From NCBI RefSeq assembly GCF_025024155.1, contig NW_026251720.1, positions 186,001 through 250,000 on the forward strand: 64,000 bases of DNA, given 5' to 3'. Below the pieces are notes generated by a model that did not search any database, was not told the origin of the DNA, and was given only the letters and a program-made list of their open reading frames with translations. Below, one piece after another: positions 1 to 64,000 of the stretch (positions are counted from its first letter, which is position 1; every line of letters starts with the position of its first letter). Position numbers and translations under genes: made by a program. This DNA is from Gamsiella multidivaricata (taxonomy: Eukaryota > Mortierellomycota > Mortierellomycetes > Mortierellales > Mortierellaceae).

Positions 1-219
1 TTGGGGTGGCAGGTCGAGATTGTGAGCTGGGACGAGCAATTGAGCGGTGTGTATTTGGACCTGGCGCTCGAGTATGGATATAAGGGAGATGACAGGGAAT
101 CTGCAAAGAAACAGCGCGCGAGGCGTATGAGGCCGAATGGTGGAAACAGCAGCCGACGAGGGCATTTGAGAGTGTGGTGCCTGGATTGGTATGGCGACCA
201 GTTTTTCCTAGAAGGATGA
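1..219 (+). CDS. 3' end of a NYN-like (PIN-fold) domain protein, partial
   Basis: This is the last 72 codons of a gene that begins before the window; the stop is TGA at 217-219. The first residues read GWQVEIVSWDEQLSG, and after a charged, low-complexity insert (about residues 28-54) comes VWCLDWYGDQFFLEG. That pattern, a Trp-rich strand with W-x-x-Q-L-S followed by a closing strand, resembles the C-terminal half of NYN/limkain-type nuclease-like domains of fungi. The domain name is an inference from pattern memory; only the tail is visible, so the acidic catalytic residues cannot be checked. A possible poly(A) signal AATAAA lies at 291-296, about 72 bp after the stop. Confidence 0.45.
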   Translation: MGWQVEIVSWDEQLSGVYLDLALEYGYKGDDRESAKKQRARRMRPNGGNSSRRGHLRVWCLDWYGDQFFLEG

Positions 220-900
220 TGATGATGTTTTTTTTTTTTTTTTTTTTTTTCCTTTACAAACACAACAATTTTTATTCGAGTTTGAAATACAATAAATATG
301 GACTCCATTGCAAACGAGTCGTCCATGATGGCATGGGTCAACAGCAAATTATCGGCACTGTACTACTTTAAATTTTATTTCTACGGTTCTTGATAGATAT
401 GGGATGTTTGTGTTGGCCGTTGTCTGACGACATGGGCATGGGGGCGGAGAGAGACCGGGGGCATAGGAAACAACAGCCCTCTGTCCCGATCGAATTCCAA
501 AAGCGCTTTTTTACCTTACAGCCAGACAACAAAGGGAGGGAATAGTGGTGTTCTAAAAGGAACAAATGAATGTCATTTACACTTTGTTTGTCTGCGGCAA
601 AGAAACGCTAGTAGTGCATGTCTGTAGTCTATTCGGAAGGATGCCTGCAATTGGGCTTTTCTTGGCATCTGGAACGAAAGTCTTGGCTGGCAAGTTTATT
701 TTTACTCCCCTTTCCATTGAGCGCACAGGGAACAGCGCAGTGTGCACATGGACTTTGTCATCACAAATGAAAATCGTGAGCCCTTTCTTCGTGGATGGGA
801 TAAATACTCCCCGCACCGCCGCTTCCCACCTCCATCTCCTTCATTATCATCAGCCAGACCAAGCAACAGCATCAAGCAACCATAAGAACGATACAGAAAA
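220..900. other. Intergenic, no gene seen
   Basis: It contains a T-run at about 229-250, an AATAAA at 291-296 and a CATGGGCATG motif near 431-440. Open frames here are short, overlap each other on both strands and show no family pattern. The last 100 bp before 901 are pyrimidine- and CA-rich, as in the leaders of other genes in this window. Confidence 0.6.
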
Positions 901-2367
901 ATGACGACCTCCCTATCAGACATGGACAAGAAGCAGAAGGGCCAGCAGAAGAACGACCGCAACATCGAAAACCACCCGCCTTCCCAGTTACCTTTTAACC
1001 CAGATGCTTCCCTTGGCACTCCCCCAACAGCAGCCAGCAATTCAACCTATCCGCCACCAGTTGAACAACAGCAACATCGACAGCAATCACCTCTGACGTA
1101 TCAGACGCAAGGGATCACCATCACGCACACCAGGCCCTCTCCCTTCGGACCCTCTTTCGCGTCCTCATCAACATCGTCGTCTTCCACGGCTTCTTCCTCG
1201 ACCACTTTAAGCAAGGCGGAAGAAAAGGCGCTTCGCAACGAAGCGAAGGCGCGGGCGAAGCTCGAGAAACAAGAGGCCAAGGACCGATACAAGGAGGCCA
1301 AGAATCAGGCGAACGAACTCAAGCGCGATATCAAATACCACGGCACAGAGCTTCAGCGCGATATCAAGCACCACAGCACAGAATTCCAGCGCGATATCAA
1401 GCATCAGACCACAGAACTCAAACGCGGACTCTCGTGCCAGGCCACAGAACTCAAGCGCGGACTCTCGCACCAGGCCAAGCAGGCTCTCACGGCTGTCAAG
1501 AACGAACTCGAGCGACTCGATCGAGGCAACGGCATCGGTGACCCCTGCGGCAGCAGTAGTTGCTGTGGAAGTGGTGCCCAGGTATATGCGACACCGTCGG
1601 TTCTGTCTGCTCCCGTCCAGCAGCAGCATCCGGGAATGTCCCACGGGGTGGTCACGGCTTACCCACCGCGCCAACTCTCACCGGCAGAGCAGCTCGCTCT
1701 TCAACACGAGCAGATAAAGCAACAAAAGCATTTGAATCGTCAGCTTTATAAGGAGCAGAAGTGTTTGAATCGACATGAGCGGAGGGAGAGACGACGTCTG
1801 GAACGGGAGATCCGGAGGGAGGAACGACATGTCCACGTACCCTTTCCGTTCGGCCTCGTCACTTTGGGGCCACGGATCGTTGGTGGTGTAGCGAGGACGT
1901 TGCTTACAGATGGCTCCCATCACCAGCAGGAAGAATTGCGTCCGACGGTGACAGTTGCACCTGCCCCGTTGATCTATCAGGCCGGGCACCCACCCCAGCA
2001 ACAACAGCAGCAACCGCTTTACCAGCCTCCTATGCAAGTGATCCCTCCTTTCATGCAGCCGTACTCGCCGTACTACCCTTCAAGCCAACCGTCCCCACAG
2101 CCAGAGCAGAAGAAGAGCGAAAAGAACATCGGACCTCAGGATCCATTGCTGGTGTACTCGATGTCGAACCTGTCCCTAGGTGCGACACCGCCCTCGTCTG
2201 CGTTGTCGTTGTCGTCGTCGTCCTCTAGGCCTGCGCCTTCTGCGCCACCGATGGCCGCGATCGGTGCTCACAGTCCAGAGCTGGAGCGGGAAGCGGTGGA
2301 GAACGATGATATGTCGGTCCCCCCTCCACCGTACGAAGCTACAGCCTCGTCGGCTTCACGTGCTTGA
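901..2367 (+). CDS. Unrecognised coiled-coil protein with 11-residue repeats and C-terminal PPxY
   Basis: This is a single-exon gene of 488 residues; the family was not recognised. Residues 1-100 are Ser/Gln/Pro-rich. About 100-200 is a charged helical stretch (KAEEKALRNEAKARAKLEKQEAKD) followed by five consecutive 11-residue units of the form TELxRDIKHxx, encoded by 33-bp DNA repeats at 1315-1479. A second basic coiled segment (HERRERRRLEREIRREERH) lies near residues 285-310, followed by a short hydrophobic stretch (FGLVTLGPRIVGGVARTLL). The tail is Pro/Ser-rich and ends close to PPPPYEA, a PPxY motif of the kind bound by WW domains. ATG 901 is the first good start, and an AATAAA sits at 2441-2446, 74 bp past the stop. 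A membrane-remodelling or scaffold role is possible but unproven. Confidence 0.8.
   Translation: MTTSLSDMDKKQKGQQKNDRNIENHPPSQLPFNPDASLGTPPTAASNSTYPPPVEQQQHRQQSPLTYQTQGITITHTRPSPFGPSFASSSTSSSSTASSSTTLSKAEEKALRNEAKARAKLEKQEAKDRYKEAKNQANELKRDIKYHGTELQRDIKHHSTEFQRDIKHQTTELKRGLSCQATELKRGLSHQAKQALTAVKNELERLDRGNGIGDPCGSSSCCGSGAQVYATPSVLSAPVQQQHPGMSHGVVTAYPPRQLSPAEQLALQHEQIKQQKHLNRQLYKEQKCLNRHERRERRRLEREIRREERHVHVPFPFGLVTLGPRIVGGVARTLLTDGSHHQQEELRPTVTVAPAPLIYQAGHPPQQQQQQPLYQPPMQVIPPFMQPYSPYYPSSQPSPQPEQKKSEKNIGPQDPLLVYSMSNLSLGATPPSSALSLSSSSSRPAPSAPPMAAIGAHSPELEREAVENDDMSVPPPPYEATASSASRA
1315..1479 (+). repeat. 33-bp tandem repeat inside the coding sequence, 5 units
   Basis: Five in-frame 33-bp units begin with GAACTCAAGCG or variants (GAGCTTCAGCG, GAATTCCAGCG). 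Units 1-3 encode RDIK and units 4-5 encode RGLS at the same place. The 11-residue period is typical of hendecad coiled coils. Confidence 0.85.
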
Positions 2368-2819
2368 AAAGCATTTGTATCAATATCCTGTGCACTATCC
2401 CTGATTGTAATATAGTTCGCTGCAATGAATGGCGTTAGTTAATAAAAGGCAGCATCCCATCTTTACCCAGAGTCACTGTAACTGTGGGGCATTAAGTGAT
2501 AGAGTGATAGTTAGTGAGCCGGAAAATTTTTTTGATGGCCATGGAAATCACGCCGTGTCCACCTTGTCCACATGGGCATGAATTTATGCGAGTATACGTA
2601 CAGAGGCAAATTAGCCCACTTTGCCACCTTTTTCTAACTCCTCCCTCGATCGCCATTCTCGATCATTACCTTGTCCTCGCGCGCATCAATCTCATCGTAA
2701 TCGTTCGCTTCCACCTTTTTTATTATTATTATTATTATTTATTGAGCGCATAACTTGCCTATTTCTTTTTTTAAGCGCGTTTTATTTTACTCCACCACTT
2801 CCCTATTTGTTATACACAC

Positions 2820-2862
<43 letters not shown>

Positions 2863-3331
2863 GCCAACCCACTATAAGATAAGTAGGCTTCTTTTCTCTT
2901 TTCTGTATTGCGCCCTTGATTTATTACTTCCAATACAGCAGCTCTGCGGTGCCTAGTTGGTCGGGCAGGTGATCAGAGTGGGCAGTAAGTGCCATTGCGG
3001 CGCTACTACGTGTGGTGCCGTTAGTTCATCCCATCGCCTGCGGTCATTTATTGTTGGCTCTACCTATTCTTTCATTTTTATTTATTGGAGATGAACGATT
3101 GATAGAGTCGGAGATTGACCTCAGTTAGTTGCCATTCTCTCCTTTCTGGTTGACCATTGAAAGGAGGGATGTCAATGATGTTGCACAAAAGTGGATGCCA
3201 TCGCCTTATCTGAGCGCTATGAATCAGGGGTTTCATGATGATCAATGCTGTGGTTATAAGAAAGGCATACCATCAATGAACTGATACTTTTTAACACCTG
3301 GAACAATCTAGTGCCCCCAAAGAGAGGTGAA
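2368..3331. other. Intergenic, low-complexity DNA
   Basis: It holds the poly(A) signal of the upstream gene (2441-2446), a CATGGGCATG motif near 2571-2580, a (TTA)n-like patch near 2720-2740 and a (CT)n microsatellite at about 2824-2859. No credible coding region was seen. Confidence 0.6.
2824..2859. repeat. (CT)n microsatellite
   Basis: About 18 perfect CT dinucleotides. Confidence 0.95.
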
Positions 3332-5775
3332 ATGGCTCTTCAGTATATTCAAAAAAAGGGCAAAAAGGCAACACCGGTTGGATTTTTTAAAAAACATGGC
3401 TTCAAATCGTACCAAGAAGGTTCCGCGTCCTCGGAATGGCTGGTCGCCGTTGACAATAAGCCAACGTTTATTGCCGCATATCATAACTCTAAAAGAGAAC
3501 GCTCTGAGTTCTGGAAGGGGCTGAAGATGCTAGAGGTAAGACGATCTTCTCTGTCTGTGCAAGTCACTAGCACAATTATATGTACTGCTGTTAAGTTTTG
3601 TAAATTTGTCCCGCAAATTCGTAGAACTACAACAGACAATTAAAACCGTTGGTCGTGGAAGAAAAGTTGGCAGTAGCATATCAGCACAACCGTGAATTTC
3701 GCGAATATCAGCAGCGTATGTATACTTGTATACTCTTGGTGTGTGATGTGTAGATGTTTTCATCGTCCTACTTATTGATATGTTTACATTCAAACTGGAC
3801 CCTAGACCTGAACCCTTCCACCAGTGGAGAGTCTTCAAGCAACGCAGCATCTATCACTCCCGCTAACAGTGCCGGTGCATCCCCACCCACGTCCACATCC
3901 ACGTCCACATCGATGTCCACATCGATATCCGCATCCACATCAGCAACCTCATCTTCGTCCGCGTCCATAGCGTCAACACCCTCCATCACGGATATTACCT
4001 CTCTGGTTGCAATAAAGAAGCGGAAAATACATATGCAAGAGCCCTACAAGTGGTTGCTGGATGCGGCGCATAAAGTGGTATGTATTACTGCTTCAGACGG
4101 CGCCATGGTAAGCAATTAGCTTTGAGACTGCGTAGTAATTTTTTTTTTTTTTGTGCTTAGCATCGAGGAGGAATGATGAAGGTCGCGGAGAGAGACATAT
4201 CGAATTTGACGCCAACACGTCGTGGCCTCTACGGACTGGCTTTAGACAGCCTTGTCTGCTTTCAACATGACCGAGAGAATGTCTCATCAGAAAAAGACGC
4301 CTTGTAAGCGAAATATTAAGCGTCAATTTCGTATGATTCTTCATATTTATCCTTCCACTGTGTTCTAACATCATATACAGTGTTGCACTTTCTTGCACGT
4401 TGGACTTAGCTGGTCCGAAACTTCAAGACTATTTCGAGGAGGATATTTTAAAACGAGCCAGAGATTCGTGCTCAGTGCAGTGGTCTTCCACCGGTGAATT
4501 GACGACGATTCTAGAGCCCTTGTTCGCAATATTTCTTAAGAATAAGGACCCAAAGCATCTGAGAAAAGAGTTACTGAGGATGATGGCCAATCTCCATGAA
4601 TTGGATTGTCTAGAATTTTGCATCTTGTCCGCACTTGACGCTATGTAAGCTTTTCTTTTCCTTTTCCTTTTTTTCTCTCGACGTTATAGCACTTGAACTA
4701 ACGTTTTCTTTTAATCGATTGTAGCTGTGGCTTTATCATATCACCTGCGGTGAAGGAGGGTCTTCACGCCTTCTCAGAGGCAGACTATGTTTCTGTGTGG
4801 GAGAACCTGATCTCTATATGGCTCAATCAACAGTTTATATGAAGAGGTTTGTCAATTTACTCCGGGTCAGGTTAACTCAGCAGTGAACTATTGGCTCCTT
4901 GACTAATGGCGCTGTTGTTATTTTTTTAGTTGCCCGTCTTTTTTTATGCATTTGCTTTCTTACATTCTAATCCTTGCCTCTATTTTATCTATCTGTGTTT
5001 ATTTAGTGGCGAGACAGTCTTGGTGTCTTCAAAGACGACCCAAGAAATACTGAATGCTGAGTTTTCTGACTTCGCCAATTTTGGCAGGAAGGTTGATTTA
5101 GTTTTCAAGAGCAGAGACGTGGAGCTTGTCAACTTTGAGTTTAAAGGCCATGGTGTTTCGGAAAGCTGCCTCCAAATTCAACATAAAAAGAATATCAGGC
5201 TCAATCGCGCAATCATAGAAGAGTTGAAAAACATAGGCATTATGAAGCCATCAGTTGTTTTTGGTGATTTCGAAGGTATGTGGTCTACTGAAACGTGAAC
5301 TGATATTGTGATCGATAGCGGACGTCGAAAACGAATACAGGGACTAACCTTAGACAATTAAAATGTCCGGATTCAATTAGGGCTGACAGGTTGCTTTTTT
5401 TTACTAAGTCCATTTGAGGATGTCTTTACCTGTGGACTTGTGGAGGTGGCATCCATTCCTACGGATATAATTGAACTGGAGGACTTATTGAGAGATGGAG
5501 AATTACTTCGCGTACTAATAACTATCGCAGTAAGTTTCTGACTACAAAGACAATCATAATAACTCATGGATAAGATGCTATAACTGTAAAAATCTGATCT
5601 GAATTCAACTTAGAACTATATCAAGGACCTTGAGAATCAAGCAAAGCACGCCATAGTGGCCAGTGAACAAGAGCACAAGCGCAGAAAACTTGCTCGAGTA
5701 TATGGTGCCGGAAGACCGTTCACACCTCCACGCCTTGAAAGAACATTTTCAAAATCTGTTTGGCTGTCCCCCTAG
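3332..5775 (+). CDS. Nine-exon gene with a PD-(D/E)XK nuclease-like C-terminal domain
   Basis: The inferred exons are 3332-3535, 3625-3715, 3806-4077, 4161-4303, 4381-4644, 4725-4832, 5007-5275, 5390-5529 and 5614-5775, together 550 residues. The sixth exon uses a weak GTTTAT donor that avoids a stop just after it. A Ser/Thr-rich linker (exon 3) precedes a helical region (exons 4-6). Exon 7 then shows GRKVDLVF, 14-15 residues, and VNFEFKGHG. This spacing of an Asp and an E-x-K fits the PD-(D/E)XK nuclease fold, and the layout matches large lineage-expanded families in Mucoromycota, some thought to derive from transposons or effector nucleases. The family link is inference. The tail is a Lys/Arg-rich helix ending in a conserved-looking PPRLER. 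Exon 1 is the least certain part: another frame starting at ATG 3396 reads VPRPRNGW, like an HMG box. Confidence 0.6.
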
Positions 5776-5855
5776 AATTGGTAGTCTAAGATGAGATAGT
5801 TTATTTATATTTTATTTTCCGTCTCTGGTGCGATGGTGAGTCGAGGTTAGCTAGT

Positions 5856-7305
5856 CTACATGAAATAATCCGGCTTCTTGACGTTGATGCCGTACTCTCC
5901 CAACGCGTCCGAGAGGTCTTCCATGGTCAGCACCGTCTTCTTTTCCTATTCAAAGAGTTAACGATCCAAAAGTGGCTGTCAGTTGCTGGAGCTCCATCAA
6001 AAAAATAAAATGAAATAAAAAAATAAAAACATCTAAACCCGAGGATTAGTCAAAAGATACCTTTCCAGGAGCGCGCTTCTGAGATTGCTGTCGCACTTTA
6101 CAGTACTGGAACGCGTCCGTCGCTATATCCGAGACAAACTTTTGGGCCGCTAATGCCAACAATCGTTTACTGGAAAATAGGACATCGAAAAAAAAAAAAA
6201 AAAAAAAGCGCGTTAGCTTCTGTGGGCAACGATTATCCTTGGTATGACAAATAGTGATTGTAAGAACTTCTGACGCTTGGCAAGCATCTTCGTTTCCCTT
6301 ACATTCGGACGTCGTCGCAATCGAATCCTGTTCTGCTAAGATAGTAGTCCGTCACTGCATCTGGGATCTATGTAAAAATAAAAATAAAAAAATATATACG
6401 AACGTGCGACAAAAGTAATAACAGACCATGGACTCAATATTAATTTCTCCTACGAAATGAAGGCCAATAAAAAATAAAAATATAAACGAAGCAGCAAGCT
6501 GTATGAAACGTACGATTGGGTTGTAGTTCTCCATCATGGGCAAGAACTCCGCGAGGGTACGATCCTTCCTGTTGAGTTCCTCCTCCTTTCTTGACTGCAG
6601 GGCCGCACCGACGGCCATGTTGTGCTGTGTGACCGACGGTGTTCCAACTCCTGTTCCCAGTACTGACGCTGGTGCTGATGTTGTAGGTACCTGCAATTGT
6701 TGTTGTTGCTGTTGAAGTTGAGCGAGACGCGCCTGGGCTTGGGCTTGCTTCTGGAGAAGAAGTAGTTGCTGCTCCTGATTGTATCGCTGGTGTGGGTCCG
6801 GTACTGTTGCTTGAGAGGTCGTCTGTGCCGTGCTCGCTGGTCCGGCTGCCTGTGCTGATGCTAGTGTTGCAAGAGATGGATCAGCGGGGTTGGCAGGAGA
6901 TGGAGCAGAGGCAGCGATTGCTGGTGCAGCGCTGGTCTCGGTAGCAGGTGGAGGAGGTGTGGAGGTAGATACCACACCTGCCATGGGACTTGACACAAGT
7001 GCGGGCGTCGTAGGTCCAGGTCTGTGAGAAGGCGTCGATGGTGCAGAGGATAGTGGTGAAGATTGAGCATGCGGTTGCGCGGCAATAGAGACAGCGGGTG
7101 CTGGAGAAGAAGAGTCCTGAGGAGCGTGAGCGGGGGTCAGGTTCGAGGGGGTGTTCTGGCCGGAGGGGGTCATATTGACATCGGAGTCGGTCTGTCCACC
7201 CTGAGCAGCAGGGGTACTGGTGCCGCTGGCCTGCGAGAGACGAGGACTTTCCATGGCGGTGTCCTCAGCAGTGGTGTGGCTCGAGTTGGAGGAGCCTTCA
7301 GACAT
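5856..7305 (-). CDS. TAF10: TFIID/SAGA subunit TAF10
   Basis: TAF10 is a histone-fold subunit shared by TFIID and SAGA that acts in the nucleus in RNA polymerase II initiation. The exons on the minus strand are 6514-7305, 6303-6367, 6061-6169 and 5856-5945, giving 351 residues. The first 240 residues are low complexity (Ser/Thr/Pro/Ala, then a Gln-rich stretch), as in many fungal TAF10 proteins. The conserved fold starts at LAEFLPMMENYNPI and continues across introns with IPDAVTDYYLSRTGFDCDD, then RLLALAAQKFVSDIATDAFQYCK, the TAF10 signature. The end is EDLSDALGEYGINVKKPDYFM. It is divergent from Elongin A, with 411 bp between the start codons. The 5' flank carries four 13-bp repeats. Identification is strong; the exact N-terminus is less so. 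Confidence 0.92.
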
Positions 7306-7716
7306 AATGATGGTTTTGAAAGTCTTGCGTGTGGAAGAGATTGATGTTGTGGGGGGTGAAAAAGGTTTTCTGTGATGCTTGACCCTTCTGTGAACAGCGT
7401 TCTCCTGAGCTTCCTAAAGGTATCTCTAGCGATGTCCCTGAAGGTGTTTCCTGAAAGTGTTTCCTGAAGGTGTTTCCTGAAGGTGTTCTTCAAGGCGTCC
7501 CTGCCGGCAAAAGTCTCGAGTGCAATGCTTGGTGGAGGCAAAAGATCCTTTCGTTTCGTGGTTCATTGGCAAGAGCTGAACAAGGTTTTGGCTGGCCATG
7601 ATGTGGTGGCTTGCCAGTGCGTAGAGTATAAATTGGGGTCGCGGACATGGCCCGTTGCCGCTCTCTCCTCCCAATTTCTCGACCCGTACATATCCCCCTA
7701 GAGCCCTGGTCACAGG
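7306..7716. promoter_or_regulatory. Divergent promoter region of TAF10 and Elongin A
   Basis: The 411 bp between two divergent starts holds four 13-bp repeats on the TAF10 side and a TATA-like TATAAATT at about 7627-7634 on the Elongin A side, roughly 85 bp before its ATG. The promoter role is inferred from position. Confidence 0.5.
7437..7488. repeat. 13-bp tandem repeat, 4 units
   Basis: Units of CCTGAAGGTGTTT with one or two substitutions run back to back at 7437, 7450, 7463 and 7476. They lie 132-183 bp upstream of the TAF10 start, probably in its 5' leader or promoter. Confidence 0.85.
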
Positions 7717-9891
7717 ATGGCATTCAGCGGAACAGGACATAGGCTCGGCGATGGAGACCCAATAGTGCTCTCCGACACTGAAAGTGCTGCTCCTGTATCG
7801 ACTAGTCATATAGGGACCATCCCGTCACTCAAAGATATTTGCCTCAGTACATTGGATCGCTACATCGACCGTAAGCTATCTCTATCGCTTCTCGATTCAA
7901 ACGGGGGTTCTTTATTTGTCGTTGCACTTGGGACCAAATGACCGCGGAATTAAACAACGTTGGACTTTGATATGTACCATGTGCTTGACAAACGGTACTT
8001 CATTCCATCGAGCTGACTGTCTTCTACATTTTTTGTCCGATCGATATTAGTGCTGGAGGACATTGGAACGACACCATACTATCTAATCGAGAGCGTCCTT
8101 CGAAAGTGCAATGGTAAGAGCTCCAGTCGACCATTTCAAGGCAAGGAAGTTTTTGCAAGAGCGGTTTCAAACTCACAGATATGCCGCGTTTTTTTTTTTT
8201 TGGTTTGCTGGCGTAGTCAAGCAGCTGACGCGGATTGAATTGCATACGGAGGTGAGCAAATCTTCGAGGGGATTGTTCTTTCTCATGACTGTTCCTTGCT
8301 ACAAGTGGCCTGATCTGATTTCATTGGTTTCTACTTTTTGATATAGGGGCTGAGCGAGTTGACAGACGGTAGGATAAAATGCGGGACGACCGAGGATGCG
8401 GTACTACACGCCAGTTTACTTCCTAGGGTATGCGGAACTCACCTATCGATTTTTCTTTTTAGAACTGTGGTATATACACGCCACGAATGACTTTGAAGAC
8501 CTTCGGAAAGAAGCACGGCATTACAATCACAGTGGAGAATGGCGATCAAGATATCACGTACGATAACAGGTGCATACTGGACGTAATGGATTGTTCGCAT
8601 GGACCATGCGCCTATAGCCTCTCATTCCCTTTGCCCTTCTTTCTCTGTATTAGGCCATGAAGCAGGAGGTTGAGGAGAGGTTTGAGCGCAGGAGGGCTCT
8701 ACTTCGACAATCTTACTCGCAGATCGATAAAGTCAAGCAGGATAGACGTGTTATCATGGATCCGAACCTGCGATTGCCCAAGAAATCAACCAAGACCACA
8801 CCTTCCTGGTCCACTGCAGCGCCCAAGAAGAAATCGCTCTTTGAGAAAGCAAGGACAGAGGCCAGAAAAATGTATAGTGGCAGGATACGATTGCGGATTA
8901 AATTCTTTGGACCGGTCAATATTATGAAAGACATTCTAACATTTGCCATGCTCTCATTTCGGTGATCAAAGCACACAAATGTACAACACAAGTCCATACC
9001 CACCGCCGCCCAGGACTAGAATTACAGGCTCCAGCAGCAGCAGCACCGGATCCCAGCCGGTTACGCGTCGTATCGTTGCTCCAACCTCAGTCTTTGCCAA
9101 CAATAATACTCCGATTACTCTAGGCTCTGCCGCCTCACGGAACGATCCTACATTAATGGCGCATGGTCCCTCCACGTCGAATCCACCATCTGTAGCAACG
9201 CTAGCCAGTCGGACGAAACGATACTCTTACAAAACAAGGCCAGTGGTCTACACAGCGCTGTCAAGGTCCCTACCCTTACAGAATCCTGATGATTCCACAT
9301 CTCCCACCATGAAAAGAGCACCCGTTGTCCATAATCCTATTACTCCCACTGCACCCGGAGCCATCGTAGATTTCTTCAAAGAGGTATAGTTCTAATACAT
9401 CTTTGTTGAAACCAAGGAGACGATGGAAGGGCTGTGTCTCTAATATCTGCTTGTCGCGTTTTCTGTATGGCATGGAAAGATCAATCCAGCGCATAGATCC
9501 CCATCTTCACCTCCAGAACTGCCATCAAAGACAATTCAGATGCTGCGTGAGGACGCCGCCACAACTGTTCGATACGATTATCCTCAGGGCCACGCATACA
9601 GGAAGCCGCCAGACGGTGGTCCGCAGATGAAGAAAGCAAAGGTCGACGGCGACTACAGCTGGCTTGAAGATGATGACGACGTCAGAGACGATTATCAAGA
9701 GGACAAGCATCTCAAGTCGAAGGATCAGTCCCGCAGCAAGGACAGCAGTAAGACACCTGTGTCACTCGAGGAGGCTGGACGACGATTCTTTGAGAAGGTA
9801 GGCTCTGCACCAGCAAGTCTATTCAATTATGATTTTGCTCGCGTATTACATACTCATTGAATACCTTTGATTCTAGCTGATCGGTAAATGA
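7717..9891 (+). CDS. ELA1: Elongin A (RNA polymerase II elongation factor subunit)
   Basis: Elongin A is the large subunit of the Elongin transcription factor and in fungi also a substrate receptor with Elongin C and cullin 3. The nine inferred exons are 7717-7870, 8051-8113, 8217-8251, 8347-8368, 8463-8557, 8654-8871, 8972-9383, 9480-9797 and 9877-9891 (443 residues); exon 4 is a 22-nt microexon. The N-terminus reads IPSLKDICLSTLDRYID, then LEDIGTTPYYLIESVLRKC, QLTRIE, ELTDELW and DF, the BC-box/F-box-like Elongin A domain. After it come the ERRRALLRQS helix and SLFEKARTEARK, a conserved Elongin A element. The rest is disordered until EEAGRRFFEKLIGK at the end. The short exons were needed to restore the domain, which supports the splice model. 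Confidence 0.88.
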
Positions 9892-10361
9892 TCATAGACT
9901 GCATTTTCACTTATTCCAAGAGGCAGCGGAATCCAGGACTGCCATGCCGTGCCCATTGGCGTCGAGACTGCGACACTGCCCTTTTGGGGCTATTTCTGTC
10001 CTTGTGAACTACTGCCGTCCGCGTAAATGATGTCTGATCGAGACCACGCTCTTCAGCTCTTTCATGTGGTGACGCACCGCTGACAACAATGTCAAGCTGT
10101 TGCCGCTCGCCTGTCGTGCCAGTGTCAAGGGCAGTACCTTTGCAGCTTCCACATGATTAGGATACGTTCGTCACCATCCAGTAATTGCACCTGCGCAGAT
10201 AGCGCCCCACATTTTGGCAATAAACGAATCATATGCTTTGCAGAAGAAATGTATTTGAGGGCGTTCTTTATTATCATTAGGCTTGATTTGTGTGAAAGTA
10301 TTAAGGAAGCATGAGATGGGAAAAGAGACGCTTTTTTTTTGTTTTCGATTTTTTTTTATTT
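9892..10361. other. Intergenic between convergent genes
   Basis: An AATAAA at 10219-10224 could end the Elongin A transcript, 328 bp past its stop. T-runs at 10332-10360 would serve the minus-strand neighbour. No coding pattern was seen. Confidence 0.55.
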
Positions 10362-10983
10362 TTACTTTGGTATTGTTGGAGTGTAGGGGGGTGGTGGTAC
10401 TGAAGGGACCTCAGAACCGTTCTCTGATGATCTTGGCGAGCCAATTTGCTCTGGCGGTACGGATGTGAATCCTTCAGATCCGTCCTGCGCAGGCCCAAAG
10501 TGCGATCCGTTTGTTGACACTGGTGAATGTGCCCGTGTGGACTCCTCCGGCATCGTATAGACGGAATGTGCTGGGGAGGATTGTCTCAGCGATGGTGGAT
10601 AATATACAGAGTAGCTTACTATTGGTTGTGGATGAGCCAAAGAGCTCATTTGGGGCGCTCCTGTGGAGGGAAGGGGGTATTGGCAGACGTACAGACCAGT
10701 GCCGTTGTCGGGGACTTCGTCCAGTGGGGTGACTTGTTGCTGGGCGAGTCTTTCCTGGAGAACGACGGCTCTTCGTCTCCGGATACAGACGAATATGAAA
10801 CCGAGAATGAGGAGGATGACAAGGACGATGACGATAGGTTTGGCCACATCTGTGTTGCTCTATAAGGAGGGGAGGAGAAGTGGACGTTAGTGGCTGTGTG
10901 TCTTGGGAGTTCGATGGCGCTCGATGTGGTGTTTGTACGCTGTCTGTACGCTGCTTGTGCGCTTTTTGTTTGCTTACCGCCAT
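10362..10983 (-). CDS. Small single-pass membrane protein with PPxY motif
   Basis: There are two exons: 10978-10983 (only ATG GCG) and 10362-10859, joined to give 167 residues. The spliced N-terminus is MASNTDVAKP, directly followed by one hydrophobic segment (IVIVLVILLILGFIFVCI, about residues 11-28) and then RRRR. This predicts a type III-like single-pass protein with a cytosolic tail. The tail is Pro/Ser-rich and ends with VPPPPYTPTIPK, a PPxY ligand for WW domains such as those of Rsp5/Nedd4 ligases. Many fungal adaptors of that ligase have this build, so an adaptor role is possible (inference). The upstream flank carries a 9-bp minisatellite. The family is not recognised. The tiny first exon rests on a clean GTAAGC donor and phase fit. 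Confidence 0.7.
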
Positions 10984-11636
10984 TTTCTATAGTAGTACAG
11001 TGGAGTGGAGTGGGAGAGGAGTGGATGGTTGTTGTTGTTGTGTGTAGGTGTGTGTGCGTTGTATGTGTTGTATGCGTTGTATGCGTTGTATGCGTTGTAT
11101 GCGTTGTGTGCGTTGTGTGCGTTGTGTGCGACTGTTTGTTCACATAGATCTGGTCCGCGATAGAGAGGGGGAGACGTGGTCAAGGCACCCCTTTTATACG
11201 ATATCGAGCATTACAAAATGAGCGCTTATCGTTGAGCCAATTCCACTCCGGGTAAATGAAACATCTGGCATCATCCGTGTAAGCTTACCAGAAATAGCCG
11301 GATTAGCCCTATGTCCCAAATGCGAGCACCGGCATCCCCATCGTCTACTGAGTGGCCGACGAAGGGGGAGGGAACAGGCACTCGATGCCAGCGCCGCGAA
11401 TGATTCCCCGCTGCGCTCTTGACAGCCCCAGTGGTCGTACGGGGTCTGGCGCCAAAGGCCCGATCTGATTTGAAATGTGGGCACAGACCACATCGAAAAA
11501 ACATTTTGCCACTAAAATCGACCATGCTCTCGATCCTGAGCTGAGTACAAATAAACAAGAACGCCTCCACAGGGCAGGCAGCTGTACCGCGAGCATGCGA
11601 CTTTATACGAATTTGATTCACTACAAGGCGCTATGA
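10984..11636. other. Intergenic with 9-bp minisatellite
   Basis: Upstream of the membrane protein gene lies a 9-bp tandem repeat (listed separately). The stretch near 11195-11215 has a TTTTATACGA element. No gene was recognised; the long His/Thr frame on the minus strand is only the translated repeat. Confidence 0.6.
11056..11130. repeat. 9-bp minisatellite (GCGTTGTAT / GCGTTGTGT), about 8 units
   Basis: Tandem nonamers change from the GTAT to the GTGT version along the array, as expected from recent unit duplication. The array lies about 75 bp upstream of the start codon at 10983 on the minus strand, so it may sit in the 5' leader. Confidence 0.85.
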
Positions 11637-13153
11637 CTAGCAAAGCCCCATCAGGGTCTTGATCTCCTGCAGATTAGGGCGTGCAAGCTCTGAGGCTCTT
11701 TCTGCCCCATCTCTGAGCACTGACTGCACATACGCATCCTCTTTATCCAAACGGGCCATCTCCTCCTGAATGGGCTTTAGCGACGAGACCAAAACATCGA
11801 CCAGTGCTTCCTTGAACACAGCACTCGATGACTCTGCATGTTCCTTCACAACATCCTCAACGCTCATGCGCTTCAGCGCTGCGTAAATCTCGATCAGGTT
11901 CGCGACCGCGGGTCTCTCGGTTCTGTCATAGGAAATACCGCGGACTGAGTCCGTTACAGCACGTTTGATCTTGGAGGAGATGACTTCAGGGGTATCGACA
12001 AGGTTGATCCGCGACTGGTCCGACTTGTCGGATTTCGACATCTTCTTGGAAGGATCCCGCAGCGACATCACCCTCTTTGCCTCCGCTAAAAAGTTTCGGG
12101 TATAAAAAAATCGCGCATAGGTTAAAGGTTAAACGTAAAAAGGACAAAAGTTAAAAAAGTTAAAAGTATTTTTCCAGATGCCGCCGCGCTTGATGCCGAC
12201 ATACTGATAATGGGCCGCGGAAGAGGGAAAAAGGGCTTATGGACGGTCTTGTTGAACGTAACGGCGATATCGCGAGCGAGCTCCAGATGCTGGATCTGAT
12301 CCTCGCCCACTGGGATTTTGGTAGCCCTATCAAATAAAAAATTTATGCATGGCTATAATTTCCTTTCGTTCGGCCCCTAAACCCTGTTAATGATCCGCAC
12401 TAAACTTAGTTTACTTGTATAAAAGGATATCCGATGCCATAAGAACTGGATACGCGAGGAGCCCCAGCTTTAATGCTGCTGTAGCACTGGCATCTTCAAG
12501 GCTCTGAACGCCCCTTGCAACACCGAGTTTTGCCTATATGCGATCCATTATTCAATGCGGTATTAGCCTTCCAGTATTTGTCCATGTTCACTAAACGGGT
12601 CTTCGTATCTGATATATCCAGCGATTCGGCACAAACCTTCCACTGTGTCATTCTGGTTAACCAGCCAACAGGTGTCATGCAGTTCAGTATCCATGTCAAC
12701 TCCGAGTGTCCTGACACCTAATGTCGAACGACACAAGATATCTGAATGAAAAATTCCATGGATGCGATCATGAAAAACGACAGCACTATCAATCCAGATC
12801 AATTGTCGAACATACGCGAGATTGCTCAAAGAGGATGCACTTCTTTGGATCGATTCCGCAGGCCAGCAATGTGATGGCCATTTCACGCCGTTCCTTCCTG
12901 AGCTTTATGGGGTCCTGTGGCAGCGTGATGGCGTGAAGATCCACGATGCTGAAGAGCAGGGTTTCGTTGTCGAGATGCGCCTGTTCCTGAAGTGCGACCC
13001 AGTTTGAGATGGCACCGAGATAGTTGCCGAGGTGAGGCTGTCCTGTAGGCTGAATCCCGCTAAAGATAATGGGCTTTGTGGCCTTGGATTTCACATCCTT
13101 CTGCGTAGCGAAGGTACGAGTGTATTTCGGCTATTCCATGGAAACAAGAAATC

Positions 13154-13186
<33 letters not shown>

Positions 13187-13325
13187 CACTGATCGGTTCC
13201 TGAACATTCGCCATCAAGTTTTTGTCCAACAGATCAACAATGGTGCGCACCTTGCACAGTTCGCTACCCTGGAGTCTGCAAAGGACATTCCTTGCTGAGC
13301 TCAGTGATCTTGCAACGGGAGTCAT
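11637..13325 (-). CDS. MSW1: Tryptophanyl-tRNA synthetase, probably mitochondrial
   Basis: This class Ic synthetase charges tRNA-Trp. The six exons are 13251-13325, 12816-13130, 12637-12717, 12415-12533, 12205-12326 and 11637-12085 (386 residues). The HIGH-type motif appears in [18 protein letters not shown] and the KMSKS loop in PSKKMSKS. Between them are [36 protein letters not shown] and [17 protein letters not shown], all classic bacterial/mitochondrial TrpRS elements. The N-terminus [13 protein letters not shown] and, after the first intron, YTRTFATQ are Arg/Ser-rich with no acids, like a mitochondrial presequence; this is why ATG 13325 was chosen. The first exon is the least certain. 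It starts 160 bp from the divergent MED9 gene. Confidence 0.9.
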
Positions 13326-13485
13326 TGCGATGAAGGTGTCGGTAAAGTCCAGTCGATTGGCAAGTTCCGGAAGCTGAACATCGAGAGCACGGAGCTTCAA
13401 AGGTGCATAGTGACTGTTCGCAGCTCCTTTTTTGTTACTGAGCCAGCGAGGCAAGGACGAACCAGAGCATCATCTTTACTACACC

Positions 13486-14236
13486 ATGGCGACTTTGACA
13501 ACCCTGGGATCAGCAACAGTAGGCGACGTACCGGAGACAGAGCAGACGTTCCAACCTTCTGACTTTTCATTCCTTTCTCAACTCCTTCACATTCTCCAAA
13601 AAGTCGAAACGGGCGAGGATCCACAAGAGATTGCGACGCTCGCGTCGAACCTGAAGACCAGTTTCAAAAAATGCCAGACGATCCTTGACCACCTCCCAGG
13701 AGCGGACCTATCGCCGGACGAACAATCAAGAATACTAGCAGAGGAAATGCAGGTTCTGGAAAAGAAGAGGTAAGTGCCGCTACTCTGCAACTTGTCTCGA
13801 CAGCCGTTTTGAATCTGTGGTACTGACTACTGTCAACCTGTCATCGTTTGACGCATGCAGAACACAATTAGCAAGCTATCTGTCGTGGCAAGTCTTCCAG
13901 CATGATGCACTAGAGGCGGCAATTAAACAAGAACACAGTAATAATTCTCGAGAACCCAAGTTGTCGACACCAGAACCAATTGCGGACGCAGCGCCGGCAT
14001 CAGCATCACTAGAAGTCGACAACACTTATGCTGAGCAGGAGGACGATCCCATGGGAGATAGCAACGAGGTTGAGGTTAAGGCTGAACAACTGGAATCGAC
14101 GCCCTCCTTGACCCAAGACACGTCGTTCCTCTCGAACTCAAGCCAGAATACCGTACCATCGTCATCACAGCCTACAGGGCTGACGTTTCCCTTATCAGAT
14201 ATCAAGATGGAGGATCCACAGAATACGCCAATGTGA
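13486..14236 (+). CDS. MED9: Mediator complex subunit 9
   Basis: MED9 belongs to the middle module of Mediator, which links activators to RNA polymerase II. The exons are 13486-13769 and 13861-14236 (219 residues). The core reads FSFLSQLLHILQKVETG, then LASNLKTSFKKCQTILDHLPGADLS and EEMQVLEKKRTQLASYL, which is the Med9 helical hairpin with its L-P-G turn. The second exon carries an acidic Ser/Pro/Glu-rich tail absent from the short animal proteins. ATG 13486 matches the start of a low-complexity leader before the helices. AATAAA at 14260-14265 lies 24 bp after the stop. The tail function is unknown. Confidence 0.85.
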
Positions 14237-14498
14237 GGTGGTTGTTGAGTACCAGCGAAATAAAGGTGTATACTATAGTCTAAAATGGAGTGTGCATGTG
14301 CTGAGCAATGCCCCCCTCGTAAACGCGTCTCATGTTGGTGGCCAAACAATGACAAGCCACTTTCATTTACCCTTTCAGGCAACTGCGTGCTCAGGCACAC
14401 GTCCCTTTTCTGTTTTTGTTTTCTCGGCGACTTGTCTCGTTCTTCTTTGTCCGTCCCCTCTGCCCCTCTTTCATTCATCTCAATAGCTAACAGCAACC

Positions 14499-17355
14499 AT
14501 GGTCAGTCTCATTCGCTTCTCCTTTTCCCGCACTGCAGCAGTGGATATCACGCACGAGCTGACTTTTCCTCACTCCGTATGCTTTCCTTTCTTTAGGCTG
14601 ATCGCAAGCGCCAGCGAGATGACAACGATGTCACCACACCCGTGTGGAACCCCAGCAGTTCGCCTATCCTTGGCTCGTCGCCACCACTCCCCTCCTCAGA
14701 CCCCGAGGACAACGGCGTTGTGGATAACGAGCTGATCTCTGATATCGAGAACGAGCTGGAGGGCGAGGGCGAAGACCTTTATGGATCTGACATGGAAAAG
14801 TAAGGCGCATAGCTCTAAGCACTTGTGTCAGCCTGCTTAATGCAAAGGATATCACCCATCGGTTCCTAACCACTCGGTTTCAACATCGGCTTACAGCGAC
14901 TATGTACAGAACGTGCGATTGGACAATTATGATCCAGATGATCTCGACGACGAGGAGTTCGAGCGTATGGATCCTGCGGACCGCGCAAGAGTCGAGGCGC
15001 TTTTGGCCAGACGAGATGCAGAGCGCGCAAGGGCAGCTGGAAGAATTCCCGAGGCTTTCTTGGATGGTATTGTTGCAGGATGAATCTGAAAGACGCACCT
15101 TTTTTAATTCAGAGGTACTGTTGTGAAGCAACTGTTTGACTGACGCGTCTTTTATATTCTTTTTCATTCGCTACTAGACGACACGGATTTGGCAAACATC
15201 GTTCACCGCAGACGACGTGTCCATGAGCAGGATCTCATGGAGGACGATCTAGAGGACATGGTAAGCATATTATGCTAAAGGATAGGATCGGATCCTTGTC
15301 CAGCTGGTGCCGTTGTATGTCCCCACAGAAATGGCCACTGACAGAAACGCATCTTTCTACCTCCTAGTCCAATGTGATCCTGGATCCTGAGCAACTGAGC
15401 GATCACAAGGGCATGCCGATCTCAGAGTGGGTTACAAAGGAGTTAACGCGTCGCACCATCATGGCAGAGTTCAGGAGATTCTTGCTGGAGTTTGTTGACC
15501 CCAACGGAGAGTCAGTGTACGGTCCTCTCATTCGAATTCTTGGACAGGCTAACAAAGAAAGTCTGGAAGTCAACTACCGCCATCTCTCGGACGCGAAGCC
15601 CACGCTCGCCTACTTTGTTGTGAATGCGCCCCAGGAGGTTCTGAAGATGTTTGATTCTATTGCGTTCGAGGTCGTCCAAATGGAATACCCAGATTATGGG
15701 CGCATTCATTCCGAGATTCACGTCCGTATTACCGACCTTCCTATTATCTCGACCCTCCGCGACCTTCGGTATGTCAATATAGCCATGCTCTCATGCACGA
15801 CGATCGATTGCATTTGTGCAAACCATGAGTATTAATTAATCATTTCATGTTGTCGCGACGCCATTATAGCCAAGTCAACTTGAACTGCTTGGTGCAGGTA
15901 ACAGGAGTGGTGACGAGAAGAACGGGCGTCTTTCCTCAGCTCAAATACGTCAAGTACGACTGTGTGAAGTGTGGTGCCACTCTTGGACCTTTTTACCAGG
16001 ACTCACAGACTGAGATTTCGATTGGAAGCTGTACATCGTGCCCATCCAAGGGTCCCTTTGCAGTTAACTCGGAGCAGACTATCTACCGCAATTATCAGAA
16101 AATGACGCTACAGGAGTCCCCAGGCACCGTCCCCGCGGGTCGTCTTCCCCGTCATCGTGAAGTCATCTTGCTGTGGGACCTTATCGACAGTGCAAAGCCA
16201 GGAGAGGAAGTTGTATGTACTTGTTTGAAGTGGCTTGCTATTGTCCTCAGTCTCGTCGATTGATTGAGAGTGCAGCTTTTCACCATCGTGCTGCATTTAT
16301 CTCATTCACGCAATAATTAGGAAATCACGGGCGTTTACAGGAATAACTTTGATATTGCACTGAACTCAGCCAACGGATTCCCAGTCTTCGCTACTATTTT
16401 GGAGGCCAACTATGTGAACAAGAAGCAGGATGTCTTTGCCAGTTTCAAGTTGACTGAGGATGACCGTAAGGAGATTCTCCGCCTCGCAAAGGACGAGAAT
16501 ATCGGAAAGAGAGTATGCACCTATTTTTTATTCGGCTTGGCCAAATGTCTTTTTTTCATTTTTTTTTTTTTTTTTTTGGGTGGATGAATCGGCTCTTCTA
16601 ATACTTTGCTCAATTTTATTATTCTACAGATTATCAAGAGCATTGCGCCTTCGATTTATGGACACGAGGATATCAAGACGGCCATTGCTTTGACCCTATT
16701 TGGTGGTGTGCCCAAGGACCCGCAGGGAAAGCATCGTCTTCGTGGAGATATCAATGTGTTGATGATGGGAGACCCAGGAACGGCCAAGTCGCAGTTCTTG
16801 AAGTACGTGGAAAAGACCGCCCACAGGGCGGTGTTCACAACGGGTCAGGGCGCATCCGCTGTGGGTTTGACGGCCTCTGTCAGGAAGGATCCCATCACAC
16901 GCGAGTGGACACTGGAAGGAGGAGCTCTTGTACTGGCTGACAAGGGAGTGTGTTTGATCGACGAGTTTGACAAGATGAACGATGCGGATCGTACGAGTAT
17001 TCACGAGGCAATGGAGCAGCAGAGTATTTCGATCTCGAAGGCCGGTATTGTCACAACATTGCAGGCGCGGTGCTCTATCCTGGCAGCTGCTAACCCTATC
17101 CGCGGACGATACAACCCTGCGGTGACGTTCTCGGAGAACGTGGAGTTGACGGAGCCGATTCTTTCGCGTTTTGATATTCTTTGCGTGGTCAAGGATACGG
17201 TGGATCCGACGGTGGATGAGCGACTTGCTAACTTTGTGCTGAATTCTCATCTCCGGAGCCATCCCCAATACTCGCCAGAGCAGGATCAACTCAACCTATC
17301 GGAGCAAATCGATGCCGATGTAAGTGTCTTCATTTTTATTCATTTGGCCCCACTG

Positions 17356-17387
<32 letters not shown>

Positions 17388-18026
17388 GGAGGCGTTCTAA
17401 AAGCAATACTAGTGCGCTAACGCCCTGTTCCGTTGTTATGTTTACAGATTATCCCACAAGATATGTTGCGTAAATATATTATGTATGCTCGCGACAGGAT
17501 CCATCCCAAAATCCACCGAATGGACCAGGACAAGATTGCTCGTCTGTATGCAGATCTCCGCCGCGAGTCACTGGCTGGAGGATCTATTCCGATCACGGTC
17601 CGCCACCTGGAGTCGATGATCCGAATGTCGGAGGCGAACGCAAAGATGCACCTGCGCGAGTATGCGCGATCAGACGATATTGATATGGCGATCCGGGTGA
17701 TGCTCGAGTCCTTCTTCAGCGCGCAAAAGTTCTCGGTGATGCGGAGCCTGAAGAGGGCGTTTAACAAGTATCTGACGTTTGCGAAGGATAGCGACGAGTT
17801 GTTGTTCTCGGTCTTGAATGATATCCTGAGGGAGCATTTGAGGTTCAATCAGATCAAGAACCCGAGGACGGTGGTGAAGTCGATTACGATTGAGTTGGTG
17901 GAGTTGAAGGATCGGGCGACGGCACTGGACATTCATGATATCCAGCCGTTCCTGACGAGCCAGTTGTTTACGTCGAGTGGGTACCGGTTTGATGCGTCGA
18001 GAGGTGTTATTGAGAGACACTTTTAA
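14499..18026 (+). CDS. MCM2: DNA replication licensing factor MCM2
   Basis: MCM2 is one of six AAA+ subunits of the replicative helicase. The nine exons are 14499-14501, 14597-14799, 14897-15066, 15178-15260, 15368-15768, 15870-16212, 16321-16512, 16630-17319 and 17448-18026, giving 887 residues, the usual length. The first coding exon is only the ATG. The N-terminal tail is acidic. The zinc ribbon is CVKC and CTSC in exon 6. The helicase core shows GDPGTAKSQ (Walker A), [14 protein letters not shown] (Walker B and MCM box) and LSRFD (arginine finger). The C-terminus ends with [15 protein letters not shown]. Introns before exons 8 and 9 hold a T-run and an A-run of about 18-27 nt. An AATAAA lies at 18073-18078. 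Confidence 0.97.
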
Positions 18027-18125
18027 TTTATGTCATCGCTTTCAAGCATGGCATGGCATCCTTTTGCGATAAAATAAAAACATGTAATATTGAACATTGG
18101 GCTTTTTTTTTTACTGATGTTTTTG

Positions 18126-21013
18126 TTAAGAGGATGGAGATACGGGGAGAGAACAGCTGGCGACGTTGATGCCAGAGCCACGAAGAATATTTGGATGAAG
18201 CTGCAGTGATTGGCCATTGAGTGTCATATTCTTCACAAGACCATCTTTGTCTTTGTCTTTGTCTTCTTCCTTTGGTAAAGACTTCCACGCAACCCAGACG
18301 GTGATGGTCTTTTCGAAATAGGACGGCCGAAACGCGACGGTGAGCTGGTGCTGGAGCTTCGCATGACGTTCGAAGCGTTCGATCTCGGTCGTGGGAAGAA
18401 TATGTCCACCTGTGCCGCTGGTTGCCAAAAGGTACACAGGTTCTTGAATGGAAATGGTCTCGAGTGCAGCGGAGCTGTATCCGGCGCGTACCAGAGATGC
18501 AGCCGGACCACATGGACGACCTAAAGAATCCACGACGCGGAGGAACACACATGTCTCGTGGGGCTGGATCATGTACGCTGAAGCAGATGAACCAAATTGT
18601 CCGGGTTGTGGTTGGAAATAGACGGACCTTGCGTGTGCTTGTGCTTGTGATGAAGGTCGTGCGTCGGCTGCATCGACTGCGTCTTTTGGCTTGGGAGAAA
18701 GAGAGTCTTGTTCCTTGGCAACGATCCGTTCGATGATACTCAGATGGACATGTTGTTTGCGTGAGGATAGGTTCGCGACGATGATGAACGTCCGGTCGTG
18801 GTCGCTACTGCGGGACTGAACCTGGATCATATAGAAATTCTTCTGGTCCGAAACCGGCTGCAGCACCCTCACAATCTCAAATGGCGGCAAGGGTGTATCA
18901 GGCGTGGAGGGCCACGGAAAGAAGGCACCGAGGGCCTCACGCTGATCTGGTGACATCCTCGCGATTTCAAACGGATCCGAACAAAAGACGAGGTGTCCCA
19001 ACAAGTGATTCAGAAGCATCAGTGTTCGCCTCTCAACCGAGCTCAGACCCATCTTCCAATCCCTCAGGAAGAACACGTCCGGGTCGTTCCCAAAGAACCT
19101 CCCAGACATCGCCCACCGTGAAAGTGTCGAGGTCAACGAGTTGAAGCAAGAGATATACTCTCGATCATGAAAATATCGTTGCATCGTATCCCAGGCCGCA
19201 CCCACATCGCAACCGATTCGACAATAGTCAACGAGCATAAAACTGGCTCCTAAGGGAACGCCGCATCCGAGAAGGATGATGTCGGGCCCGGCCCAGGTCC
19301 GGATCATCTGCATGGCCTCCCACATGAGCTGGCCGCGAGACTTGCCGTTCCGGGGGAGGAGAGCTGCCGCAAAGAGAAAGTCGAGCTTGAGCATCTTGAA
19401 GCCCCATTCTTGAGTCACCACACGGAAGATGTTGGCTAGGTGGGTCTGGACGGTTGGGTTCTCGAGGTCGAGAGCAAACGCACCGGCGCCGAAAGCTGGA
19501 TGCGCCAACATCAGGTCAGAGGGGTTCGGTCGTGCGTGGGTGTCATTGTTGTCGAGCACAGGACAGCAGCAGCAGAGCCCCTGTCGATGCTGTCCCTCGT
19601 CAACGTTGGAGTTCTGACCACCCTCAAACGCATGTTTTCCGGTAGCAGGTTTCTGAACAAACCAGTCCGGATGGTCCCTGACAACGTTCGCCTTTTTTGA
19701 GGCCAAGAACGGTGCCATCCATAGCCCCGGAACCAAGCCCTTGTTTCGGATCTCCTCTGCGATAAACGGCATTCCCCTCGGGAATTTGTGTCTGTCGACA
19801 TCCAACCAGTCGCCGACGATCGTGTAGCCGTCATCGATCTGAAAGACCTTTGCGGGCCAACCTTCCCCTCGCTGAATGTCATTGTCGGTAATGTGTGAGG
19901 AGGGTCTGGCACGGCCGGATCCAGAGAAATGATGTAGGTTCTCGAGGATGATATGCTCGTTGATGTTTTCGTAATGCAGGTACCAGGAGGTCCAACCGGA
20001 GAGTTGATGCTGAGTCGAGGACTGAATAAAGCGACGGTCGGCGTGGATTGAGCCCCAGGCAGAGGCATAGGTGTCCCAGACGGTGGTGTCCTTGTCGTCC
20101 CATGTGAACAGTGTTCGTAGGACCAGTTTGTCCTTGCTTGACCGTAGCTGATTTTTTTTTTTTTTCCAATCCGGAAGAAGCAAAAGAAGCAAAGTGGGTT
20201 GGTATATGGCTAAAAATCAAAAAAAAAAGCGTAGCTTTGGTGGTTCGAGTAGTCGCCGGCTACTTTACTACTTTTTTTTTTTTTTACCTGCTTGCCGACA
20301 CAATCCTGAGAGACCGCGAACTTGTTCAGATTGAAGTCCATCAAGAAATACGTATACCCACCATCCTCGGACAAACCTCCACACAGCACCACCTCCTCCG
20401 GCCTCCCTCCCTCTTTTCCTCCTCCACCTCCCTCAACACACTTATCCCGGATGATGGTGACAAGATTCGAATGCACCTTGCCTTTCACCCCTGGATATTC
20501 GTAAATATGCATATCCGAGGCCAGCCCCAGATGAGTCAACTCGTTATAGAACCAGTTTGGTTTCTGGAAGACGGACCCGTCATCAGCTCCCGCGTAGCTC
20601 GTACTCCAGGATTGGTATCCGTTCGCGAGGAGGGTTTTTCCGGAAAGAATGAGGTCCGTGCTTGCGCAGAAGGACTCTAGAGAGATACAGAATGCTGGAT
20701 CCGAGGAGGGAGAAGAGGGAGAAGTTGGAGTGAAGGATAGTTCAAGGGTGCGGATACAGGCGTTGGATGAAGAGGAAGGGAGCAGGGCGAGGGAGCTAGT
20801 GAGCGTGAGATGGAGGTTTGGGGAGGTGTCGGGAGGAATAAGGTCGATGGTATGGCGGTCGTTTGGATTGAGGGTGATGGTTTGGTTGAAGCGGTGTGGG
20901 GCATGGGTGCCTTTGAGTGTGAAGACGGTTTCGATGTGAAGTGGATGCTGTGATAGAGCCTCGTAGATGTCCCTGGAGGATTGGTGGCCATTGTCGTGAG
21001 TGGTATCTGACAT
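18126..21013 (-). CDS. GH36 family alpha-galactosidase-like glycoside hydrolase
   Basis: The exons are 20288-21013 and 18126-20147 (915 residues). The N-terminal beta-sandwich contains LLANGYQSWSTSY. The TIM barrel starts with GWTSWYLHYENI, followed by FQIDDGYTIVGDWLDVDRHKFP and GLVPGLWMAPFLASK. The nucleophile lies in MLKLDFLFAA and the acid/base region in CGVPLGASFMLVDYCRIGCDVG, as in GH36 (known family pattern). It probably cleaves alpha-galactosides such as melibiose or raffinose-type sugars; the exact substrate is not shown. No signal peptide is seen at MSDTTHDN, so it may be intracellular. An in-frame start at 21226 would add 71 unconserved residues and was not chosen. An insertion with four consecutive Cys (CCCC) at about residue 440 is unusual. 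Confidence 0.88.
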
Positions 21014-21646
21014 GGCAGTGAAGAAGGGCGCAGGCTGTTGAAGGAGGAACAAGTGCGGTGGAACGGGAATGGTGGAGAGGAGGAATGAGGGGAAAAAAAA
21101 TGACAAATGATGAATGGAGAGAATAGGAAAGTGTGGGGATGTCGCATGGTCGCGTTTATTTGTGTTACGCGCCTTTTTTTTTTCTTTTTGTTCCTGAACG
21201 TCGTTGTGGAGACTCACTTGCGGCATGGTCTAAAGACGACTTTAACGCATGCACCCATATGAAGAACGTCGCCACTCCCTGATGAACCTGCTACTTTTTA
21301 TTAAGTGCTCATGAGAAATATATCACCCACGAAAGACGAAAGAAGCAATGAAGAACAAACATCTTTGTCTATGACTTGACTACAAGAGGAAGAGGGGAAC
21401 GAGCTTCCTCTTGCAGAAAAATAAAAAGGAAGCATCTGCAGATTACTACACAGCTATCAGGAGGAAACAAAACGCTGTGGAGCAAAATGTTATACCTCCA
21501 ACTCCAATCCTGTCTGGTCAAAGGAAACCAAGACAACATCAAAGGCACAGAATAAGAAAAAAAGAAAAGAAAAGAAAAGAAATGTCTAGATCAAGGGACT
21601 CAACCAGAAGGAAAAGACGCACTCGGACTTGGACCTCGCAGGTTTT
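21014..21646. other. Intergenic between two minus-strand genes
   Basis: This is the upstream region of the GH36 gene and the downstream region of the SLC35F gene. It contains T-runs at about 21174-21188 and A-rich DNA at 21415-21580, but no TATA box close to the start and no coding pattern. Confidence 0.55.
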
Positions 21647-22964
21647 TTAAACCATGGTAGACTCGTCCTTGCCATCAGGCTGCACCTTAGCATCCGTATC
21701 GATGTCGTCCGCGAGTCTCTTCCTGAACTTTGGCTCAGGAGCGGGATAGATATTATAGATGATGATTCCGAGAATGATCAACACATACGCGATCGGGTAC
21801 AGTTTGTTGATCGTCGCATTGAACAGAAACAATCCAAACAGTAGCCCATAGAAATCGCTCGTCAACAGACTCAGGTTAAAGAACGTGGCCGAGCTCAACC
21901 TAAAGAGGAGCGGCGAGACCGAGTACATCATGAACATCGCAATGTCGAACCCAATAATGTACCCAACCACCGAAGGTGTCCAATTCACGGTCTGCAACTC
22001 GTGTCTCTCCAGAATCGCGAGCTGGATCCCGTTAATGATCGTGCCCCAGAAACCGAGTTGACCGACGACTTCGTACATGGGCTTTTGGCGGACGAGGTAT
22101 TCCTGGCCGACGTTGGAGAAGGCGTAGAGACTCGCGCCGATGATACAGAAGATGTCGCCCTTGATGTAATCCGAACCAGGGAAGTTCTTGCCGGCCTCCA
22201 TGTCGGACCAGATGAGGAAGCCCATGCCGACCATGGCGATGAAGACGCCGAGGTAGTGCCAGCGGACGAAGCGCATCTTGAGGAAGAAGACCGAGAGGAG
22301 GACGACACAGGGGATGGTCCAGGCGTCGAGGAGCATGGCGGAGAGCAGGGAGGTGTAGTTATAGGCCTTCACCACAAAGTAATTACCCTCCACATCAATC
22401 AGTGCGAATAGGATATCTAAGGGAAGGTGCATTGAACACCAAAAAAAAAAAAAAAAAAAAAACCGAGACCGTTAAGAAACGCATTCTCAGAAACAGGTTT
22501 CACGTCCACTAGCTAAGAAAAGAACGCGCAGACTTACAGTAGTGGGATCTGCGCCTGATGATCTCGAGCCATCCTCGGAAGCCCTCCTTGTAGATCGTGA
22601 TACTGGTGTAGACCACGCCCAGAACCAGGTAGTTCAGGAACGACTGTGTCGTCGGAATCGAGACCGGGTTATCTCCCTGAGCCAGTTCTGTGGTAAGAAT
22701 CGTCGTCGCGGTGATGCACAGCGACAGGAACTGTCCCAGGAGCAAGATCACCAAGAACTTTCGCGAGAACAGGTTCGAGAAACTCTTTCTCCAGGCTGCT
22801 GGCTCTGCTGGTGCTGTTGCATTAGCAGTAGTAGCAGCAACAGCAGCAGCAGGAGAAGATGAGGACAGGTCGGTGTTCTCTCGGTGGTACGTCCTCTCCT
22901 GGTCCTCCTGGTCGAGTTCTGTCTTCTCGCCTGTGAAGTTGTATTCGGTCTTTTGAGTAGACAT
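21647..22964 (-). CDS. SLC35F-type solute transporter (DMT superfamily)
   Basis: The exons are 22538-22964 and 21647-22416 (398 residues). A hydrophilic, acidic N-terminus of about 70 residues precedes FLVILLLGQFLSLCITATTIL, the first of about ten membrane segments. The stretch ALIDVEGNYFVVKAYNYTSLLSAMLLDAWTIP is the recognised SLC35F signature. Others include LGVFIAMVGMGFLIWSD, GDIFCIIGASLYAFSNVGQEYLV and YVLIILGIIIYNIYPAPEP. The family belongs to the drug/metabolite transporter superfamily; substrates of SLC35F members are mostly unknown, so none is assigned. The charged C-terminal tail is cytosolic by prediction. The intron (22417-22537) has an A-run of about 22 nt at 22441-22462. Confidence 0.9.
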
Positions 22965-24109
22965 TTTTTTATTTTTTAGCGAATCTTTTTTTTTATATTT
23001 TTCTTGTGGATGATGGTGATTGATGAGTTGTTGAGGATGTGTGTTCCTTGTGTGCCGAGTAGTGATCTGGGATGCAGAACTTTGACGTGGATGAGTGTTC
23101 AGTTGTCGTCTTTTAGGTGGAGGAGGGGTGAAAAGACGGAAAGCGGCCCATCGGATCCAAGAATCGAATCCGTCCTTCTTTTATAGACATTCCTCCCTGG
23201 AGCTCCATCACCTGCTTCTCCTCTCCTGTTCTGCTGCTGTTGTTGTTGTTCTTGTTGTTGCTAGTTGCTTTTTCAGTTTAGCTTTTTTTGCATGCGGGCG
23301 GAGTGCAGTCTGCGCTGTTTTTAGGTTGTGTTTGCATGTTGATGCTCTGCTTTTTTCTTCGTCCATTTGCTAAAATGGCGGCGTAGGGGGACCAGACCCT
23401 GCGGAGTAGTCTAGCTTTACTCCCATGTCGGTTGAATCTAGCCTACCGTACTGCAGTCCAGGCTATGGGGCCACACAACAACGGCTGCAACCGTCCATCG
23501 GAAACTGAGCAAGGGGCATGTCTCCATCTCCCAATGGCTGCTGACATGAACGAGCGCGCACGGGGAGTAAACATCGAGCGATACGCGAGGCCCTCCGAAA
23601 GAGATGGTCCACATCTCATCTCTTTTTTTTTTTTTTTTGTGTATGCGCTGAAGTAAACTCACGAGCAAAACACGACAAGCCTTTCGTCCACTTTCCTATT
23701 GCACTCACAGTCTGGTCCACAGAGTGCACTCTAAGGGAGCCATGCAGGAGCAGTTGCTGTCTGTCTGCTCACAAAAAAACCCAATGCCCTAGAACCGACC
23801 TGGGGGGCCCTCTTCTCCCAAAGTCTAACTTGAAAGTTGCTCCGCCCACCAGTTTACCCGATCTAATTCGTGTTGGACCCTTAAGCAGACCACGAAAGAA
23901 ATAAAATGAAAACGCGTTTCCGCAGTCCACGCAAGCACTGCAGACGCACAGAGCACATGTCATTCTCACGAGAAAGAGTGTCTCGTTCATTCCAGCATAC
24001 ATAACACAGTGCCCACTCGGACTCGATTGGATCCCTTCAACAACCAAACAGGACTCATTCCAACAACAACCCTCGAATTCCCTTTTACTTTATTTATTTT
24101 TTTTGGCTC
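22965..24109. other. Intergenic between divergent genes
   Basis: This 1.1 kb carries the SLC35F promoter on the left and the PAAF1 promoter on the right. T-runs occur at about 22964-23000, 23622-23638 and 24090-24105. Several short frames exist on both strands but none shows a domain, and none is joined by good splice sites. Confidence 0.55.
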
Positions 24110-26682
24110 ATGGGCATCGAAGGAATTCCTCCAACGGCACTTGTGCAGGTGACCGTGCAGGCTGACTGGACCGACGTCGTCGCCGAAGTCCTGCGACTGA
24201 ACAGCACGGGCACCTTCTGGATCTCTTGCTATAAGCGAGGCACGTGTATATAGTCATGGGTCGTTGCCAAAGTTATCCGTTGATTCAATAATGAATGGCC
24301 TTTTGTGCTAATATCTGGATATGATATATTGATGGATAGGATCACCATCGATTCATGGGGCTGCAAAGGTGTCGGTGGTAGACGAGCGCAAGATCCAATT
24401 TTCAGGACACGACGGAATTATTCTGGAGGGTATTACAAACGTATGTCAGGGGGAGGGATGAGAGGGATGGAGAGAGGGACTGTATCAACCTCGTACCTAC
24501 CTGTCAAATGAGTTTTTTCTATTACTATTTTGCAACGATGCTGACTCGAGAATCAAAATGGCACTGGATTTGGTAGTACTCATTCAAGGTCAAGGTTCCA
24601 GAGTATGACAACGTGGAAGTCCAAGTCTACGGAACCGGTAGGAGAACCGATATTCCAAAGGTATGCATACATTCATTTCATTACCGGTACATCGTGGCAA
24701 AGACTTGCGACCATAGGGACTAACAAAGAAATTTTGATCCGCTCATTTTTTTTTTTGTTGCTTCGCTTTGTTGCTGCTGCTGCCGTAGCTCTCATGTTTA
24801 GATGTATCGCCCGAGGGGGCACTGTTTGTGATGGGATCTGAGGATGGGACTCTCAGGATCGGAGAGACCGAGACCGGGCGGTTGATTGTAAAGAGTCGAA
24901 TTTGAATACGGATTGCTCTTCATTCAAAAAACGTGTACGCGTTCTTCCTTTTACGCACTCGCTAACTTGACGCCTTGTTATTATTATTTTTCTTTTGATG
25001 ATTAACCGATGTGGATAGCAAGAGTTGAAGGGCCATTTTCAATATGCCAACACCTGTCGGTTCTTTCCTTCAGGACAAGGTACGAGTCGAGGATGGCTTG
25101 GCGCTTTTTCGTTAGGCGTATTTATATTGTGTGTGCAGAGATGGGACGGATGAGAGAATGTGATTTTTTTTATTATAGATCCTAACATAAGCCGTTTCTT
25201 TTCTTTTCTTGGAATTTGAACAGTGGTTCTGAGTGGGGGTGGTGATTTCCTGTTGAAGGTTTGGTCCGCATTGGATGGAAGCTGCCCCGTTACCATGAAA
25301 GGGCATACCAAGCGTAAGTGATATAGGCACGGCCCTTATTTTTTTTTTTTTTTTTTTTTTTAGTTCTCGCGTTAACCCAGTAAGTTGTACTGATTCTGCC
25401 TTTTGAATGTTCTCTTGCTTTTGGTTTAAATTAGTCATTTCTGATACTGCGATCATCGACCGTGGCCGCAATGTTTTATGTACGTTCAGATGGAATATCC
25501 TTTTGGAATTTGCGATTGTAAGCGCTTTCTGACAGATGGTGGTCCATGTTCTAGCATCATCGAATGACGGAACTGTCAAACTGTGGGAAGTTGGTACGTT
25601 GGTGTTCTCGGTTCATCGCGTCCTGAAAAAGAAAAGAATAAAATACACGTCCATGTTTCTAACCGATTTCTGTATCTAACTCAGCATCTGGAACGACAAT
25701 CAGGACTTTGTTGCAGCGTGAAGCGAAGGTGAACGCAATTGCAGTCGACAGTTGGGAGACGCCTCTCGCGACGACACTTCCTTTGGGTATGTCGAGTTCA
25801 TTCAAGGATGGACAATCCGGTTTCTCCTTTCTTCGTGATTTATTACTGATGTGGCCCTGTTCATTACTAGATCCAAGGGAAGTAGGAACGGAAGGAAAGC
25901 TGGTAATTGCAGCCTCAGAGAATGGCATGCTGTATGGTTTGGATGTTCGAGCCTCAGAAGAGGTAAGTTAAGAGAGAAGTCTCTTTTTCTCCGTCTATTG
26001 CGTGGCCTCCATTCGCAATATGACCTGCACTCACTCACGTTTGTTACTGTACTATCTATAGGCTTTTCAATGGAAATCGTTCAATAAGGCACCGGTACGC
26101 TCGTGTCTGTTCTCGGCAGAGCATTCGCTGATCGTCACAGGAACCTCCGAGGGAGTCGTTGAAGTCTTTGATATCCGGCAGTCCGAGTAAGTGTGCAAAA
26201 AACTCCATGGCACGCTTTTGTTTTGCTGTCGATTGGTTTGTGCGCTATAATATGGCTAATCACGATGAACGATGGTGTTTGTTTGTTTCGAATAGACAAG
26301 TGCTGAGCAGATTTCAACGCGGAAGTGCTGGTATTTCCAGCCTTGCATTGAGTGCACCAAAAGACAGCGTGGGTCAAGGACCACATCTCCTTGTTGGCTG
26401 TGGTAAGTCTTGCTACTTTTCTTCCAAGATGTTCCTTGTCCTGGTGAATTTACTGTGCCACTGACAGATGATTTTCACACCACACAAATAGATGACAGCG
26501 GATTGTATGAGACAAAGTCATTGCGGGATCCTAGGATTGAGATCGAACGTGAATATGTCGGGTATGATCTGGATGGCCCTGCACATATACGTGTGGTAGC
26601 AGGAGGACATGGAGTGGTGGCGATCTCGAAGGAAGGAGGGCTGTTGCGGTTCTCTGGGAACCTTGGTCTGAGCTCGACATGA
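24110..26682 (+). CDS. PAAF1: Proteasomal ATPase-associated factor 1 / Rpn14 (WD40 assembly chaperone)
   Basis: PAAF1/Rpn14 binds the 19S ATPases and chaperones proteasome base assembly. The 13 inferred exons are 24110-24239, 24340-24440, 24551-24637, 24789-24887, 25019-25079, 25224-25313, 25435-25479, 25555-25593, 25685-25786, 25871-25962, 26062-26186, 26296-26402 and 26492-26682 (422 residues). Diagnostic strings are LSCLDVS, GSEDGTLRI, CRFFPSGQVVLSGG, LLKVWSALDGSC, DTAIIDRGRNVL, NDGTVKLWEV and REVGTEGKL, which match the family order. WD40 blades fill nearly all of the protein. The first intron appears to be GC..AG (CGAG|GCACGT); a GT donor two bases later breaks the frame at exon 3. AATAAA lies at 26756-26761. 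Confidence 0.88.
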
Positions 26683-28840
26683 GAAAATCAGGGTGAAGGA
26701 TGCATAGCATCGTCTAACTATGCGGGACGACGACCCGTCGGTAGATTTCGACAAAAATAAAGGGGTGAGGATGGGGAAACGGAATGGAAACGCAGGTCGA
26801 CAGTTGTTTTACAGTTGGAAAAAGGAACTGAAGAAGAAACGATATGCACGCTCATGTGGTGCTTGTGCTGCTCCTTTTTCCCCATCTGTCGCCTGCTGTA
26901 TTTTCTGCATCTTCTGAAATCCGGCCTAATTCTGTTTCCGTGCGTAGATGCAGAAGAGAAAGAAAAGACGAGGGAGAGAGCATGAGCCAGCCAGCCACGC
27001 TGCTCTCAATTCCCACATGCATCTGATGACGATGTGTGGGCCCTTTTTTTTTTTTTTTTTTTTTTGGGTTCTTTTCAGGGGCAGTGCTGGGCGGTCAGGG
27101 TCTGTTGTTGATCCCGGTTAGTTGGTTGGGCGTACTTGGCGTCTCGTATATACGCTCACGCTGCCCCATAGTTTTCGACATATAGATCGGTTGACGACAT
27201 GGACATGGGCACATGGGCATAGTGTGCACTACTTGTGGAGAGAGAGAGAGAGAGAGAGGAAGGGAGAAATACTCTGCTGAGAGGTATGTAATTTGGACTA
27301 CATGGGGTTGGATTGGTGATAGGGATGGGAATAAGAAGGTCGCGGTGGGGTAAGATTGTCCATCCATTCCGATTGTCTGTGTCGGGCTGTTCCTGTATCG
27401 CTATGTGTTCCGTACATGTACATGTATCTAGTTTTGTACTATACCAGTAAGCAACCATGGACGGTCATATGTCACAAATCTTCTTTGTGTGGATCAAGCG
27501 AACAAGCTCCGAACAATTGCTTTATACAAAGTGCGAATGATACACATGTAAAGAAAAGTAAAAAAAAAAAAAGGATGCTAAAAAATAGGCAATTGACACA
27601 AAAGGAGAGGTCCCGATCTATTTTTTATCTCATTATCATTATTATATTATCATTGTTGTTATTGCAATTGCTATTTGTACTACGGTCATGACTAAAGCGT
27701 GGACAGCAGAGTGTTTTTCTTTTGTTACAACGGCTCCTATAACCTGTCGGTGGCGAGTGAACAATAACGGGGTTGGTTGCATCCAGTCCAAGTCGGGTGT
27801 TGAAGTAAGTCCAGGCGGATCATCTGGCTGTCGGTCTGTTGTTACGTGTGCAAGGTACTTGGAAGACAAAAGAAGAGAGGGAGCAGACGATGTTCGCTGG
27901 CTGGGAATCAAGAAGGCAGGGAGACAGTGAGGGATGCCCTTGCATGCATGCATTTGCATACAGATAAGCTATGCTATGCTGTCTTTGAAAGAGAAAGGGC
28001 GGAAATGTATTTTTTTCTATTGAGTTCTTGCTGACGAAAGAAGAATATAACGCGTCCAAGCATTGGTCCGCGGTGCAAGTGCAGGCAGAGAAGCACTAGC
28101 GCTAGTTGGGCAAGCAAGCGCGCATTTGTCAGTCGATGTGCCTGCTGCATGTGCTGGTGTTGGGCGTTGAAGTCCATGGTAGAAGAGCGCAGAGGAGAGG
28201 GGCGCCTGCCTGTTTGCTCTCTCTCTTCTTCTTCTCCACTTCCTTCTCATTCCGTTTGATCATCCCCCCATCCCCATCCCCATCCCCACACCCTCCCCCA
28301 CACACCCTTGCCATCGCTCCCTTGTCTTTCTTGGACTGGACTGGACTGTAGACTGGACTGGACTGGACTAGACTATCCTTATATCGTAATACACTTTCAC
28401 GAACATATCTGACACACTCCAAGACAGCAGTAGGCTGATCAGACCGATCCACGTACGTGGATATCCTCCCTCCCATTCCTCCGTGCTCTCTTTCATATCC
28501 TAATATCCTATATCCCTAAGCATTATTGTCCCTTGCTCCTCCCTTCCCTTCCGCGCCGCTTCATACCTTCTCCATCGCACCAAACACATATATTCGTATA
28601 CTCTTTCTAATCTATCGCTCTCTCTCTCTCTCTTCCTCACTTCTTTCGAATAGCAACTTCTCCCTATCGTACTCTCTCCCCCAGGAGTTGCTGTCGCTCC
28701 AAAATAGCTCTCAACAGCGCTCTGTCTCCGTCATTTAATATCTCGCTCCCCTCCCTGCTACCCTTTGGGGGCATTGGATATTGGATATATATCTCATCGA
28801 ACAATTAGAGCCACCTCAGCTGCCGGAATCCTGATCTCAG
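26683..28840. other. Large intergenic region with simple repeats
   Basis: More than 2 kb without a supported gene. It holds a T-run at about 27044-27065, two CATGGGCA motifs near 27206-27220, (GA)n at 27238-27259, CCCCAT repeats at about 28264-28290 and TGGAC pentamers at about 28331-28371. The last 300 bp are strongly pyrimidine-rich and probably form the leader of the next gene. Short frames on both strands lack any family pattern. Confidence 0.55.
28331..28371. repeat. TGGAC pentanucleotide repeat
   Basis: About seven TGGAC units, interrupted by TGTAGAC in the middle. Confidence 0.85.
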
Positions 28841-29713
28841 ATGTTTGCTGCTCCCCCCATCGACACCCGTCCTTCCACCTTGGCTCTCGATAGCCCCTCC
28901 AAGAGCTCTACCCAGACCGCCACACCCACCATGGTCATCGACACCACCGCTGCTCCTGCCTCGAACAACAAGAACGACCACAGCGACAACAACGAAAGCA
29001 GAGCCCGCGACTCTCCTTATAAACCCTCTGTCATATCCGCACACTCTTCTCTTCCTTCGCCACTCTCCCCTCCACTCTCGGCCTCGCCACCCTCCTTCGG
29101 GTCCTCGATCGCAATGGCCGACGTTATCGCCTCTGCTCCCCAAGTCTCTGCTTCCGCAGCATCCCTACCTCCACTCCACCCCTCTGCCGCACCGAACACT
29201 GCCACAGCCACCCTCGACAGCACCAACAGCACCGACAACAAATCTTCACACCCAGCACAAACCACTCGCCCCACTCCCTCAGTACCCTTTATTCAGACCT
29301 CGCCAGAGGCATGGCTAGCCCATGCTGCTCAACAACGTCGTCATCTCTCCACAGGGTCATTCTCCTCCACCACCTCGTCTTTCTCTGCGATGCTCTCGCC
29401 CGACAACCTCGCCTCACAGTCTCCGGTCACACTCGAGTTTGGCGAGAGTGAAAGCATCGTACGGCAACAGCGGACCAACCAGGACTCGGATCAGGACGAG
29501 CCAGAGTTGAACGTGAACATGCGTCCGTCCGAGCTACGTGCGTCGCTCATGGCCAGGGCTCGGAGGAGCTCTGCAAAAGTGCAGAAGATACCGCGGTCAG
29601 AATCCATGCCCTTTGAAAAGGGCTCGCGGCTCTCTGGGCAATCTAACCAAAGGCAAGTGCGCTTTCTGTGGATTGCAATTAATATATCCTCTGCATGGAC
29701 AATGAAGCAATGA
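28841..29713 (+). CDS. Unrecognised Ser/Thr/Pro-rich protein
   Basis: The open frame gives 290 residues from ATG 28841. It is Ser/Thr/Ala/Pro-rich with no visible domain until about residue 145, where SPEAWLAHAAQQRRHLSTGSF begins a more ordered patch. A second patch, MRPSELRASLMARARRSSAKVQ, may be an amphipathic basic helix. The final residues (VRFLWIAINISSAWTMKQ) look unlike the rest and may be read-through into an intron: CCAAAG|GCAAGT at about 29653 is a perfect GC-type donor. No convincing following exon was found before 30431. The true 3' end is therefore uncertain. The frame bias and length favour a real gene; function unknown. Confidence 0.55.
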   Translation: MFAAPPIDTRPSTLALDSPSKSSTQTATPTMVIDTTAAPASNNKNDHSDNNESRARDSPYKPSVISAHSSLPSPLSPPLSASPPSFGSSIAMADVIASAPQVSASAASLPPLHPSAAPNTATATLDSTNSTDNKSSHPAQTTRPTPSVPFIQTSPEAWLAHAAQQRRHLSTGSFSSTTSSFSAMLSPDNLASQSPVTLEFGESESIVRQQRTNQDSDQDEPELNVNMRPSELRASLMARARRSSAKVQKIPRSESMPFEKGSRLSGQSNQRQVRFLWIAINISSAWTMKQ

Positions 29714-30430
29714 AGAGCAAGCAGCTGCATGGCTCTGTGGATGTATGAACAGGCCAAATTGATATTTTCTTATGAACAAAAACAAGAAAAAGAAAAAAAA
29801 AAGTTGGCACACCACACGCATAACGAGGAAAGAGAATGGCAACATGGACGTCATGGAGACACAGAAACAGGCTAGCAGTGAATGGATGATGCTCTGCACT
29901 CTTGCACCCTTGCACAGAACAGGAAGCACTTGCGAGCAACTTCGGACGTCCTTTTCCCCCACCCCTTTCTATCTTTCCCCCCACCCCACCCCACCCCCCC
30001 CCCCGTCTGCTTCACTCTGCCATATCATAACCCATCTGTGGGATATATCAGCCCTTTTCTATCACCATTAATTGAATGTCTCATGCCAGCAACTGGGGGG
30101 GGGGGGGGGGGGGGGGGGTCAAGGGTGGAATGAGGGATGGTTGTTGCGGAAGTGGCTTTCTTTCCCTTGGTCTCTACAGATGGCAGGGTGGGAATACGGC
30201 GCTTCATCCCGCTCGAAAGAGTGGAGAAGACAATGCTGGGAATAGGCATTTAATTCGACTGAGCCCACGAGATCCATTCGCCCAATTGGCGTCTGCTTTT
30301 TTCGTACTCACTTTTCATTCCTTCATGCACACCCTGTCCCTTCCTCATTCCACTTGCTACTTCACTACCACTCGACTCGACCTATTGACACCCCACTAAC
30401 CTTCTCTTCCTCGTTCTTCTTTACTTCACC
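29714..30430. other. Intergenic or intronic DNA with complementary C and G homopolymers
   Basis: It contains an 11-nt C-run at 29994-30004 (in a wider C-rich tract from 29956) and a 24-nt G-run at 30095-30118. No exon was recognised. The end, from 30330, is the pyrimidine-rich leader of the next gene. Confidence 0.55.
30095..30118. repeat. Poly(G) tract, 24 nt
   Basis: An uninterrupted run of G, rare in this A/T-homopolymer-rich window. It is complementary to the C-run at 29994-30004, 90 bp upstream. Confidence 0.9.
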
Positions 30431-30808
30431 ATGGACTCTTCAACCACCTCTTGTGGATTCTATGACGACCTGGACGACTACTTGGACGACTATCTGGACA
30501 TTTACCTGAATACCGACGTAAACAACGGACCTGAAACCATTCCGGACACTGAAAACAACAACGCCTTCAACCGCATCGACTACCTCAGCAGCCTCAGCAG
30601 TGCATTTGACTCACGTCTCTCGAACCGCTCCTCAATCTCGTCCTCTATCAGCGGATGGGCATCGCGTGCTCGCTCTTCCTCCGTCAGCTCACAGGGCAGT
30701 AATGACTCTGTGAACCTGGACGCACTCATCGCTTCGGGATCAGACATTAATGAGGAGTGTCCACTGGAACTGGAGGAAGGAGATGATGTCGAATGGTCAA
30801 AGGAGCAA

Positions 30809-30846
<38 letters not shown>

Positions 30847-32638
30847 GGAACAACAACAACAACAACAACAACAAGCGCCGCAGCTAGAGCAACCCCAGCA
30901 GCAACAACAACAACTGCAACAGCAGCAGCAGCACCCAGTTGTCACAGTAAGTGCCCTGATTCTACACAGTACTGCTCATATGTTCTTTTCCTTTTGTGTT
31001 AAACATCTACACGAGAGAGAAGAGATTGAAAGAGATCGATCTGACAAAGGCGTGCACATCCTGTATGTACATTCTCACTTCAATAGCAGCAGGAGCTTAT
31101 CAGCAGTAGAGCCAGGAGCAAGACCCTCACAACTGATTCTGAAGCACATATGCTTCATTACGATGAACGCGAAGTCGTCAATTTCTGGGGAGATTCAGAG
31201 GTAATTAACCTTTTTTTATTTATAAATTGGGTTTGACTGACAGAAATGATGCTAACATGCATCATACGTGTTCTCTTACTGAATGTAGATACCGATGACA
31301 GAGGAGGATGAAGAGTTTGATGAGACACTCCGCGAATTTACACAGATATCGATGAGGACACCCCCCATAGAGATCCGTGGGCTTGGGGTGACTCGACACA
31401 GAAGAACGGGCTCAGGATCATATCGCTTCCCTGACGGCAGAAATCCATTTGATCTCGAGGCCGATTACATGGACATCCCTGCAGGACTCCGAGCAGGAAG
31501 CCGCGCCAGCACTAGCAGCAACTATAGCACCACAAGCAGCAACCGAAGCAGCATCACCAGAATGCCCTCCTCTTCAGGTATCTCTCGTCTGCCAGGTGCA
31601 GGAGTCTCTGGTCTCAAAGTACCCGCGACGAGACTGCAACAGCCAGGGACGAGGTCGATGCTCGCTCAGCCCAAGGCAGGCGCATCTGCGAACGCCACCA
31701 AATCTGGACTCGCTCGACCCAGCGGACAGCAGGCACCTAGGACGGGATCGCAAGCACAGAGGAGTGGAATGCAGGCACCCAGAACCGGATTGCCGCCCCC
31801 AAGAGCTGGATCGTCTCTGGGGCTCGTTAGACCTGGGGCCAGTGGAATTGCCACCCCAGGACGTGCAGGCGCTGCCAATGGCAGGGGAGCCCCAGGAATG
31901 GGGGCCACGACCTCTCGACTCCCTTCGAGTTCAGGCACGGGTATCGCACGACCAGGAACAAAGAGTCAGATTGCCACGCCTACTGGTATTAAGAAACCAG
32001 CTACGACAACGGCGAATCGTCAGTCGCTTCTGCAAGCACCATCATCTGTCAGGGCAGGATCTGCAGCCGCTGGACGCGCGGGCCCAGGCAGCAATTTGAC
32101 CAGCCCCAAGCGCCCGGCAACATCATCTAGTATGCTTACCAGCCCCACTCGAGGTCTCTCCGGTTCTTCCGCATACATGGCTTCGCCGACATCCTCCCAC
32201 TCGTCCACATCGTCCCATTATTCCGGCAGAGATACTGTCGCACCTCTTTCTCAGCGGTTGTCGAACGCTACGGGAACGCGTCCAATGTCCAGTGCAGGAC
32301 GAAGCGTGTCAATGTATGGATCGGGCGGTCTGCATCAGTACCAACAGCAACATTATGAAGACGAGGAGAGTTATTCGGTTCTGACACCGCCCCTGTCGCC
32401 GTCATCGTCGATGGCGGGATCAAAGAGCATGTCGAACATTCCTCGGTCCGGCATTGCGGCTTCTTCTCGACTTGTAGCGCCGTCGACAAGCAGGAATGGA
32501 CGGGCGCCTTCGCCTGCGCTCTACAATACGGGGTCGAACGGTGGAGGACATGTTTCGATGCTACCCCGGTCCCATACCCCGACGTCTTTGCCGAGGATGA
32601 CGAGCGGCCTCCTAAGTCCCCGTGCTGGACGACATTAA
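30431..32638 (+). CDS. Poly-Q and Ser/Arg/Gly-rich protein with an SxIP motif
   Basis: The exons are 30431-30946, 31093-31200 and 31289-32638 (657 residues). The start region is acidic with repeated DDYLD. Residues about 126-170 are almost pure Gln, encoded by mixed CAG/CAA. Exon 3 begins with TEEDEEFDETLREF, the most conserved-looking patch. The rest is basic, Ser/Gly/Pro/Arg-rich, with repeats such as APRTG and SGIARPG. At 32432-32443 the protein reads SNIP within a basic Ser-rich context, which fits the SxIP motif used to bind EB1-type microtubule plus-end proteins. A microtubule-associated role is an inference from composition and this motif only; no fold is recognised. The exon 2 frame is supported by phase 0 on both sides. 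Confidence 0.7.
30807..30933 (+). repeat. CAG/CAA repeat encoding poly-Gln
   Basis: Mixed CAG and CAA codons with a few interruptions (GAA, GCG CCG, CTA GAG). The codon mixture means this is a protein-level tract rather than a pure expanding triplet. Confidence 0.9.
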
Positions 32639-33684
32639 GCACTCATAGGCGACAAAGAGCCAGGCGATAGGAGACGGATATAAGAAAGAAAAAAAATGCA
32701 TGTGGCGGACCAGGAAAACTGCAATGTCGATAACCTGCTTGCGACTGTAGGGCCGAAGGCGGGGGGCGTACAGGTGGTCATTGGCAGGAGGGGAGGAGCA
32801 TGCGATTTGTTTTTTGTGAACAACAGAAAAAGGAAAAAGAAAAAAAAAACTGTGCCGTCTTGCAGAGAGGGTTGCAAGAGGTATCCTGTACTTTTATATT
32901 GTAGCTTTTTTTATATATATATCCTTTTTTTTTTTTTTTTTTTTTTTGGGCAATGATCCATCGTTCACAATATACCACACACACATACACACATACTTTT
33001 GCGATAGGGTTCAGTCAGATTGTCTAAGGGAAAACAAGAAGTTGCAGATTTTTTTTTTTTTTTCAAAAAGAAAGATTAGTATTAAAGAAAACGCATCGTT
33101 TGTTACAAAAGACATAAAAGACAAAAAAACATGCAGGAGTGCATAGACGCACGGGCCAGGACCTCATTCCAAGCATATCCGTAGAAACGCCTCCAAAAAA
33201 GTGTGATACGTTTGCAAAAAGGAAACCTTCATCTTTGTAAAAACGGGAGGGCTCTAAAGACACCAGCAAGGCGTGTATTTTCTATGAAGGCTGGTTACTG
33301 AACGCCTGGACAGTAAGGACATAGGACAAGTCAATGGTTATATGGAGGCAAAGGCACTTGCATGACAAAAAAGCAGATCAATACACGAGCAACGGCAAGC
33401 CATGAGCGTCTCGTTATACATAGCCTGGATGCATGAAAGCCATGGGCATGGCGGAGCATGGTCAGAAAGCGTGGCATTGCATGGGCATGGGGTAGACGAG
33501 CGATGGGCAAGGGCGCAGTCAGTTTGGGGTGTGGCATCAAGAAAGCATCGAAAGAAAAAGTATATAAACAACGGTCATTCCTGCTCGAGAGTTCCCCCTC
33601 CTCAACCTCTCTCATTCACTCACCCACTAGTACACACCCGCATCCAACGACACAGCTACAACTACAATTTCGATCACCACTGAG
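32639..33684. other. Intergenic region before the BTB-like pair
   Basis: It holds T-runs at about 32926-32947 and 33050-33063, a CA-rich patch at 32975-32995, and two copies of CATGGGCATGG near 33440 and 33484. TATATAAA at 33561-33568 lies 117 bp before the start of the next gene and is a plausible TATA box. Confidence 0.55.
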
Positions 33685-35269
33685 ATGTACCAGTGCTCGC
33701 TCCTGGTCGAAATCGCGTCCAATTCATTGACACGAATGTCCCCCCACCCGAATGCCCTTCCAGCGAAGGTGGGGATCGCTCACTCGAATATAAATTCGTC
33801 CTGTTGGCTTGTGCGTTTGTCGCAAATGAACGGCGTGCTGAGTATTGGTCTCTCCGTGAGCTATGAACATGCCCATGAGATGGACCTGAGCATTTTCAAG
33901 AGGTTGTATATCACGAACTCTGTCGATCGAAATCGGTGGACCGATGTGATGATCGAACCCGGGGCCTTGCTTGAAGGACGTATTTTTTACGGTAAAGAGA
34001 AAAAGAAGAGAAAGAATAACCAGGGAGCCTTTCGTTGACTTTTTTTGCCGAAAAACCTCAAAGTAGACAAGAACCAGACCCATTGACTTATTCTTTCTCA
34101 CCAATACGGCTTTTATAGCATCCGTCTTTCCGGACTTGGTGCGAGTCCAGAACAGATACAGCTTCAGACTCTCGCTTTTGGATGATGATATCCGCAGAAG
34201 CCCGATCGAGCCACTCTGGGCGGACTTTAGTATGCATGCGGTGGCTTCCATGCTTCAGAACCGAGCTGCGTCGAACGTGTCCTTTGTCCTTCCAGGACCT
34301 ACAGAGCACTATTCCGTCAAGGCCGTCGTCTCCGCCAACCGTGCCATGCTCATGTGCAATCCGTATCTTCTGAACATTATCGACCAGGTCGCCCAGAACC
34401 AAGCCGCGAGAGCGGACGTGTCCGAAGCTCTTGCGGATATGTTGGACATGGTCATGAATTTGGACGACACTTCAAGAACCGTGACCGCAGCTGCGAATGA
34501 GACCGAAGGAGATGATAACGGCGGCGACGACGGCGACGACGATGACGACGATGACTGGGCCATGGAGGATGATGACTATAAGGCTCCGCCTTCGGAAGAC
34601 GAATCGGATGAGGGCTCTGGCTCGTTCCACAGCGAGGACTGCTATGACGATGCACACACTATACTTTCCAAGTACAAGCCGATGTGTATCCCCGTGAGTG
34701 TCACGCCTATCGATCAGCTCCCGAGTCGCAGCCCTTATGCTCCCCCCCACCATTCGACTTCTGAATTCACGGTCGATTCGGACTGCTCGCTCTCGACGCT
34801 CTGTGTTGTCCTCTGGTTCGCCTATACGGGCCACATCGAACGATGGGTGGATCCGGCCAGATTCTTGATCACGACCTACGATACGGTCCCCCAGCAGGAT
34901 CCCACGACCACGAGCGGACAAATGCTCAACATCCGCCGATGGGACCAGCTGGCGCGCTGCCCGTTCTTGCTCCCTAGAGCTAGCTGGGAGGACATCTACG
35001 TCTGTGCCACGCGGTTCGGGTTCATTCTGCTACAGGATCACTGTGAAGGAATTATCATGAAGACGATGGATCCGTGTTCCGCTGCGAGGTTGTTATTCAG
35101 GACCTGGGGACGGGGGGCCGGATTTGCAAGGGTCCAGGGGCGGGCGCTGGATATCTTGGCGTGGGATCCGATTATGCCGTATCGGGGTGAGGCGTCATAC
35201 GATCAGATTGTGAATGAAATCAAGAAGAGGAGGGGGCTGCTTGAACGAGATGGTAGAATGAGAGGGTGA
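33685..35269 (+). CDS. BTB/POZ-like domain protein, copy 1
   Basis: The exons are 33685-33991 and 34119-35269 (485 residues). The N-terminal part (to about residue 130) is beta-rich and could be MATH-like; this is weak. The region WADFSMHAVASMLQNRAASNV followed by EHYSVKAVVSANRAMLMCNPYL resembles the start of a BTB domain (D/N-V-x-F..., then strand, then H/N-R-A-L...S-x-x-F). It is split by a long acidic insert (about residues 225-265, with GDDGDDDDDDDW). The second half contains CSLSTLCVVLWFAYTG, a typical BTB helix (alpha4/5), then a BACK-like helical stretch. A paralog follows 1 kb downstream. Such proteins often act as cullin-3 adaptors; not shown here. TATATAAA lies 117 bp upstream. Confidence 0.7.
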
Positions 35270-35374
35270 AGAGAAGGGAGAGGAAGAGAGAAAGTTGGGG
35301 AGGCTGACTTTTGAGGGAAGACGAGGGAAAGAGGAGGGAGTTTGAGGATTGCGAAAACATGGCACGCGGGCCGC

Positions 35375-35432
<58 letters not shown>

Positions 35433-36288
35433 TCTGGAGAGGCCGAGGGTTCTTGAAGGGTCTTTGCTGATGCAAGGAGTTGCTGTATCTTTTCTTTTTG
35501 TTCCCGACCTGCCCAAGAGATAGTGTGTGCCTTCATTAGTATTTTTCTTATTTACATTTGAATTTCGATTAAAAAAAAAAAAAAAAAAAAAAAACACTGT
35601 GTTTACACAGTTATATGATGGTCTGATCTATGTTGGCGGTGTATAGCTTGTTTTAAGAGATTGGGGGATATAAAAGAAGGTGTCTGTTTGACGCTTATTG
35701 CGAGCAATATAGACGTGTAGCGATTGATTGTGATCTAAGGCTCTGGGACCATAGCGTCTCATTCAAAGCAAAAAAAAAAAAAAAAAAAAAAAAATTACAC
35801 TAAACACAAAAAAGGAAGTGTGTGCACGGACCAGGCACGCGTTGAAGACGCGCGTAAAAAGGTGGGCGTCGTTGCTGTAGTTATTGAAAATGACTGCCTT
35901 TATTTATTTTTTATTTTTTTGTCTTTTTGTCTTTCTTTCTTTCTGCTAAAGGTGGATCCTTTTCTCTATACAGGCCTGTATCCCAGGTAAGGACTGAAAG
36001 CAAGCTTGGACAAACGAAAGCATGGCAACTGCATGGCATAAATATTGGCATAAACGTAGGCATAGTTATTTGGCAAGCCATGGCGTTAATAAAGCGTGGC
36101 ACCGACATGCAACCGATTGAGAAAGGTCTAGGAGTGGATATAAAAGGGCTGGCCCTTCATTTTTTGACAGTCTTTCTTCCTCTCACTTGCTCACTCACCT
36201 ACCCACTTACTCGCATACGCACATTCACGCACATACACACACACATACACACACATACACACATAGACTGAACCAAGAACGTCCTTCG
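35270..36288. other. Intergenic between BTB-like paralogs
   Basis: It contains a 52-bp (GA)n microsatellite at 35379-35430, A-runs at about 35571-35594 and 35770-35793, several GCATGGC/GGCATA elements at 36018-36110 and TATAAAAG at 36139-36146, about 143 bp upstream of the next ATG. The leader has (AC)n at about 36236-36264. Confidence 0.65.
35379..35430. repeat. (GA)n microsatellite, about 26 units
   Basis: A perfect dinucleotide array just after the stop of BTB-like copy 1. Confidence 0.95.
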
Positions 36289-37968
36289 ATGTCTCCTCAG
36301 CAGGAGCCGAATATTCGGGAGCTGACCCTCAGCGTCGACCTGTCTATCGCTGCACTTCCCCAAACACCCTCAACAACGCACCCGAACAACGCAATCGCGA
36401 CCAGTGGAGCCGTGCAGTCCAAGCCTGATTTATCCTACTGGAATGTCACTATGAGGCGCATGTCCAATTTGTTGGTGGTCGGCATTCGTTGGTTCCCTGG
36501 TCAAACCGCCGAGGGTATAGAGGAGTTCAGACGAATGTATGTCATCCCACGAATGAACCGAGGTGCGTTCACGTTCGTGCCTATTCGGAATGGTGCCTTG
36601 TTAGCAGAGCATACTATTCAAGGTAACGATCAAGCAGATTTTTCTTTTTTCTTTTATTTATTTATTTATTGGCTTTACTGGACATGCAAAGAAAATGCAA
36701 TACCCAGAAGATTGGCCTGAGAAATTTGAACATTGAAAAAATGACTAGCAATGATCTGTGAGAACAAAGTCCGTGGCGAGACCAAATTCATCTTCGACAT
36801 CGTCCTCTCGACGATCGATGTAACCATTGGCCCAGTCCTCACCCCGTCTCTGAACTGCCATAATCCTGCCTTCATGCTCTCCCTCCTCCAGAACCAAGAC
36901 GCCTCTAACGTGGACCTGATCTTGAAAGTACCCACAGAGCAATACTCCTCTTTCGCAATGGTCTCCGCCAACCGAGAGATCCTCTCGCGCCACAGAGTTT
37001 GGAAGACAATGATCGACAGCTCCGTCAGAAGGAGGACCGCGACTATTTATATGAGGGAGAGGTTCCCGCCGAATGAGACTTTTCATGTCAGGAGCGTGGT
37101 GCGGTCGGGAAACAGAATGATCCCGGCGACCATGGAGATTGCCAAGGACGCGAATGGGGCCAACAATTCCGTTTCTGATGTTGAGATGGAGCTTGTAAAA
37201 GGTGGCGATGATCTTGTCGGCTCCTGCTTGGACCTCTTGTCGCGACTCGCTTTCACCTCAGCCCCGATCGCTCCTGCTCCTACTGCTGCAGCTCCTGTAA
37301 CTGCCGCCGGTACGGGCACGGATCTTTTGACCAGGTACAACGGTAAATATGGGTTCAACAGAGTCAATCTTGAGGCCCACAAGGATTGCTCACTTCAAGC
37401 ACTCTGCACTGTACTCTGGTACATGTACACGGGTGGGATCCATCGACGCGTCGATCCTGCCGATTTTATTATCACGACCTTTGATCTACGCACATCACCA
37501 GTGCTCCCACAGACACAGCGGCCGCAAGGTCAGACAAGCCAATGGTATGACATCCGTCGATGGGATAGTCGTACACGCTACCGATTCGAATGCCCAGAGG
37601 TTCTTTGGCCGGATCTACTCATTGCCGCGAGTTGGTTTGGGCTCGAGGACCTGAAGGCGTATTGTGAGAAGAAGGTCCTGATGACCTTGGACGGAGATAA
37701 TGTTGGGGATATATTATTTAAGTTTGGAAGCGCGTCCGAGAAAGTGAAGGAAGGGGCGTTGGAGTATCTGAAAGAACACATACCAGAGTTTACGGCGTGG
37801 GCCTGTGATCCTTTAAGGGAGTACGCGAAGCATCCGGAGTACTGGAAAGTGGTGGATGAGGTCTGGAGAAGGTGGGGTGCTGAGCAGGAGAAGGAGAAGG
37901 TAAAGGATGAGCTTGAGGAGGATGAGCTGGAGAAGAAGATGGAGGAGGGGGACGACCTTTATAGTTGA
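36289..37968 (+). CDS. BTB/POZ-like domain protein, copy 2
   Basis: The exons are 36289-36622 and 36749-37968 (517 residues). It shares the architecture of copy 1: an N-terminal beta-rich part, then NPAFMLSLLQNQDASNVDLILKVPTEQYSSFAMVSANREIL (compare copy 1), a variable Ala/Pro/Thr insert, and CSLQALCTVLWYMYTGGIHRRVDPADFIITTFDL, matching CSLSTLCVVLWFAYTGHIERWVDPARFLITTYD in copy 1. The phase 1 intron is in the same relative place. The tail is Glu/Lys-rich and disordered. The two genes are clearly duplicates that have diverged strongly. ATG 36289 was chosen because upstream in-frame codons only translate an AC repeat. AATAAA lies at 38070-38075. Confidence 0.72.
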
Positions 37969-38337
37969 AGGAGAAGCGTGCGCGAGAGGTGGCTTTCGTG
38001 GAGGTGAAGCTGTTACGGTGTTGCAGCTCTATATCGTGTAAAAATGTGCAGTTTATGAATATGCTACTCAATAAAGTTTCTACGCGGCGACGAAAACTCT
38101 AATCAAAATAAGCTTACTTTAAATACGACGCGTTCCAATTGCCAGCGAAGAGAGAAGGGGCAGGGGTGAGCCATAGTCTATGAACACTGACTACATAGGG
38201 GTTTCGCACACTAATGATGAGATCTTTTGGATCGGAGTCTCGAGAAAGGGCCTTGTTCCTTTAAAAAATAGAAAGAAAGAGAGCAAGTACTATTTACAAG
38301 AATGAAGGATGTGACGACATACTCAGATTGAGATCGG
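37969..38337. other. Short intergenic region between convergent genes
   Basis: The poly(A) signal of BTB-like copy 2 is at 38070-38075. Nothing else was recognised. Confidence 0.6.
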
Positions 38338-41034
38338 CTACAGTATTCCTTCCATGCGTGTGTGTGCGTGTGTGTGTGTGTGGGGGGGGGAGGTTTCAGC
38401 AAGGGAAAAGTTTGGGAACTGATTTAATTGGGCGCCGAGGCCCAAAAACGGGGCCCAATTCACCGGGTCTCCCCGACTCCTATTTCCCTCTGACTTCGTC
38501 ATATTTCGAAATTCCAGAACAGCGAAATGCAGCGCCTCCGCAACTTGCCTTCCGTCGATGTGGCCTCCTTGAACCGTCCTCCCAAGTATCTCATAGAACC
38601 TTTCTACCACTGCAAGTGCAGCACCTTGCTCTACAAACCACGTCGACCCCACCACGTTCGAAAAGCCAGTATGCCGCACCGAACTGGCCAAGTGGATGCT
38701 TTCGTCTTGCTGGTTTTCGACGCCTCCGTTCGCTGTGAAGCATACGGAGAGAAAGACTAAGCGAGATCCCGAATGCGGCTTGGAAGGCCTGGAGTTGAGA
38801 GCTTGGAGGCAGGCTGTGGTGAGGGGATCGGTTTCCCAGTCTGAAGTAAGCAGCAGGCTCTGTGTGGGGAAGTTATAGTCGACGAGCCCGTGGCAGGAGA
38901 AGTGAACGATCTCGGGCTGAGTTGCCAATGCAGACAAGACGTCCTGAGTTGTTGAACCAGTAAGGATTTGAGAGGACGGGAACACTGTCGTTATTGCCGC
39001 CACCTCCTCCGGAGACTGTTTCAGAGATCCTTGCTCCGGTGTCTCTGGCATGGAAAAGACCAAGGCAATTGGATTTCCCGGGCCAGACGCGTGATCATTC
39101 CCAAGCTGTTTCGTTGCCTCGCCCAGCCTCTCCTTCCGCTGCTTGATGTGGTAGAGGCTAGACAGGCTAGTTGCATATGTTGAGATGACCCTGTCCATTG
39201 TGTTTGAAGTCTTGTGGAGGCCCAGACCAGCTGCGTGAATGGGGTAGAGACACAAAACGCCGGTGGGTATCCAGCGGACGTGTGGCTACTCTTGTCGTGA
39301 TGCCGGTGAAGATGTGTAGCCCAAGAAATCCATCACCGGTTGCACAAGGTTCTTCCACAAATCGCGAAGAAATTCTGTCAGCAGCCTGTGCAGTTCGGGA
39401 AAGACGTCTTCTTGGCCCGATTCCTTTGCCAATCGAGCTTGAATCTCCCAGCTCTTCTCCGAAAGGGCATCCTCATCCAGGTTCGGAAGGTGAACATTGT
39501 GAATTGAACGTCGGCGTATGATGATGGCATCACTCCGCAGATCTGTGATGTTAACCACGACAATATCCTCCTTCTCAGCTAGAGATATCATCTCCTCAAA
39601 ACTCAGGTCCCTCGGAGGACGGAAGGCACCGGGCATAGCAAACAGCTCCTTACGTGCCTCCGAAATAATTCCATACGGCTCTCTTCTTTCATGGTACGGG
39701 GCATTTTTGAAGCGATTGTTCTTCAGCGCTTGCAGTGCATCAATATAGCGTCTTGCAAGGTCAGGAGTCACATCCGCGAGAGCTCGCTTGTCCACGCTCT
39801 CTTCCTGAAGAATTGCATTGGCGATTCCCCGGCCCTTCTCGAGAATCTGAAGGGCTGCGAAGGGACTTCTATGCAGATGCAAGTGTGCCGCTGCTGCATA
39901 CCTGCTGATTCCGTAAAAGGAGCTCAGGTTATTCTTTCGATCCTCTTCGGAGGCCACCATGCAAAGCTGTTCGAGGTTGTAAACGCTTCGGTCAAGACAT
40001 ATACTGGACCTTCCGAGAATACTGTCCCTGAATTCATGAAGGAAGTTCTTGATATCCAAAACAAAAGCTAGGGTGTTGGTGGGAGCCGAAAGCAGCGTTG
40101 CCCCTGGGATGATGGTTGATTCAGCGAGGAGATCAACTGCCTGGTCAAGGAGGTGTTGTCCGCTAGGTACGTCCACCTTCTGCGGGAGGGAGCCATCGCT
40201 GACATAGCAGAGGTAGGCCGTCTGTAAGCGGAACGAGAGGTTGCTCAATACCGTCACCAGTGCGTCGGAGGTGTTTGATTCTGAACTTAGACTTCTCGTC
40301 ATGTCGACTACTTCCCAGCCGAGTTGTAAGGACCGATCAAGGTCACTGTACTCTCTTTTGTCATCCCCTTGTTCCCATCGAAGCTGATAGCCCATCCCTA
40401 GATCGCTCTTGGTTGCGATTAAGATTTCACCTGTGAGACTACTGTCGGCCGCGACATCGGCAGCCTCCTGCGCAGCAGCCATCATCTTTTCGAAATCCTC
40501 ATCCGTAGCCTCGTCCAGCTGGTGGACCTTTGTGAACAGGCAGTGCCAAAGGTTTCCAAGCGCCCGAACTAAGGCCTCGATCGTGGCGCCCTCTTTCAGC
40601 AACTTTCGAGTCAAATCTGTCGACTTTTCGGCCCAGTCAATGGCATTCTCGAGGTCCGTCTTATTCCTGCCACGCATATACCGAGCTTGGAGGCATTTCG
40701 AGTAGATCACCGCCAAGCGGGCGTAGTCGACATCATCCTCAATCGCCTCGAGTGCCTCCCCCAGGTATTTTAAGGCGTCCTCTAGGGACTGCCAGTCATT
40801 CACAGCGTGGAACTGGTCGTAACACCGCGATGCAAGATGTTCCAGGGATTCGTTGCGTTCAGGCCCTGGTTCGAGGCAGTAGGCTAACATCAGTTTCGCG
40901 GCTTGCATCACCTGTGAACGAGAAACTTGGTGGTCGTCGGATTTGGATGCTCCCTCGAGGAGCTCAAGCATCGTCCTGAGGATATTCGCTGCGCTGCTAT
41001 AGATTTTTCCAAGCATGCTCTTCAGTGCGTCCAT
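38338..41034 (-). pseudogene. TPR-CHAT caspase-like protease, interrupted by one in-frame TAG
   Basis: CHAT proteases are caspase-like cysteine proteases. From ATG 41034 the frame runs 582 codons of helical TPR-like repeats (for example DLENAIDWAEKSTDLTRKLL), then meets TAG at 39286-39288. The same frame then stays open for 315 codons to 38338. That part begins RWIPTGVLCLYPIHAAG, the usual CHAT entry, and contains HFSCHGLVD (catalytic His near 38890-38892), LVFLSVCFTA (catalytic Cys near 38740-38742) and DESIHLASSVRHTGFSNVVGSTW. The sequence just before the stop, LVQPVMDFLGYT, is also expected family sequence. A 51-nt intron (39286-39336) ending in that TAG is possible but would remove it and has a weak GTGATG donor. 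The C-terminus HTHTHAHT is coded by a GT microsatellite. It is divergent from a gasdermin-like gene 598 bp away. The type "pseudogene" is provisional; readthrough, a small intron or sequence error are alternatives. Confidence 0.8.
38356..38391. repeat. (GT)n microsatellite with a G-run
   Basis: GT dinucleotides with GC interruptions followed by nine or so Gs. On the minus strand it encodes the His/Thr tail of the CHAT protein. Confidence 0.9.
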
Positions 41035-41632
41035 GTTGAGAACCCAGGCAGAAGACCTTTTCCAAGCAAGGCATGGGGGTGGAGTAAGAGAGGAATCAAG
41101 TGCAGGCAGGGTGTCAAGGCAAGCAGAAGTGTATATTCAAGTTTCTAGGTACCGGTCTATGAGGGATGTGTGGGGAATGGTGTAGCCAAGCAGGATCTTG
41201 GCAAGCATCAACCAACTGTGCCCAGAGGCAAAGCCGGGCTGTACAGAGGCAGGGGAATGGCTATGCAGTGATGATGCAGAGTCGTGGAACGCGACAGCCC
41301 AGAGATATGGGTTTATTCGATGCATTACCATTCGAATTATCTGAGACAGTTTCCCAGTCGCTGTCATCTTGTACGTCTGTCATCTTGTACGTCTGTCATC
41401 TTGGAAAGAAAGGCTATAACCAGTTTATCCAAGAAAATTGCGAATGACAACTAAAGGCATCGAGATATCGAGAAACCTGTCATATGCTCATGGCTATGTT
41501 CGTAGCACAAAGATGCAATGAAATGGGAAATGTGTTACCCCCCAGCTGGTCGCATGCACCCGCAATAGACGAGGTTCTCGGCGTTTCTCACAACTTGCCT
41601 GCCTTCTTTATTTCTCCTGCAATCCACGAACA
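41035..41632. promoter_or_regulatory. Shared upstream region of the TPR-CHAT and gasdermin-like genes
   Basis: The 598 bp between the divergent start codons holds no supported gene. A 16-bp tandem repeat lies at 41361-41403. No clear TATA box was found on either side. A head-to-head arrangement with one control region would allow co-expression (inference). Confidence 0.5.
41361..41403. repeat. 16-bp tandem repeat, about 2.7 units
   Basis: The unit CTGTCATCTTGTACGT is repeated twice and followed by a partial CTGTCATCTTG. It sits about in the middle of the intergenic region between the protease and the gasdermin-like gene. Confidence 0.9.
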
Positions 41633-42424
41633 ATGGTAGCTCCCGACAGTGTCCTCCTGCCCAAGCTCTTCCCAAAAAACCTCGTTTCCATCGGCCAACT
41701 TCTCCGCAACCCTCTTGTCCCCAACACTGACACATTCAGAGGCGGCTGTGCTCGGGTGGGTGAAAACGATATCAGCACCGCGGACCCGGAAGAGAACTAT
41801 GAAGCCATCGTCTCGGTGGACATGAGCGGCTGGTTCGACATCGGACTGACAAGGCTCCTGGGCGCTAAACTCAGAGGCCGCAGAGCCAACATGCTTTCCA
41901 TCAGGGCCAAATCACTCGAGTACAATACCTTGAAGGACTCGGTGGATGTGTTCCGCCGCGTCTTCAGCTCCGATGAGGCCAAAAGGTGGATCAACGACAT
42001 GGTGTTGCATAAAGCGCCTTGCTACCTTGTCATCGGGATCCAGACTCTCTGTATGGCCGAGTTCAAGAGAGTGGTGCTTAAAGAAGGTGTTGCAGGCGGA
42101 TATGTCACCGTGCCGTTGGAAGCAACTGCACAAATCCCTGTGCACGTTAAAGGCGAGGTATCTGCTCACCATTTTGGTAGTTCGGTGGGCAAGAAGGTGT
42201 CGGGGGTATTTGGAATCCAAGTGCAGCGTCTTAATCCACAGATTGGGCTACCGGGTGAAATAAGACTAAAGTCGGACGTCTCGTGGAAGTGGTCGTATCA
42301 GAGAATCAAGGGAACTCAACAGGAGGAAGAGAAACGGCTCGGCATCACGCTGGAAGACGTGGCAGTGGAGGACCTTGTTGAGCTGCTGCGCTTGGACGCT
42401 GAGGATGATGAAGAGGACGAATGA
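41633..42424 (+). CDS. Gasdermin-like protein (fungal RCD-1/HET-Q1 type), candidate
   Basis: This single-exon gene of 263 residues falls in the size range of fungal gasdermins, pore-forming proteins of regulated cell death that are activated by removal of a short C-terminal tail. The N-terminus VLLPKLFPKNLVSIGQLLRN is amphipathic. Later come APCYLVIGIQTLCMAEFKRV (about residues 128-147), alternating beta-strand patterns and KKVSGVFGIQVQRL (about 187-200), which recall the order of the gasdermin pore domain: LYxVTG-like strand, long hairpins, then a hydrophobic strand before the tail. The last 60 residues are charged, ending in a run of Asp/Glu (DAEDDEEDE). Similarity alone is weak; the main support is the neighbouring divergent TPR-CHAT protease, a known partner type. 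Nothing in this frame is broken. Alternative: an unrelated lineage-specific protein. Confidence 0.6.
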   Translation: MVAPDSVLLPKLFPKNLVSIGQLLRNPLVPNTDTFRGGCARVGENDISTADPEENYEAIVSVDMSGWFDIGLTRLLGAKLRGRRANMLSIRAKSLEYNTLKDSVDVFRRVFSSDEAKRWINDMVLHKAPCYLVIGIQTLCMAEFKRVVLKEGVAGGYVTVPLEATAQIPVHVKGEVSAHHFGSSVGKKVSGVFGIQVQRLNPQIGLPGEIRLKSDVSWKWSYQRIKGTQQEEEKRLGITLEDVAVEDLVELLRLDAEDDEEDE

Positions 42425-43460
42425 TATCTGATGACTAGTTAAAGCTTTGGGCTTCGTTTAAGCTGCAGTGTCAATGGAAACTAGTTTTCATCACTGTAGC
42501 GTGCCAGCGCAACCCAAGCAACGAAAATATTAACACCTGTTGTAGGTACAGTAAGGAGTTTCAGCTAGTGTGCAAAAAGTCTCTTCCACAGGACGAGTAT
42601 TGTTGTGGATGGGAGTTTGTGTGGGTCCTACGTCGATGAGTCGATGGAACGAAGCAAAGCAAAGTGGAGCGGTCTAGATATAGTGGGGGAAGCAAAGAGC
42701 TGCTTACATGATTGATGTTGGTGATGCTCCATGGCATAGTGCTATACTTTCTTGGATATGAACACGAACGTTAAAATAGCATATTGTATATTGGCAGCAT
42801 CATCATTCAGCATCATCATTCAACATCACCATTAACTCTCAAGTTGGGGCCTCATTTTGATTAAAATGTTTGTCACCCTCCTTTTGCTCGCCACCTTTTT
42901 TTTTTTTTTTGGCTCTTCGTTCACCTTCACCTTCACCTCCGCCCCTTGACGCACTTTCATCGCCCTCCTTCTCATTCAGAATCTCTTTTTCTTCTTCATC
43001 CATCCCAGTCCCTGCAGCCACTCTTTGCACCCTTTTATCGTTTCTCTCCGTCTTTTGCCTCCGCCTCCTTGTCGTTTTGTCTCTGCGTTATTACCATCAA
43101 GCTCCATATTGCACACTTGAAACTGCATACTGCATATACAAATTGACACCGAAAACCACATATTTGCACTCAACACAGCCAGCCATACAGGTATGAAAAC
43201 AAAGCTCATCTCCTTCCCCGACATTCCCATCCTCTCCCCAGCTCAATGGCAAAACAGACAGCGAGGACCCAATGGGTGACATGTGTGTATATATGTGTGT
43301 GTCTCTTTGAGCACTATCCGTCCGTATGCTAATGAGGAATCACACTCTCCTGTCTCTTTATATTACCTTGAGACAGGACCTATAAGAATAGGAACTCGAA
43401 CTCGCTCGTTCCTCCTCTCCTTCGCCGACCATCACCTCCATACACCCACGCGATGCAAAC
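42425..43460. other. Intergenic, no gene seen
   Basis: Contains a CATCATCATT-type repeat near 42798-42832, a T-run at 42898-42912 and a pyrimidine-rich tract leading to the next start. Frames on both strands are low complexity. Confidence 0.55.
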
Positions 43461-46400
43461 ATGTCCCGCCCTAAAGATATCATGGCCAACACCCACAGTC
43501 AGTACAGCAGCAGGAACAGTAACACCATGAACATCAGCAATCCACGGAACCATCCCCAACTGGCCATCAACGGCGATGCCGAGCTCAATTGGCGCTACCT
43601 CCCAACCGCAGACACATATAGCTCCGAGTACTCCGCTGCCTCCGAGGCTGATGAAGGCGACGACGACGAACCCGTCCAGGCCGTGGTAGCAGCTGCACTC
43701 TCAGCCAGCCATCAACAGCAACAGCAGCGATTGGAGCAGCGTGGAGTAGGTACCCGCCCCCTTCTGGCACCTGCATCTTCCACTTCTTCGGTCCAAAAGG
43801 CTACAACATCTTCACCTGTTGCGTCAGGCCTATTTGCCACGTCCCCGGGAGCAGCTCACGAGGCTGATGACAGCACCGATACGATCAAGAGCATGAGGGC
43901 GCGTGCATTGGACAAAATTAACGGCAGGAAAGGACCCTCGTCCAACATGAGCACTAACTATAACAGTAGCAACACAAGCATCAACAACAACAGCAGTAAT
44001 AATATTGGGGCAAGTAGCACAAGGAGAGCCCTATCCACAACCTCCGCCAGCCAAGGATTGTCATCCTCGCCCAGTCGAGTCTCCGCAGGTCAGAGTGAGA
44101 GATTTGCACCGCGGGAACTACCACCGATCAGCAACAGCAACAGCAACACAGCAGTCAAGGTCAAGAGGAGATCCTTTGGCCAATCCGGAACAGACCGTTC
44201 ATCAGTCCCCAAAATTAGCACCAGAGCGTCGCAGCCAGAGCGCAACCATACTACGGCCGCCTCTCAACCAACCAACATCCGAAAGCGCAACTCAGGCTCC
44301 TTTAAGAGCCAGCAGATCCCATTGACATCGGAGGATGAGCAGGATGCAGCCTCACGAAAGGACAGAGCCCAATGTGCGACCGAGGATGGTGGCGTACTGG
44401 TGAGCGAGCTCAAGGCCTTGAAAGCCCGTGTCCAGGAACTGGAAATGGAGCGCATCGACCGCTCGCTCTCGGGTCTTCACGTTCAGGATCCTCAAGCTCC
44501 AACCCAGCGACATCTGGGAAAAACCGTCCTTCAGGACCAATCCTCATCAAGCCAATCCGACAAACTGAAGCAAATCACCCAGAAGCAGCGTGGGTCAGGA
44601 ATATCCTCTGATACATCCAGCAACCTTTTGAGGTCTCCTATGGTTTCTTCATCCTCGATATCAAGGAAGCAGACCAGGAATCTGCTCTCTGCAACACCAT
44701 CTAACGGAAATGGACGCTTGGAATCTTCGACCAAAGTCGATAGCCCTACGCGGACAGCACAGCAACCCACGACACAGCATGTAGCACTACTCCAGGAGGC
44801 GTTCAAGACCTTTGAAAAAGCCATGTCAAGTACGAGAAGCACGCATGCCAATCAGGCCGCTCAAGCGATGGGCAAGGTCGTTGCAAACGCCGTCAGCATG
44901 AACCAGACCATTCGCACCTGGATCAAAGCGGACGTGTCGCCTGTTGAATCATCTTCCATGACCTCTCTGCAGCGCGCATGCGATGAGCAAATCCGAAGCT
45001 TGACAGAGTCCTTGCTAGCTATGGCAAGCATGCAATCTGAGGCCGATCGGTCTCTTACACTCTCTGACAATACAGCAGGCGGCATGGCTATGGATAGGCC
45101 GTACTCTCCCAGGCTATCTACGGGTTTGCAGGTGTTTGGCCATGGACAGCGCATGTCATTGGGAATGGTTGGGACTGAGCTGGGAGCACATGGAGGATTC
45201 GACCAAAACGCTCCATATCCAACACGACCCCTGTCAGCTGTGGTACTCCACAATTATGACTCTGCCGGCTCTATAACTCCGAATGCCATGTCTTCTTCGG
45301 GCTATTGGACTAGGAATAGCTCAATTTCCTCTAGCATACCTACGGAGGCTCGCATGAGAGCAAGTCTGAGCCAGGGCTATAGCTCTGATTTTAGTCAAGA
45401 TCAACGGTCTTCTTACAACGCTGTAGGTCCTTCGAAATATCCACATCAAGGAGGGATCTCGAGTCGGGAATCGTCGCCGCCGCAGGAGAACACTCAAGGC
45501 GTAGGTCAACGGCGTCAGGTCTACGCGCCCGCATTGCAGGACACTCAGCTCACAGTGGAGTCGCCGCGCGCCCTGCATGCGGCTCCGTATCAGCTCATCC
45601 AATCGCCAGGCCCTGAATACTCTACGACAGATGCTTCTGCTCAGTTGATGAGACGACAAGCCAGCGTGCGCAATATCATGGCACGGTACTCCCAAATGAG
45701 TCCCCGATCTCCTACGTTCGGTCAGGCAAACCTAGAATTGGAAACGAACATGGGTCAATCACCTTTCGAGAACGGCATGGAGCTGCAGTCCCAGTATGAG
45801 GATCAGTCACAGGGACTGGGGTATAGCGTAAGACAGCATCAGTTTCTCGACCGCCAGTACCAGTCTATACAGGATGCCCAGGACGACGTAATGTCGGCGT
45901 CGGTCGAGTTCTCATCAGCCGGTCATCCACGGGCTGTCCATGGCAGTCGCCGACCCTTGTCTCAGCAGGAACAGCACAGTTTCTCAGGGCTGAGGATACC
46001 TTCGTCGCCCCTCCGGCAAGGAGGTATTATCCAGCGATCCGGTCGATACGTTCATGACAAGGTCTTCTCGGAGGATGAGAGTATTGGTGGTTGGGGAAGT
46101 GCCAGTCTTGATCAGCTTCCGCAAAGAACCAGGAATGGAACTTATGCAGTACGATTACAACAACTGCGAGGCCGTCAGGATCAGCTTCAACCGTTGCATC
46201 AGCAGCTGGAGCAATTCTCACAGGGTGGACAACAGGAACAGTACCTGGACCATATCCAGCAGCAGCATCAGCAGCAGCAACGTCATGGAGAGTATTCTGA
46301 TGGAACTGAGAGCGAGGCATTCAGTGAGAGTCAAATCCCACTGTTTGCACAGCGGCGGCCACAGTTTGGGGCTCAGCGACAGCAGCAACAATCAATGTAC

Positions 46401-46826
46401 CAGGAGCACCACGGACATGCCAAGCACGGCCAGCGACAGTCCGCCCAGCACCACCAGGACATGATGATGACCACACCCGTGATACCGTCGCCCAACTCGT
46501 CGCCCTCGTCTTCTTCGCGAGTAGATGGTCAATCTCTAGCTTCGAGCAATAGCCATCATGGCGGACTATCGAATGCAGAGAGCCGATATCATCTATCACC
46601 ACGAGGGCCTGCGGATGCTTCAACGTTCCCACGCCAGCAGAGCATTAGCAGTATCTCTGGACTCAGTGACGATCACTACCAGTCCACGCTACAGCAGCAG
46701 CAGAAGCGAGCCATGTCCTTGGCCAGCCAGCGCAGTGCCCTTCTCCATCAGCAGCAGTCTTCACAAATGGACGGAATGTCACCTCAAGCGCAAGCGCGTC
46801 TTCAAAAGATCATGAGCGATAGTTGA
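43461..46826 (+). CDS. Large disordered Ser/Gln-rich protein with coiled-coil and helical segment
   Basis: This single-exon gene of 1121 residues is not recognised. Most of it is Ser/Asn/Gln/Pro-rich. One short coiled coil (VSELKALKARVQELEMERIDR, about 313-333) and one longer helical region (VALLQEAFKTFEKAMSSTRS to SLTESLLAMASMQSEADRS, about 443-532) are the only ordered-looking parts. The second half is rich in Gln/His, with several Ser-Pro and Arg-x-x-Ser sites that suit phosphorylation. The C-terminus LQKIMSDS is another short helix. A downstream in-frame ATG at 43482 is an alternative start. Such proteins are common regulators or polarity scaffolds in fungi, but no role is assigned. The length of the open frame is itself strong evidence for coding. 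Confidence 0.85.
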   Translation: MSRPKDIMANTHSQYSSRNSNTMNISNPRNHPQLAINGDAELNWRYLPTADTYSSEYSAASEADEGDDDEPVQAVVAAALSASHQQQQQRLEQRGVGTRPLLAPASSTSSVQKATTSSPVASGLFATSPGAAHEADDSTDTIKSMRARALDKINGRKGPSSNMSTNYNSSNTSINNNSSNNIGASSTRRALSTTSASQGLSSSPSRVSAGQSERFAPRELPPISNSNSNTAVKVKRRSFGQSGTDRSSVPKISTRASQPERNHTTAASQPTNIRKRNSGSFKSQQIPLTSEDEQDAASRKDRAQCATEDGGVLVSELKALKARVQELEMERIDRSLSGLHVQDPQAPTQRHLGKTVLQDQSSSSQSDKLKQITQKQRGSGISSDTSSNLLRSPMVSSSSISRKQTRNLLSATPSNGNGRLESSTKVDSPTRTAQQPTTQHVALLQEAFKTFEKAMSSTRSTHANQAAQAMGKVVANAVSMNQTIRTWIKADVSPVESSSMTSLQRACDEQIRSLTESLLAMASMQSEADRSLTLSDNTAGGMAMDRPYSPRLSTGLQVFGHGQRMSLGMVGTELGAHGGFDQNAPYPTRPLSAVVLHNYDSAGSITPNAMSSSGYWTRNSSISSSIPTEARMRASLSQGYSSDFSQDQRSSYNAVGPSKYPHQGGISSRESSPPQENTQGVGQRRQVYAPALQDTQLTVESPRALHAAPYQLIQSPGPEYSTTDASAQLMRRQASVRNIMARYSQMSPRSPTFGQANLELETNMGQSPFENGMELQSQYEDQSQGLGYSVRQHQFLDRQYQSIQDAQDDVMSASVEFSSAGHPRAVHGSRRPLSQQEQHSFSGLRIPSSPLRQGGIIQRSGRYVHDKVFSEDESIGGWGSASLDQLPQRTRNGTYAVRLQQLRGRQDQLQPLHQQLEQFSQGGQQEQYLDHIQQQHQQQQRHGEYSDGTESEAFSESQIPLFAQRRPQFGAQRQQQQSMYQEHHGHAKHGQRQSAQHHQDMMMTTPVIPSPNSSPSSSSRVDGQSLASSNSHHGGLSNAESRYHLSPRGPADASTFPRQQSISSISGLSDDHYQSTLQQQQKRAMSLASQRSALLHQQQSSQMDGMSPQAQARLQKIMSDS

Positions 46827-47563
46827 ATGATTGACTGACATTTTGATAGTAACATGCGCCGGTAGTCTTTTTTTTTGTTCTATTACTCATCATGTTCCAT
46901 AGTTTTGTTGTACTTGTATTATTCCTCCCATTATCGCCATTCATTTTTGAATTACTTTACATCATAAATACAGGACTTTATTGTCCTTAATGTGCAACTG
47001 TGAGCTCGGTTATTGTAAACAGTCCTTTTGAACCATGGAATACGCAAAAAAAAAAAGGGGGGGAGGATAAGAATTAGTGAACAAGCTTGAGATCGAATCA
47101 TAGCGATGCCTTATCTGCAGTGCTGGTACATGTTTCTGTCGCGTCAGTTTGCATCGATAACGCGCGCATCTACTCGGCCCATGGTCGCCGTGTGCGCGCT
47201 TGGGTGCCATACTTACAGTGCTGTTGTCGCATCGTTAAGGTGGTTCTTTTTCGATGGCGGCACTGTGGAGCGTTCAATCATAGCATCTTATGGTACGGAT
47301 ATTCCGGACCATGGCCGCAAATAGTGGTTTCCTGCCTTTGCCATCCGTCGAGAGGTCCATGATAAGGTACGGACCATGGAGCCTCTACACTTGCCCATCA
47401 CATTCATTTCGTTTAATCTTTCTGCCGTACCAACCATTCTGGTGAAGAGGATGGCTCCATTGATTAAAGTCTGTCAGCAGCAATGCACTGGTTAATGAAT
47501 GTACGTTTTTATTTTAATGAGACATTTTTATCTTCGTCTTCCTTTGACTTCGATAACCCTGCT
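46827..47563. other. Intergenic between convergent genes
   Basis: Contains a T-run near 46868, an A-run followed by a G-run at 47046-47066, and nothing recognised as coding. A conserved exon of a missed gene cannot be excluded at 47100-47360, but no frame there looks convincing. Confidence 0.5.
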
Positions 47564-48433
47564 CTAGAGCTCGTCCTTGCCATTGATCCTCAACAGCTCG
47601 ACATCAAACACCAAAGCAGAGTTGGCAGGAATAGCGGCGCCCATCGCGCGGCTGCCATACGCCATGTTGGGTGGGATTGTCAGCTTTCTCTTTTCACCGA
47701 CGCACATTCCAACCAATCCCTGGTCCCATCCCTTGATAACCTGGCCAATGCCTATTTTTTTTTTAATAAACAAAATTTCGAACTGTGAGAAAGATAATTG
47801 CAGCGATGTGTTTTTAATGTCAGTTTCGATTTCTACTTACCAAGGGTAAAGTCAAAGCTGCGACCACGATCAACGCTCGAGTCAAACTTGGCACCGGTCT
47901 TGTGAAGAGTTCCGGTGTAGTGCATCGACAACTTGTCACTATATAAAAAAAAGTTTGCGTGGGTGAGAACACAGTCTGATTTTTTCCCATCGGTTGTATC
48001 CTTCGTATCCACGTCCATTGAGTGCCTCGCTTACCCAGCCTTGGAAAGGTTCTTGCAGCCCTCGGGCTTGCTAATGACATCTGTACATGTGTTCGGCACC
48101 ACATACAAGATGAGGAGAGAAAAGGATAAGGGAGAGTTGGAACCCATGGAAATGGAGGCAGGTATATTAGTACAGTAAGATCATATTAAAGCCCAGAAGA
48201 GCAGCAGAAGCAAGTACATTAGCACAGCAAGATGGGAATAAAGCCCAGGAGGGCAGGGAAGAATGCTAGAGTTGAGGATAGTAGTGAAAAGGGGATCTTT
48301 TTCCTATCTAACGCGGACAGCGGAGACGCGCCGGGGTGCCCTTACTGATGATGAGCTCTGTAGGGGTGTCATAGGCGACGACCTGTGCAGCCAAGAAGAG
48401 AGCGCCAGCGATGAGGGTGGAGAAGGCTTTCAT
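47564..48433 (-). CDS. FKBP2: FKBP-type peptidyl-prolyl isomerase of the ER (FKBP2-like)
   Basis: This prolyl cis-trans isomerase assists folding in the ER lumen. The exons are 48346-48433, 48035-48080, 47841-47938 and 47564-47751 (139 residues). The N-terminus [21 protein letters not shown] is a signal peptide. The FKBP domain shows [20 protein letters not shown], then [48 protein letters not shown]. The FKBP active-site residues Tyr, Phe-Asp, Trp and the final Phe are present. The protein ends in KDEL, an ER retention signal, where animal FKBP2 has RTEL and yeast has a related tail. Each splice phase fits. Confidence 0.95.
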
Positions 48434-48962
48434 GATGATGAGTGAGGATGGGGATGTGTATGGAGAAGGAGAGGAGAGTGGGGGATGGAGAAACGATGCT
48501 GCAGCGACTAAGAAGCCCAGAGGGGTCTGAGTGAGCGGGAACTGATGGCAGCCAATCACAGCATGCCTACAAATGCGGCCCTCCTCTTTCCAAAAGCGGC
48601 AAGCACCCATGCGTAGTTATCCCAAGAGGACAGGGTTCAAGTATTCGCACGCATTTGTACCTGTGGTTGTGCATCGCGCCAGGTGCCCTCCTCTTTGCAT
48701 TCAGACCCTTTGCTCACTCCTATATCCTTCTTGTTCCTCCCTGTACCTACTCTCATACCATCTTTACCTCTTCATTTGCCATCTTATCTCCCTTCGTCCC
48801 ACAAGGTGCGTTTCATCTGGCCAGTACTCGTCTTGGACCTGCATCTTAAATTCGTCCGCTCTCAACAGCAGGAAAACTTCTATCGTAACAGACTCGAAAA
48901 TTACAGCAACCACAGCCTGCCATTTAACCATACATTTGATAGGACTCACATCGACACCCATA
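48434..48962. other. Upstream region of FKBP2, no other gene seen
   Basis: It is the promoter side of the FKBP2-like gene. The 48655-48850 stretch is pyrimidine-rich. No domain is seen. Confidence 0.5.
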
Positions 48963-50152
48963 TGAAAGAGCAGCAACAGCAAAGACATTCGGAGCAAGAA
49001 CAGCAGAAGCAGAAGGAGCATCAAAAACAACATAACCAGCAGAAGCAGCAACAGCAAGAGCAGGAAGGCCCCAAAAAACTCTCAGAAGAGGACATTGCAG
49101 AAGCTCCCGAAAAAGCCTGCCAATTCCAGATCCAGGTCCCCAGCAGCACCCCATACCGCAGCACAGCGTCAGGCTCATCAAGCTAGAAATGAACCTCGCG
49201 CCGTTATTATCAGTTTGAGCCCTAGAACCGGCTTGAATAGCCCAGAAACCAGCTCCAGCTCCATTAAGGCAGCACTCAGCATCCGTTCTGCTCTTCTAGT
49301 AGCCAGCGTCGTTTCTCTTGCACGGCTCAACGCCAGCTCCATCAAGCCCATGGCCTTTGTACCGAGGGTCTCGACGTAAAACTACTTAAAAGCCAAATTG
49401 GTTGGTGGTCTTTTGGATGAACTCCTTAGCAGTGGCGACTAATCGACCAGTTGTTCGTCTCTGAATATTTTGAAGCACAAGGGTCAAATACTGCGACTGC
49501 AACAACATTGAGCTCTGGGATGTCTATCGGTATTATTCCCCTTCTCAGAATACTAACAGATGACCACGGGCAGAGTGTAGAGAACGACGAGGACGGAATG
49601 TACCTGGGATCCTTGCCTGTGGAATCCATCAGGGAGGATCGCGTGTCTAGGAGAGTTGAGCCCGAAAGATGAGCTGTGCGCTTACAAAGCTTTCCGCGTT
49701 ATTTAATCAAGATCTCATGGATGCCTTCGTGGCTATGGTGGTACAGAGCTGTGTTTGCTGAATCGCCCAAGACTGCGGCAACCAAAATCTCCGCCACAGT
49801 GGATAATCTCGAAAAAAGATATCATGATGCATTTCGATACACTGTACAGCTTTGTGAGGATAGCCACGGAGGCATTTCCAATGCCTCCGTGCCGGCAGTT
49901 GTTTGTGATGCTGAGACGGATGTTTTCGTCTTTTCTCCTTTTTTTTTATTTATCGACAGCTATCTTCTGATATATCCTGGACATTTATGTCCTTCTATTC
50001 GAGTGCTTGCATGCACAGGCACGCGTACGTCTTTTCAACGTCTGATTCCACATCACCTCGTCCGTGATGCTGGTGTTCCTCGATGGCATGCTGTAGCAAA
50101 AAAAGAAAAAAAAGGCAACATCCGTCAGTTAAAAAGGGACGTGCTCCATTAA
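48963..50152 (+). pseudogene. Possible degraded coding region
   Basis: Several adjacent plus-strand frames read like pieces of one protein. From ATG 48963 a Gln/Glu/Lys-rich start ends in KKLSEEDIAEAPEKACQFQIQ (to 49186). Another frame gives IISLSPRTGLNSPETSSSSIKAALSIRSALLVASVVSLARL, stops at TAA 49377-49379, and in the same frame continues with NYLKAKLVGGLLDELLSSGD. A third frame takes over with LIDQLFVSEYFEAQG to 49672, and a fourth with TAATKISATVDNLEKRYHDAFRY to about 49930. Frame changes without good splice sites suggest an eroded gene; missed introns or sequence errors are alternatives. The family is not recognised. Confidence 0.3.
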
Positions 50153-50772
50153 ATATCCAGTATGGTTCCGTAGCACGGCACCACAGACCCGCCTTTTGTT
50201 TCTTTTTATGCCGCTTTCTTCAGGAGCCGGGATGAATTGATTTCTATCCTGTATGATACATGATAAATTCTACGTCCTATGCCATGTCGTGTTTGGCTGC
50301 GTGGTAGCCGCTGGAGCGATTGTGATTATTCCATCCATATTTTCTCTGAACCATTGTCCAATGCGGATTCCAATGGATTGGGGTTGACACGGATAGAATG
50401 GAAGAGGGGGAGCAAAAGAAACGAGCTGTGGCAAGCAGCGCCATCCCCGTCTAGTTGGTATCTTCTATCTTTCTCTCGGCACAGTATCTAACTCGCAGGA
50501 ACAACGGCAATTGAGAGGACCCTTTTTTTGTTTGTTTGTTAAAGGACGAGGGACGGAGTGAACAACCCTCTTCTTATTGCACAACTTTCTTTTTCTCTCT
50601 CATCTGTCTGCACACTCACATACACACATACAACACGTACGCACAGCCACCGCGGCCAAGTATTTAAGCATAAAATCGAGGATTTCCTCCCTTCTTCTTT
50701 TTGTCATCTCATAGCAGGACATATTACCCTTATAAGCATTTCCACCACTAATCGCACTGCCTATAGGTCGCC
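50153..50772. other. Intergenic, promoter of the TRP-like channel gene
   Basis: No gene seen. The segment 50580-50650 is rich in CT and ACAC. An apparent TATTTAAG at 50660-50667 lies about 110 bp before the next ATG. Confidence 0.5.
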
Positions 50773-53700
50773 ATGGAACAGAGGAAACGCTCTTCGAAAT
50801 ACAGCATTCTACGGGACACAGGGCTTGTGCTGCTGCTGCTTACTTCATTCATCGCCCCATCCACCCTTACTCAAGCAGCATCCACATCTGCCTTTATAAC
50901 AGGCCATGACCAATCAACACATACTAGCGCAGCCTCATCTGAGAACATCATCCGATCCATCGGCTTTCGCAACTGTGTCCCAAACGTGTCTTCAGGCTCC
51001 GACTCTACAGGCGAAGATAACAGCAGTGCTATCAGGCTTTCGAGCTTGGCTTTGTTGTATGACGGGGAGTTCAACACGATCTCTATGAGGGCTGAGGGTT
51101 CTACAGACCGCGAATTTGATGCAACTGCAGGTAACTCGACACAAGTCCAAAGTTTTAAACGCGTTCGATCTCCTAGGGATTCTCGTAGGCAGGAAGAGGA
51201 TAGCTTTATGAACTTACTTGCATGCTTCCTTCTCACCATGGAATAGCACGCGTGTTGTTGACGGCGTACGATCGCGTCTTTTACGATCAAAAGATCGACT
51301 TTGCCAAGATTGCATTTTTTATTCCACGGTAAGCAACATGTTATGTCGCCTATGATGTTTACTGCCAATTGTCATGCACGACCAAGGTGCTAATCATTCT
51401 TTCTTCATAGGTTCAAAGGAAAGTTCTCCTTCCAAGAGACGTTCCCAGCTCCAAGTTTGCTTCCAGAGCAACTCCCCAAGCAGCTATTTTCGCTTCCTGC
51501 AGTCGAAGCACTAGCCTCGATCCAGCTCTACGACTCCCAGGGCAACCCTATCCTTTGCACGTCCGTACCTCTCATCAACGCTGTCAGTGCCCATTCACCA
51601 GTCATCACCGTCGCCTCAGTCTCTTTGACCGCAGCGGCTATTGCCCTCACTGCCGTCTCTAATATTTTAGCTGCCTTGACATCTGCAGCCGTGTTGACTT
51701 CCATGCCCCTGGCAGCAGCCGGAGGCGGTATGGGGGATGCGAACCCTTCTAATGGACTCTCTCCGTCGGTGTGGGATGTGGTCTCGTTCTGTCAGTTCAT
51801 TTCCATGTCAGGATCACTGAACTTGGAGTACCCAGAATTGCTGAAGCAATGGGCACAGAATTTTGCTTGGAGCATGGGCCTTGTGCCTTCTGAAAGCTGG
51901 AACCGTGCGATCAATGGGCTTAGATTGAGGACCTCGTCTGAAGATTCAAACAACGATGAAGCACATGAAGTTTTAATGTTCAGCAAGACTCATTTACCTC
52001 CAGCAGAGAGGATCCTGTACAGCGGCAACGTCAACGGCACTTCAATAAAGGGCAAAGCGACGAACACCACTGCAACTGCTGGCGCGCATGGCAATGAGAC
52101 TGTAACAGCGCTTTCGATGCAGTCGGTCATGGATGGTGCTGTCAAATCCTTCGTCGAAAAGGCAGGCTACAACCCCAGTACTACACAAGCAGCAGCAACC
52201 GCCATCGCCCGCCGCGAGCCCTCTCGAAGCATGTCATCTTCAGCAGTCTTTTCAGCTGGCGCGCAACAACTTAATCGACGTCAGACAGCTCCTGCTGTTG
52301 CGCCCGGCAAGGGCCTGCTACCTTCACCAGCAGACAGCTCTCTCATGAACAGGATCGGTGATCTCCCCAATCTCAAAGCCATGAGCGCGTCATTAACTCC
52401 GACAATGTCTCCACAGCTCACTCCGCCAGCATCCTGGCCTGGGGGGGAATATCATACATCCACTGGCTCATTGACCCAACACGGCTTGACTTCGTTCGGC
52501 GAGAGTCTCGACATCCCAGCCAAGAACATGTTTATGACCTCTTTATTCCTCTTCCTAATATTGCTATTGGCAACCTCGCTTCTAGCCCTGGTCCTTCGGA
52601 TCGCACTTGAGGGATACGCGTATGTACGTCCTGGGAAGTTCACAAAGTTTCGTCGACGTTTCAGCTCATATTACCTCGGCAACATGCTTCGAGTTGTCTT
52701 GCTTGCATATTTTGCGGTCGCGACTATGGCCTTTCACCAGCTTACATTCAAGGACTCATGGCCCATCACCATGTTGGCGGCCATGACTCTGCTGCTCTTC
52801 CTCGCGCTAGTCATCTACATCACTCTCCGACTTCGTCGTGCAGGCGGTACCAGTCTCTTCTTTGACGAACGACTCAAGTCCAAGTATGGTGCGCTCTACG
52901 ATCAATACGTCCTTTCGGCCTACTGGTTCTTTGTCCCTGTGTTGGTTTACCAGATCCTGAAAGCCGCTATCGTGGGACTAGGGCAAGGGCGTGATGACGA
53001 TAATAACATGCATCACCGTGGGTCCTCGGATGGTTGGGCACAAACCAGTTTGTTACTCATGGTCGAGGTGTCTTTTGCAGCACTAATGATCTGGAAGAAG
53101 CCGTTTGCGGACAAGACACCGAACCGTCTGAATGGCATCCTAGGCTGTGTACGAGTCCTGAACGTGGTCTTGCTGGCGGCCTTGATCGAGGGAACGACTG
53201 TCTCGACGGTTTCCAGAACCGTGGTTGGCGTGATCATCACTGGCACACAGGCATTGATGATACTGGTTCTTGCGATTTTAGTCCTTTATCAGCTCGGAAG
53301 AGCTCTCTGGCGACTCTGGTCGATCGTGAAGGCTAAAAAGGATAAGAACCGTAAGAAAAACAAAAACAGAGACCCCCTAGACTACGGAGAGATGCTCGTG
53401 GTCTCGGTCAAGGACGACAAAACGTTTGATGGGGACCATGAGGATGGTGAGCCAACTGGTAGGACGGCAAGCGAACGCTCTAGGCCAGGCGACGAGAGCA
53501 TGACGAGCCTTGTGGGTATGATGGGTATTGGATCCAACCCCACGATCCGGTGCACGCCTGCGAGCGATGACGAGGACGGAGACTTTATTCACAGTGATTA
53601 TGAAAAGGATGTGATTCCGGGCCGGTACCAAAAGCGAGATCCAGGAGTTTCCATGCCAGCTATAAACAACAATGGTAAACCGTTTGAAGGTGTTCAGGAA

Positions 53701-55281
53701 TCGATCCGGGATTCGACCCAAAGTACGGATAGCCAGTCATCGTTTATTCTCGACTACTATAACCTATCCTACCTCCCAGTCAGCATTCGGTCTAAAGTCC
53801 TGAAGGAGCAGCAGAGCAGACAAGAGCCGGCCGAGAGGAATGAAGAAAATGCGGATGGGTTCAACGTTGATCCAGAAATCGCACTACGCCAAGACGGGTT
53901 TACAGTTTCTAGTCTAGTTCCCACAGAGCCATGGGTTCAGTCCGCATACATGACGCGTCGTAGCAGCGAGTCCAACATGTATCGAGGCCGTAAGGTTAAG
54001 GTCCCCTCGCCACGCCAGGACAACGATGATAGCGATAATGACAGCGATGACGATTATATGAGCGAGCTGCGGCAGCAACGGTATCGTCGGCGACCCATGT
54101 CACTGGGAATGTCTGTTCAGGGTCTTGGTCCCATAACATTCAGCAAGTCTGAGAGCAGATCTCAACGAGGGGACTCACTACCAAGACGCGCTGCTAGGCC
54201 GGAGTTATTCCCGTCCTTCAGAGGCACCTATATTCCAGACAGTCTTCTAGCAGGACCACCTCCACCGTCGGCGATGGGACCAAGACGGGGCTCCATCTCT
54301 TCTGCGACGCTGGTCACCCCACCATCTATGTCACCTGTGCTTGCTAGCCCTTCAGATGTCGACGCCCAGGGAACTTCCTCTCTTGCTTCACTTGAATTGG
54401 ATACCACTATATCTGTGCAGTTGCCAGTACCAGTGTCAGCTGCAGCTCCAACCTTAACGGGCTCATCTTCCTCAGCAAGCTTTCGCGGCTTTGAAGAGTA
54501 CCGCTTCCCAGATGAAGGGTTTGGTCGTACGACACAGCAAAGACTAGCAGATCAACGCGCGGTTCACCCACTCTCGCCTTTGCACCCAGACTACCAGCAC
54601 CCGGATGATCTCTACGACGCCAAAATGCCCTCGCCTAACGAGGACGGTCCAACAATGTCATTCAAGTACGTCAATGTCCCGAATGCGCCCCAGGACGGCT
54701 ACAACTCTCGCCGCCAGAGGCAATCACTGGAGGATGATACAGTAAATGCTCCGCAGAGGAGGCTGACGGTTCCATCGACTCCTACGAGGAATATTGGCTT
54801 CACGGTGTTGCAGACTATGAGGCGGCCGATTCCGCCGCTAAGGATTGTCACGACTCCCAAGGCTGTGGTCCCTCCACCACAAATCGCGATCCCAACCTTA
54901 CCTTTGACACCATTCTCGGCTAGTCTGACGAATGCTGTCGATGCAGTTGGTACCGCCGCTACTGAAGGTGCAGGAGAAGGGCGAGCTCAAAAGTTCCACC
55001 ATGAGCAGCTTACGCCCGTGTCATCTGTTTGCTCGAACGCGTCCTTGAAGGAGAGTAAGACCCTCACATTGGATCAAGAACCAAACATTGGGGGTGCTAT
55101 GACAGTAGGGGGCCGAAAGCGAAGCTACTCGAATCTAGTCAAGCGTTCTTTGGCAGAGTCGCCTCGTTTGGGTGGGTCTTCGCCTAGCAGACAGCGTGCG
55201 TTGTCAACAACGCGCTTGCCCGTGCCAATCAGGCCCTTGACGACCTCGAGCGCCCACCGCGATGCGCGTGCTGCTCGCTGA
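50773..55281 (+). CDS. TRP-like ion channel with ML-like domain (Flc/Pkd2 type)
   Basis: The exons are 50773-51130, 51247-51328 and 51411-55281 (1436 residues). A signal peptide (LVLLLLTSFIAPSTLTQA) is followed by a lumenal/extracellular region with IRSIGFRNCVPN and later SFQETFPAPSLLP, as in the ML-like domain of fungal TRP proteins. Membrane segments include PVITVASVSLTAAAIALTAVSNILAAL, FMTSLFLFLILLLATSLLALVL, MLRVVLLAYFAVATMAFHQL, MLAAMTLLLFLALVIYITL and others up to LMILVLAILVLYQLGRAL. A hydrophilic, Ser/Pro/Asp-rich cytosolic tail of about 650 residues follows. Family members work in calcium signalling, flavin carrier or cell wall integrity processes; which applies here is not shown. The convergent SHQ1 gene ends 136 bp away. 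Confidence 0.85.
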
Positions 55282-55417
55282 GAGAAGCAAGGGAGCCATA
55301 GCTAGGATTCGTTTTTAAAGATCTCATTTTATTAGCTAGGACTCGTTTTGAAGTCCCATTTTGTTAACTATAGACCATAGTAGTGTTCATATTTTTTTTT
55401 TTTTTTTTTTTTGCTGC

Positions 55418-58010
55418 TTAGAGCTCAATGATCATGGGCTTCGGTCCGTCTTGTATAAAAATGCTCTCTTCTTCATCGATACGCACACTCCCTTCTTTTG
55501 CCTTGTTAGGATTTTTCTCATCGTCATCCTCGTGGCTGTCTTCGCCTTCGCTACTGCTGTCATCCTCATCCGTAGATTCGTCGTCGCTGGAAGTATCGTC
55601 CTCGTCGTCACTCTCCTCCTCAGACGACTCCTCTTCCTCTTCTTCTTCATCCTCCATATCCGGAGCTTCCTTAGCCAAGGCCTCCAGTCCCTCAAGATGC
55701 CAACCCAGGTCCGCTTTTTCAATCTTAAAATGATGCAATTCATGGGCCAACGTCCTGATCACATTCTCGCTCGAACTCTGGATCCAGACACAATAGTCCT
55801 CAATAAACATCTTGCTGTAGATATAGTACACATCGTCATGGTCCAGCACTTCTTTGATTGCCAACAGTACTCGGAGGATGCCTCTCCGACCCAGCTTGAG
55901 GATCACGTAGACATCCTGGAGGATTTTGAGCGACAGGCTCCAGTTGCGGACGAGTGGGTAGGCGAGTGCGCGACGGAAGCAGGCAAAGATAGTCTCTTTA
56001 AGAGTTGTGAACTGATCAAGCGCGGAGATGGTTGGGGAGAGTTTACAGATTGTCCAGGCGGTTTCGACGGTGGCGTCGCCCTCGGAGACGCGAAGATCGT
56101 AGCTGTATGCGAAGAGGATGTCGATTAAGCCCAAATACGTTGATTTCGTATTCTCCAAGATGTCTATGTGAAAAGGAAAGCGAAAATGCTTGTTAGCAAG
56201 AAAGTTCCATTCAAAGTGCATTTTTTTTTTTTTGCGCAATAACTCTTCGAATGTTAGAAAAGTTGGCTGCTTGACTTACATTCTCTACGAGGAAGATCCC
56301 GCATCAGTTCCTGCTCCTTTGCAGAGAAGGGCTTGACACCGGCAGAAGAATCGCCCGCTGCAAGACTCAGCCCTGCCATGTTGTCTTCCAATTCGTTGTT
56401 GAGGGAGGGGCGTGATGGGTCCACGATCGCAATAGCTTCGGGTCCAAGATACTTAACCGGTTCGCTCTCATCGATCAGGGGTTCTTCTAATGGGATCAAA
56501 GTGGCTGTGGAAGGTGCTGATGTGGGTTCCAGGTCAAGAATCAAGGGTTTACTGGCGCCGGACTCTGTATTTTTGCTTGATAAAGCTTTGGTTGAAATCT
56601 CTTTCAGTCCAAATGAGTCCTGATCCACTGGAGAAGCGGTGTCGGCGGCAACATCCTTGACGATATTAAAGATTGAAGGCGTAGTTGATGACGATGTATG
56701 TGAAGAAAGGAGCGTCGATTTGAAGGTTGTTGTGGTAGCGGGTATGGGTGATGGAGTGCTCTCCTGATTCCTATTTGATGTCGATAATGAGGTGTCCAGC
56801 TTCGTCTTCTTGCTTGAAGCATCTATTTGATATGCAAATCGACAGGTAGACAACCACTGTGTTAGAAATCAATACATCGCTACCCTTGACAAGCTAAATT
56901 TTTCCAGAATAGCAGACGGGATTTCATAATACCTTTCTCTGCTTTCTGAATCGCGCGCAGCTCGTTCCACCATGGGGTCTTGTACTTCAACAAATGCTGG
57001 ATTTCTTCCTCCGTCATAAAGTCGCTCCTACAGGTTGTCGACAATACAAAATGTCAGAAGATGGTCTATGCAACCAACTGGTTCAAAGCATCCGTTTTGA
57101 TTTGTACACCTACATATAATACTCGTCATCAAACTTGTCGTTCTCTCGCTGGATTCTGTTCTGTCGCCTCGTCTCCAGTGTAGCATGCTCAGGATCGTAC
57201 ACATCCAGAACATCGTTGGGAGTCTCTTGGACGTGCGTGAAGAAGCCAGAATACCGGTTGTTGAATCCATATCGCACTTCAGAAAAGATCTGTCCGGTAC
57301 ACCACAGCAATTCAGTCGGAACATTAGCGACCCAATGCAATGGCCAATGGTGCCCCTTTCAACTGCCCCGTCATCTGATTCTGCTTACCTCTTGTCGGAT
57401 CTCCTGAGGCATCTCCCAATCAAAATTCTCATCTATTTCCAGCTTCTGCGTTCCCTCCAGTGTATCTCCACTGCTAATAACCTCGATCAGGGGTCGTTTG
57501 ATCTGCTTTTCTGCCAGGTCGCCCTTTCGAACAAGTAGCTTCGTTAACATGTCGAGGTCGGGAAAGTGCTCGCCAGGTGATTCCTTGGGAAGTATGACTG
57601 TCAGCTCGCCAGCCCCAACATTGTAAGTTGCCTTCGCACGCTCATCGTCCACGACATTTCCTGGGAAGGTCAGTCTATCGTTGTCCATTCAACACCGTGG
57701 GATAGTTGTTAGATCAAGTGGTCCTGAAGGATCGAGACCGGCAAATGAGCGATAGCTACCATTTGTCTACTAACCTAAGAAAATATGGCTTCAAGTTGAA
57801 CTTGAAGACCGGACCGTCGACCTCAAAGTCTACGTTTTGTGTCTAGTAAGGAGTACACAAAGAGAAAAAGTGAGTGCCAGAGAACAAGAAGAATATGACA
57901 AAGACACTTCGAAGTGAGACTGAAGTGCATCGGACCTTGATGTGCGGTGCCGTGATGACAATGGTGACAGAATCATCATCCTGTGAAACTGTGAACGTTG
58001 GGGTGATCAT
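55418..58010 (-). CDS. SHQ1: H/ACA snoRNP assembly factor SHQ1
   Basis: SHQ1 chaperones dyskerin/Cbf5 before H/ACA RNP assembly. The seven exons are 57936-58010, 57775-57842, 57389-57674, 57114-57289, 56933-57027, 56280-56822 and 55418-56163 (662 residues). The N-terminal CS-like domain begins MITPTFTVSQDDDSVTIVITAPHIK and goes on with VDFEVDGPVFKFNLKPYFLRL. The SHQ1-specific domain has YGFNNRYSGFF, KYKTPWWNELRAIQKAE, REYILENTKSTYLGLIDILFAYSYDLR and ESAWTICKLSP-like ETAWTICKLSPTISAL. The C-terminal 80 residues are almost entirely Glu/Asp/Ser. An insert of about 180 residues in exon 6 (Ser/Thr-rich) is a fungal-type linker. Confidence 0.93.
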
Positions 58011-58249
58011 GCTTCGTATAGCGACAAACTGCAGCCAGGGGAGAGGGAATGGGATGGAAGCAACTTTTTCTTGTCACTTGGGCTTAGCACCATCGTTTGT
58101 ATTTTTCAGTCGGGACAAGTGAAAACGGCAGTCCCACATTCAATGCTGGGCCAACTGAATCATTCGGCTGTGCACAACCGTCATTTTATTAGCCTATTCA
58201 TGTACAAAATGCAGGCATGCACGCAACTTGGACCCCGCTGTTTGTTGTG

Positions 58250-60013
58250 CTACTGCCGCTCATCCTTAAACTCAGAGTATTCGCGAATGCGACGCACTCT
58301 TCTGCGCTTCATCTCCTGATATGTGCCCACCAAGCTAGCCAGATCCTTGATCACCACAAACAGACATCCACCTAGGATGTTACGATGGAAGTTGTCTGGA
58401 ATACGCGTCCGCACAAATGAAAAATGGCCCAGGAAGCTATGCAAAACAGAAAAACAATAAAATTCGCATTAATAAGGCGCATCGTATCACAATACGGTGT
58501 TTACGAGACACTACATCAACCCTTCATCAACCGTACCTTCCGCAGATCGAAGAGATGGCCGGCATAAGAAGTGCGCCTACTATGGTCCTTCCCAGATCCC
58601 TCCTGTCAAAGAAAGAAAGCTCCTCTTCTACATTTGCCCCTGCTTGCGCTTGTGCTGCCGCTGCCACTGTCGTCAACGTATCCGCGTCCGAGCTGTCTAT
58701 GCTGGCATTCATCCCGAGTCTCGCCACTCCAGAGCCTGCAATCTGCTGATGGCGCCATCGCGTCTCCAGACGTGTCACCATCTCAGTCCAGAGGCTGTTG
58801 TATGCCATCCTGATCCAGGGCATGACAGAAAGAGTCAGGGCAGGACTCGGTGGGAAGGTGACCTGCAGCTGGTCGTTACCGACAATTAAAAGTGGAATCA
58901 TCGGCAGGAACGAGTCAATTAACTTTGTTCTGGAAAAGATGAGGATCACCGGGATGAGTGGGAGACCAGTCTAGAGATACGGACCGGATACATAGTCAGA
59001 CACATAAGTCATGTAATAAAGTAGTATGCCTTTCTTTCTTATAATGGTTGAATTCATTACCCAGACACGCCAGCTCCAAGGGTTTGGGCTTCCCAATAGT
59101 TTTTCGCCCTCCTCTGTGCCGCAAATGGTCAAGACTGCATAAGCTCTAAATGAGGCCAAAGCATAAAAGCTGCACTACATCAGTAATTGGTCAAAGAGCA
59201 GCAGCACAAAAAGACGCGTGGATTCGTATTCATGCAACTGCAAAGAAACTTACCCATAAGTGGTACTTGTGATCAAAACAGAGCACGTCAACCCCAGGAA
59301 TGTCAAGTAAGGAATGCCTGCGTGGACTAGCGAGTCAAAGGTTGAGTAGATATTCAGGAGTAGCGAGCTCGGCTCCGCCAATCTATAGACCGTGTTGCAC
59401 ACGGAGCATCGGACCTACGAGGCACAATAAAACAGAGGTGTAAGGCTTGTCAGTACAAGTGCATTTAGTATCCGGAGCATCGATGCCCTTGGTGCTAATG
59501 CATCCTAATGGGGTTTCCTCGTACTTGCTTCTTTGCAAATTGCTGGCGGTTCTTGTCGATCCAGTCCAGGAGACAATCTTCGTGTGAGATAAGAGTACAC
59601 TGGCAGGGCTTAACCCACCGTCCCACACTGTCCTCCTCTGTGCCAAAGCAGATGTAGCATCGGTTTGGTTCCTGGTAAACGGGTGATGGTCCTGAGGCAG
59701 GAGGTGTGGTTGAAGCAGAAGCCGATCCTGCTTGAAAAGAGGGTGCCTGTTGCTGTTGCAGTTGTTGCGGTTGTTGTTTCGAACGAGACGAGATGGTTTC
59801 CAGTTCCTTCAAGAAGGTAGCGACGCCAGTGTCAGCACTGCTCGAGTCTGCTTGTCCGTGTGAATGCCTTCTGCTGCTGGTACCACTGGTGGTGCCGGTA
59901 TGGCTGTTGCTGCTGGTGTTCCCAAGAGAGCTGGTCGACTGTCTTGAAGCATGTACGCTCGCAAGTGCGGCTGCTCGCTGGACTGAGGAAGTTCCTGCTG
60001 GGGCGGGCTCCAT
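58250..60013 (-). CDS. MARCHF5: RING-CH (MARCH5-like) membrane E3 ubiquitin ligase
   Basis: The exons are 59525-60013, 59254-59414, 59061-59145, 58537-58970 and 58250-58436 (451 residues). The RING-CH finger is split by an intron: CYICFG and CQCTLISHEDCLLDW in exon 1, CSVCNTVY in exon 2, giving the C4HC3 order. Several hydrophobic stretches follow (IPYLTFLGLTCSVLITSTTYGAYAVL, LIPVILIFSRTKLIDSFLPMIPLLIVG, GRTIVGALLMPAISSICGSFLGH), matching the four-pass layout of MARCH5, which sits in the mitochondrial outer membrane in animals and controls mitochondrial dynamics. Location here is inferred. The N-terminal 100 residues are Ser/Thr/Gln-rich. Upstream in-frame ATG 60199 is possible but poorly conserved-looking. 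It diverges from OST5 with 333 bp between. Confidence 0.87.
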
Positions 60014-60346
60014 TGCGTGCTTGTTTGCTTGGCCTCGGATAACGCGTGTTGTTGTTTGCGAATGATTTCCTGGGAATGGGGAATGCGATTGTTTGAGGAT
60101 GAAAAATGAATGTGATAATGAGCCTTGCGGGGAAGGATGTTCTATGGGGCTGCTTTCTGCTCGTTGAAAAGAGGGAGGGCGAGTGAAAAGTGGAAGCAAA
60201 GGGGAACAGCAAACCCCCCAGTAATTCTCAGTGGACGCGCCCCGTAATTGTTCAACCGCTGTGAGGGATCATCCTGCTTCACGAACTCCACCTTTGCATC
60301 ATCACATCCCCTGTACTCCATCTACACCCCATTCTGACAATATACC
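60014..60346. promoter_or_regulatory. Divergent promoter region of the MARCH5-like and OST5 genes
   Basis: 333 bp between two start codons on opposite strands. No clear TATA box; promoter role inferred from position. Confidence 0.5.
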
Positions 60347-60808
60347 ATGAGCTCTGCTGTTTCTGATGCGGTATGGCAAGCTGTCATCGACCCAGAAAGA
60401 ACCTATCAGGAGGGGTCGCCAGAGTGCTTGCTAACAACTTGTCCGCACTACATCGTTGTTCAATACATTAGTACACAGCCTGGTCAACAGCCACGCCCTT
60501 CACGCCACCACTGCCCGTGTCTTCACATCCTCTCCTGGCCACGTTGACCCTGTCCGTGGGTCTCTTCTTCGCAGCAAAGTTCGGAGTGTATGCCGACATT
60601 GAATCAATGGCCTTGTTCGGGAAGAGTGAGATATCAGAAGTCAACTGGAGGAATTTTAACGTTAACGGTCTGTAATATTTATTACATGGTTGTAAATAGG
60701 TCGCAGAAGCCTTCAATTGTCGCAGACCTTGCAACAACTATCCCCAGCGCCATTCTTCTCGGATTTGGAATTGTGTTTATGTTCCTCTCTGCCGGTCTTT
60801 ACTTGTAA
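60347..60808 (+). CDS. OST5: Oligosaccharyltransferase small subunit OST5/TMEM258
   Basis: This small subunit of the ER N-glycosylation enzyme spans the membrane twice. The exons are 60347-60370, 60472-60639 and 60707-60808 (97 residues). After YTAWSTATPFTPPLPVSSHP comes LLATLTLSVGLFFAAKFGVYA, a loop, and ATTIPSAILLGFGIVFMFLSAGLYL at the end, which matches the TMEM258 pattern of two hydrophobic segments and a C-terminal GxYx. The loop between them (ESMALFGKSEISE) is variable in the family. The second intron donor is uncertain: GTCAAC at 60640 keeps the frame, and GTTAAC at 60661 would do so too. Good support for the identity; the loop is less sure. Confidence 0.82.
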
Positions 60809-61625
60809 TGCTCTTATCGATCATCATCAGGATTGCAGGACCACCACCAACACCAACGCCGCGCATTGTAGCAAGGATAAGAGACAAAGAGACATATTAA
60901 AGAGGCCGGCAGCGAATACAATGGACCTGCCGGGCAATTGAGAAAGAATAACACAGGCACAATAGAGCGACTATACCATTGTCGTTTGTTGCTGATGGTA
61001 TGCTTGGTGGTGTGGCTAGACGCGGCCATCTTTGATACGCGTCTTGACCAATGGACGATCGACAGCAGCCAATCGGCGCTGTCCATTTTTCTCCTCTTTT
61101 GAGCTGCCGAAGGAAATCCATGTTGCACTTACCGCCAATCTTAATACTATACAGCCGGTCGGCAAAGAAAGAATGCAGGGAGAAGTGAATGAACCCACAG
61201 CTCCTTCTCTCTTCCCTTCCTCCCTTCGCTCATTACCATTCCTCTCCTTCTCTCCGCGTTTCATCACTACTCTTTTGCTCCATTCTCCCTTCCTCCTTTC
61301 GCACTCTGCTGGAAGCGTGTCCCAAAGGAGCAGTCGAACGCCTCGGCTCCCTTCGCTGCATGTCTGCATCCCTCGCTCCTTTCCTTCTATCCATCCTCTC
61401 ATTCTCCTCTTGTTGTTCCCTTCGCGTCGCCGCCAGTCGCTATCCTCCACTTCCTTTTATTGTCCGTCTTCCCCAAGATCCTTACCCTACGCCGACTACT
61501 GCTTCTCCTCTGGATCTACACGCGTGTTCCCTCTCCTTAATTGAATCCTCTTTTTTACAATCTGGCTGCTGCTGCTGCTCTCCTTATTCAGTCTCCATTC
61601 CCTCTTCGTTTGCATCCCACTCATC
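60809..61625. other. Intergenic, strongly pyrimidine-rich leader
   Basis: From about 61195 to 61620 the plus strand is dominated by C and T. This produces long open frames on both strands that look like Ser/Leu/Phe or Arg/Glu proteins but carry no domain; it is more likely the 5' leader and promoter of the next gene. Confidence 0.55.
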
Positions 61626-63240
61626 ATGACCGTCGACGATTCCGTTGTGCAAAAGCTCTGGAAGCTGACTAACGAGCTCACTGCCCAGCTCGTCTTCAAC
61701 CGCAATGCGACTCTGGAGCTGAAGCAGCAGCTTGCTGATCTCCAGGTAAAAGCAATGATCACATTCGGCCCCTTATTTGCGCTTTTTCTTCCAGCAAACT
61801 ATGCAGCAACATTCTTTTCGCAACCAGAATTTCTCCCGCGGCGAGTCGTTCTCACGTCATAGTCACCACAAGTGTCCGCTCCAGCACACAATGCGATAAT
61901 ACTCATTCCATCTTCTATCCTTATCTCTTTAACTTGCCTTCATAGGCAAAGACAGCACAGAGTTCATATCCAATCTCGGTCGTGCACAATGTAGCTTTGC
62001 ATGCTACTCAAGGTACACACCGCGAAATTCTTTTTTATCAGAGTCGTCATCGTAAAATTCTGCAAGGAACTAAACGAATCTCTAATCATCATAGAACATA
62101 CGGATATCAGTCTCAGGATAGCGAACGAACGATTGATGGAAGAAAACTCGCAGCTACAGGAGCAACTACGCGAGTACGAGCGTTGGATGGAGTATATCAT
62201 GGCAAAATTCCGACTCCAGAATGTGAGTCTCCCCTCTACTCGGTATGCACTGGACCCTGTCCATTGCGGATTTATTTGGCCTACTCACACAGCACCAATA
62301 CACTTTCAATCTCATCTAGTTTGCAATGGCGCAGAGTCGGAAAGAAGCTATGCATGAGGCGTACAGGATGGCAGAACAGGAAGGGGTGCGTTGAACAACA
62401 AAAACAAAAGAGTATAGTAGCATCTGACAAGTGCTCAGTTCGCTATCGAAACCTTATTAACCATCCGAACTCGCGTGTGCTGGGTGTGCTTTGCTGCTAC
62501 CTTAATAGGAGTTAGCAGTGCGACTGCAGGAAGAGAATACAACGCTACAGGCACGGCTAGCAGATGTGGGCGCAGTAGCAAGGAGGGCGATCAGCGAGGA
62601 GTATTACAATACAGAGTCGATCATAGAGATGCTAGAGATCGAGAACCAAGGCCTTCGGGAGATGCTTGGGGTAGCGTCAGACAACTTTGCCCCCATGGCT
62701 GTGCGGCACCCTGGCAACCGGGTTTCATTTCCAAGCACAGGGTCATATGTCCCATCCAGTGGAAGTGATCGGGAACAACAGCTTGGCACCAACGTGATTG
62801 CGCCACCATCTCCATCAGAACAGACTGTCAAAGAAAGTGCTTTATCAACATCTCCATCTTTGGCATCGGTTGCTACACCTTCACCAACACCGCGTCCTTC
62901 AAAACCAACTGCACAGGATACATCTCCAAGCATTGCCATTAGCTCCGCGATGAGCACGGCGTCCAACTCGACAGTGACATCGCCTCGTACTAGGAAATCC
63001 AGCACGGACTCTGAGTCTGTCGACATCAAGGACATGACCAGAAAACCAGCGGCAACAAGGAAGAAATCCGATGAGACCTCACCAGGGGCCGTGGGTACGA
63101 AGGGAGGAATGACAATCAACACGCATGTTGTGCCAAAGCGGACCAGCAGCATCACCAACAACAACAACACTACCAGTCATGCTGGAGGCGGCTCGACTGG
63201 TCAAAAAGCTAAAAAGAGCAACAGGAACCCAAGATCATAG
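61626..63240 (+). CDS. SIKE/FGFR1OP2-like coiled-coil subunit of the STRIPAK complex
   Basis: The exons are 61626-61745, 61946-62012, 62095-62222, 62320-62385 and 62509-63240 (370 residues). The protein is mostly coiled coil. ISLRIANERLMEENSQLQEQLREYERWMEYIMAKFR corresponds to the central coil of FGFR1OP2/SIKE, and VARRAISEEYYNTESIIEMLEIENQGLREML to its conserved C-terminal coil with E-N-x-G-L-R-E. In fungi this family is a subunit of STRIPAK (Sci1 in Sordaria, Csc3 in fission yeast), which controls hyphal fusion, septation and development through PP2A and kinases. The last 170 residues are a disordered Ser/Thr/Pro-rich tail not found in the animal proteins. AATAAA lies at 63375-63380. Confidence 0.85.
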
Positions 63241-63810
63241 CCGTGTCCCTTACACGCCATATCAACACAAACACCAATATTACACAACGTCAAATGACGG
63301 CGCCATTTGCAGCTCTCCTCCCTCTTTGCTTTTTTTTTCAATCGCATGTAACATTACACTCACTCTAGTTTGGCAATAAAGCAATTGACGACGCACACAA
63401 CGTTGGGCCATGAAATCTCTCCAGGATGACATATCGACGACATCGGCGTAGATAATCATGGTGTATATGCTTGTACGTTATGCTCAGCATGTGGCAGTCG
63501 GATGCACCCCTTTCTTTATGAAATGCCAAATACAAACACAAAAGAGAGGGGCAGCAAGGACATGATCCCAGAACGAGAAGTACGAGGAAGGCGATAACCT
63601 TATGGCGCTCTGATGATTGACCCTATTTTACCATCGATGAGAAAGTATGTTCTCGGGTCTTTCCTCCGTTTCCCCGCCGCAGCCCTCCTCATCTCCCTCG
63701 CTCGACCATACGAGAGCACCTTCTTTCATTTGATTCCTCATCCAATTCCTTAATCTGAGCGCACCAGCTGCATCAGGCCAGTCGCATTCGTTTCCCCTTA
63801 GAAAAAGAAA
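63241..63810. other. Intergenic, no gene seen
   Basis: It contains the AATAAA of the STRIPAK subunit gene (63375-63380) and a pyrimidine-rich tract before the next ATG. Confidence 0.55.
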
Positions 63811-64000
63811 ATGTTTGCTCGGGGTGCCAGTTCAAAGAACGCTTCTGAGGCTGTGCCTGTGTCTGAGCATGTATCTCAAGCTGAGAATGGTCATCTCCCG
63901 CCAAATACTACAGTGCACCTGCACCCACAGCAGCTACGTTCCGACAGCCTTCGACACCCTGCACACCCCTTTGCGCGCATCCAATTGACCGTTGAGCCCG
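63811..64000 (+). CDS. 5' start of an unrecognised gene, cut by the window end
   Basis: ATG 63811 opens a frame of 63 codons that runs to the window edge: MFARGASSKNASEAV, then polar Ser/His/Pro-rich sequence. The sequence AGAAAAAGAAA before the ATG and the pyrimidine-rich leader resemble other gene starts here. No domain is visible. Confidence 0.45.
   Translation, partial: MFARGASSKNASEAVPVSEHVSQAENGHLPPNTTVHLHPQQLRSDSLRHPAHPFARIQLTVEP

What the first reader, a model, noticed from the sequence alone, without database searches (positions are those of the whole stretch)
38338..42424. Head-to-head TPR-CHAT protease and gasdermin-like gene: candidate cell-death module
A caspase-like TPR-CHAT protease (minus strand) and a 263-residue protein with gasdermin-like traits (plus strand) share a 598-bp upstream region. 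Seen in sequence: CHAT motifs HFSCHG and LSVCFTA, a beta-rich small protein with a charged cleavable-looking tail, divergent orientation. Established: CHAT proteases cleave gasdermins in bacteria, and fungal gasdermin genes (RCD-1/HET-Q1) are often next to protease genes. Inference: the pair acts in allorecognition or anti-parasite death.
Basis: partly seen in the sequence, partly recalled or inferred. Interest (0 to 1): 0.9.

Follow-up and report, generated by a model that had tools for sequence, protein, structure and literature searches.

The report
Fungal gasdermin beside interrupted TPR-CHAT protease
A fungus of an early-branching lineage carries a probable cell-death pore protein (a fungal gasdermin) next to the gene for its probable activating protease, a known kind of pair, but here the protease gene is cut by a stop codon.

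Summary
The pair is real and of a known kind: a fungal gasdermin gene beside a TPR-CHAT (caspase-like) protease gene, in Gamsiella multidivaricata (Mortierellomycota). The 263-residue protein has no Pfam or PDB sequence match, but its predicted fold matches Neurospora gasdermin RCD-1 best, other gasdermins next. The neighbour has a TPR-like solenoid, then a CHAT domain (E 1.9e-29) with conserved His and Cys. For 4 of 10 listed protease relatives a gasdermin relative has the same listed contig length, two with consecutive locus tags. No plausible intron removes it, and another listed G. multidivaricata protein ends at the same residue. No second CHAT gene or gasdermin was found in the genome. 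So an intact gasdermin sits beside a sensor that has probably lost its protease, recalling the published 'pseudogenization' route to allorecognition genes (inference). Gasdermin/CHAT pairs are published; the Mortierellomycota members and the interrupted protease are what I did not find in print. Horizontal transfer from Ascomycota is possible but not supported by my tests.

The parts
41633..42424 (+). Intact fungal-gasdermin ORF, 263 aa, no intron needed
   Evidence: ORF; AlphaFold2 model pLDDT 70.8, pTM 0.73; best PDB fold matches RCD-1; listed protein BC939DRAFT_442345 [Gamsiella multidivaricata], P0001, 256 aa, 100% identical over 97%
42299..42421 (+). Last 41 residues (223-263, about 4.8 kDa): candidate inhibitory, removable acidic tail
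   Evidence: Length, mass and charge; acidic end seen in most full-length relatives; role inferred from HET-Q1, which loses 40 residues / about 5 kDa (PMC10989679, passage)
39289..41034 (-). N-terminal TPR-like solenoid plus three strands and two helices just before the CHAT Pfam region, 582 aa, ends at the stop
39286..39288 (-). In-frame TAG stop between TPR part and CHAT domain
   Evidence: a separately listed protein of the same species, BGZ54_000728, ends at the same residue
38338..39285 (-). CHAT protease frame after the stop, 315 codons, Pfam domain residues 2-284; the last 30 or so codons have no counterpart in relatives
   Evidence: PF12770 E 1.9e-29; PDB 7zoq TPR-CHAT E 0.0024; the one CHAT match found in the genome; end compared
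38890..38892 (-). Codon of the expected catalytic His (H132 of the CHAT piece, SCHG)
   Evidence: Invariant in 7 of 7 rows; aligned with CHG of 7zoq
38740..38742 (-). Codon of the expected catalytic Cys (C182 of the CHAT piece, SVCFTA)
   Evidence: Invariant in 7 of 7 rows; aligned with a Cys of 7zoq
41035..41632 (.). 598-bp shared upstream region; holds a 16-bp direct repeat, 2.7 copies, at 41361-41403

Best explanation
This is a two-gene fungal gasdermin / TPR-CHAT cell-death cluster. In an intact copy the TPR solenoid would sense a signal, the CHAT cysteine protease would cut off the short acidic C-terminal tail of the gasdermin, and the freed gasdermin would oligomerise into membrane pores and kill the hyphal compartment. 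Shown here by computation: gasdermin fold, TPR-like solenoid, CHAT domain with conserved His/Cys, repeated adjacency, and an in-frame stop that cuts CHAT off from the sensor. Inferred: tail cleavage, pore formation, and that in this lineage the protease is lost (nonsense-inactivated) while the gasdermin stays intact.
Confidence: 0.78

Rival explanations
1. The pair still works: the stop is bypassed (read-through, re-initiation, or an unusual intron), so full-length or separate CHAT protease is made.
For: CHAT frame open for 284 domain codons after the stop (chance about 1e-5 by base composition), while the other two frames on that strand hold 7 and 6 stops; both expected catalytic residues kept; CHAT piece 83% identical to P0027, TPR piece 63%.
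Against: No GTRNG donor among 66 frame-keeping GT-AG pairs; the two candidates would delete a conserved stretch; the first Met after the stop is residue 30, past the invariant PxxxWIPTG and LxLYPxHA residues; a recent stop explains the open frame as well.
Confidence: 0.15
2. The stop is a sequencing, assembly or strain artefact and the species normally has an intact protease.
For: A single codon is involved; relatives with a CHAT domain in one frame with the TPR part exist (P0026, P0027, P0030, P0031, P0032, P0033).
Against: A protein listed under a different locus-tag series (BGZ54_000728, contig 10,095 long; the window's gasdermin is listed on one of 526,184) ends at the identical residue.
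Confidence: 0.1
3. The protease loss is the derived state of an allorecognition locus: the intact gasdermin waits for a protease brought in by a fusing strain (pseudogenization model).
For: Loss of part of a pre-existing sensor/protease/gasdermin pathway is the published model for het-Q1/het-Q2 (PMC10197012, passage); gasdermin frame intact; annotated M. alpina and AD031 proteins also end before CHAT.
Against: No population data; both listed records of the species end at the same stop; the M. alpina and AD031 ends may be annotation artefacts; in the published model a constitutively active sensor/protease must exist in the partner strain, and none is known here.
Confidence: 0.15
4. The 263-residue protein is a pore-forming protein of another kind (MACPF/CDC-like) or an unrelated beta protein.
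Against: The three RCD-1 entries stand 3.9 to 5.4 Z units above the best CDC/MACPF row, and gasdermins fill the first 20 rows.
Confidence: 0.05

Closest known systems
Fungal gasdermin (fGSDM) RCD-1 of Neurospora crassa (PDB 8JYX, 8JYY, 8JYZ)
   Same: Predicted fold and size class; one pore-forming domain without a large C-terminal domain
   Different: About 14-16% identity, no sequence-level detection; RCD-1 acts by pairing of allelic variants rather than by proteolysis (PMC12881547, PMC10197012, passages)
HET-Q1/HET-Q2 of Podospora anserina
   Same: Gasdermin of similar length with a short removable tail (278 aa, loses 40; PMC10989679, passage); a gasdermin without a working partner protease gene beside it (here inferred)
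   Different: [quoted passage not shown] here the neighbour is an interrupted TPR-CHAT gene
Fungal gasdermin / TPR-CHAT two-gene clusters (Clave et al. 2022, seen only through reviews and citations)
   Same: Same gene pair and same two domains
   Different: Protease frame interrupted in this genome; host is Mortierellomycota
Craspase TPR-CHAT (Csx29), bacterial
   Same: CHAT domain with aligned His and Cys; TPR then CHAT
   Different: Part of a CRISPR effector, other substrate (abstracts in the listing); sequence match to the CHAT part only
Bacterial gasdermin systems
   Different: No sequence relative of this family found in viral contigs or genome contigs at the sensitivity used

Membership tests
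Fungal gasdermin (fGSDM) | Gasdermin N-domain fold | tested here: met
   [not shown]
Fungal gasdermin (fGSDM) | Sequence homology to RCD-1 or HET-Q1 by HMM | tested here: inconclusive
   No PDB chain at E up to 10 with A1 or A5 profiles; HET-Q1 was not compared
Fungal gasdermin (fGSDM) | Short C-terminal tail instead of a large inhibitory domain | tested here: met
   41 residues after the conserved W218..Y222, acidic, similar in most full-length relatives
Fungal gasdermin (fGSDM) | Proteolytic activation and pore formation | not testable with these tools
   Needs experiments
Fungal gasdermin-protease two-gene cluster | Protease gene within 10 kb | tested here: met
   Start codons 598 bp apart, divergent; 4 further pairs by equal contig length, two also by consecutive tags; contigs themselves not opened
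Fungal gasdermin-protease two-gene cluster | Protease gene encodes a full-length enzyme | tested here: not met
   In-frame TAG at 39286-39288 not removable by a plausible intron. So the locus is filed as such a cluster with an interrupted protease, not as a working one
TPR-CHAT protease | CHAT domain with His and Cys | tested here: met
   PF12770 E 1.9e-29; H132 and C182 invariant in 7 rows; present in the DNA but cut off by the stop
TPR-CHAT protease | TPR-type helical repeats | tested here: met
   [not shown]
Allorecognition (het) locus | Polymorphic, incompatible alleles between strains | not testable with these tools
   No population data; two listed records of one species only

The most novel reading that the evidence does not exclude
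A pyroptosis-like gasdermin/CHAT cassette passed between Ascomycota and Mortierellomycota and is now being taken apart in Mortierellaceae: the CHAT protease is lost by a stop while the loaded gasdermin is kept. That would make this locus an incipient allorecognition determinant in an early-branching fungal phylum.
Probability: 0.12. Interest if true: 0.68.

Novelty: new member of a known kind. Interest (0 to 1): 0.42.

Why it matters
It extends gasdermin/caspase-like protease pairs, described mainly in Ascomycota (widespread or more abundant there: PMC10989679 and PMC10197012, passages), to Mortierellomycota, a phylum outside the Dikarya. It also shows a natural case with the executioner intact and the protease cut off from its sensor. 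That makes one model of how allorecognition genes arise testable in a fungus outside the usual ascomycete models.

Tried and rejected
Intron that would remove the stop: (donors GTR near the stop, 40-150 nt) found only two weak candidates, both ending on the stop's own AG and deleting a conserved stretch; (40-400 nt) found 0 of 66 frame-keeping GT-AG pairs with a GTRNG donor. Rejected.

Horizontal transfer from Ascomycota: in the 30-row tree 7 rows (5 named Mortierellaceae, 2 unnamed) form a clade at 100/99 that groups with Thozetella and one unnamed row at 96/99. But holding the three named ascomycete rows together is not rejected (p-AU 0.299, 13-row tree), nor is holding the 18 other ingroup rows together (p-AU 0.183, 30-row tree); in the 13-row tree the order is open. 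Rows left out of the 30-row tree: P0001 (same protein as the window) and the shorter or partial rows P0021-P0024, P0039, P0041, P0042, P0048-P0051. Most rows are unnamed metagenome proteins, so their phylum is not known; that Thozetella and Penicillium are ascomycetes is recalled (Glarea). Kept as a suggestion only.

Relatives in prokaryotes or viral contigs: 47 and 51 pattern matches, none a relative by tblastn. No Pfam family for the gasdermin. Contig lengths were read from listings; the contigs could not be opened, so divergent orientation in relatives is untested, and clusters show only their longest contig. Literature: the searches gasdermin+Mortierella and gasdermin+Mucoromycota listed 4 and 2 papers; PMC9815663 and PMC10197012 were looked into by passages and do not report such a gasdermin there; the others were judged by title and abstract start. 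One search listed 6 of 787 papers, all with 0 occurrences of 'fungal gasdermin'; two searches listed 20 of 37,875 and 12 of 15; two searches were searches on the genus. The primary papers (Clave 2022; Daskalov 2019 and, by recalled DOI, 2020) are not held, so earlier notice of Mortierellomycota members there cannot be excluded.

Full report
Where it is. The window protein at 41633-42424 is 100% identical over 97% of its length to a listed protein of Gamsiella multidivaricata (BC939DRAFT_442345), a Mortierellomycota species. The genome held (37.48 Mb, 180 contigs) gave one match to it and one CHAT match, both in this window (the tool scores only best candidates and ignores introns).

The interruption. 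Between the two lies TAG at 39286-39288. The spacing LGY..WIPTG is 22 residues in the window and in 5 of 6 relatives that span it (19 in the sixth), so nothing is inserted. A protein listed for the same species under another locus-tag series (BGZ54_000728, 572 aa) ends at the same residue; apart from a 10-residue gap it is letter-identical to the window (98.282% over 582 columns; first 282 and last 280 residues checked). The scan gives no splice route. Past the stop the frame is open for the whole CHAT domain, and CHAT is not less conserved than TPR: the stop is recent, or CHAT is still used. The CHAT frame runs on for about 30 residues past the point where relatives end, through a GT repeat.

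Relatives. 24 gasdermin relatives at E<=0.01 with one sequence; 41 with a profile, the same 24 and 17 new, among the 8000 candidates scored. Named ones besides Gamsiella are Linnemannia gamsii, Mortierella alpina, Mortierella sp. AD031, Mortierella sp. GBA35, Podila minutissima, Thozetella sp., Penicillium samsonianum and Glarea lozoyensis. 10 TPR relatives at E<=1e-5 among the 8000 candidates scored; 6 of 11 rows of A3 hit CHAT (the window row is the TPR piece alone). Linnemannia exigua and the other five (BGZ54_000728 among them) show no listed partner. The M. alpina and AD031 proteins end before the CHAT domain in their annotation; the AD031 entry is marked partial, and I could not open their DNA, so this is a hint only.

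Known background. Fungal gasdermins are clustered with protease genes in about 80% of cases, about 17-19% with CHAT proteases (PMC10197012, passages; PMC10989679, one section), and a P. [quoted passage not shown] A gene with a predicted CHAT domain is one allele of the heterokaryon-incompatibility locus hetB in Aspergillus fumigatus (PMC11138114, passages). So the kind is known. The 'pseudogenization' model of allorecognition genes (PMC10197012, passage) is the closest frame for an intact gasdermin beside a broken protease, though in that model a constitutively active sensor/protease sits in the partner strain.

Origin. The 30-row tree places the Mortierellaceae rows beside Thozetella and one unnamed row (96/99), but tests do not reject ascomycete monophyly (p-AU 0.299 and 0.183). 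The cross-phylum identity of 55-60% is striking for a death gene (judgement), yet transfer remains unproven.

Verdict. I rate it a new member of a known kind with an unusual broken partner.

Noticed in passing
P0027 (relative, metagenome): An 893-aa TPR-CHAT relative carries a Crinkler N-terminal domain (PF20147) in front of the TPR part.
   Followed up: no
P0029 (Mortierella alpina), P0028 (Mortierella sp. AD031): Annotated proteins stop before CHAT at about the same place; the last residues of P0029 resemble an off-frame reading of the CHAT region seen in window ORF 39167-39472.
   Followed up: partly
window 36745-37968 (+): 407-aa ORF that looks BTB/POZ-like by eye (recalled pattern); no Pfam family over its cut-off.
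   Followed up: no
window 41361-41403: 16-bp direct repeat, 2.7 perfect copies, in the shared upstream region.
   Followed up: no
window 51397-55281 (+), 55418-56272 (-), 59495-60265 (-): TRP channel, SHQ1 and RING-variant matches: ordinary neighbours.
   Followed up: no
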